Shown: piece by piece, positions 1 through 28,134 of the stretch | How the letters are laid out: the number at the start of each line of letters is the position of its first letter | Numbering within the stretch: the first letter of the stretch is position 1 | Source of the DNA: a virus | Virus record (IMG/VR): IMGVR_UViG_3300017987_000291 | Location: 1 to 28,134 of that record | Reading direction: 5' to 3' (one strand) | Length of the DNA: 28,134 bases | The notes under the pieces: model-generated | Told to the model about the DNA's origin: nothing | Databases searched by the model: none | What the model saw: the letters and a program-made list of their open reading frames with translations, nothing else | Program-made: the position numbers and the translations under genes

Positions 1-197
1 GAACGAACGGTGGTGCCCCTGCCGACAGGCTGAGACAGTCCAGCGCCTTGCATCCGGGTCACGCGCTCGCCGTCCATCTTCGAGCCTTGCTGCGTGCCCT
101 GTTGCTGGAGCATTCCGGCACGGAACGCCCCTTCCATTACGGACTGATCGCTGCCACCAAGGTAGTCATCGCTCAGACCGTGAGTGAAACGAGCCAT
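1..197 (-). CDS. Phage protein downstream of portal, partial (C-terminus outside window)
   Basis: The reading frame starts at an ATG at 197 and stays open to base 1, giving about 65 residues beginning MARFTHGLSDDYLGG. The start is well supported because AAGGAG lies 9 bases upstream. The visible part is rich in Gln and Gly and has no recognisable domain. It is the next gene after the portal in the direction of transcription. In many phages that place is held by a head protease, scaffold or minor head protein, but nothing seen here decides between them. The 127-base gap before it contains one copy of the AGTGTACCGA palindrome. Confidence 0.7.
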   Translation of the reverse strand, partial: MARFTHGLSDDYLGGSDQSVMEGAFRAGMLQQQGTQQGSKMDGERVTRMQGAGLSQPVGRGTTVR

Positions 198-291
198 GAT
201 CTTTCTCCTTCCCGAAACAAGTCTACACGAAACTTCACGATGCGCCGTGCTTCCCAGTCGTCCCTACGCCCACGGTCAGTGCCCTTACGGT

Positions 292-310
292 AGTGTACCG
301 ATTATTCGGT
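292..310. promoter_or_regulatory. Palindromic site AGTGTACCGA-N4-TCGGT (degenerate copy)
   Basis: The left half AGTGTACCGA is followed by a 4-base spacer TTAT and then TCGGT. After that the right half diverges (TATCC instead of ACACT). It shares its left half-site and spacing with the sites at 1976-1999 and 27911-27932. It lies in the noncoding gap between the portal stop and the next gene. No T-run follows on either strand, so it is not a typical terminator. Confidence 0.45.
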
Positions 311-324
311 TATCCCCGAAAATG

Positions 325-1956
325 TCAAGGACTTTCTCCCCCGCCTACACCCTCTTCCGTCTTCTCCATTTCGGACAGTAGCTCGTCATAGGCTGTATCC
401 TGCGCCTGGAAAGAGGCTTCCAGTTCAGGCAGGTTCAATCCGTATGAGCCGAGCGCGTACACGTTCAGATTCACGGGACGCTCGCCGAGAGCCGCCACAG
501 CGCGTTCAACGTCTTCGGCCAACGTCTGTCTTTGATCTGCGAGGATTTCCAGCATCCTCCTCTTCACGTCCTTGACACCGAGAGTTCTCAGTGCTCCCGC
601 TCTGGACTCCAATCCTTGCTCCATCTTGGCGACAAGCATGTCCACCACGAGTTTTTCATCTCGCGGCAACGGGGAGTTGAACTCAATTCCCGTTTCGTAC
701 ATCCTCGTCTTGTCCTGGATTTGTTCTCCGATCTTGACGCCGAAGCGTTGATCCAAAATCTGAAGAACGATCTCGTTCGCCTGGACGATGGAACTGCCGT
801 ATGTCGTGTACTTCCTTCGAGTCTTTTCGATCAAAGGAAGATAGGTCACTTCCAACGCGGCGGCAGATGTGTTGCTGATTTCTTGGATCGATCCCAAGGA
901 GTTCTCGGGCGTATTGGAGATTTCATGCAAGGACAGCTTCAGGAACTTCAAGTGATTCACTGCCGCTTCAAGTTCCCCTTCCAGTCCCAAGTTCTCCACT
1001 CTCGCCTTTTCAGGAAGGCCGGACCATACCTGATTCGGCGACTTCTCAAGTTGCTGCGCTCTCGCTCCGAAGATGAGGGTTGTCGGAGCGGAATGATACT
1101 TGATGATCGAATCGATGTCGTTAGCCGCTTCATTGATGTGCTCATTCAAAGGAATGATGTCGTCAATGTCGGACTCACCAAAGAACGAACTTGCGATAGG
1201 GATGTTCCTCGTATGGACGACAGGAATCCGGCCAAGGAAGTTCTTCCTTCTGGAACCCGGAATCTCGTCCCGGTTCCAATACTCAACGACTTCTCTCCGG
1301 GTGATGATGATGGAGTACAATCCAAGCGGGCGTCCGCTTCTCAATGTCATGGCCCGCAAAGGTCTGTCCGAAGAGTTGAACACAGTCGGGAACTGGATGA
1401 GAACGGCATACATCTCCCGTTCGTCGCTTTCGTCGTAGATGGGGTGGACATAAGAACTGTTTATATTGCGAATGACGATCTTTTGCTGATCGAGAGGGAG
1501 AGGCTTTCCGTCCACACCACGATCTTCGACGGTGATGTAAAGAAAAGCATCGCCTGTCACAGCGCCCATCTGTCCGTGTTCCCAAAGCATCTTGTCTCTA
1601 TCGTTGGCTCTCCACACCATATCGAGAAGCGGAACAATGTTTTCGTTCCCCGGTGGTGTAGTGATCTTAAACCCGGAGCCAAAGAGCCAATCGACGGACT
1701 TGTTTATAATGGGACGACAGTAGTTGATGGCGAGTTTTCTTTGCCCGTCAATGGTTCGAACTTCGAAGTGTTCTCCGCGATAAAAGCGCCAGTTGCGCTT
1801 GTAGCGAGCAAGGCGTGTATGCGTGTAGTCTCGGGAGTGATCTTCAAAGAAAGTTCCGGTAACGTCCAAGACATCGTTCCCCGACAAAGCAGAATCGAGA
1901 TACGTATCGGTACGTCCCGTGAAAGTCTTTCTCAAGAAGCCAAGCACTTTGCTCAT
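325..1956 (-). CDS. Portal protein, SPP1 gp6-like family
   Basis: This 543-residue protein has the usual length and composition of SPP1-type phage portal proteins. These form the dodecameric ring at the capsid vertex through which DNA is packaged and to which the tail attaches. Supporting features are the N-terminal region with WRFYRGEHFE and AINYCRPIINKSVDWLFGSG, a central segment ending in FFGESDIDDIIPLNEHIN, and a region with SGVAL-like spacing (ISNTSAAALEVTYLPLIEKT) before a helical C-terminus. It lies 41 bases after the small basic gene that follows the terminase, in the classic terminase-portal order. The start follows GAGGTTAGACC. A palindromic site lies 20 bases upstream. A 481-residue ORF on the opposite strand is a shadow. 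Confidence 0.9.
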   Translation of the reverse strand: MSKVLGFLRKTFTGRTDTYLDSALSGNDVLDVTGTFFEDHSRDYTHTRLARYKRNWRFYRGEHFEVRTIDGQRKLAINYCRPIINKSVDWLFGSGFKITTPPGNENIVPLLDMVWRANDRDKMLWEHGQMGAVTGDAFLYITVEDRGVDGKPLPLDQQKIVIRNINSSYVHPIYDESDEREMYAVLIQFPTVFNSSDRPLRAMTLRSGRPLGLYSIIITRREVVEYWNRDEIPGSRRKNFLGRIPVVHTRNIPIASSFFGESDIDDIIPLNEHINEAANDIDSIIKYHSAPTTLIFGARAQQLEKSPNQVWSGLPEKARVENLGLEGELEAAVNHLKFLKLSLHEISNTPENSLGSIQEISNTSAAALEVTYLPLIEKTRRKYTTYGSSIVQANEIVLQILDQRFGVKIGEQIQDKTRMYETGIEFNSPLPRDEKLVVDMLVAKMEQGLESRAGALRTLGVKDVKRRMLEILADQRQTLAEDVERAVAALGERPVNLNVYALGSYGLNLPELEASFQAQDTAYDELLSEMEKTEEGVGGGESP

Positions 1957-1975
1957 GGTCTAACCTCACTCTATT

Positions 1976-1999
1976 AGTGTGCCGAAAATTCGGTACACT
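1976..1999. promoter_or_regulatory. Palindromic site AGTGTGCCGA-AAAT-TCGGTACACT
   Basis: The arms AGTGTGCCGA and TCGGTACACT are complementary except for one G/T position, separated by 4 bases. The site fills the gap between the stop of the small basic gene (1998) and the portal start (1956). Two other copies with the same arms and spacer length occur in this window, in noncoding DNA. This makes an operator, protein-binding site or RNA processing hairpin more likely than chance. There is no T-run for a terminator. Confidence 0.6.
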
Positions 2000-2204
2000 A
2001 CTTAGCCCTCTTGCGTCCAGCGGCAGCCATCTTGGCCATCTTCTTTGCGCCGAACTTTTTCCGGCCTATGACAGCGGCCAAAGCCTTTGGGTCTTCAATC
2101 CCGTCTTCCTGTCTTCCCAAGGATCGTTGAAGCCGTTGAAAACGTTTCCCGGTTCCCAACTTGGGCAGCTTCTTTTTCTGTCCACGTCCGCCACGCTGTG
2201 CCAT
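1998..2204 (-). CDS. Small basic phage protein (IGRKKFGAKKM motif)
   Basis: This 68-residue, very Lys/Arg-rich protein starts at an ATG sharing one base with the terminase stop (TAATG), so it is probably translated by coupling. Its C-terminal half, LAAVIGRKKFGAKKMAKMAA, resembles the 'IGRKKYGxxxFxxMAAxGR' segment I know from short proteins encoded beside terminase or portal genes in many phages. Their role is not established to my knowledge. It contains no transmembrane segment. It is one of several small basic proteins in this late region. Confidence 0.75.
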   Translation of the reverse strand: MAQRGGRGQKKKLPKLGTGKRFQRLQRSLGRQEDGIEDPKALAAVIGRKKFGAKKMAKMAAAGRKRAK

Positions 2205-4972
2205 TACGCTATTACCCCCGCTCCTACCATGAAGTTCTGTTGAACTTCGATTTCGCCCGTGTCTGCCGGTTCCTGCGCGCCGTAGGCGGCAAGCATGAGA
2301 GAAACAGGGTAGTCGTCATGCGCTCCCGGTTCGTCTGGATGCTCGCACACCATGTAGTTGTTCTTGTACAACTTTCTCAAGTCCAACATCTCTCCCACGA
2401 AGCGCCTGAAGTGTCTTGACTTTCTCGCCTTCTCTCCGGCAGGGAAGGAGAGTCTACCCGACATGAGATCGGAATGCAATATCTTAAAACCATCCGACTT
2501 CGAAGCCGGGGTGAACTTCACTCCCTGCACTTCGACAAATCCCATTTCAGGCGTTCCATCCGCCCCCTTCCCGCGATCAAACTCGCTGTAGTACACGGTG
2601 AACTTGTCAAGTCCCCATTCCCCCACACCTGTTGCATCGAGAGTGATCTTCCTCAGTCCTTTGAAATTGGAGAGGAAGTTCACAATCTCGTGGAATTGGT
2701 GCTCGTAGTTGTCGCCGAGAAGCATGTGCCAAGCAACGACACGCTTGTTGTAGGCGATCCAATGGAAACTCCCTTCAGGCGTGTCAACCCATTCATCAGC
2801 GACGGGAGTTCTCCAATCCACGTCCATTACGGTAATCACACTTGGATCGTGGATTTTTCCGAAGTCAATCCCGGCGATCTGAGTTGTCACACGAGAAGAT
2901 CGGTGCCAAATCTCGTGATAGCCGCCGTGCGTCTTAGCGATTGCGGGCGTCATAAGCTGCTTGTCCGTGATGAACTGTCCACGCTCAAGCAACCATTCGC
3001 AGCAATAGCTAAGACGGAACTCATCGCTGTCTTCACCAAGGCGAACTTTTTCTTTCTTGATGTAGTCCCGATACATGGAGTTGTACTTTTGACAAACAAG
3101 ATAGTCGTATCGGTAGTGGTTCTTCGCTTCGCCTTGCGCGTACAAACGCTGATTGGACTTGATCGACGTGTAGAAATCAGACTTCTCCGTCGAACAAGTT
3201 CCGATCTTCACAATGACGCCGTTGTACGCGGCAACCATGGGATGAAGGCTGTTACCTGTTACGATTCCATTAGCAATGACAAAATGCCGTTCATCTGGAA
3301 CAGTCACGCAGTATGTGGGTTTCTTTCCGATATGTCTGACGGATTTAACACTAACAAACTGTATGTCTTCAGGATAAAACTGACTTCTACTCCGCCCTCT
3401 TTTTCCTTGAATAGTGCGGATACCCGCTTCAAGAGCGTCTTGTTTTGGCCCTAAGTTAAACTGCTTATGAAATTCACGCACATCTTCAACAGACTTTATA
3501 TGCAGTCGGTACATATAGGTGCCTAGACGTTCTTTTATTCCCGGCAAATTCCCTGTGCTTTCCACGAAACCTTCGAACTTAGCACATTGAATGCCGAAGT
3601 GTAACAAAGTTTTCCGAAGGCCGTCTACAAGATACTCTGAACAGTTGGAAAATGAAACAACAGGTTTCACAGTCGGATTTTCTATACTGCCGTCAGCTAT
3701 AATCAACCCGGAAGCAAGTCCGCGCAGAAATTCTAAGCTCCAAGGAAGATTGGGTATACGCTTGTTCTCACGCTTTGCCCCCCAAACGCCGATTTTTTTC
3801 AGCCATTCTGTCAACTTATTAGAGCCTTTCTTGTTTCCAGGCGAAGTAAGCCCACATTCAAGCATTCCACTAGATTGCTCGTTATAGACTACAGGACGCA
3901 CGCCGAATTCATGCGGACATATACGGTCAAGTAGTTTCTTTACAGAAGGCTCAACAATTATTTGCGGCTTATCGCCAGTGAAACATCCGTCACCAAGAAG
4001 CAAGCCAAGCAAGAATCCTCGATCAAAGTTCCCTAAGACACCTGCTGCATTATTCAATCGTGTAGGAACAGCCATTTGCCAGCCGGGCTGGATTTCGTAA
4101 GTCAAGGCTTCGAAAGGAACCCTCCGAGTTCTGCTGCGCACAAAATGCCGGTGATTGGCCGTAACGTCTAAGTATCTTCCTCCTGCTAATGTCACACGAT
4201 ACACGGGTTGCACACCATTATCATGGTACTCAATATCACGAGACTCAAAAAAGCCAGAAGGAGTCAACACAGGCAGTTTCTTTTTGACAACTTCTTCCAC
4301 AGGAACTTCGATTCCTCCAGAAGTAATGAAAAGCGTGCCTTCAGCAAAACACTTCCTCACCTTCAGCGTCCCGATGTCTTGCGCCTCATCAAGAATCAGG
4401 ATGTGGTACGTGTCGCCTTCGATGTGTGACTGTTCCGAAGCCGACTGAGAACGAATCCGGCTTCCATTCGAAAGACGAGTCTTGTTGGCGTTGCCGATGT
4501 CAAGGGCAACGTTCAATTCGGCGGCTACTTCCTTCGTGGTGTCCGTTTCGAGCGTGTCACGAAGGCGACTGTAAACGATGTCAGCCTGTTCCTGTTTCGG
4601 CGCGTAGATGCCGACAACGACACCGTACTTGTAGCCGCGATAGTTGCCTTGCTCGTCGGTACAGTTCAAGCGCCAATCGTCTTCGAAGATTTTCATTCTC
4701 GCAAGAAGCGGAAGAATCAAGCAGCACGCGGCGAGAATGTCCGCAATCAACTGAGACTTGCCGGACTGCCTAGCCCAAAGCGCGGTAAGCATGTCGCCGT
4801 CATGGAGAAGAACGGCTTCCACAAAACGATAGCCGAACTCCTTCTGATACTTGAAGTGCCTCTTCTGAGAAAGGATTTCGGCAAGACGGAGAATACGCAA
4901 AACAAGACTATCCAACGGCACAGTCGGTTGACTGGTTTCCCGCGTGCAGACACGCGGTGCCATGGGTTCCAT
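2204..4972 (-). CDS. terL: Terminase large subunit containing an in-frame intein
   Basis: This is the ATPase/nuclease motor that cuts and packages phage DNA. Numbering from the ATG at 4972 (922 residues), Walker A is ARQSGKS at 67-73 and Walker B is LILDEAQD at about 192-199. After a 367-residue intein (208-574) comes the coupling motif GTCSTEK. The RNase H-like nuclease has Asp in GIDFGKIHDP (703), LDATGVGEWG (779) and HDDYP (886-887). Without the intein the protein is about 555 residues, normal for this family. The frame is open upstream to a GTG at 5068, but that would overlap the preceding gene by 300 bases on the same strand. ATG 4972, 8 bases after that gene's stop, is the better choice despite a weak ribosome site. 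No small terminase subunit was recognised. Confidence 0.93.
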   Translation of the reverse strand: MEPMAPRVCTRETSQPTVPLDSLVLRILRLAEILSQKRHFKYQKEFGYRFVEAVLLHDGDMLTALWARQSGKSQLIADILAACCLILPLLARMKIFEDDWRLNCTDEQGNYRGYKYGVVVGIYAPKQEQADIVYSRLRDTLETDTTKEVAAELNVALDIGNANKTRLSNGSRIRSQSASEQSHIEGDTYHILILDEAQDIGTLKVRKCFAEGTLFITSGGIEVPVEEVVKKKLPVLTPSGFFESRDIEYHDNGVQPVYRVTLAGGRYLDVTANHRHFVRSRTRRVPFEALTYEIQPGWQMAVPTRLNNAAGVLGNFDRGFLLGLLLGDGCFTGDKPQIIVEPSVKKLLDRICPHEFGVRPVVYNEQSSGMLECGLTSPGNKKGSNKLTEWLKKIGVWGAKRENKRIPNLPWSLEFLRGLASGLIIADGSIENPTVKPVVSFSNCSEYLVDGLRKTLLHFGIQCAKFEGFVESTGNLPGIKERLGTYMYRLHIKSVEDVREFHKQFNLGPKQDALEAGIRTIQGKRGRSRSQFYPEDIQFVSVKSVRHIGKKPTYCVTVPDERHFVIANGIVTGNSLHPMVAAYNGVIVKIGTCSTEKSDFYTSIKSNQRLYAQGEAKNHYRYDYLVCQKYNSMYRDYIKKEKVRLGEDSDEFRLSYCCEWLLERGQFITDKQLMTPAIAKTHGGYHEIWHRSSRVTTQIAGIDFGKIHDPSVITVMDVDWRTPVADEWVDTPEGSFHWIAYNKRVVAWHMLLGDNYEHQFHEIVNFLSNFKGLRKITLDATGVGEWGLDKFTVYYSEFDRGKGADGTPEMGFVEVQGVKFTPASKSDGFKILHSDLMSGRLSFPAGEKARKSRHFRRFVGEMLDLRKLYKNNYMVCEHPDEPGAHDDYPVSLMLAAYGAQEPADTGEIEVQQNFMVGAGVIA
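3251..4351 (-). mobile_element. Intein with LAGLIDADG homing endonuclease inside terL
   Basis: The insert runs from Cys (CFAEGTLF) to Asn (NGIVTGN), 367 residues, with Ser as the +1 extein residue (junctions KVRK/C and N/SLHP). Seen in order are the N-terminal splicing block beginning CFAEGT, block B VTANHRHFV with the TxxH motif, two dodecapeptide motifs LLGLLLGDG and SGLIIADG of a LAGLIDADG endonuclease, and the C-terminal block YCVTVPDERHFVIANGI. The penultimate residue is Gly, not the usual His. The insert sits between Walker B and the coupling motif of the terminase ATPase, a conserved site of the kind inteins favour. Both endonuclease motifs retain their acidic residue, so it may still be active. 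Confidence 0.92.
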
Positions 4973-4980
4973 AAGACTGT

Positions 4981-5367
4981 TCACGGATTCCGCGTCTCCA
5001 GTTCCTTCTGAATGACTTTCACGTCTATCTGCATCTGTTGCTGGCGCGTGTCCATCTTTGTGTTCCACGCCTTCTGTTCTTCCATGTGCCGCTCGATTCT
5101 CTTGTACGCTTTCTCGGTGGTCTCCTTGTTGTGCTCGTTATCTTTCTGCAAGTCCTTGATGTTGCCGTGGTTTTCCCAACTCCGCTTGTTGACCGGCAAA
5201 AGGCGCTCTTCGTTTCTCTGAATGCCTTCTTTGTTCTCTTTCACATCCCGCTGCATCTGAAGAAACGTGTAGTAGAATCCGATGATCGCGGCGCATAGCG
5301 CGAGCACGAACTTAATCAATTCAAATCCATGCTTCGACGCATGTTTCTTCAGCGTTGAAGTGTTCAT
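4981..5367 (-). CDS. TM plus coiled-coil protein next to terminase
   Basis: 128 residues from the ATG at 5367, which overlaps the upstream gene's stop as ATGA. A hydrophobic segment ELIKFVLALCAAIIGFYYTF (about 15-34) is followed by a long charged helical region with heptad-like spacing (NKEGIQRNEERLL, KAYKRIERHMEEQKAW). This one-TM plus coiled-coil layout is similar to the gene at 5732-6046 and to XhlA-type holin accessory or spanin-like proteins. With neither lipobox nor lytic domain visible, function is only inferred. The position before terL is where a small terminase would be expected, but the membrane segment argues against that. Confidence 0.75.
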   Translation of the reverse strand: MNTSTLKKHASKHGFELIKFVLALCAAIIGFYYTFLQMQRDVKENKEGIQRNEERLLPVNKRSWENHGNIKDLQKDNEHNKETTEKAYKRIERHMEEQKAWNTKMDTRQQQMQIDVKVIQKELETRNP

Positions 5368-5735
5368 ACAGGCGCACTCCTGTTGCTGACCCTCGCTACG
5401 TAAGGAGTGAGAGCCGCTTGAACATCCGGCAACGACGGCTTCCTGATGAAATCCCGTTTGCACTCCGACATGAGATTCCACGCCATATCCGTGCTCAACG
5501 GTGTCCAAATGACGACGAGAGTCTTGATTTCAGAAAGAACAGCGATAACTTCGTCTGCATCGATTGTGGACAACACATCCGCCAAAATCAAATCGTAGGT
5601 TTTGTTTTCCAGCCTACGTTTGAGTATGTATATATTAGGACATGTGTCCACGAACGCTTGCGGAACGAAACCTGCGATCCTCTCCGCAACATGATTCGCA
5701 AAAACCCTATTGGAATCGAAAACGAGAATGTTCAT
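5364..5735 (-). CDS. Stand-alone receiver-domain (CheY-like) protein
   Basis: The 123 residues match a response-regulator receiver fold with no output domain. The N-terminus MNILVFDSN aligns with the ILIVDDE strand (the first acidic residue, D7, is kept; the second is Ser). TYDLILADV places the phosphoacceptor Asp at 53. LVVIWTPLS ends strand 4 with the Thr/Ser (78). RDFIRKP gives the conserved Lys-Pro (99-100). So the main catalytic residues are present and one of the acidic pair is changed. It is coupled by ATGA overlaps to TM/coiled-coil genes on both sides, which is unusual for a phage late operon. What it controls is unknown. The fold call is by motif only. Confidence 0.7.
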   Translation of the reverse strand: MNILVFDSNRVFANHVAERIAGFVPQAFVDTCPNIYILKRRLENKTYDLILADVLSTIDADEVIAVLSEIKTLVVIWTPLSTDMAWNLMSECKRDFIRKPSLPDVQAALTPYVARVSNRSAPV

Positions 5736-6046
5736 CGCTTTCCTCTCCCGCTACGTGTAGTTGCTATATCCCATTCGTTGAACTCTTTCCGGGTCAAATA
5801 GATTCCCGGAAAACCTGAAACAGTCGCGTCAAGATCGTTGATGTCCTTCTTGGCGTCATCTATCCTCTGGTAGAGATGTCTCACATCTTCACGGTGTTTC
5901 TCTTCGTGAGCGATCAATCTTCCTTCGACTTCTTTCAACTTGCCCCAAAAGAGCCGCCCAATAACAAAGATCAACGTTCCAACGACAGCTAAGAGCGCCG
6001 AAAGGAGCGTAAAAATGATCGTCATTGTGTAGCTGTCACCTTTCAT
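5732..6046 (-). CDS. TM plus coiled-coil small protein
   Basis: 104 residues. A hydrophobic stretch (about 8-33, TIIFTLLSALLAVVGTLIFV) is followed by a charged helix (KLKEVEGRLIAHEEKHREDV, then YQRIDDAKKDINDL). The start at 6046 follows GGAG at normal spacing; an internal ATG at residue 8 is possible. It has the same architecture as the protein at 4981-5367, with the receiver-domain gene between them. It may be a membrane-anchored tether or holin accessory protein. No catalytic motif is seen. Confidence 0.72.
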   Translation of the reverse strand: MKGDSYTMTIIFTLLSALLAVVGTLIFVIGRLFWGKLKEVEGRLIAHEEKHREDVRHLYQRIDDAKKDINDLDATVSGFPGIYLTRKEFNEWDIATTRSGRGKR

Positions 6047-6055
6047 CTCACACTC

Positions 6056-6403
6056 CTATCCGCTGTAAGTCACGTCGCCTTTGATCTTGAACACGCCTTG
6101 AAGAACTGTGTGAATGTCGCCAGAAGGCAACTCTACTTCAACGTCATACACGAAGTTTCCGCAATAGTTCAACTCCCTTGTGTCAGCGGGAACAAGATAG
6201 ATTTCGAGCACGCCATTTGTTGGATCGGTGATCGCGGCTTCGCCAGCAACGGCAGAAGACTTCTCGATCAAAGCTGTGGTGTTGAAGTCCTTTCGGACGG
6301 TGAATCGCGCTGTGCTTCCGGTGATGTCAAACACAACGCCGTCAACGTCCTTAACGGTCACTTCAAGCGTTTGGTTGTCACCCCTGAAGATTTCAACGTC
6401 CAT
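6056..6403 (-). CDS. Small Ig-like/beta structural protein (BppU N-terminal type)
   Basis: 115 residues beginning MDVEIFRGDNQTLEVTVKD. The pattern 'RGD-x-x-x-x-x-V...DVDG-x-x-x-DITGSTARFTVRKD' and the later NGVLEIYLVPADT and FVYDVEVELPSGD resemble small beta-sandwich proteins and the N-terminal domain of baseplate upper proteins in Gram-positive phages. The start follows AAGGAG. It probably belongs to the tail or fibre region. The exact role is not shown by the sequence. Confidence 0.7.
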   Translation of the reverse strand: MDVEIFRGDNQTLEVTVKDVDGVVFDITGSTARFTVRKDFNTTALIEKSSAVAGEAAITDPTNGVLEIYLVPADTRELNYCGNFVYDVEVELPSGDIHTVLQGVFKIKGDVTYSG

Positions 6404-6413
6404 CTTCCGCTCC

Positions 6414-6584
6414 TTAGACGCAACAGCACTTTAGGGTGCCGACAAGTTGGCTCTTGTCAACAATGGTTCCTTTCAAGCCGGTTCGCTTGACAACGATTGT
6501 TCCCGTCAAAGGAAAGTGCAGGCACAAGTTTCTTCTCGGCCTGCAAATCATTCCCTTGGTTGCCAAACACACGCCTGAAGCCAT
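6414..6584 (-). CDS. 56-residue protein with GTI repeats and a CCC C-terminus
   Basis: A short reading frame from ATG 6584 to TAA 6414 fills the gap between two accepted genes. It has a strong ribosome site (CAAGGAG, 8 bases upstream). The product begins MASGVCLATKG, contains three short beta-like units (LTGTIVVK, LKGTIVDK, LVGTLK) and ends KCCCV. Similar tiny proteins with repeated 'L-x-G-x-I' units occur among phage structural genes. Function is unknown. The spacing and ribosome site make it a convincing gene despite its length. Confidence 0.65.
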   Translation of the reverse strand: MASGVCLATKGMICRPRRNLCLHFPLTGTIVVKRTGLKGTIVDKSQLVGTLKCCCV

Positions 6585-6588
6585 CGTA

Positions 6589-7146
6589 CTACTCCTTGAC
6601 CACCTGATACGTAAGCATCTCGTCGTCCACGTTGTACGTCGCCGATACGGAGTATTCCGCGAGAACGTTCGTGTTCGCGATGGTATCCGCCTTGGAAGGG
6701 TATATCCTGATCGTCGCGGAAGTCAAGTTGTGTCTCGCGTCATACACCGGAGAGAAGATTCTGAAGTTCTCTTGGACAAGCCCAAGGACTCTTTGCAAGA
6801 GGGTCAGAAGGGAAGTTACGTCTCCGGTAACTGTATCGACGGCAGTCCGAATGGAATCCAGATCGTTTGCTTCCACGAGCACGGTTTCAAGTTCGGTCGA
6901 AATGTATTCGTCCAGCGTCGTGTGTCCTGCATCGGTGTACGTCACGAAACGAGCGTTGTACTTCCCTACGGCAGTGAAGGTGTAGGACGCTTCATAGTAG
7001 CCGCCCGAACGATGCGGAAGATCGACAGTGACAAAGGGTGTTGCCGATCCGGGAATGAAGATTTCCACTTGAGGAAACTTCGTGGTTTCCCTATCAGCCA
7101 ACTGAAGGCCCAAAGAAGTTGTCTCGTCTTTGACGCCACGTATCAT
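6589..7146 (-). CDS. Hypothetical tail-region protein
   Basis: 185 residues from ATG 7146, which overlaps the stop of the preceding gene as ATGA. A longer frame to 7254 would overlap that gene further. The N-terminal half is beta-rich (VEIFIPGSATPFVTVDLPHR, YYEASYTFTAVGKYNARFV), like an Ig-type module. A helical connector (NDLDSIRTAVDTVTGDVTSL) follows, then a second beta-rich part including SATIRIYPSKADTI. This layout resembles phage tail-tip or baseplate accessory proteins, but no family is recognised with confidence. Confidence 0.75.
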   Translation of the reverse strand: MIRGVKDETTSLGLQLADRETTKFPQVEIFIPGSATPFVTVDLPHRSGGYYEASYTFTAVGKYNARFVTYTDAGHTTLDEYISTELETVLVEANDLDSIRTAVDTVTGDVTSLLTLLQRVLGLVQENFRIFSPVYDARHNLTSATIRIYPSKADTIANTNVLAEYSVSATYNVDDEMLTYQVVKE

Positions 7147-7964
7147 TTCAAGAACCTCGTTGCATCCGGCGCTGTCAACACTGCCTGTCTCACTTTTTCC
7201 GGCCACATGCTTTGCTTGCTGAACATTGGATTGTTGCAGGCCACGGAACAACAAATCATCGGGAACTGCAAGAACGCATCCGCTAGATAGACTCTCTGCT
7301 TGAATCTATCGAACGGAAGAAAGATCGCTGTCAGAGAAGCCTTGATTTTCCTCTTCGACGGAGCATGTCGCTTGATCTTGTCACAGCAGAAAGCGCCAAG
7401 TTCGGTGCAATACGAAGCGGGCTTACCGCTCGGCTTGAAATCGAAGTTGTAGCCGATGCCGGATTGACTCAATGCGGCATCAACAATGATCTGCGCTTCC
7501 GAATGCACGACCCACGGACGAACGACAGCGGCATAGTCGGAATGGAACAGAAGTTCTCCCAAGTCTTGAACAACCACTCCTTCGCTGATCGCGTGTGTAA
7601 TCGTTCTTACGAACGTCCCCACTTGTTGTCCGCCCGTATGAACTCTGTCCACTCCAAGAGATCGAGGTTTGTAGATGAACTTCGTTTTCTGATCCCTGTA
7701 TCCGGTGACAGGCCCGGTAAACACAGCAAGATGTTTCCATGCTCCAGGAATGAACTTCGCGGAACCAATATAGTGTCTGGATTGTGTAAGGATGAAGTCT
7801 CCGGGCTGCATGAGACTCGTAAAGCAACGGTAGTCATCCCATGTGAAATGCACTTTTGGCATCCCGTAGACAACAGCGGGCCAAAGAAGCGGATTCAGAC
7901 AGAGACACTTGGGAGAAGCCCAAATGTCGCCGCCAAAAGCCGCTAGCCTCGCCTGAATGTTCAT
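7143..7964 (-). CDS. YiiX/YebB-like permuted papain-fold (C92) hydrolase
   Basis: 273 residues. The segment PGDFILTQSRHYIGSAKFIP then GAWKHLAVFTG (54-84) carries the catalytic-type His78. IGYNFDFKPS then SYCTELGAFCC carries Cys186 followed by Glu188. This His-first, Cys-later order is typical of the circularly permuted NlpC/P60-like YiiX/YaeF group, whose members act as amidases, peptidases or lipid hydrolases. In a phage tail region it could cleave cell wall or lipid during entry or lysis, but the substrate is unknown. There is no signal peptide. The start follows GAGGAACAGG. The C-terminal 60 residues contain extra Cys and match nothing known to me. Confidence 0.72.
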   Translation of the reverse strand: MNIQARLAAFGGDIWASPKCLCLNPLLWPAVVYGMPKVHFTWDDYRCFTSLMQPGDFILTQSRHYIGSAKFIPGAWKHLAVFTGPVTGYRDQKTKFIYKPRSLGVDRVHTGGQQVGTFVRTITHAISEGVVVQDLGELLFHSDYAAVVRPWVVHSEAQIIVDAALSQSGIGYNFDFKPSGKPASYCTELGAFCCDKIKRHAPSKRKIKASLTAIFLPFDRFKQRVYLADAFLQFPMICCSVACNNPMFSKQSMWPEKVRQAVLTAPDATRFLK

Positions 7965-7973
7965 TCCTGTTCC

Positions 7974-8297
7974 TCACACGCTTTCCACGTCGAGCACTCC
8001 GTTGTCACAGACAATGCGGAAAAGAGCACCTGTTGTTTTGTCCTTTATCAAAAGCCTGGAAGGAATGTTACCTGGAAAAGCGGCCATCCAATCTTCGTTC
8101 ATAAGAATTTCCTTGATGGCCGCGTTGTCGTACACGTCATATGAGTCGAATAGTTCTTGGGGCGGGAGGAATTCCACCACGACTCGTGTTCCGTCGATTG
8201 ACTTCAACATGGTGCCGAGCGACAACGACGTGGACACGTCAATCATCTCTTGCGTGATTTCGGTAGAGGGAACGATTGCGTATGCTACATTGCTCAC
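7974..8297 (-). CDS. Hypothetical small protein
   Basis: 107 residues from a GTG at 8297 that overlaps the stop of the lectin gene (GTGA), with GGAGG 8 bases upstream. The product is acidic and mixed alpha/beta (STEITQEMIDVS, RVVVEFLPPQELFDSYDVYD, RLLIKDKTTGALFRIV). No domain is recognised. Its position between a lectin-like adhesin and the C92-like gene suggests a tail or fibre accessory role, which is inference only. Confidence 0.72.
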   Translation of the reverse strand: MSNVAYAIVPSTEITQEMIDVSTSLSLGTMLKSIDGTRVVVEFLPPQELFDSYDVYDNAAIKEILMNEDWMAAFPGNIPSRLLIKDKTTGALFRIVCDNGVLDVESV

Positions 8298-9172
8298 GTG
8301 TTCATCCTCCCGCCAGGAGGGTAGTTGTTCCTAAACGGGGACGCGGGGAAGTTGACCATCGTCCCATTATTGCTGTTGACGGAGTTGTCCGTGATTGTCG
8401 GAGCGGTGTCTGTTTGGTCACAGCGCCACCAGCCGACAAGATTCGCGGATAGACTATGGAAAGTCGGATCGGACGGAGTTCCGGCATTATAGAGTTCGCG
8501 GACTTCTTCAGCCGTCAACTCAGCGTTCCAGATTGTCGCGCTCGTTGAGAATCCATCGAAGAATCTGCTAAATCCGTCACGGGAACTTATGGCAAGATTC
8601 GCCGCCGCTTCGACTATGGTGGCCGTCAAGTTGTCTCCCGTGATGTTGTTCCGCGTTAGTTCCTTGCCGTCCAAATACAGCTTCACACCTGAAGCCGCGC
8701 TGCTTCCGTCATAGGTCACGCACACATGATGCCACAGGCCGTTGTTGACTTCTCTGTAGCCTATGGGAAAATCCACTTCGATCCCGTTCAAGGTATCCGT
8801 ACTCGTTATGTCAACGACAAAATCGGGATTAGACGGACGGTAAACAAGCGACCAACCTCTCCTTGTTCCTCCGTCCAGCCGCTTGCTCAAAAGAGCGCCG
8901 ACAGTGGAAAGTTCAAGAGTGCAAAACCAAATGCCGAAAGAAAACGAGTCCAGCCGGTCGAACTGAATCTCTGCCGGATTCCCGATGTCAATCCAGTCGT
9001 TGACTCCATCGAATTCAAGAGTCTCTGTCAATGCCAGGGCGGAAGCAACAGGTATGCCCGCGATCAACTTTTCCTGGTCCGTAAGACCACCACCCCCACC
9101 AGGAAGAGTATCCCCGATAGGAAGTTCCTGCTTCTGTCCAGCAATGACAACAACCGGCCTTCGAACGGCCAT
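8294..9172 (-). CDS. Adhesin with LamG/concanavalin A-like lectin domain
   Basis: 292 residues. An N-terminal module (MAVRRPVVVIAGQKQELPIG) nearly repeats that of the protein at 9183-9638. After a glycine linker (PGGGGGLT) comes a LamG-like jelly roll: LEFDGVNDWIDIG, FSFGIWF, GLWHHVCVTYDGS, KLYLDGKELTR, FDGFSTSATIWNAELTAEEV then RELYNAG, and LVGWWRCD. This is the standard order of strands and the 'elt-x-eevrelyn' helix of the family, which binds sugars or other ligands. It is likely displayed on the virion and may bind host glycans. The shared N-terminus probably docks several such proteins to the same base. Confidence 0.85.
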   Translation of the reverse strand: MAVRRPVVVIAGQKQELPIGDTLPGGGGGLTDQEKLIAGIPVASALALTETLEFDGVNDWIDIGNPAEIQFDRLDSFSFGIWFCTLELSTVGALLSKRLDGGTRRGWSLVYRPSNPDFVVDITSTDTLNGIEVDFPIGYREVNNGLWHHVCVTYDGSSAASGVKLYLDGKELTRNNITGDNLTATIVEAAANLAISSRDGFSRFFDGFSTSATIWNAELTAEEVRELYNAGTPSDPTFHSLSANLVGWWRCDQTDTAPTITDNSVNSNNGTMVNFPASPFRNNYPPGGRMNT

Positions 9173-9182
9173 GATTCAGTCC

Positions 9183-9638
9183 TTATACCAGAAGAACGGT
9201 GTCGCTGATCTCGATTTCGATCTCGGTGGTGCTGATCGCCTTGCCGAGAAAAATCACGACTTCGCCCGCTCCGGTCGGGGCGACTTCCGTTCGCAATCCC
9301 GCCGTCGCCGCCGAAAGATACTGCTTGGCCCCCGGCGTGAGTCCGGTGAATCCGTCCAGGACGCCATCATGCTGGATGTCTCCGATGGCGGCGGGGGCAA
9401 TGGACGAACTTCGAACGAAACCGTAGGTCGGATTGGAGGTTCCAAGGGCATCCGCCTTGGCCAGATCAACGGAGTTGGCTCCGTTGATGTAGACCACTTG
9501 GCCTTTGGAGATCGCTCCCGCGTTTCCATTCGTCATTTGGGAAACGCCGACACCGGTCACGGGTGCATCCAAGGTATCTCCTGCGGGAAGCTCCTGCTTT
9601 TGACCCTGAATGACGACAAGAGGTTTTCGCAGCGCCAT
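9183..9638 (-). CDS. Fibre/decoration protein with shared N-terminal docking module
   Basis: 151 residues. The N-terminus MALRKPLVVIQGQKQELPAG is shared with the lectin gene 11 bases downstream. The C-terminal beta domain (GLTPGAKQYLSAATAG, VAPTGAGEVVIFLGKAIST then EIEIEI) is shared with the protein at 9650-10057. The 'l-x-PG-x-x-YYl...G-l...pP...G-x-v-v-x-vG-x-A' pattern is a small beta domain seen in many phage fibre or head-decoration proteins. It therefore looks like a recombinant joining two modules used by its neighbours. The start follows AAGGAG. Confidence 0.78.
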   Translation of the reverse strand: MALRKPLVVIQGQKQELPAGDTLDAPVTGVGVSQMTNGNAGAISKGQVVYINGANSVDLAKADALGTSNPTYGFVRSSSIAPAAIGDIQHDGVLDGFTGLTPGAKQYLSAATAGLRTEVAPTGAGEVVIFLGKAISTTEIEIEISDTVLLV

Positions 9639-9649
9639 CTCTCTTCTCC

Positions 9650-10057
9650 TTATGCCAAAATGATCGAGGGTTCAATCTTGATCTCCAAAACCTGCGGACT
9701 CAAAGCTCTTCCAACTTTCTGAACGATTTGTCCTGTTCCTGTCGGTGGAACGGTAGCCATTTTACCGCTCACAAGATCGAGATAGTAGATCGCCATTGCC
9801 GACAAAGAAACGGTTCCTGTTATCGGCGTCCAGTCACTCAACTCGAATCTTCCCGAAAACTGAACTTTCGCGACAAAAGTAGGAGCAGCCCCGGCGACAA
9901 CAAGCCCTATGGCATTGCGCGTGTTGTTTGCCGATGTGGCCCGCAAAACTCCTATTCCTGAACTGTCCACGGCGACGACATGACCCTTGATTAGAGAGAT
10001 AGCGTCCTTGTTCACTCCCTTCAAGAATTCCGTAGGAAGTACGGTCGCTACAGCCAT
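9650..10057 (-). CDS. Small beta-domain virion protein, paralogue of 9183-9638
   Basis: 135 residues. The C-terminal portion (SAMAIYYLDLVSGKMATVPP, TGQIVQKVGRALSPQVLEIK) follows the same pattern as the C-terminal half of the next gene. The N-terminus (MAVATVLPTEFLKGVNKDAI) is different. This domain family occurs in phage head-fibre and tail-fibre proteins. AAGGA precedes the start. The two genes are 11 bases apart and probably arose by module duplication. Confidence 0.75.
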   Translation of the reverse strand: MAVATVLPTEFLKGVNKDAISLIKGHVVAVDSSGIGVLRATSANNTRNAIGLVVAGAAPTFVAKVQFSGRFELSDWTPITGTVSLSAMAIYYLDLVSGKMATVPPTGTGQIVQKVGRALSPQVLEIKIEPSIILA

Positions 10058-10068
10058 CGCTCAGTTCC

Positions 10069-10404
10069 TTAGGCCGGATAGTTCTCTTGAGTTCCGCCTA
10101 GAATCGCTCCGTCTGACACGAGATCGAGGTAAATCCGATCTTCCAGATCAGCAGGTGTGGATTCCCCTATCAACGTGTCGTAGTCACTGTCCTCGTACAC
10201 CTTCAAGCCGCTGTGGCCGGGAGCCGTGGAAGGAACCCAATCGCTGCCGTCGGTCCTGCCGATCTCCCAAAAGGCTTCAAGCCTTCTGAGCGCCGGATAG
10301 TTGATGTATCTTGAAAGGCGCACATGATCGTAGGAAACAGGCGTTCCGCCTGCCGTGTCCACGCTTACGGCGTTCTCACCAAGATCATGCTGGCGTCTTG
10401 CCAT
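10069..10404 (-). CDS. Hypothetical structural-region protein
   Basis: 111 residues from ATG 10404, chosen because AAGGAG lies 9 bases upstream; an upstream start would overlap the previous gene further. The frame overlaps the end of the preceding gene by 20 bases. The sequence (MARRQHDLGENAVSVD, RRLEAFWEIGRTDGSDWVPS, ADLEDRIYLDLVSDGAILGG) shows no family I recognise. It lies within the adhesin block, so a virion role is likely. Confidence 0.7.
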   Translation of the reverse strand: MARRQHDLGENAVSVDTAGGTPVSYDHVRLSRYINYPALRRLEAFWEIGRTDGSDWVPSTAPGHSGLKVYEDSDYDTLIGESTPADLEDRIYLDLVSDGAILGGTQENYPA

Positions 10405-10780
10405 GGTCCATCTCCTTGTTCTTCTTCGTGTCGGCCACGTGCATGGACTCGACATCCTCGATCAGATCGTACAAGTCGCCCGCGCCTTCAGACATGACGC
10501 CGGGAAAGCCTTCCTTCGTTTCGCACAACTTGTCGTGTGCTTCCTTCAGGAATTTGGCCTGCGTCACGGTCAGTTCGATTGTTCCCCCTTCCTCCTTGTA
10601 AGCCCCGCGAAAAGGGTCGACAAAGGTCATGCCTTTTTTCTTCACTTGCTTGAAGATCGAAGCATGGATGCGCGTTTCCCCTCTCGTGTGGACGCTCGTG
10701 TTAGACAGAAGATGGTGGCACGCCTGAACGGTTAAAGCATCCATCTTCATGGAGTACGCCTTCTCGTCTTTCCTCGACAT
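10385..10780 (-). CDS. Hypothetical soluble protein in adhesin block
   Basis: 131 residues, mostly helical and charged, with no membrane segment. Features are DALTVQACHHLL, FKQVKKKGMTFVDPFRGAYK and IELTVTQAKFLKEAHDKLCE. The good ribosome site GGAGGAAAGAGCG supports the ATG at 10780. It is the first gene after the long fibre, separated by a 78-base gap with a small hairpin. It could be a fibre assembly factor by position, but nothing in the sequence shows this. Confidence 0.7.
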   Translation of the reverse strand: MSRKDEKAYSMKMDALTVQACHHLLSNTSVHTRGETRIHASIFKQVKKKGMTFVDPFRGAYKEEGGTIELTVTQAKFLKEAHDKLCETKEGFPGVMSEGAGDLYDLIEDVESMHVADTKKNKEMDHGKTPA

Positions 10781-10831
10781 CGCTCTTTCCTCCGTGTCCT
10801 AAAGGTTAGTGTTCGAGCGCCTTCTATCCTG

Positions 10832-10848
10832 TGCGGACAGTTTCCGCA
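10832..10848. other. Small intergenic hairpin after the fibre gene
   Basis: TGCGGA and TCCGCA form a 6-bp stem with a 5-base loop, 11 bases past the stop of the fibre gene on the minus strand. There is no T-run after it on the transcribed strand, so it is at most a weak terminator or an RNA-stability element. It lies in the only sizeable gap of this region. Confidence 0.3.
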
Positions 10849-10858
10849 ACCTATTTTC

Positions 10859-12961
10859 TTAGGCTCCGATGAAACCAAGGCTCGTCAGGTCGTCAATGAG
10901 CGCATGGATTCTTTCGGCCAGTTCCTCCAGGGTGACAGTGCTGGTGGCAAACGTCGTTCTTGTGTCCGTTCCCGTGGGAGCGCCCCATCCTGTGATCTTA
11001 TCCCCGATGAAGAGTCCCTTGTACGCCCCGCCATTCTCGGACACCTTGAACGTCTTGCTCGTGGAGTCGAAGTAGATTCGGCCTTCGCCTGAAGGAGAGA
11101 CAGCGGGGGCAGACATTTCTTTCACGGAGATTGCACCAAGCATGTCGAGCGCCGTGTTCACGGTTCCGGTGTGACCGATTCCGATCTTCCCTTCGACAAG
11201 AAGACCATCCGTGGGAGCCGCATTGGTTCCCGCATAGCCCGAGCCAATGGTTACATCTCCAGCAACATCCATGATGTTACCAGCGACGACATCCACAAGT
11301 CCAACACCTACTCTGTGTTTCAATGTGACTTGCCCGCTGGCATTCGATGTGAGCGTGATGCCCATATTGGTATCCGTCGCTTCGATGTTTATATGATGTT
11401 TGAATGCTTTTATGTGCATACCTCCTTGACTGTAGTCGATATAAGCATACTCGCTGCTTGAGTGAGCAAAATAAAGAAACGTTTGCCATGCGTCCTGTGT
11501 GTCTCCGATGAGAATTTTCGGAACACCGGCAGCCATGGTTCCGCCCATGGACGTGTCATCGCCGACCAGAAAAGAAGCAACGCCGATTGCGGGTTTATTC
11601 GAAACATGCAACTTTGCGTCAGGAGATATCGTTCCCAACCCGATGTTTGTTCCGTCATCGTAGACTACAGACGTTTCAAGCAGCGTTGTTCCATTCCAAC
11701 GGGCGAGATAGTTGTCGGTTCCGCTTCCCGCGCCTCCTACTCCCCCCCCCCCTCCCGGAATGAGATCGACCCAAGCCCCGCCGTTTTCGCTGACTTGGAG
11801 TTTGCTCGTTGTAGTAAAAAAACGGATTGCTCCGGTGCTTGCGGATGAAACAGCGGCACCACTCGCTCGCCAAACTCCACGGGCACTTGTTTCCATGTCG
11901 TCGGAAGACCACATCTTGCCGCCGACATAGAGGCCATATCCAGCCTGGGGAGAGCCGGAAGAGCCAATGGAAACTCCGGTTGCGTTCATTACGATCCGTT
12001 GGGCGCTGTCGTAAACAAATACAACAGCGGGACTACCCACACCAGTTTTGAGATAGTAAGCGCCACAGTCCGTATTCTCGTACATTCCCCATCCCGGAGC
12101 GCCAGCGGAGCCGCTTCCAAGATGGGCAAATTGTGTGTATAAACTTGCCGTATACAAGTGATAACCCACCACAGGCGCTCCTGAAGAGCCAATAGATGTT
12201 CCTGTCGCGTTCATCACGATTCGTTGAGAACCGCCGAATACATGAATGACGTATCCGCCTGAGACATTTAGATAATACGATCCGCTATTTTGATCGCCGT
12301 AATAACTGTAGCTCGGAGTGGCAGCAGAACCTAAGCCAGCATGACGCTGGCCATCTACTCGTGAATTACCTGTAGTGTAGATATTCTGGTACACAGTAAG
12401 TGCGTATCCAGCAGCGGGTTGTGAACCAGTACCGATACAAACACCCGTGGAGTTGATTTCGATGTGTTTTGTCGCGTCGAAAACCATATACATGTGATTG
12501 AACGTCGAATTATAGTAGATTCCAGAATCCGTGTTAGACGAAAAAGAATACGTCGGTGCGCCTGAAGTTCCGTCTCCAAGTTGGTGGGGATCAGGATGGA
12601 CACCGCCGCCGGACAAATCGTGATCCGTTCCGGCGTCGTCTGTAAACATGATGACATTCGGAGTATCGCTTTTCACCCACAAGATGCCTTTTCCGGGTGC
12701 CGGAGTTCCTGGGTGATCCGCGCGTTCCGTGAAAGCAACGCCGCCACTCAGATCAACAGTCTTGTCCGTGTTGTTCCATTTGAAAGCGTTGTCCGTTCCA
12801 AAGGTCGAAGTGTCTACAACAAATAGAACTTGATTCGCGGCAGCGGTCGGTCCGTTCAAAGAATCCGGTTTCAATTTTTCGTGATCGACCACGCCGCCTC
12901 TTGTTACAAGAAGTTCGCCTGTACTTCCAGACGTGAGTTGTTTCACGGCTACCTGAGGCAT
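10859..12961 (-). CDS. Long tail fibre protein with internal repeats and a poly-G linker
   Basis: 700 residues, probably a host-recognition fibre. After an N-terminal part beginning MPQVAVKQLTSGSTG comes a common fibre module (GKGILWVKSDTPNVIMFTDD). Three repeats of about 70-80 residues follow (roughly 128-208, 210-280 and 281-355), each with 'GxxxxPxYS/WxxYxxxxxGxYY', an INSTG or MNATG step and a GTGSxPxxGY or GSSGxPxxGY step. Then come SKLQVSENGGAWVDLIP, a Gly linker encoded by 11 consecutive G, and GTDNYLARWNG modules. The protein ends with a short helix (LEELAERIHALIDDLTSLGF) typical of trimerising fibre ends. There is no S74 peptidase domain. The start follows AGGAG. Confidence 0.85.
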   Translation of the reverse strand: MPQVAVKQLTSGSTGELLVTRGGVVDHEKLKPDSLNGPTAAANQVLFVVDTSTFGTDNAFKWNNTDKTVDLSGGVAFTERADHPGTPAPGKGILWVKSDTPNVIMFTDDAGTDHDLSGGGVHPDPHQLGDGTSGAPTYSFSSNTDSGIYYNSTFNHMYMVFDATKHIEINSTGVCIGTGSQPAAGYALTVYQNIYTTGNSRVDGQRHAGLGSAATPSYSYYGDQNSGSYYLNVSGGYVIHVFGGSQRIVMNATGTSIGSSGAPVVGYHLYTASLYTQFAHLGSGSAGAPGWGMYENTDCGAYYLKTGVGSPAVVFVYDSAQRIVMNATGVSIGSSGSPQAGYGLYVGGKMWSSDDMETSARGVWRASGAAVSSASTGAIRFFTTTSKLQVSENGGAWVDLIPGGGGGVGGAGSGTDNYLARWNGTTLLETSVVYDDGTNIGLGTISPDAKLHVSNKPAIGVASFLVGDDTSMGGTMAAGVPKILIGDTQDAWQTFLYFAHSSSEYAYIDYSQGGMHIKAFKHHINIEATDTNMGITLTSNASGQVTLKHRVGVGLVDVVAGNIMDVAGDVTIGSGYAGTNAAPTDGLLVEGKIGIGHTGTVNTALDMLGAISVKEMSAPAVSPSGEGRIYFDSTSKTFKVSENGGAYKGLFIGDKITGWGAPTGTDTRTTFATSTVTLEELAERIHALIDDLTSLGFIGA
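11742..11752. repeat. 11-base G/C homopolymer inside the tail fibre gene
   Basis: Eleven C on the plus strand, read as 11 G in the coding direction, encode part of PGGGGGV at residues 402-408 of the fibre. A run of this length is prone to polymerase slippage. A one-base change would shift the frame and remove the C-terminal 290 residues, so it could act as an on/off switch or a length variant. A sequencing indel here is also possible. Confidence 0.8.
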
Positions 12962-12984
12962 GGTAAGACTCCTAAACGAAGACT

Positions 12985-13017
12985 AGGGATGGGGGAGATA
13001 ATCACTCCCCCATCCCT
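12985..13017. terminator. Perfect 13-bp GC-rich hairpin between two fibre genes
   Basis: AGGGATGGGGGAG and CTCCCCCATCCCT are exact complements around a 7-base loop. The hairpin lies between the stop at 13039 and the long-fibre start at 12961. On the transcribed minus strand it is followed by AGTCTTCGTTT rather than an uninterrupted U tract. It may be an imperfect terminator, an attenuator or an RNA-stabilising element that sets the relative output of the two genes. Confidence 0.55.
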
Positions 13018-13038
13018 TCCCATGCGGCGTCAAAAAGA

Positions 13039-14445
13039 TCAGACATGCGTATCCAGAACGATGTCGATCTTATCTGTCGCGGCCAACTCGTATCCGGCGA
13101 CACTACCGTTCCAGCGCAGCGTATCGCCGTTGGCGAGATTGGTCTTATCGCGGGCCGTGGTGGTGTCTCCCTGGCCGAAGTAGCATTCACCGGAATTGTC
13201 GTCGCTGACGTACATCTTCACACCGTTGACATACACAGCCACATCACAATCGCCCTTTGGCAGAGCCGCCGTGGCAATGGTGGTATCCGTGGCCTTGTCG
13301 CCATCCGAAGACGTGACGTTCGCAGTGAGATTCTTGTAGCTCTGAGTGGACACCGGAGCCTTGATCCCGCCAGCCGCCACGAGAACGGAAGTACCATCGT
13401 TCTTGACAGAGAGCGTAGCGCCTGCCCCGCCGTCAATCCCGTTCCCTTGAGCAGCCAAACGCAGATTGGCCGAACCATCCGCTTCGATTCCAGTTCCGGC
13501 GATAGCCGCAATGTCAACGCCCACACCGTTTGACGTGACATTCACGCCTTGGATGTTTCCGCCGGTTTCGGAATCGATGTCGATAGTGAGAAGATGTTCA
13601 TTTCCGCCGCCAGCCGTCTGCGCAAGGCCGTTGCCCGCAATTTCACTGGCATCGACCTGAACGTTGTCGGCGTTGACTTGAACACCCTTTCCGGCATCGC
13701 CCACATCGAGATCGCTTCCATTTTCGACAAGGCCCGCACCAGCGCCCGCCGACGTAATAGCGGTGAACTGCGTCCATGATCCCGTCGGCACAGTGCCGTC
13801 GAAAACGTAGCCGTAGTTCTCGAACACGCAGGCTTCACCACGAACCAACGCAGCTTCGCCATCCGTTACCGTGATGAAAGAGGGAGTAAGACTCGTCCCA
13901 TCCCACTCCGCAATCTTGCCGTCATCCGTGCCGTCCGTGGCAGGACTGTACAAGGTTTCGCTTTCCGAAACGATAGCACGAGTGCCGTCAGGCGGATAGT
14001 TGCTGGAATGCCCAACAATGATCTTCCAGGAAGTCCCGTCGAACTCCGCAATGTCGCCTTCATCCAGTTCGTCCGACGTTCCGGCAGTCGGTGTCCCGGT
14101 GGCTCCCGTCGCAACAACGGCCCAACCCGCGCTCGGCGAAAGAGCATTGATTTCCGCGACGGTCCTGTTCCCTATGTACGTGCGAACATGCACGGGTTCA
14201 AGCCAACTCAATCCCGCGACAGCGGCATCAAGTTGGCCCTTGTTCACGGCATCGGTTGAATCGGTGCCGTTCGCAAGATTGGTCAGCTTGTTGCTGCCCA
14301 TACTCTGAGCAGCAGTGAACGCTTGACCACCGTCAGCCTGAATCACGGCTTCGGCCAATTTCGAAAGCGCGATGGCGGCAGAAGCCGAGATTTGAGAGTT
14401 GGTGATCGTCAGCGCCTTGATCTGTTTGCCGTTGATCTGAGGCAT
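13039..14445 (-). CDS. Tail fibre/collar-type protein
   Basis: 468 residues from ATG 14445 (MPQINGKQIKALTITNSQIS), with GGGAG upstream; a longer frame exists but would run into the previous gene. The N-terminal segment with ALSKLAEAVIQADGGQAFTA and KLTNLANGTDSTDAVNKGQL is typical of tail fibre proteins ('lt-NLa-p-DaVNkgqvd'). Long repetitive beta-rich, glycine-rich regions follow. The C-terminal 50 residues (GECYFGQGD, DTLRWNGSVAGYELAATDKI) are shared with the gene immediately upstream. It is likely a structural fibre that shares a C-terminal docking or trimerisation module with that gene. Confidence 0.82.
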   Translation of the reverse strand: MPQINGKQIKALTITNSQISASAAIALSKLAEAVIQADGGQAFTAAQSMGSNKLTNLANGTDSTDAVNKGQLDAAVAGLSWLEPVHVRTYIGNRTVAEINALSPSAGWAVVATGATGTPTAGTSDELDEGDIAEFDGTSWKIIVGHSSNYPPDGTRAIVSESETLYSPATDGTDDGKIAEWDGTSLTPSFITVTDGEAALVRGEACVFENYGYVFDGTVPTGSWTQFTAITSAGAGAGLVENGSDLDVGDAGKGVQVNADNVQVDASEIAGNGLAQTAGGGNEHLLTIDIDSETGGNIQGVNVTSNGVGVDIAAIAGTGIEADGSANLRLAAQGNGIDGGAGATLSVKNDGTSVLVAAGGIKAPVSTQSYKNLTANVTSSDGDKATDTTIATAALPKGDCDVAVYVNGVKMYVSDDNSGECYFGQGDTTTARDKTNLANGDTLRWNGSVAGYELAATDKIDIVLDTHV

Positions 14446-14459
14446 TTTCTTTTTCTCCC

Positions 14460-15179
14460 TTAAACCACGTAGACTAGATCGATCTTGTCCGTCGGGGCTA
14501 GTTCGTAGGTCGCTACGCTCCCCATCCAACGCAAACTATCGCCAGCTTGAATGTTGGCGATTGCCCTTGGCACACTGGGTGTAGCTGGATCGGCGAAATA
14601 GCACTCTTTCGTCTTAACACCGTCTCCAACTTCAACACCAAGCCCGTTGACAAAGACAAGGACCATTCCATTTGCTACAGGCGTGATTGAAATGCCGCCA
14701 GCCATGGCAGCATCTTCGTCGCTGGTAGTTGCATTGGCAGTAATGCCTTTGTCTGCGATGGCCAGCGCATCCGTTGTTCCTCCCCCACCGGCCAAGGGAA
14801 AAACTTTCATAAACGTGAGTGTGGTAACGCCGACAGTAATAGGATCGTCAGTTACAAGTATCCATCCCGTATCGCCGTTCGTCGTTCCTTCTGTGACGAC
14901 TACCACAAGTCCGGCAGTAACATCTTGGTCCTGGTTCGCGTCCGTCGCGCGGACGGGGGGACCAGCAGATTGAATTACCCAAATTCCGTTCTCGAAGTTC
15001 CCATTGTCCTTCACGAGAACACGGTCGCCACCAACAAGAACTTCACCGTCGAGATTGAATCCGGGTATCAGATTGGCAAGAACAACAGGTGCCGTCGTAG
15101 CGGCACGAACACTGGCTTTGAAGTCCAGTGCATCTATGACGGCTTGACTTACTCCACTAGCTGCACTAAGGCGACTCAT
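14460..15179 (-). CDS. Fibre-type virion protein sharing a C-terminal module with 13039-14445
   Basis: 239 residues. The N-terminal half follows the fibre pattern 'DFKASVRAATTAPVVLANL ... LDGEVLVGGDRVLVKDNGN ... NGIWVIQSAGPPVRATDAN'. This is a compact beta module common in tail fibres and hydrolase-free adhesins. The C-terminal part (KECYFADPATPS, DSLRWMGSVATYELAPTDKI then DLVYVV) parallels the end of the next gene. The start at 15179 overlaps the cysteine-cluster gene by 14 bases, with GGAGGG upstream. Confidence 0.82.
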   Translation of the reverse strand: MSRLSAASGVSQAVIDALDFKASVRAATTAPVVLANLIPGFNLDGEVLVGGDRVLVKDNGNFENGIWVIQSAGPPVRATDANQDQDVTAGLVVVVTEGTTNGDTGWILVTDDPITVGVTTLTFMKVFPLAGGGGTTDALAIADKGITANATTSDEDAAMAGGISITPVANGMVLVFVNGLGVEVGDGVKTKECYFADPATPSVPRAIANIQAGDSLRWMGSVATYELAPTDKIDLVYVV

Positions 15180-15600
15180 CTAAGACACCCTCCGCACACG
15201 TCACGGCCAAAGGATACGTGGTCGTCTTCGGAGTCCAGGCGTAATCTCGTTTCAACCAAAGATTGCGCCAAACGAAGACACCATTCCCATGTTCGTTGAT
15301 TCTGTTGACCAAGGCCGTAACTTGCGGAGATTGCCGGTAGTCGGGATTTGGTCCCTTGTAGTTTGCTCTGTCAGTAACGTAAGGACAACCATTGGGAAGT
15401 TGTCTTTGCTTAACTGCCTCGCGAACAGTGAGACAGAAATGAATCCTTGTGAACCTACTCTGATAGCACGAACAAAGTTTGGACGCCAACTTGCAGCAAT
15501 AGAAAGGCGTGAAAAACAAAACGCCCTTCTCATCAGGAAGTGCCACGTAGCAGCAAATCCCGCATTTCGTGCACAGAGTCGGATCGTCCAAGTTCACCAT
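15166..15600 (-). CDS. CxxCxxCC cysteine-cluster protein (YkgJ-like)
   Basis: 144 residues from ATG 15600, which shares a base with the stop of the preceding gene (TGATG). CTKCGICC at 10-17 is the CxxCxxCC signature of the YkgJ/zinc- or iron-cluster family. Further Cys at 35, 36, 43, 45, 56 and 72 (FYCCKLASKLCSCY, GCPYV) complete the usual set. Family members are thought to bind metal or an Fe-S cluster; their reaction is generally unknown. In a phage structural operon it could help modify a neighbouring fibre protein, but that is inference. No membrane segment is present. Confidence 0.8.
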   Translation of the reverse strand: MVNLDDPTLCTKCGICCYVALPDEKGVLFFTPFYCCKLASKLCSCYQSRFTRIHFCLTVREAVKQRQLPNGCPYVTDRANYKGPNPDYRQSPQVTALVNRINEHGNGVFVWRNLWLKRDYAWTPKTTTYPLAVTCAEGVLDESP

Positions 15601-15935
15601 CAGACTTTCATCACCCTGATTGCCGTTACAGCTTTTGTGTTCCCGCAAAGAAGTTCAAGCGTCTCAGGTTGTCGATTCGGTTCCTCGAATTCCAGGTCTT
15701 CGCCCGGAATGAGGAAAGGGTACGAAGCATCAAGAACAGCTTCGGTCTTCGGCAACGTTCCACCAAGCATTCCAGCTTTCCCAAGCGTATAGTAAACCTT
15801 GTCCGAGTTAGTGAGGGGATTCTTGATGATGAAACGACGCATGGGACGGCCGAATACAACGATTGATCCATCGTCGTGATTGACATCCACGATGCCACCT
15901 TGTTTGTCCGTCAAGTCAAGAGTTGTGACAGCCAT
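15600..15935 (-). CDS. Small beta-rich structural-type protein
   Basis: 111 residues (MAVTTLDLTDKQGGIVDVNH, RRFIIKNPLTNSDKVYYTLG, ASYPFLIPGEDLEFEEPN). The composition and the 'x-x-PGEdLeFe' segment resemble small virion proteins such as head-tail connectors, decoration or fibre-base proteins. No family is assigned. AAGGAG precedes the ATG. It is the first non-basic gene after a run of basic proteins. Confidence 0.7.
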   Translation of the reverse strand: MAVTTLDLTDKQGGIVDVNHDDGSIVVFGRPMRRFIIKNPLTNSDKVYYTLGKAGMLGGTLPKTEAVLDASYPFLIPGEDLEFEEPNRQPETLELLCGNTKAVTAIRVMKV

Positions 15936-15947
15936 CTTTCACACTCC

Positions 15948-16196
15948 TTACAATGGGCTTTGACGGCCACGTTGAATCCGAAACTTCTTGTTGCTGCGTT
16001 CGGTGGAGGGACGCGCAGAAAGCGTGTTGTCTCTTCCGCCTCTCGGCAAAGCGCCTGCCTCTCTTTTGAAAGCACTCTTGGCGCTACCCATGTTGATTGT
16101 CACATCGGGAGTATATTTCGCCGAAGACTGCTTTCTCGTCCGCTTCGCGGTATTCCGTTTCGGTTCACGAGGGCCTTGATTGACTTTCTTCCCCAT
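15948..16196 (-). CDS. Small basic, disordered protein
   Basis: 82 residues, strongly basic and low in hydrophobics (MGKKVNQGPREPKRNTAKRT, ERSNKKFRIQRGRQSPL). AGGAG precedes the ATG at 16196. It follows three other small basic reading frames (16200-17096). Such proteins could bind DNA or RNA inside the capsid or act as scaffolds, but no family is recognised. Confidence 0.65.
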   Translation of the reverse strand: MGKKVNQGPREPKRNTAKRTRKQSSAKYTPDVTINMGSAKSAFKREAGALPRGGRDNTLSARPSTERSNKKFRIQRGRQSPL

Positions 16197-16199
16197 GAT

Positions 16200-16670
16200 T
16201 CACACTCTCCTATTCCGAACGCTCCTCGCAAGTCTTTCATTCAGATTCCCGTGCCGACTTCCCCTTCTTGTGTCACGAGGACGAGCGATCTTTTTTCTGA
16301 ATGCCTCTTTCTTACGCTCTACCTCGCGGTTTGTTTTGGCCTGTTCTTCGAGGAATTTCTGACGGCGCTCCAACTCGGAATCCCTTGCGTTTGAGACTGG
16401 ACTCGGTTGAAGGCTTGAGTTTTGTCTTGCCAAACTTTCCCCGCCTTGTGCTGATTGCCCGGATTGAACTTGCGATTGCATTTCGCGGAGCCTTAGCGCC
16501 TCTTCGATCCGGTACTTTACTCTTTCCTTGCGGTGCTTTTCCCTTACCAGCCTGTCCTTTGATGGGCTGCTTCTGCCGGGATTGATCCACGCCATCGGCA
16601 CGGGCTTGTGTTGTGGCGGAAGCGGACTCGGGGAACTCTTCAGGGGGTCTTCCACGAGGAACCCTTTCAC
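16200..16670 (-). CDS. Basic coiled-coil protein, overlaps 16312-16803 in another frame
   Basis: From GTG 16670 (AAGGA five bases upstream) this is 156 residues. An ATG at 16595 gives 131. The later part is clearly protein-like, with a charged helix (KHRKERVKYRIEEALRLREM; ELERRQKFLEEQAKTNREVE then RKKEAFRKKI). The frame at 16312-16803 looks more natural upstream of about 16590. The simplest reading is a single gene whose frame changes by +1 around 16560-16620, by a sequence error, a mutation or programmed shifting. If separate, the two genes would overlap by 359 bases, which is unlikely. Function unknown. Confidence 0.55.
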   Translation of the reverse strand: MKGFLVEDPLKSSPSPLPPQHKPVPMAWINPGRSSPSKDRLVREKHRKERVKYRIEEALRLREMQSQVQSGQSAQGGESLARQNSSLQPSPVSNARDSELERRQKFLEEQAKTNREVERKKEAFRKKIARPRDTRRGSRHGNLNERLARSVRNRRV

Positions 16671-16803
16671 TCAATTCCTTCGCCCGTTTGTAGAACTTCT
16701 TGCCGCCAGAAACAAAAGAAGCCCCCAATGCGTCTAGGGGGATTCCCTGTGGCGCTCTTCCAGCGTTTTGCAGAGCAATGGCATAGTTGATCTTCTTTGC
16801 CAT
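16312..16803 (-). CDS. Basic protein; N-terminal half natural, C-terminal half probably out of frame
   Basis: 163 residues starting MAKKINYAIALQNAGRAPQG just after the stop of the preceding gene. The first 70 residues (GASFVSGGKKFYKRAKELSE then RVPRGRPPEEF) read like a normal protein. From about residue 75 the sequence turns into low-complexity Lys/Gly/Pro/Arg, while the overlapping frame (16200-16670) encodes a convincing coiled coil. I therefore suspect that the true product begins here and continues in the other frame. Confidence 0.5.
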   Translation of the reverse strand: MAKKINYAIALQNAGRAPQGIPLDALGASFVSGGKKFYKRAKELSERVPRGRPPEEFPESASATTQARADGVDQSRQKQPIKGQAGKGKAPQGKSKVPDRRGAKAPRNAIASSIRAISTRRGKFGKTKLKPSTESSLKRKGFRVGAPSEIPRRTGQNKPRGRA

Positions 16804-16805
16804 TG

Positions 16806-17096
16806 CTATTTGCTCAAGCGATCAACTCGCGCAGTCTTGCTCGCGCGGTTCCCACCCTTGCCGCTGTACGGACCACCAATGGCCTTCTGCATAGAAGAGC
16901 CTGCACTTCCGCCGTAAGCAGCATTCCGCCGAGCAGTCACTTTTCTTCCGGTTGGAGACTTCGAATCGCCAGAGCCTGGAACAATGGACTTGCTCTTTCC
17001 AGGGCGATCCGTCCCATCTCTCCGGGCACCTTTATGTACATCCGCTTGCAGCCCCGAAGAACTCTTCTTGAAGCCCTTGATCCCGCTTCTGGTCAT
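16806..17096 (-). CDS. Small basic, disordered protein
   Basis: 96 residues from ATG 17096, chosen because AAGGAGG lies 7-13 bases upstream and the ATG comes 2 bases after the preceding stop. It is rich in Gly, Ser, Lys and Arg (MTRSGIKGFKKSSSGLQADV, GRKVTARRNAAYGGSAGSSM). No domain is recognised. It belongs to the group of small basic proteins of this region. Confidence 0.65.
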   Translation of the reverse strand: MTRSGIKGFKKSSSGLQADVHKGARRDGTDRPGKSKSIVPGSGDSKSPTGRKVTARRNAAYGGSAGSSMQKAIGGPYSGKGGNRASKTARVDRLSK

Positions 17097-17098
17097 GG

Positions 17099-17662
17099 CT
17101 ACTCCTCCTTCTTCTTTTTCTCTGCGCGCATCTCGTGTGCGCGTTTCTGTATGATCGGGTCTTTCAAAAGCGTTTGAAGCAACGCCGTGTTCTTCACCCA
17201 TGCGGCCACATCCTGTTCGTGGTTAATGATGTAGCCTGTGGCGTCGATCTTCTTGCGTTCCTCAAGGATGACTTCAACGAGGAACTTATCGCTGGCGTGT
17301 TCGTTGAGGAACTTCCTGTACTTCGGATCGTCAAACATACGGCCCATAGTTTGAAGCAGCGTAGAGCCTTTCGAACTCCTCGCTTCCATCTCGAACGGGC
17401 CGACTTCTTTTTGTCCGACCATGTTGACGATGAGTTGATCCTTCTTCACTCCGACGATTCGGAGCATCCCGTTCACTTCCTTAGGTAACTTCGTAGCGCG
17501 AGCGATGTGATGTACTTCTGTTCTCTCAGCCCTCAAGCAACTCGTACAGAACAGGATCAACACCACCATCGTCAAGGCCGGGATCAAGCGTCTCAAGGAC
17601 AGGTTCGGGATCGGGAGACATCTCTGCTTTGTCCGGCTCAGTGATGACTTTGAAGAAGGCAT
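17099..17662 (-). CDS. Putative phage lipoprotein overlapping a membrane-protein gene
   Basis: 187 residues. A hydrophobic stretch (about 27-42, LIPALTMVVLILFCTSC) ends at a Cys in a lipobox-like context, so a lipoprotein or signal-anchored protein is likely. The remainder is a soluble, charged alpha/beta domain (ERTEVHHIARATKLPKEVNG, FMEARSS-type loop, RKFLNEHASDKFLVEVILEE) ending in a Lys/Glu tail. The first ATG at 17662 has GAGGT 8 bases upstream, whereas the internal ATG at 17569 has none. So this gene overlaps the last 137 bases of the preceding gene in a different frame. Nested lipoprotein genes are typical of phage spanin pairs, but the family is not recognised. Confidence 0.65.
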   Translation of the reverse strand: MPSSKSSLSRTKQRCLPIPNLSLRRLIPALTMVVLILFCTSCLRAERTEVHHIARATKLPKEVNGMLRIVGVKKDQLIVNMVGQKEVGPFEMEARSSKGSTLLQTMGRMFDDPKYRKFLNEHASDKFLVEVILEERKKIDATGYIINHEQDVAAWVKNTALLQTLLKDPIIQKRAHEMRAEKKKKEE

Positions 17663-17723
17663 TAGCGATTACCTCAAAAATGGGCCGAAGGAGACTCAAG
17701 AGGATCGTAACAACAGCGGACAT
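17526..17723 (-). CDS. Small membrane protein
   Basis: 65 residues. An N-terminal hydrophobic segment (VVTILLSLLRPIFEVIANAF, 4-23) is followed by an acidic tail (PDPEPVLETLDPGLDDGGVD). GGAGG lies upstream of the ATG. Its last 137 bases are also read by the lipoprotein-like gene. Together with the larger membrane protein upstream and the tiny TM frame before it, this may be the lysis cassette (holin/spanin), but no family is recognised. Confidence 0.65.
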   Translation of the reverse strand: MSAVVTILLSLLRPIFEVIANAFFKVITEPDKAEMSPDPEPVLETLDPGLDDGGVDPVLYELLEG

Positions 17724-17725
17724 GT

Positions 17726-18262
17726 TTAATCCTCCTCCTTCTCCTTTTTCTCCTTCATCTTCTTCACGATCTTCGAAACGATTGCCTCAAGCCGTTGGGT
17801 TCCCCACTTCAGCAACAGCTTCTTTGCATCGCCCGTGGCAATCTCCTTGGCAAAGAGAATCGCCTTCTCTCGGGCCATCTTCCGTTCGTCCTTCGACAAC
17901 TTGCCGTCAGCAGCCGCCTTCTTCGCTTCCCACACGAACTCTTCGTATGCCTTGTGAACACCCGCTTCCAGCGCGGCCAAGGCTTCCTTCCCGGCTCCAT
18001 CACCAAAGCCCAACTTGTGCCACAGGTCCAAGCCGAAAATCCATGTGAGGGCAGCGCCACCAAGACTTGCCAAGCCTTTCCACACGAACTCAAACGTGAG
18101 CACGAACTGAAGCCAGGACGGCATCTCCCACGTTCCTTCAGCCGGAACAGGAGCGGGCGCTTCCCCGGCAAGAACAGCAAGACAAGACAGCGACGTGAGA
18201 ACAACGAGTGAACCAACAACAACAGACCGACGAGATGGAGTAGGCTGTAGCCGATCCTTCAT
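17726..18262 (-). CDS. Holin-like membrane protein
   Basis: 178 residues. The hydrophobic N-terminus (VVVGSLVVLTSLSCLAVLAG, 14-33) could be a signal peptide or TM1, and a second hydrophobic segment (WLQFVLTFEFVW then ASLGGAALTWIFGL) is near 50-78. A helical cytoplasmic-type region follows (AGVHKAYEEFVWEAKKAAAD then GKLSKDERKMAREKAI), like the 'DGKL-x-x-xEk' helix of LLH/holin-6 family proteins. The C-terminus is Lys/Glu-rich. This fits a holin-type lysis protein but the match is by pattern only. AAAGGAG precedes the start. Confidence 0.6.
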   Translation of the reverse strand: MKDRLQPTPSRRSVVVGSLVVLTSLSCLAVLAGEAPAPVPAEGTWEMPSWLQFVLTFEFVWKGLASLGGAALTWIFGLDLWHKLGFGDGAGKEALAALEAGVHKAYEEFVWEAKKAAADGKLSKDERKMAREKAILFAKEIATGDAKKLLLKWGTQRLEAIVSKIVKKMKEKKEKEED

Positions 18263-18274
18263 GGTCTTCTCCTT

Positions 18275-18367
18275 TCATATCAGGCAGTAAAAGCCAATGA
18301 CCGTTGCCGCGATTCCCAGGATCAGCAACAGCCAATCCCACACGTCTTGTAATGGCGAGGGGACTAT
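18275..18367 (-). CDS. Possible 30-residue transmembrane peptide with a non-standard start
   Basis: Reading on from the preceding gene's stop in the overlapping frame gives VPSPLQDVWDWLLLILGIAA then TVIGFYCLI and a TGA: one amphipathic turn and one hydrophobic helix. No ATG is available. The first in-frame codon after an AAAGGA ribosome site is ATA, which would overlap the previous stop as ATAG, just as other genes here overlap as ATGA. GTG at residue 9 (22 residues) is the other choice. Its position before the holin-like gene fits a small lysis or membrane-active peptide. Confidence 0.35.
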   Translation of the reverse strand: MVPSPLQDVWDWLLLILGIAATVIGFYCLI

Positions 18368-18639
18368 GGGCGGGTTCCTTTGCGAGCGGCAGCTTTGGAG
18401 GGAGATCGCGCCATACGCTTCAAGTCGCCAACCGTTGCGCCCTTGAAGGTCACTGGCGGATTGAGGAGCGGTGGGACTGCGTTCTTGTTCCGACGACCCT
18501 GCTCCTCGGATCGCGCGGGAAGGTCTTGTGACGAGAAAGACGGGCGAAGCCCCTTGGTGGACAACGCCCCTCGTCTCTTCGTTTCGCGGACGGTTTGCCG
18601 TACCGTTCGCTCAGGTATGCGCCTACGTCCCTTTGCCAT
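18364..18639 (-). CDS. Small basic protein, first gene after a promoter-like region
   Basis: 91 residues, very basic (MAKGRRRIPERTVRQTVRET, KAAARKGTRP at the end), with no membrane segment and no known domain. There is no clear Shine-Dalgarno sequence before the ATG at 18639. A TTGACA/GATAAG promoter-like pair lies only about 10 bases upstream, so a leaderless or very short-leader mRNA is possible. Confidence 0.6.
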   Translation of the reverse strand: MAKGRRRIPERTVRQTVRETKRRGALSTKGLRPSFSSQDLPARSEEQGRRNKNAVPPLLNPPVTFKGATVGDLKRMARSPSKAAARKGTRP

Positions 18640-18646
18640 GAGGACA

Positions 18647-18677
18647 ATCTTATCCAGGACAGGGCACCCCTTGTCAA
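18647..18677 (-). promoter_or_regulatory. Putative sigma70-like promoter for the lysis/structural block
   Basis: On the minus strand TTGACA (18672-18677) is followed 17 bases later by GATAAG, or 19 bases later by TAAGAT. This is the only sizeable noncoding gap between the sulfotransferase gene and the next block. An inverted repeat GGGCACCC (18662-18669) / GGGTGCCC (18702-18709) surrounds the -35 side and may be an operator. A second TTGACAAAGG lies further upstream. Confidence 0.4.
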
Positions 18678-18744
18678 GAGAAAAATTTCAGGGGTTTGGA
18701 AGGGTGCCCCACGGCGGGTTCCTTTGTCAAGACTTTTGGAAAGA

Positions 18745-19449
18745 TTATCCGTGCTCAAAAGCCCTCGTCTTAAGCGTATTCCAGAGCGTTTGAAGCGCCG
18801 GGGGAAGACCCTCAGTGGTCGGCGGGTGCATGTCATGGAAGCGATTGACGAGCGCCACCACGCCTTCAAACGCCGTGGGTGAAGGCTGGATTCCAAAGAA
18901 GTCTCCGCTTGGCTCTTTCGCCTTGAAGAACGCCGGGACAAGGGCAGGGTCTTTCCAAAGCCGCTCGAAGTCGAAGATCACGAACTTGTTTGACTGAAGA
19001 AAATGATCCACCCTCCCCCGGTGGTAGTTGAACCACGCTTCGTTGCCCGATCCGGTGGGTACGCCGAAGTTCGCCTTCATCGCCGGGGCAACGCTTGTGG
19101 GATGCCGGATAACGAGCATGAAACGAGCATCGGGAAAGAGCATGTGCCACGCATCGATGTAGAGCAGCGTTCGTGGATCATAGAAGCACCAAGGCCGTTC
19201 CCTCTCCATGAGGCTCTTCCACTTGTTGATCTTCCCGTAAGGGAAGAACGTCTTTGCATCCTGTGGAGCAGGTACAGAGAGAATCCCGGTCTTGTCGCAC
19301 CCGGATACCATCTGCGCGTCTTTGTGCACTTTATCGACAATGCCCTTATCGACGTGCTCGACTCCACAGACTTCGAGAATGTCCTCAAGCAGAGTAGCGC
19401 CACTACAAGGCATCCCGAGAACGATGATGGGCGCGTTAGTGTAGCTCAT
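18745..19449 (-). CDS. Sulfotransferase-like protein
   Basis: 234 residues from ATG 19449 (ATGA overlap with the previous gene, AAGGAG upstream). APIIVLGMPCSGATLLEDIL (6-25) has the shape of the 5'-phosphosulfate loop of PAPS-dependent sulfotransferases ('PRSGTTLL'). MLVIRHPTSVAPAMKANFG (111-129) matches the 3'-phosphate-binding R-x-P-x-x-x-x-S region. VIFDFERLWKDP resembles the later 'yE-x-L-x-x-dP' step. The length is near the family minimum. Such enzymes transfer sulfate to sugars, peptides or small molecules. The acceptor here is unknown and could be a host surface polymer or a virion protein. A plain P-loop kinase is less likely given the second motif. Confidence 0.72.
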   Translation of the reverse strand: MSYTNAPIIVLGMPCSGATLLEDILEVCGVEHVDKGIVDKVHKDAQMVSGCDKTGILSVPAPQDAKTFFPYGKINKWKSLMERERPWCFYDPRTLLYIDAWHMLFPDARFMLVIRHPTSVAPAMKANFGVPTGSGNEAWFNYHRGRVDHFLQSNKFVIFDFERLWKDPALVPAFFKAKEPSGDFFGIQPSPTAFEGVVALVNRFHDMHPPTTEGLPPALQTLWNTLKTRAFEHG

Positions 19450-19679
19450 CTTGCTTTTCTCCTTTTTGGTGGTCTTCCTGGCCGTTTGTTCAACTTCTTC
19501 GCTTTCTCGACAGCCTTGAGAATGCGCTTGAACGACTTGGGACTGTGTTTTGCCAGCGCGGACCAAGCCCCCATATAGAAAACGTCCGTCATAGTCACTT
19601 TTCCCTTTTCAACAAGCCGTTTTAGCTCATCGAAAAGGCACTTCTCTACTCGAATATTGACTTGTACGGATTTTTTCAT
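19446..19679 (-). CDS. Ribbon-helix-helix-like small DNA-binding protein
   Basis: 77 residues from ATG 19679, which overlaps the stop of the preceding gene as ATGA. An upstream ATG at 19703 would add 8 residues. KSVQVNIRVEKCLFDELKRL then VEKGKVTMTDVFYMGAWSAL has the strand followed by two helices of an Arc/CopG type ribbon-helix-helix domain. The C-terminus is a basic tail (KRPGRPPKRRKAR). It probably binds DNA and may regulate phage promoters; targets are unknown. Confidence 0.65.
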   Translation of the reverse strand: MKKSVQVNIRVEKCLFDELKRLVEKGKVTMTDVFYMGAWSALAKHSPKSFKRILKAVEKAKKLNKRPGRPPKRRKAR

Positions 19680-20104
19680 TGGCTTTTTCGTTGTCTGTCC
19701 CACTCTTCACGTGCTTTGGTGCCGAGAGGGGGCGGCAAGGCTTCGTCAACCGCTTCGATTGGCTCTTTTTCCGCTGTTTTTCCTTTCTGGATGACTTTCA
19801 CGACAGGTGGCGGCGTTCGAACATCGTTTTTCACGACCACATCCGGCACTTTCACGACTTCGCGGACAACTTCACGCTCAACTTCGCGGATTTGGACAGG
19901 CGGCACGTTGTTTTGAATCTGAATCGAGCCTTCCGGGAGCGTTGCCTTGACTTCAGACGTTACTTTCACATCAGAAGGCTGATAAACCGGCTGAACAAAC
20001 TTCGGTGGAGACACAAAAAGCGTCCCGAGAACGATTGCCGCCGTGCAAATCGGCACTCCAAAGAAGATCACAAGAGGTTCCTTCCCCTCCATCTCCAATT
20101 TCAT
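19676..20104 (-). CDS. Membrane-anchored protein with a Pro/Val-rich exterior part
   Basis: 142 residues from ATG 20104 (ATGA overlap; AAAGGAG upstream). One hydrophobic segment (LVIFFGVPICTAAIVLGTLF, 11-30) is followed by a long Val/Pro/Glu-rich region (IREVEREVVREVVKVPDVVV) likely to lie outside the membrane. It ends in a basic segment. No lipobox and no catalytic motif are seen. It could be a tether or envelope-spanning protein. Confidence 0.68.
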   Translation of the reverse strand: MKLEMEGKEPLVIFFGVPICTAAIVLGTLFVSPPKFVQPVYQPSDVKVTSEVKATLPEGSIQIQNNVPPVQIREVEREVVREVVKVPDVVVKNDVRTPPPVVKVIQKGKTAEKEPIEAVDEALPPPLGTKAREEWDRQRKSQ

Positions 20105-20457
20105 GGCGTTTTCTCCTTTCTTCGTCCTGTAGGACGCATTGTTACCCCCCATCTAACAAGAAAACTTCCCACAGCTTGTCCCGACAAGCTGAAAGTCTTT
20201 CCAATTTCCCGAAGAGTCATCCCTTTCGCGTACATGCGGCGCATTCGCTTCAATCTTTCAGGATGCTGACAGTTACCTTTGTTTCTAACATTCTCTCGGA
20301 GTTCCACATTCCGTTTATGGAGATTCACACGCACGCCAGCGCACGACATTTTGAAGCGTTCGGCGAGTTTCTTGACAGTTTTTCCTTCGCCGTACAACTT
20401 AGCGATCAAATCTCCGCGCTTTTCGCACTTCGCTCTAGTGAATCTTTTCGTTTTCAT
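20101..20457 (-). CDS. Double helix-turn-helix DNA-binding protein
   Basis: 118 residues from ATG 20457, which overlaps the preceding stop as ATGA. Two similar HTH segments are visible: LIAKLYGEGKTVKKLAERFK then MSCAGVRVNLHKRN (17-50), and RLKRMRRMYAKGMTLREIGK then TFSLSGQAVGSFLVRWGV (68-105). Both have the 'GkTvkkLAerFkmS' / 'GmTLrEIGktFslS' form of resolvase- or sigma-region-4-like HTHs. The tandem arrangement suits binding of a dyad or direct-repeat operator. It is a candidate regulator for the palindromes in this window. Confidence 0.72.
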   Translation of the reverse strand: MKTKRFTRAKCEKRGDLIAKLYGEGKTVKKLAERFKMSCAGVRVNLHKRNVELRENVRNKGNCQHPERLKRMRRMYAKGMTLREIGKTFSLSGQAVGSFLVRWGVTMRPTGRRKEKTP

Positions 20458-20852
20458 TCCGGTTTCCTCAACACGATCTGACTGACGATCAGCAACGTGG
20501 ACTTCAAGACTTCTCCACCACCCCAAAGCTGAACTTCGTATGTATCAGGCCCGTCAAACTTCACTTCCACTCCGGCAGTAATCGTCGCCAAGGCTGTTCT
20601 GTCTTTTATGTGAAGCGTCAATTCAAGATTCGCTAAAATTTCTCCCGTGCTGACTTTCACAATGCGCAAACTCGTTTTACAATCACCACCCCCGCCTGAA
20701 AAAGAGATAAACACATTCTTTCTCATCACTGCGGGAAAACTGAATGCGTTGAAGTTCTTGAATATACCGATGATGCTCATCTTGCCGGTGCCTTGCTCAA
20801 GGATGGTTTGGTCACAAAGAGTGAGAATATGTACAACAGGCATCATTTCCAT
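20454..20852 (-). CDS. DUF6941-like protein
   Basis: 132 residues. MEMMPVVHILTLCDQTILEQ then GTGKMSIIGIFKNFNAFSFP matches the start of the DUF6941 family ('hillCD-x-x-x-D-x-x-tgKlsliGvFd...fPa'). A beta-rich domain with FISFSGGGGDCKTSLRIVKV and YEVQLWGGGEVLKSTLLIVS follows. Proteins of this family have no established role. A perfect 20-base palindrome lies 12 bases before the start codon, between it and the upstream gene, so expression is probably separately controlled. Confidence 0.7.
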   Translation of the reverse strand: MEMMPVVHILTLCDQTILEQGTGKMSIIGIFKNFNAFSFPAVMRKNVFISFSGGGGDCKTSLRIVKVSTGEILANLELTLHIKDRTALATITAGVEVKFDGPDTYEVQLWGGGEVLKSTLLIVSQIVLRKPE

Positions 20853-20864
20853 GGAGTTGTCTCC

Positions 20865-20884
20865 AATCCTGTATATACAGGATT
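20865..20884. promoter_or_regulatory. Perfect 20-bp palindrome AATCCTGTATATACAGGATT
   Basis: The 20-base sequence equals its own reverse complement. It lies between the stop of the gene at 20884-21264 and the start of the DUF6941-like gene. The same core CTGTATATACAG recurs at 21855-21866 over the early promoter. The short gap and the repeat suggest an operator for a phage or host repressor. The core resembles a LexA box but is 4 bases shorter. Confidence 0.6.
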
Positions 20885-21264
20885 TAGTAGTACGGTCTGC
20901 CTTCCTCGAAAGCTATGTCGTCGCCTTCCAACACATCTCCGTCTCCCAATTCTTCAAATTCGTTATCTCCGGCACTTAACTCTTTCTGAATACTTTTATC
21001 GCTGAGGTAATTCTCCAAGTGTTCCTTCACCGAATTGCGACACCATTCCTGCCCGACGAGCCAATCAAGATACTCCAGCCCTTCTTTCGTACACGCGATC
21101 ATGTCAAGAGTTTGTCCTTTGTACTTGCCAAAAGAAATCACGAAGACCTTCGCTTTTTCAAACTCCTTCTCCTTTTTCTTCTTCACTTCCTTTTCTTTCA
21201 CCGCCGTCTTTTCCGGCAAGCGTTTCTTTGTTGACTTCGAACGCTTGCTTTTTGTTTTTCCCAT
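20884..21264 (-). CDS. ExoX-C / DUF3820-like protein with a Lys-rich N-terminus
   Basis: 126 residues. VISFGKYKGQTLDMI then EGLEYLDWLVGQEW (43-74) matches the 'pFGKyKGk-x-l-x-x-v...YL-x-Wl' motif of the DUF3820/exodeoxyribonuclease X C-terminal family, often found alone in phages. The first 38 residues are almost only Lys, Glu, Arg and Ser, and the C-terminus is acidic. The start at 21264 overlaps the end of the previous gene by 107 bases in another frame, and its ribosome site (AAGGAG) is too close to the ATG. The exact start is therefore uncertain. Confidence 0.68.
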   Translation of the reverse strand: MGKTKSKRSKSTKKRLPEKTAVKEKEVKKKKEKEFEKAKVFVISFGKYKGQTLDMIACTKEGLEYLDWLVGQEWCRNSVKEHLENYLSDKSIQKELSAGDNEFEELGDGDVLEGDDIAFEEGRPYY

Positions 21265-21475
21265 TTTCCATCTCCTTCAACATCTCCACAGCGACACTTC
21301 GCATGATTCTGTCGTACAACTCAAATAGAGGGTCTTTGTACTTATTGACTTTCATAAAGTTCAGATTATGCCTCGCGTCTTTGAACATAAGAACACAACC
21401 ATTGGGAAACATCTTACTCAACTCTACGGTTACTTCTTCCAGATGCAACCTCTCTTCTTCACGCATTTTAGCCAT
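21158..21475 (-). CDS. Hypothetical helical protein
   Basis: 105 residues from ATG 21475 (MAKMREEERLHLEEVTVELS), which has AAGGA at normal spacing. The ATG at 21484 overlaps the preceding stop and sits directly on the ribosome site. The middle part (FPNGCVLMFKDARHNLNFMK) is beta-like. The last 35 residues are Lys/Glu/Gly low-complexity and share DNA with the start of the next gene. No family is recognised. Confidence 0.62.
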   Translation of the reverse strand: MAKMREEERLHLEEVTVELSKMFPNGCVLMFKDARHNLNFMKVNKYKDPLFELYDRIMRSVAVEMLKEMENGKNKKQAFEVNKETLAGKDGGERKGSEEEKGEGV

Positions 21476-21480
21476 GGTCA

Positions 21481-21777
21481 TCATTCCTTATGCCGCCAAA
21501 CGGCGTCGTCGTTCCAACTGTACGCCTCTCCGAGCTTCATATCTTGAGGAGCCACATCCAACAGTCCCTTGTAGAAATCGGTGTGGTCAAACAAATCTGT
21601 CCTATGCACGAGAATATTCTCGTACCCCACTGTGTTGAACATTAGATTCTGAGGCGCTTGTCCGATCACGTCATTCTTCCCAAGGCCCTCCAGAACAGCT
21701 TGGAGTGCGTCGGGGTCTTCCTTGGCAACGGCCTTCAGAAAGGCCCTTGTCGCCTTCCCGTCCTTCATCATAAGCAT
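21481..21777 (-). CDS. Hypothetical small protein, first gene of the minus-strand block
   Basis: 98 residues (ATRAFLKAVAKEDPDALQAV, NLMFNTVGYENILVHRTDLF). There is no membrane segment and no recognised family. AAAGGAG lies 7 bases before the ATG at 21777. It is the first gene leftward from the divergent control region, so it is probably expressed early relative to the rest of this block. Confidence 0.65.
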   Translation of the reverse strand: MLMMKDGKATRAFLKAVAKEDPDALQAVLEGLGKNDVIGQAPQNLMFNTVGYENILVHRTDLFDHTDFYKGLLDVAPQDMKLGEAYSWNDDAVWRHKE

Positions 21778-21825
21778 GTGCTAACTCCTTTCATGGCCAG
21801 GATTTACATCCTTCCAACATATTCC

Positions 21826-21853
21826 TTGACATTCCTGTGGAATCGGTCATAAT
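21826..21853 (+). promoter_or_regulatory. Putative early promoter (TTGACA-N16-CATAAT)
   Basis: TTGACA at 21826-21831 and CATAAT at 21848-21853 are 16 bases apart on the plus strand, in the divergent gap. The CTGTATATACAG palindrome begins two bases downstream and would cover the transcription start. This is the expected layout of a repressor-controlled early promoter for the plus-strand genes. Confidence 0.6.
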
Positions 21854-21870
21854 CCTGTATATACAGCGTT
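21851..21870. promoter_or_regulatory. Operator-like palindrome (18 of 20 bases shared with 20865-20884)
   Basis: AATCCTGTATATACAGCGTT differs at two positions from the perfect palindrome at 20865-20884. It overlaps the start of the putative early promoter and lies 74 bases upstream of the first minus-strand gene. It could control both directions. Confidence 0.6.
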
Positions 21871-21992
21871 TTCGAGGGAACGTCAATGGAGAAAACACGA
21901 AAAAAAATCAGGAGCCGACCTACGACTTGCGATTGGAGCGACTGAGCGATGGAGGACGCAGAAGACACAGCGGAAAGGATTCTAAATGATGA
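21871..21992 (+). other. Leader region with two tiny reading frames
   Basis: After the promoter there is no long ORF. A 19-codon frame at 21886-21945 (MEKTRKKIRSRPTTCDWSD, with GAGGG upstream) and a 15-codon frame at 21949-21996 (MEDAEDTAERILNDE) follow each other. A third frame of 56 codons (21986-22156, MMNELRQERHRIVKR) starts after AAGGA. None resembles a known family. They could be leader peptides, or the region may be the remains of a decayed gene (see 21993-22211). Confidence 0.3.
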
Positions 21993-22211
21993 ATGAACTG
22001 CGGCAAGAAAGACACCGAATAGTCAAACGAATTCCTTGCGAAGACGGAATACTCACACCATACAAACTTCAAAGGTTACCGATTAGTTTTGTGCGACTCT
22101 ATTTGAGGAGAACGTATCTTCCCATACGATCTAGCTGCCGAATACTACGGAATTAGTGAGTGGAACAAAGCCGTAGAAGCCCTAGAAAGGTTGGACGAAG
22201 ATGAATCCTAA
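21993..22211 (+). pseudogene. Remnant of a small early gene with two in-frame stops
   Basis: In the frame of ATG 21993 the translation reads MNCGKKDTE, TAG (22020), SNEFLAKTEYSHHTNFKGYR then LVLCDSI, TGA (22104), GERIFPYDLAAEYYGISEWN then KAVEALERLDEDES and TAA. The last part looks like real protein. Its end (EWNKAVEALERLD) matches the C-terminal motif of other genes here, such as WEDAVKAIERLD at 24327-24644. As in those, the end of the frame carries the ribosome site of the next gene and overlaps it (by 11 bases). No start codon exists after the TGA. I read this as a decayed paralogue; readthrough of both stops would be needed for a full product. Confidence 0.45.
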
Positions 22212-22704
22212 AGACATCAAGATAGGCGACACGCTCACTGCCGGTGTTCGCGCATTCAAGGTCTTGTTCTTTCTCCCGGATGCCGAAAACGGAATCTTCT
22301 TTGTAGCCGCTAAAGTAGGCAAGGATGCTGTTGTAGATGAGAGAGAAGTATTCCACCGCAATGGACACCATGTAGGCCAATACGATCCGAAAGACTCTTT
22401 TGAAACACTCATGGAAGCATACGCCAGGAATTACGGAGAGTACAAAGCTCTAAACATGGATTACTACAAGCCGGATAAATTCAGCGACACAATGCTTCTA
22501 TTAGAACAACTCGAAAAAGAAATGTCGAAGGAAGACACGGAAGAAGAACAGAAGAAAGAATATGACGCCACTTGGATGATACGAAGGCTCATCCTACTCC
22601 ATGACCAAAAAGAACGGGCGTTCAAAAACGGATTGTTCTACGGTTTCGCTTTGTGCATTCTCATTTTAGCTTGGCACATCTTTAAGGAGATGATGAATCG
22701 ATGA
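22201..22704 (+). CDS. Early protein with C-terminal TM segment
   Basis: 167 residues. The N-terminal part (MNPKDIKIGDTLTAGVRAFK then VLFFLPDAENGIFFVAAKVG) is a small beta domain of the type seen in the 23.7-25 kb genes ('GD-x-x...F'). A charged helical middle follows. A hydrophobic segment near the end (FYGFALCILILAWHIFKEMM) suggests a tail-anchored membrane protein. The start follows AAGG. It overlaps the next gene as ATGA. No family is known to me. Confidence 0.68.
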   Translation: MNPKDIKIGDTLTAGVRAFKVLFFLPDAENGIFFVAAKVGKDAVVDEREVFHRNGHHVGQYDPKDSFETLMEAYARNYGEYKALNMDYYKPDKFSDTMLLLEQLEKEMSKEDTEEEQKKEYDATWMIRRLILLHDQKERAFKNGLFYGFALCILILAWHIFKEMMNR

Positions 22705-23084
22705 ACATTCAACCAACACAGATAAACATCGCGCCAGATGGAGGACTCGACGCCGAACCAGATTTTTCTAAACCATCACAATACCAGTTTATGAAATACG
22801 GCACTAACAACAACATCAACGATGAACACGGTCTGAGAATTTCAGGCGAATACACTAAACGAGTGATAGAAGAAACCGTGAGAGAAGTTCTCTTACGACT
22901 TAAACCACAAATAGCAGAACTCGTTAAAGAACAAGTGATGGAAGATGCACAAATAATTAAGGAAGGTATATCCGAGAAGTTGTTTGAAAAGATGAAGAAC
23001 TACATCGAAGAATCGAGGGCGGATTGGGAAGAAGGATTACGGGCGGCTGAAAGAGTTCTGAACGGAGGGGATTCTGGTGAATAG
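22701..23084 (+). CDS. Early helical protein, paralogue of 23077-23427
   Basis: 127 residues. The C-terminal part (FEKMKNYIEESRADWEEGLR then AAERVLNG) is nearly the same as in the following gene, and both have a Lys/Glu-rich central helix. The N-terminal 45 residues (MNIQPTQINIAPDGGLDAEP) are unrelated to it. AAGGAG lies upstream and the start overlaps the previous stop as ATGA. The function is unknown. Confidence 0.7.
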   Translation: MNIQPTQINIAPDGGLDAEPDFSKPSQYQFMKYGTNNNINDEHGLRISGEYTKRVIEETVREVLLRLKPQIAELVKEQVMEDAQIIKEGISEKLFEKMKNYIEESRADWEEGLRAAERVLNGGDSGE

Positions 23085-23427
23085 TACAGATAAAGGAATA
23101 AGCGCGTGTGTACAAATCAATCCTGAGTGGAAAGAAGAGTTCAAGAGAGAAATCCTGAAGGAACTCTTGAATAGTGATCTAAAACTATACGCCGCAATCC
23201 GCACGATCCAAGAATATGTTGTAGACGACCTACAAAGAAGAATTCTTCCACTCATATTCGATAAGAGAATCGAAGAAATCGTGAATCAGTTTTCGGGCGA
23301 AATCGCTGAAGAAGCGTTCAAACGGATGAAGAAGTACATAGAGGAAACCAGAGCCGATTGGGAAGAGGGTCTTAGAGCCGCCGAAAAAATTCTACGGGAG
23401 GAGAACGAAGATGAAAAGACAGATTGA
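23077..23427 (+). CDS. Early helical protein, paralogue of 22701-23084
   Basis: 116 residues from a GTG start with GGAGG upstream, overlapping the previous gene by 8 bases. The C-terminal FKRMKKYIEETRADWEEGLR then AAEKIL repeats the end of the preceding protein. The middle (IQEYVVDDLQRRILPLIFDK) is predicted helical. The pair probably arose by tandem duplication. No domain is recognised. Confidence 0.68.
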   Translation: MNSTDKGISACVQINPEWKEEFKREILKELLNSDLKLYAAIRTIQEYVVDDLQRRILPLIFDKRIEEIVNQFSGEIAEEAFKRMKKYIEETRADWEEGLRAAEKILREENEDEKTD

Positions 23428-23671
23428 AGCCGATTGGACAACATACCTGTTGGATGTCGTTCCAAAAACTGCGGGAAAGACACAAAAAACTGCGGGAAAG
23501 ACACAAATCCAAGAAACGAAGCGAGCGTTCTTTGCTGGCGCGTTGGCACATCACGAGTTCATCTTACGCGCCGTGGAAAACAAAAAAGACGAAGAAGTGC
23601 AAAAAAAGCTCGATGGCATATTTGAAGAACTGCTAGACTTTCGACAAGCTGTTTTGGAGGGAAGGCAATGA
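23411..23671 (+). CDS. Early protein with a KTAGKTQ tandem repeat
   Basis: 86 residues with GGAGG upstream. After MKRQIEADWTTYLLDVVP come two copies of KTAGKTQ encoded by a 21-base direct repeat. The rest is helical (TKRAFFAGALAHHEFILRAV, DGIFEELLDFRQAVLEGRQ). The 'aFFaGa...f' segment occurs in several small phage proteins of unknown role. Confidence 0.68.
   Translation: MKRQIEADWTTYLLDVVPKTAGKTQKTAGKTQIQETKRAFFAGALAHHEFILRAVENKKDEEVQKKLDGIFEELLDFRQAVLEGRQ
23464..23507 (+). repeat. 21-bp tandem direct repeat (two copies)
   Basis: The unit AACTGCGGGAAAGACACAA recurs with an exact 21-base period, so the frame is kept and KTAGKTQ is duplicated. The absence of differences suggests a recent duplication. 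Confidence 0.85.
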
Positions 23672-23859
23672 GGTACAAGGACAGCACCGGACTCGACATC
23701 AAAGAAGGCGACTTGGTTCGCTTTCAGGGAAAGTTCTACACGATCAAGAGGTTCTTTCCAGGAAAGGGAAACATGAATACGGCAGCAATCGAGTTTGAAG
23801 AGAAGGAAGTCCACACCACAGAACTACCCGACGAGATGAACGTGGACTTGGCAATCTAG
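23668..23859 (+). CDS. Small beta protein (GDLVRFQGKFY type)
   Basis: 63 residues. DIKEGDLVRFQGKFYTIKRF is the pattern of small SH3-like barrel proteins ('v-x-x-GD-x-V-x-f-x-g-x-x-Y-x-I'). GGAGG lies upstream, and the start overlaps the previous stop as ATGA. It may be a small nucleic-acid or protein binding module; no specific family. Confidence 0.65.
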   Translation: MRYKDSTGLDIKEGDLVRFQGKFYTIKRFFPGKGNMNTAAIEFEEKEVHTTELPDEMNVDLAI

Positions 23860-23869
23860 GAGAAGAACG

Positions 23870-24325
23870 ATGGCAGACGCATCCTTTGCCCAATGGGCGA
23901 GAAAGAACACGCCTATCCACGTAGGAGGATTGTATCTTGTCCAACAAAAGCCTAAGTCAATCGGATGCAAGTATTACCCCGAAAACACAAAGGTAGACGT
24001 GTGGATTGCCAAGTCACAACTCCTTGCGGCTGACTACGAAGAAGAAGGGATAGCCTCAACAGGTGAATCACTGATATACGAATTAGAACACGATCCGAGC
24101 GCAGTAATGTTGGACGAGTACATTTGGGTATCCCTTAGCGCATGGTTGATTCAAAGATTCACATGGCTGGACAAAGACAAAACACCAATGGAAAAGTACA
24201 AAGGAGCATTGAGAGTCATTCCCAAAGATCGAAAAAATCCACAGAAGAAAACATCATGGGAAGACGCAATAGCTTCCCTTGATCGAATCGATAAATTGGA
24301 CAAGACGCGAAGAAAGGCGAGATGA
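23870..24325 (+). CDS. Early accessory protein
   Basis: 151 residues. The N-terminal part is mixed (MADASFAQWARKNTPIHVGG then LYLVQQKPKSIGCKYYPENT). The C-terminal WEDAIASLDRIDKLDKTRRK carries the short helix W(E/N)xA(V/I)xx(L/I)(D/E)R(L/I)D that also ends neighbouring genes. GGAG precedes the ATG. No known domain. Confidence 0.66.
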   Translation: MADASFAQWARKNTPIHVGGLYLVQQKPKSIGCKYYPENTKVDVWIAKSQLLAADYEEEGIASTGESLIYELEHDPSAVMLDEYIWVSLSAWLIQRFTWLDKDKTPMEKYKGALRVIPKDRKNPQKKTSWEDAIASLDRIDKLDKTRRKAR

Positions 24326-24326
24326 A

Positions 24327-24644
24327 ATGCCTCTCGAACTAGGCAATGTGTACAAAGCAAAGAACGGGAAAGAGTTTCATGTCTTCAAAAAAGTAAGAGC
24401 AGACATCGCCGCTAATGCTTGCGACATCTTTTTCGCGCACGAGTATGTCACCTTAAATGGCTTCAATTTCGAAATGTATACGGAAATCACATACAAGTTC
24501 AACGAAGAGGGGAAATTTTATGGTGCGTTTGTGAAGGCAACAAACAAAGGCTTTTGTGTACGACAACCTTATAAGGATTGGGATTTGATTCACCCTCCTC
24601 TTTGGGAAGACGCCGTGAAAGCCATAGAAAGGTTAGACCAATGA
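24327..24644 (+). CDS. Early accessory protein, paralogue of 24641-25006
   Basis: 105 residues from ATG 24327, one base after the preceding stop, with AAAGG upstream. MPLELGNVYKAKNGKEFHVF then KK and EITYKFNEEGKFYGAFVKAT match the same positions of the following gene (VGDIYVTNCGRVFRMVKK; QVTFRFNADGVFMDAFSTGH). The C-terminus is WEDAVKAIERLD. Its coding for AIERLD also contains the ribosome site (GAAAGG) of the next gene. Function unknown. Confidence 0.67.
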   Translation: MPLELGNVYKAKNGKEFHVFKKVRADIAANACDIFFAHEYVTLNGFNFEMYTEITYKFNEEGKFYGAFVKATNKGFCVRQPYKDWDLIHPPLWEDAVKAIERLDQ

Positions 24645-25006
24645 TGATCGTAGGTGACATCTACGTCACGAATTGTGGAAGAGTCTTCAGGATGGTCAAA
24701 AAGTCTTCAGCATGGTTTCCCTTTAAGGGACGCCACAGAAAGTATTATGTCTACGACGCATTTGAACTATACAGGAATAACACAACCGGAGTGTTTGGAC
24801 AAATAGACCAAGTTACGTTTCGATTCAACGCAGACGGAGTTTTCATGGATGCGTTTTCGACAGGCCATTCTCATCGCAGTCTTCATCAAAGCGATTCTGT
24901 TGGAGGAGGATTGGACATAGTGACTTACGAAAACGAGTGGTCACGTGTTGTGGCCGCGTTCAAAAGATTGGAGAAAGCCGATGAAGAAAAAACTAAAGCC
25001 GTTTAA
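24641..25006 (+). CDS. Early accessory protein, paralogue of 24327-24644
   Basis: 121 residues from ATG 24641 (ATGA overlap). MMIVGDIYVTNCGRVFRMVK and VTFRFNADGVFMDAF correspond to the previous gene. The C-terminus, NEWSRVVAAFKRLEKADEEK, is the divergent form of the shared helical motif. The two genes are tandem duplicates that have diverged. No family is recognised. Confidence 0.67.
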   Translation: MMIVGDIYVTNCGRVFRMVKKSSAWFPFKGRHRKYYVYDAFELYRNNTTGVFGQIDQVTFRFNADGVFMDAFSTGHSHRSLHQSDSVGGGLDIVTYENEWSRVVAAFKRLEKADEEKTKAV

Positions 25007-25229
25007 GTCCCACATGCTGTTGTTTGTCCGGGATGAAGACAAGCAAGAGGAAAACGTTTGGCTCGGAACGGAACGAATGGACATCAAAACAGCAAGAGTG
25101 AGAAGAAAACATTATCAGGAAAAGATCTTCCTTGACACGAACATCAAAGTGCGAATCCTCAAAGTGGAAATCCATCCTAAAGGCACGGTACAAAAAGGAA
25201 AGAAAGGAGAAAAAACGGATGCTTCCTGA
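24981..25229 (+). CDS. Small basic early protein
   Basis: 82 residues from ATG 24981, inside the end of the previous gene, with GGAG 8 bases upstream. It is basic with beta-type segments (SHMLLFVRDEDKQEENVWLG, KIFLDTNIKVRILKVEIHPK). A nucleic-acid-binding role is possible from the charge but not shown. Confidence 0.62.
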   Translation: MKKKLKPFKSHMLLFVRDEDKQEENVWLGTERMDIKTARVRRKHYQEKIFLDTNIKVRILKVEIHPKGTVQKGKKGEKTDAS

Positions 25230-25719
25230 AATAACCTACAGATCAGCCGTCATATCCGACGACAAAAAATATAGGTACACACTTCAACGCGCGTGGAAAA
25301 AAGGTAAAAAAGGAAGCGTGCTTTTCATTCTTCTCAACCCATCCACGGCGGATGAAGAAAAAGACGATCCCACTATTCGGAGAGGCATTGGCTTTGCCTA
25401 CAGATGGGGATATTCAAGAGTATGTTTTTGCAATCTCTTCGCGCGCCGAACCAAAGACCCTAATGTCCTGAAAAGAACAAGAAAGCCTGTCGGACGCCAT
25501 AATGACGAATGGATAATAAACAGGGCTTTGATTTCGAGCCGAATTGTGGTGGCATGGGGTGCTAATGGAGGACACCAAAACAGGGATTCAGAAGTTCTGT
25601 GCATGTTGGAGCAACACAGATACGATTTCAAGTTGTACTGTTTCGGGAAAACGATGATGGGCTACCCAAAGCACATTCTCTATCTCCCGAATGACGCGAA
25701 GTTGGTTCGGTACATGTAA
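25219..25719 (+). CDS. DUF1643 family protein
   Basis: 166 residues from ATG 25219, overlapping the previous gene by 11 bases. It has the complete DUF1643 signature: FILLNPSTADEEKDDPTIRR (36-55), FCNLFARRTKDPNVL, GRHND (92-96), RIVVAWGANGG (109-118) and a final GYPKHILYLP. The family is found in phages and bacteria. Its biochemical role is not established to my knowledge, though the conserved polar residues suggest an enzyme or nucleotide-binding protein. The match is strong. Confidence 0.88.
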   Translation: MLPEITYRSAVISDDKKYRYTLQRAWKKGKKGSVLFILLNPSTADEEKDDPTIRRGIGFAYRWGYSRVCFCNLFARRTKDPNVLKRTRKPVGRHNDEWIINRALISSRIVVAWGANGGHQNRDSEVLCMLEQHRYDFKLYCFGKTMMGYPKHILYLPNDAKLVRYM

Positions 25720-25731
25720 AGGAAAGAAGAA

Positions 25732-25935
25732 ATGAAAGCAAACGAATGGAAGATGCAGCTTTCCCGCGTGTGTGAATCTTGCGACGGAATAGGCATGAAA
25801 GGACATGTCTTGTGCCCTGTCTGCCGTGGAGACGGAAAGGAGATCATCAGCATGTCGCTAAAGGATTTTATGGAAAGAATGCTTGTAGAAGACGACAACG
25901 GGACTTTGAAAATCTCCTTCGACGAAAGGGAATAA
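25732..25935 (+). CDS. DnaJ-type zinc-finger small protein
   Basis: 67 residues. CESCDGIGMKG and CPVCRGDGKE form two CxxCxGxG units like the DnaJ cysteine-rich domain, able to bind one Zn. A short acidic helix follows (LKDFMERMLVEDDNGTLKIS). AAAGGA precedes the ATG. Single-finger proteins of this kind occur in phage early regions; partner unknown. Confidence 0.75.
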   Translation: MKANEWKMQLSRVCESCDGIGMKGHVLCPVCRGDGKEIISMSLKDFMERMLVEDDNGTLKISFDERE

Positions 25936-25938
25936 ACC

Positions 25939-26274
25939 ATGGACATGTTCACCATCATAGAGACATCCCGGTTCGTGAAGTGTCCGTACCACTTCGTGGA
26001 AACACTCATTCGGGCCAAAAAAGTGTTTCCGAGAAAGGTAAACGGAAAATGGTTCTTCACAAAAAAGCAAGTGGAGGAAATAAAAGTCCTCCACAAAACC
26101 CGGCTTGACCACGACAAACGAAGAAGAGCCGAATGCAGATTCATCGGAGCACACGTTACGGTCGAGATGAACGCCGCATTAGATAAACTGATGCGGAAAA
26201 AGAATCTGTCCAAATCGAAAATCCTTCGCACGGCGCTCAAGAACTACGTCGAAAGCCAAGGAGAGAAAATATGA
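25939..26274 (+). CDS. Regulator-like protein: excisionase-type HTH plus ribbon-helix-helix
   Basis: 111 residues. Residues 4-50 (FTIIETSRFVKCPYHFVETL then IRAKKVFPRKVNGKWFFTKK) follow the HTH_17/excisionase pattern of helix, turn, helix and wing ending in 'kvngkW-f-x-k'. Residues 70-106 (AHVTVEMNAALDKLMRKKNL then SKSKILRTALKNYVE) form a CopG/Arc-type ribbon-helix-helix. Two DNA-binding modules in one small protein suggest a transcriptional regulator or recombination directionality factor. The frame continues beyond its TGA as protein-like sequence (see 26271-26402). Confidence 0.72.
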   Translation: MDMFTIIETSRFVKCPYHFVETLIRAKKVFPRKVNGKWFFTKKQVEEIKVLHKTRLDHDKRRRAECRFIGAHVTVEMNAALDKLMRKKNLSKSKILRTALKNYVESQGEKI

Positions 26275-26402
26275 GTAAACGGCACGAAGAAGCATTGCGC
26301 TTGCTGCGTCTGCAACGAAATGGCTATGACAAAAGAAATGAAAAACGAAGACGCCGAAAGAGCGGCACACCAAGCAACGGAAAAAGGACAACGAAAAAAT
26401 GA
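26271..26402 (+). CDS. 43-residue frame, ambiguous; Cys-rich frame overlaps it
   Basis: ATG 26271 (ATGA overlap) to TGA 26400-26402 gives 43 very basic residues (MSKRHEEALRLLRLQRNGYD). However the next frame, which is the continuation of the preceding gene beyond its TGA, reads VNGTKKHCACCVCNEMAMTK then EMKNEDAERAAHQATEKGQR and KNDC to TAA 26407-26409. That has a CxCCxC cluster and an amphipathic helix and looks more like a real protein. It has no usable start of its own until an internal ATG. Either a +1 shift joins MSKRH to it, or the TGA is read through, or it is a relic. Confidence 0.4.
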   Translation: MSKRHEEALRLLRLQRNGYDKRNEKRRRRKSGTPSNGKRTTKK

Positions 26403-26650
26403 CTGCTAACGAACAGCTAGTGAAATGGGTCAATGGCGATCCTGTGCATGACAAGAAACGAGACATATGTTGTCCCGATTTCTCTTGTTGCCGTCCCGAA
26501 CTTCTCGCGCCCGAAGAAAGGAGGATCGAATTCCTGGGAGCCACCGAAGAGAAACGAAACGAAATGCTTTTCAAGTTTCTTGCCAAGGCCCTCCAAACAG
26601 GGACGGACAAGAAAGTCTACGTGACAGGAAAGGAGAACAGCGATGGATAA
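26399..26650 (+). CDS. Small phage protein (CCPDFSCCRPELLAP motif)
   Basis: 83 residues. MTANEQLVKWVNGDPVHDKK then RDICCPDFSCCRPELLAPEE contains a four-Cys cluster that I have seen in short phage and mobile-element proteins ('CCPDFSCC-x-P-x-l-l'), consistent with metal binding. A helical part follows (EEKRNEMLFKFLAKALQTGT). The start overlaps the previous stop. Its role is unknown. Confidence 0.72.
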   Translation: MTANEQLVKWVNGDPVHDKKRDICCPDFSCCRPELLAPEERRIEFLGATEEKRNEMLFKFLAKALQTGTDKKVYVTGKENSDG

Positions 26651-26957
26651 ACAAATGCCGGAAGTCGTTTGGGAAAACAATTTCTACCGGGCGATCCGCG
26701 CGAAGAACCGTGAGCTTCTGTTCGAAAGAAAAAGCAAAGACGCGATGGAGATGTTGATATGGATACCTCTCGAAGAAAAATCCCTGCGCTTGTTGGTTGC
26801 CGCGATACTCCGCGATCTCGCGAAATACAAACAAGTCGCCGACGCCGCCCGAGGAATATTCGGCGCGAAACCCGAATGGGGTGAAGCACTCGCGGAACTC
26901 GGCGCTGCATTGAAGGCACTCGATTCGGAAAGAAAGGAGGAAGGCCATGATGACTGA
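26643..26957 (+). CDS. Hypothetical early protein
   Basis: 104 residues, AAAGGAG upstream, overlapping the previous gene by 8 bases. It is largely helical (YRAIRAKNRELLFERKSKDA, LRLLVAAILRDLAKYKQVAD, WGEALAELGAALKALDSERK). No family is recognised. Confidence 0.66.
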   Translation: MDKQMPEVVWENNFYRAIRAKNRELLFERKSKDAMEMLIWIPLEEKSLRLLVAAILRDLAKYKQVADAARGIFGAKPEWGEALAELGAALKALDSERKEEGHDD

Positions 26958-27267
26958 AGACGATGGAGTCCATCCTTGTGCGGGGCATGTACATGATGAC
27001 ATTGGCATCGGTTTCCATCGCTGCTCTCGCAACGGAAGCTACCACGAAGAAGGAAAATGGTGGTGCAAATCATACGCGCCGTCTGAAGTGAAAAAGAGGG
27101 ATGACGCACGCGAGAAGGCATGGGAAAAAGAGCGAAAGGAAGACAAAGCCAAATGGAAACGACACGATGCCGCGCTTGAGTTGTGCGAAGGCGTTGAAAC
27201 GAAAACGTTGAAGAAGCTGGGCAGGGGTTGGCTCTCGAAGCACTTGAAGAGAAAGGGGAAACGATGA
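26947..27267 (+). CDS. Cys/His-rich early protein
   Basis: 106 residues with GGAGG upstream, overlapping the previous gene by 11 bases. The N-terminal half has Cys and His spaced as in a Zn-binding module (HPCAGHVHDDIGIGFHRCSR then NGSYHEEGKWWCKSYAPSEV). The second half is a charged helix (KRDDAREKAWEKERKEDKAK). A similar 'C...G-x-W-x-C-k-x-H-x-P' arrangement occurs in other phage early proteins. Confidence 0.68.
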   Translation: MMTEDDGVHPCAGHVHDDIGIGFHRCSRNGSYHEEGKWWCKSYAPSEVKKRDDAREKAWEKERKEDKAKWKRHDAALELCEGVETKTLKKLGRGWLSKHLKRKGKR

Positions 27268-27371
27268 ACATACAACGGTACGAAGTTGCCAAAGGCTATT
27301 TATTATTTAAATGCAACGGTACTTACGTGCTCTATAAAGACTATGAAGCCAAGCACGAAGCGCGGGGCTGA
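27264..27371 (+). CDS. 35-residue early protein, in frame with the downstream endonuclease
   Basis: MNIQRYEVAKGYLLFKCNGT then YVLYKDYEAKHEARG, from ATG 27264 (ATGA overlap, AAAGGGG upstream) to TGA 27369. The pattern 'Y-x-v-x-x-G-y...nG-x-Yv-x-Y-x-Dy' is common in very small phage proteins. The reading frame beyond the TGA goes on without a break into a NUMOD4/HNH protein. Confidence 0.6.
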   Translation: MNIQRYEVAKGYLLFKCNGTYVLYKDYEAKHEARG

Positions 27372-27494
27372 ACCTTCCGTCCCGGCTTCAAAGGATACGA
27401 GGTTTCAAACACAGGGAAAGTAAGAAGTTATCACTTTTCTTCTAAAACAGCAGGAAAAAAGAAACCAGTCATACTAAAGCATAAATACGACGCA
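27372..27494 (+). pseudogene. NUMOD4 module cut off from a start codon by a TGA
   Basis: In the same frame as both neighbours, the translation reads TFRPGFKGYEVSNTGKVRSY then HFSSKTAGKKKPVILKHKYD. This is the NUMOD4 motif ('W-k-p-I-p-G-f-x-gY-x-VSn-x-G-x-Vrs'). The TGA at 27369-27371 stands exactly where the conserved Trp is expected (TGG). There is no ATG or GTG between the TGA and a TTG at 27495. The original endonuclease was therefore probably truncated, or the stop is read through. Confidence 0.6.
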
Positions 27495-27878
27495 TTGGGG
27501 TACGATCAGGCGATGTTATACCCCGAGCCTCAAAAACCAATTTACAGAAAGATACACCACTTAGTTCTCGACACTTTTGTCCGGCCAAGAAGAAAAGGAG
27601 AGCAATGCAGGCATCTGGACGGCAATCCAGCAAACAACAACACCAAAAACTTGAGATGGGGGACACCTAAAGAAAACGTGGCGGACAAAAGAGGACACGG
27701 GAACATGCAGAGAGGAGAGAACCATCACCAATCAAAACTAAGCGACAAAAAGGTTCTTGAGATAAGAAGGCTTCTCAGGCAAGAATCCGCGACAAAGGGC
27801 ATGTTGGCAAAGAGATTCAAAGTCAGTTTTGACGTGATACACAAGATAGCCAAGAGAGTCACTTGGAAGCACGTCTGA
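27495..27878 (+). CDS. HNH homing endonuclease
   Basis: 127 residues from a TTG without a good ribosome site; the true frame extends upstream (27372-27494). IHHLVLDTFVRPR then CRHLDGNPANNNTKNLRWGT (20-57) is a standard HNH nuclease core, with metal-binding His at 21/22 and catalytic-type Asn in the NNNTxNLRWG segment. After ENVADKRGHGN comes a C-terminal HTH-like module (LSDKKVLEIRRLLRQESATK then LAKRFKVSFDVIHKIAKRVT) for target recognition. Such genes are selfish elements in phages. It is the last gene of the plus-strand run. Confidence 0.82.
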   Translation: MGYDQAMLYPEPQKPIYRKIHHLVLDTFVRPRRKGEQCRHLDGNPANNNTKNLRWGTPKENVADKRGHGNMQRGENHHQSKLSDKKVLEIRRLLRQESATKGMLAKRFKVSFDVIHKIAKRVTWKHV

Positions 27879-28134
27879 CTCCCCCCGAGATAACTCCCTT
27901 CTCATAATGATGTGCCGAATCGTCGGTACACTAATATACTCTAAAACAAATTGTTTTTGAAGAGAACCTATACTATTCTGAGCGGGGTGTCTCACTAGTC
28001 AAAGTGTTTTTGAAAACAAAAAAATTTAATGCCACGGTACAGTCTTCGTTTTTCTTTTTGGGAGAAGACGATCTTACCCGGATAAAGATGCAAGTTTCAA
28101 AACAACATGGCCGGAAAAGAAACGCCAAAAAAAA
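27879..28134. other. AT-rich noncoding region at the right end
   Basis: No convincing ORF. It contains a palindromic site (27911-27932), two copies of TGTTTTTGAA about 54 bases apart, and A-rich DNA to the edge. A frame from ATG 28088 (MQVSKQHGRKRN) stays open to the end but has no ribosome site. A control region or origin is possible but nothing specific is seen. Confidence 0.4.
27911..27932. promoter_or_regulatory. Palindromic site TGTGCCGA-ATCG-TCGGTACA
   Basis: The right half TCGGTACACT is identical to the site at 1976-1999 and the left half TGTGCCGA matches 8 bases of it. Spacer length is again 4. It lies just after the HNH gene in noncoding DNA, 26 kb from the other copies. Confidence 0.58.

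Follow-up and report, generated by a model that had tools for sequence, protein, structure and literature searches.

Can a phage protein of the sulfotransferase family still transfer sulfate when residues at its donor-contact positions have been replaced, and if so, to which acceptor? The question is raised by a 234-aa protein encoded in the window, by which we mean the whole 28,134-base viral record analysed here (Table 1). Phage sulfotransferases are already known, and what distinguishes this one is an altered P-loop. Sulfotransferases have been reported in viruses from glacier ice (PMC8290583, excerpt) and from an underground estuary (PMC10829341, excerpt). A search of open-licence papers for phage- or virus-encoded sulfotransferases gave nothing beyond a 2023 study of OM43 phages (PMC10580990, excerpt), which states that the biological function of phage sulfotransferases is unclear.

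Gene and family assignment

The open reading frame runs from an ATG at 19449 to a stop at 18745. Its frame is intact and its codon usage is ordinary for the phage, with a codon adaptation index above that of 40 of the 66 phage genes of at least 100 aa, so that the gene looks like a settled resident of the genome.

The initial annotation had called the product a phage-encoded sulfotransferase-like enzyme, and this family placement is upheld. Pfam PF13469 (Sulfotransfer_3) matches the protein at 47.2 bits (E 4.3e-12) in two stretches that cover both motif regions; because this score lies above the cut-off of 27, a chance resemblance is excluded at the level of sequence. The sole NCBIfam match is a weak one to NoeE (NF052394), at 20.6 bits against a curated equivalog cut-off of 500. 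The PHROG search returned no match at 0.1, and in PADLOC-DB, which covers known and candidate anti-phage defence, neither the protein nor its 7 neighbours had a match at E <= 0.01.

A tblastn search of plasmids at E <= 10 retrieved 12 records, nine of them annotated as sulfotransferase or NoeE and only one with E < 1e-3, and hhalign against a profile of 7 plasmid sulfotransferases gave a probability of 96.1% over residues 85-169. The closest plasmid match, in Burkholderia arboris, falls in an ORF that carries no annotation and matches no Pfam family at 1e-4, and it was not built on. Among 50,697 phage records there was no tblastn match at 1e-3; at E <= 10 there were two weak ones, H33 (at a gene annotated as minor tail protein) and H34/L093, and none of the cyanophage sulfotransferases was found. 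The viral contigs searched with the 234-aa protein yielded the same phage only. The sole match in genome contigs, a Methanothrix stretch, was oxidoreductase-like and unrelated when its frame was read.

Table 1. Positions of the features discussed, in window numbering unless a locus of another contig is named
Feature	Position	Strand	Basis
Putative sulfotransferase gene, 234 aa	18745-19449	minus	Pfam, codon usage, second-strain identity
AAGGAG, ribosome-binding-site-like, before the sulfotransferase ATG	19459-19464	minus	sequence
5'-PSB (P-loop) motif, residues 12-20, GMPCSGATL	19390-19416	minus	alignment columns
Cys15 of the P-loop	19405-19407	minus	alignment columns
Ala18 of the P-loop	19396-19398	minus	alignment columns
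3'-PSB strand and helix, residues 109-125, RFMLVIRHPTSVAPAMK	19075-19125	minus	alignment; hhalign
Arg115 of the 3'-PSB	19105-19107	minus	alignment columns
Ala123 of the 3'-PSB	19081-19083	minus	alignment columns
Small basic DNA-binding-like protein	19446-19703	minus	phrog_876 'transcriptional repressor', E 2.6e-4
Protein with one hydrophobic segment	19676-20152	minus	hydropathy 2.39 over 19 residues
Helix-turn-helix protein	20101-20526	minus	Pfam HTH_7, 29.8 bits, cut-off 23.8
Fibre or decoration-like genes	13039-15179	minus	YadA stalk; tail fibre and head-decoration PHROGs
7-Deazaguanine DNA-modification genes (other contigs of the same phage)	L005:3-3960 and L042:3159-4442		

The putative PAPS-binding site

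In the plant enzyme AtSOT18, the 5'-phosphate is held by Lys93, Gly95, Thr96 and Thr97, and the 3'-phosphate by Arg177 and Ser185, among others (PMC5482895, excerpt). The equivalents in the phage protein are Cys15, Gly17, Ala18, Thr19, Arg115 and Ala123. Both PAPS-binding motifs are recognisable, as the initial annotation had said, the P-loop as GMPCSGATLL (residues 12-21) and the 3' motif as FPDARFMLVIRHPTSVAPA (residues 105-123), but they are not intact, with Cys15, Ala18 and Ala123 at donor-contact residues.

Position 15, a Cys in the phage protein, is Arg in all 20 aligned relatives, three of which (L011, L015 and L019) were collected with a pattern requiring Arg, the other 17 not. In 13 archaeal Sulfotransfer_3 members, caught by the Pfam profile and including two of the same 20, the position is always basic (7 Arg, 4 Lys, 2 His). 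Position 18 is Ala in the phage and Thr or Ser in 20/20 relatives, so that the paired hydroxyl residues at 18 and 19, present in every relative, are reduced to Thr19. Arg115 of the 3'-PSB is kept, as in 20/20 relatives. Eight residues past it, at position 123, the phage has Ala, and the relatives have Ser (17/20) or Ala (3/20); in one archaeal member, L059, Glu takes the place of this Ser. Measured against a competent sulfotransferase, the protein retains the 3'-PSB Arg and lacks the 5'-PSB basic residue, the paired hydroxyls and the 3'-PSB Ser. In these alignments the Ser-to-Ala change at 123 is common to some relatives, while Cys15 and Ala18, seen in no other member of the 20-relative and archaeal panels, set the phage protein apart. 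A search for the Cys P-loop itself retrieved 10 stretches, of which one was the phage and the other nine were not sulfotransferase-like when their frames were read; because the pattern was exact, this is a loose indication of absence elsewhere.

Several candidates were left out of the 20-relative panel: near-duplicates (L084 of L083, L018 of L015, L024-L026 of L021); L093, with the divergent loop STARCRST and Arg at the aligned position; L010, L013, L014 and L016, below the Pfam cut-off (the 3' motif of L014 also aligned poorly); L012, L017 and L023, with partial or non-sulfotransferase frames; and the second protein of the viral contig G004, whose P-loop was not read. Archaeal loci other than L063 and L066 were counted apart from this panel, and L058/L064, which are one gene, are in neither. 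G004 is a 318-kb contig with two Sulfotransfer_3 genes (L048 and L049) and comes from dataset 3300028840, which is also the source of the 75.8-kb contig described below.

The same contrast is seen with the closest known systems. NoeE of Sinorhizobium fredii NGR234 belongs to the same Pfam family and aligns by tblastn at 26.4% over residues 7-131, but has a GIPRSGTT P-loop and Ser at the 3' motif. Plasmid sulfotransferases of Sulfitobacter and Paracoccus (e.g. WP_180829993.1) carry Sulfotransfer_3 in the two that were scanned, and share RHPxxVAAA, with Ala at the 3' Ser position in three panel members; unlike the phage protein, with which they have 20-27% identity, they keep an intact GLHRSGTS P-loop. 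The sulfotransferases of the cyanophages S-SKS1, S-SRM01 and S-SCSM1 and of the OM43 phages are phage-encoded, as here, but the cyanophage proteins have a GLPRSGST P-loop and Ser at the 3' motif. Those of the OM43 phages are described as Sulfotransfer_3 (PF13469) and similar to that of S-SRM01 (PMC10580990, excerpt).

What these substitutions would mean for catalysis is suggested by work on other enzymes. Activity of AtSOT18 falls below detection in Lys93Ala and Thr97Ala, and in Thr96Ala it is 3- to 12-fold lower or undetectable depending on the substrate, with activity on two of three (PMC5482895, excerpt). In NDST1, Lys614, the equivalent of AtSOT18 Lys93, has a role as catalytic acid (PMC3733922, excerpt). 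Of the earlier proposal of a working PAPS-dependent enzyme, the family stands, and the activity is made less secure because the P-loop lacks its basic residue and a Thr, and the 3' motif its Ser.

Structure models

An alignment-based AlphaFold model of the phage protein reached a mean pLDDT of 48.8, and a single-sequence model 38.1. With the former, Foldseek returned 18 PDB matches at E <= 0.001, all of them sulfotransferases; these matches are not independent, since sulfotransferases had been placed in the alignment behind the model. The best of them are the tyrosylprotein sulfotransferases TPST1 and TPST2, to which the sequence itself shows no significant similarity (8w5z_A, E 0.37), and tyrosine sulfation is not indicated. 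For the same low-confidence model, VIA-align ranked sulfotransferases together with APS kinases, gluconate kinases and GTPases, their Z values being close, and the one BFVD match at E <= 0.001 was to a zeta-toxin-domain protein, sulfotransferases appearing in the ranks that followed. The sulfotransferase fold is therefore one that the sequence, not the model, supports, and placement in another P-loop family, the outcome that would have spoken against the initial annotation, was not obtained from the sole usable, low-confidence model.

The phage and the gene neighbourhood

The 75.8-kb contig IMGVR_UViG_3300028840_003967 represents the same phage, with 99.8-99.98% identity over three shared blocks, and its sulfotransferase gene is identical at the nucleotide level. 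As two strains carry the same codons for Cys15, Ala18 and Ala123, a single sequencing error is an unlikely source of them. Two more contigs of the phage (G002 and G003; 76.1 and 26.4 kb) share the portal and end before the sulfotransferase locus. From the overlap of the two longest contigs, the genome is at least 95 kb.

The SPP1-type portal, terminase large subunit, capsid and tape-measure genes identify a tailed phage, with a bacterial or archaeal host. Named relatives of the terminase and portal, at 23-35% identity, are BRock-group Streptomyces phages, a Bacteroides phage, Paenibacillus phages and unnamed Caudoviricetes. The terminase gene (2204-5068, minus) has an intein-like insert with LAGLIDADG_3 at 39.5 bits, over the cut-off, while the intein splicing domain scores just below its own. 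A Peptidase_C92 permuted papain-like amidase (7143-7964, minus; 36.7 bits, cut-off 27) is a candidate cell-wall enzyme. On another contig, a MoxR-type AAA ATPase (bpMoxR, 100 bits) adjoins a weakly VWA-like protein (L042:8825-11606).

The sulfotransferase gene lies within a run of overlapping minus-strand genes. Its start overlaps the stop of the small basic protein gene in an overlap of the ATGA type, and an inner ATG (19679) of the latter gene overlaps the stop of the hydrophobic-segment protein gene. The neighbours had been described as a membrane-anchored protein and DNA-binding proteins, co-transcribed with the sulfotransferase gene. A protein with a hydrophobic segment (without a Pfam or PHROG match) and helix-turn-helix and phrog_876-like proteins are indeed present, and it is from the gene overlap that we infer co-transcription. 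Promoter and terminator patterns at the locus did not rise above those of shuffled sequence. The run also includes a gene for a DUF6941 protein (20454-20852, minus; 44.4 bits, cut-off 27). Downstream, small basic and hydrophobic-segment proteins are followed by fibre-like genes and then by terminase and portal genes, which agrees with the structural genes that the initial annotation had placed there.

The strains differ at two places near these genes. A 109-base difference (window 19946-20052), which could be a real deletion or an assembly fault, breaks the frame of the hydrophobic-segment protein in the other strain, and this neighbour is therefore unlikely to be an obligate partner of the sulfotransferase. 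Further, about 2.1 kb of the window (10485-12596) has no counterpart between the two otherwise 99.8% identical strains; the block falls in a large protein near the fibre-like genes, and an exchange of receptor-binding sequence is possible. The sulfotransferase gene is identical in these two strains that differ in the fibre region.

Neither APS kinase nor PAPS reductase was found in the four contigs of the phage, nor were the Pfam glycosyltransferase families tested (Glycos_transf_2 and Glyco_trans_1_4). From this it follows that any PAPS would have to come from the host, and probably any glycan as well.

Proposed function and alternatives

The reading that we put first, tentatively, is a glycan-type sulfotransferase of bacterial derivation that would use host PAPS to modify a host surface glycan through a remodelled donor site. 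The Pfam score, the annotation of most plasmid matches and the hhalign result all point to such a family member, and some relatives have genes linked to sulfation or glycans nearby. On a Desulfolutivibrio plasmid, one relative is separated by a single gene from an annotated adenylyl-sulfate kinase (cysC) gene, and the S-SRM01 sulfotransferase has a glycosyltransferase two genes off and a nucleotide-sugar epimerase four genes off. The retention of Arg115, the intact frame, the phage-like codons and the identity in two strains are also consistent with a gene kept for its activity. Against this stand the absence of a basic residue and of the first Thr from the P-loop, the Cys found in no other panel member, and the corresponding AtSOT18 mutants, undetectable for Lys93Ala and lowered for Thr96Ala. 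The NoeE score is far from its cut-off, the phage contigs lack the glycan-making families tested, and S-SKS1 and S-SCSM1 (two of the three cyanophage neighbourhoods read) have no annotated glycan genes adjoining their sulfotransferases.

On this preferred reading, the gene would be a Sulfotransfer_3 accessory gene whose nearest counterparts are bacterial sulfotransferases such as NoeE, and its translation is probably coupled within a minus-strand operon that runs into the virion genes. The most likely site of action is the host cytoplasm during infection. There the protein would take the sulfuryl group from host PAPS, the donor suggested by the absence of a PAPS-making gene from the phage contigs, and attach it to a host precursor, either of a surface glycan or of a glycolipid. 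Sulfation of the host glycan would alter phage adsorption or superinfection. Given the remodelled donor site (Cys15, Ala18 and Ala123, with Arg115 kept), the activity would probably be lower or differently organised.

Close behind this enzyme, somewhat less probable but a serious contender, comes a pseudo-enzyme, in which the fold would transfer no sulfuryl group and be kept for binding, whether of PAP, PAPS, a host protein or a glycan, and the P-loop would have decayed once selection for catalysis had ceased. The replacement of an Arg and of a Thr or Ser that are each present in 20/20 relatives, the 13/13 basic residues in Archaea and the inactivity of AtSOT18 Lys93Ala (PMC5482895, excerpt) favour it. 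However, the frame is intact, codon usage is normal, Arg115 and Thr19 are kept, residues elsewhere can compensate for natural substitutions, and the Ala123 equivalent occurs in 3/20 relatives. A bolder version, which we consider unlikely, is a phage-specific protein of the sulfotransferase fold that abandoned Arg/Lys-assisted transfer and either binds PAP, PAPS or glycans non-catalytically or uses a different chemistry of Cys15 in the P-loop, such as a transient thiol adduct. If true, it would mean that a sulfotransferase fold has been repurposed in phage-host conflict.

The other readings are less likely. Sulfation of a virion protein such as a fibre, rather than of a host glycan, is improbable: the gene lies on the same strand as, and upstream of, the fibre-like genes, but about 3.6 kb of small genes intervene before the first of them. 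The tyrosylprotein sulfotransferases at the head of the Foldseek matches would fit such a role, but the alignment behind the model included sequences with tyrosylprotein sulfotransferases as their structurally solved relatives (shown for L011), so that this match is not independent.

We give very little weight to an action on modified phage DNA. The phage does encode a 7-deazaguanine set, comprising FolE, PTPS/QueD-like, QueE-like, QueC, a second QueC-like protein and a DpdA-like transglycosylase (phrog_887, 141.6 bits). However, QueC, QueD, QueE and FolE lie at the far end of the 75.8-kb contig from the sulfotransferase, and no deazaguanine modification is known to require a sulfotransferase. 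Phage systems that modify bases with the help of a sulfotransferase have been proposed (Iyer 2013, cited in PMC10829341, excerpt).

A kinase-like member of another P-loop family with a mere resemblance to sulfotransferases, as the mixed VIA-align ranking might suggest, is hardly credible, given a Pfam match over the cut-off across both motif regions, the hhalign probability over the 3' motif, the uniform Foldseek matches (18/18 in the low-confidence model) and the absence of the GKS/T loop of kinases. What probability remains belongs to acceptors other than those named here.

Implications

Sulfotransferase genes have turned up repeatedly in phages, and with its Cys P-loop this copy adds a testable twist. 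Should a phage member of the family prove able to transfer sulfate with Cys in the P-loop, current views on which residues of the donor site are essential would have to change; should it not, phages retain the sulfotransferase fold for another purpose. Either outcome bears on whether a Pfam label is enough to class phage sulfotransferases as auxiliary metabolic genes.

Follow-up and report, generated by a model that had tools for sequence, protein, structure and literature searches.

The question raised by this locus is whether two copies of a palindromic sequence, lying 986 bp apart in a tailed phage genome, act as operators and, if so, which promoters and which protein they would serve. The window (i.e. 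the whole stretch of DNA analysed) comprises the 28,134 bases of a single IMG/VR virus record, in which the genes for portal, terminase, capsid and tail point leftward and the minus strand holds nearly all of the real-looking genes. The clear exception, and the one distinct rightward block observed in this phage, lies at ~21,986-27,878 (+) and encodes small proteins of unknown function, a DUF1643 protein, an HTH_17-RHH protein and an HNH endonuclease. A second record (G001, 75,833 bases) contains the dyad region at 100% identity, bar a 109-base gap to its left. A third (G002, 76,077 bases) overlaps with the left part and continues past it, bringing the phage to a length of at least 95 kb. The 109 bases absent from the otherwise identical G001 (window about 19946-20054) fall inside the ORF at 19676-20104, and their loss would shift its frame. 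Several further features of these records were observed in passing. The terminase large subunit ORF (2204-5068, minus strand) appears by eye to be interrupted, where the ATPase part gives way to the nuclease part, by an intein-like insert of ~350 residues (CFAEGTLF... to ...VIANGIVTGNS); QueD-, GTP cyclohydrolase-, QueF- and queuine-transferase-like proteins are encoded in the same phage (L029 637-3960 and L040 446-4442, both minus strand), together with two further proteins that are QueC-like by eye, a gene set that suggests 7-deazaguanine DNA modification. A 21-base unit, AAAACTGCGGGAAAGACACAA, is present in two tandem copies at 23464-23507, and a 75% repeat (22991-23059 against 23325-23393) suggests paralogous neighbouring genes.

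Dyad 1, AATCCTGTATATACAGGATT, lies between two leftward genes at 20865-20884; its 20 bp form the longest perfect palindrome in the window. The earlier note had placed it before a DUF6941-like gene, and both parts of that description hold, the first gene after the dyad (20454-20852, minus strand) matching DUF6941 (PF22091, E 2.7e-11). Dyad 2, AATCCTGTATATACAGCGTT, at 21851-21870 in the divergent junction, is an 18/20 copy of dyad 1 in which the first 16 bases are identical; the two mismatches that separate it from the dyad 1 20-mer compare with seven for the third-best site in the window. The window contains just two exact copies of the dyad core, CTGTATATACAG, against an expectation of 0.18 matches even with up to two mismatches allowed. 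Across the 75.8 kb of G001 the exact core is likewise found at dyads 1 and 2 only, the sole near match (two mismatches) being one also present at window position 3494, and the overlapping G002 contig (76 kb) contains no exact dyad site. In simulations with a second-order Markov model, 13 of 400 windows contained a perfect 20-bp palindrome, and in none of these was it repeated; a window is expected to hold 4e-5 copies at two mismatches or fewer. The chance level of the pair is the product of these terms (~0.03 for the palindrome and 4e-5 for the second copy), i.e. of order 1e-6 before position is counted. The similarity of the two sites ends at the dyad edges, and an origin from a longer duplication was ruled out on that account. 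The dyad pair is a repeated palindromic site beyond chance expectation. A second perfect palindrome, of 16 bp (ACGAGAATATTCTCGT, 21608-21623), lies inside the gene at 21481-21777 and is near chance level.

No divergent relative was found, the second copy of the dyad region being 100% identical. A blastn comparison with phages gave no match, and IMG/VR scans with the DUF6941, junction, first rightward, portal and tandem-HTH proteins returned only 100% copies of the same phage and one 28-residue HTH match. The HTH-RHH protein gave two weak domain-level matches, and tblastn of this and the tandem-HTH protein against phages gave none. Relatives of the portal protein occur at 23-35% in Streptomyces, Bacteroides, Paenibacillus and other phages, too far for operators to be compared. 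As to the site itself, the core with TCC/GGA flanks is found in 20 IMG/VR stretches that share no context; AATCCTGTATATACAG is found in 45 stretches, at two separate places only in that of this phage; and the 18-base form of the dyad is found in 12 GTDB contigs of unrelated bacteria, with no prominent lineage and no shared context. We read 60 core occurrences, this phage included, in the IMG/VR and GTDB loci from the AATCCTGTATATACAG and 18-base scans: 48 lie inside an ORF of at least 80 codons, and a sigma-70 site of at least 10/12 falls on the core at dyad 2 alone. Elsewhere the core is nearly always single, mostly within coding sequence and without a good promoter. The site is thus peculiar to this phage, which is what a phage-specific operator would lead one to expect. 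A widespread operator was ruled out by the absence of shared context among the IMG/VR and GTDB stretches, and a literature search yielded nothing related for the dyad core and nothing for DUF6941.

Dyad 2 coincides with two predicted promoters of opposite direction. The first, P_R, is a sigma-70-like TTGACA-16-CATAAT element (11/12) at 21826-21853 (+) and has the top such score in the window, although the promoter consensus of the host may differ. As previously proposed, the 18/20 copy lies at this promoter, with which it shares three bases: dyad 2 begins within the P_R -10 and covers both the end of that element and the predicted start point, which, placed seven bases past the -10, falls at ~21860, the centre of the dyad. 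The second, P_L, which was absent from the earlier note, is a sigma-70-like TTGACG-17-TATATA element (9/12) at 21858-21886 on the minus strand; the core of dyad 2 provides its -10 (21863-21858), which so lies wholly inside the dyad, and its predicted start at ~21851 would put a leader of ~74 bases ahead of the gene at 21777. A -35 as good as that of P_L occurs, at 16-18 bp spacing, at 1.3-1.7% of positions, and somewhat higher scores are reached by two other leftward promoter-like sequences close to the junction (22006-21979 and 21794-21767). The -10 elements of P_R and P_L are four bases apart, such that, on the basis of the consensus matches, both would need the same melted DNA and would exclude one another; because the promoters cross, one bound protein could shut both. 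By consensus, then, dyad 2 is where opposed promoters share DNA and where one site of the pair overlaps promoter elements, while dyad 1 is without a promoter (no -35 with more than three matching bases, on either strand). The proposals that the dyads form an operator-like pair with one site over a rightward promoter, and that both directions of transcription are controlled, are supported, the latter being strengthened by the leftward promoter-like element.

Downstream of P_R, the first ORFs predicted from sequence are one of 19 codons, MEKTRKKIRSRPTTCDWSD (21886-21945, +), with a leader of ~26 nt and a plausible ribosome site, and one of 15 codons, MEDAEDTAERILNDE (21949-21996, +). Between the dyads (20884-21777, minus strand) lie three overlapping leftward genes of unknown function (21481-21777, 21158-21484 and 20884-21264). 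A putative extra half-site, ATTCCTGT (7/8; 21831-21838, +), is situated within the spacer of P_R, with the half-site in dyad 2 following 20 bp downstream, and a 10-bp rhythm of ATTCC/AATCC (21821, 21831, 21841 and 21851) was seen by eye upstream of dyad 2.

Three proteins encoded in the vicinity are candidates for binding the dyads. One, encoded at 25939-26274 (+) in the block behind P_R, combines HTH_17 and RHH_1 (CopG/ORF56-like) domains, of which the RHH_1 match (E 9e-6) is the stronger; its structure model, at a pLDDT of 49.5, was set aside. A second, at 20101-20457 (minus strand) behind dyad 1 and P_L, contains two helix-turn-helix units; its nearest relative of known structure is a CRISPR-repeat-binding (Cbp1-like) protein (2lvs, E 3e-4), a Cbp1-kind NCBIfam match (E 1e-12) falls below the family cut-off, and a Cbp1-like protein is the top Foldseek hit of a model of moderate confidence. 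The third, at 19446-19679 (minus strand) behind dyad 1, is a small basic protein, weakly RHH-like, that matches the phage repressor family phrog_876 weakly (E 0.005) and has no RHH match in Pfam. Of the two HTH-type and two RHH-type proteins that the earlier note had counted nearby, the tandem-HTH gene and the clear RHH_1 domain of 25939-26274 stand, whereas for 19446-19679 there is only the weak phrog_876 match. A sulfotransferase-like protein (Sulfotransfer_3; 18745-19449, minus strand) is also encoded in the leftward operon, behind the candidate regulators. Each of the three candidates could regulate itself and, since all are encoded downstream of P_R or P_L, negative autoregulation would be the simplest circuit.

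We therefore consider that the dyads are probably operators for one phage-encoded DNA-binding protein, an autoregulated repressor for which the proteins above are putative binders. In such a circuit host RNA polymerase would use P_R and P_L, one at a time, with P_R presumably the stronger, so that P_R would at first be open and P_L open more weakly. As repressor accumulated, a dimer would occupy dyad 2 and turn both promoters off, while the promoterless dyad 1, 986 bp further along the leftward operon, would hold a second repressor molecule that might either block polymerase before the DUF6941 and tandem-HTH genes or form a loop with dyad 2, which the spacing would allow. Negative autoregulation of this kind would limit the early burst of transcription in a virulent phage. 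If this is correct, the locus provides a defined operator with three candidate repressors for an uncultured phage in which no CI-type repressor gene can be recognised, and shows how the single opposed gene block of a mostly one-directional phage genome is controlled.

The setting of dyad 1 allows another reading, in which it acts as RNA, with stacked hairpins hiding the Shine-Dalgarno sequence of the DUF6941 gene and so tuning translation or guarding the transcript from decay, and in which dyad 2 is a separate element. Dyad 1 overlaps the stop codon of 20884-21264 and is separated by 12 bp from the start codon of 20454-20852, and this exact placement favours such a role: in the leftward mRNA (20853-20884, minus strand) the dyad 1 hairpin would be followed directly by a second, GGAG-ACAA-CUCC, over the Shine-Dalgarno sequence. 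The two-hairpin fold has a predicted energy of -14.2 kcal/mol, and only one of 200 shuffles was as stable; good folding is, however, common to any perfect palindrome. Moreover, the 16 bases common to the dyads fold at dyad 2 with -2.2 kcal/mol, no better than shuffles, such that RNA structure does not explain what the copies share, and transcripts beginning at either predicted start, both of which fall inside dyad 2, would contain only part of the hairpin. Dyad 1 may have a role as RNA, but this leaves the recurrence of the sequence unexplained, and we regard this reading as rather unlikely to account for the dyads. An intrinsic terminator was ruled out, no stem followed by a T run being found at either dyad. 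Lying in the gap ahead of the DUF6941 and tandem-HTH genes, dyad 1 may function as a roadblock or loop partner, or as a hairpin in the mRNA.

The regulator might alternatively belong to the host (LexA-like, GntR-like or other), with the phage exploiting its sites to sense the state of the cell. In keeping with this, no CI, S24 or HTH_3 repressor was found in the phage: HTH_3, Peptidase_S24, integrase and resolvase domains were absent from the two long records, in searches that were positive in known genomes, and from 93 further called proteins in Pfam and PHROG scans, at least 95 kb of phage being covered in records that may be incomplete. The CTGT and ACAG half-sites, about an AT-rich centre, also have the letters of the beta/gamma-proteobacterial LexA half-site (PMC3108266). 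However, the spacer is 4 bp in the dyads and 8 bp in the LexA box, which argues that the dyads are not LexA boxes, and the conserved palindrome reaches further outward (AATC/GATT). The sole CTGT-N8-ACAG match in the window (7696) is far off and at chance level (0.39 expected), and no LexA or S24-type protein was found in the phage contigs. The suggestion that the core is a LexA box with its spacer cut from 8 to 4 thus finds no support beyond the letters. The spacing, the distant N8 match and the restriction of the 18-base form to a dozen unrelated GTDB contigs make a host regulator an unlikely explanation.

Less likely still is that the dyads are sites of DNA breakage and joining (by a recombinase, homing or nicking enzyme) with the 986-bp interval as a cassette. 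Three genes are indeed flanked by 16-bp direct repeats, HNH endonucleases are encoded in the phage, and the tandem-HTH protein (20101-20457) also matches a resolvase HTH; against this, the 95 kb contain no integrase or resolvase domain, the arrangement is identical in both sequenced variants, and the interval genes fit the operon tightly, so that we hold this to be very improbable. An accidental palindrome with an accidental second copy is the least credible reading: although exact repeats of 16 bases are not unusual in the window and ~3% of simulated windows contain a 20-bp palindrome, the combination is of the order given above and the copy sits on the best promoter in the window.

The preferred reading, of dyads bound by a phage-encoded autoregulated repressor, concerns a site pair that is ordinary in kind and a circuit type that is well known. 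The stronger claim, that in a virulent phage a two-operator loop, bound by the tandem-HTH Cbp1-like or the HTH_17-RHH protein, shuts crossing early promoters in both directions and so represents a new operator/repressor class outside CI/Cro and LexA, appears doubtful and is in our view improbable. In lambda, the operators are triplets of 17-bp sites and the CI protein has an S24 domain. The proposed phage arrangement shares with the lambda CI/Cro system palindromic operators at opposed promoters and a second operator region at a distance, and differs from it in having single 20-bp dyads and in that no HTH_3, S24 or integrase was found. Lacking integrase and CI-like or S24 repressors, the covered sequence, in contigs that may be incomplete, does not support a lysogeny switch of the lambda type, and the records, with the same reservation, give no sign of a temperate lifestyle. 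The distant operators of lambda form a 2.3-kb loop (PMC4207663).

The autoregulated RHH repressors CopG and Sulfolobus ORF56 offer a second comparison, a related RHH domain being present in a candidate binder encoded within the controlled block; the HTH_17-RHH protein differs from them in its extra HTH_17 domain, and its binding to the dyads is putative. The nearest studied design appears, by analogy, to be the conjugation switch of the Bacillus subtilis plasmid pLS20, in which the regulator, RcoLS20, is encoded in one of the units it controls (PMC4207663). Both arrangements have overlapping divergent promoters (predicted ones in the phage) that carry one operator, the other lying further away. 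In pLS20, for which looping and the regulator are established and one of the promoters is activated, 75 bp separate the operators, which have multiple binding sites (PMC4207663), whereas the phage would employ a single dyad per operator, a spacing of 986 bp, a putative regulator and a putative loop.
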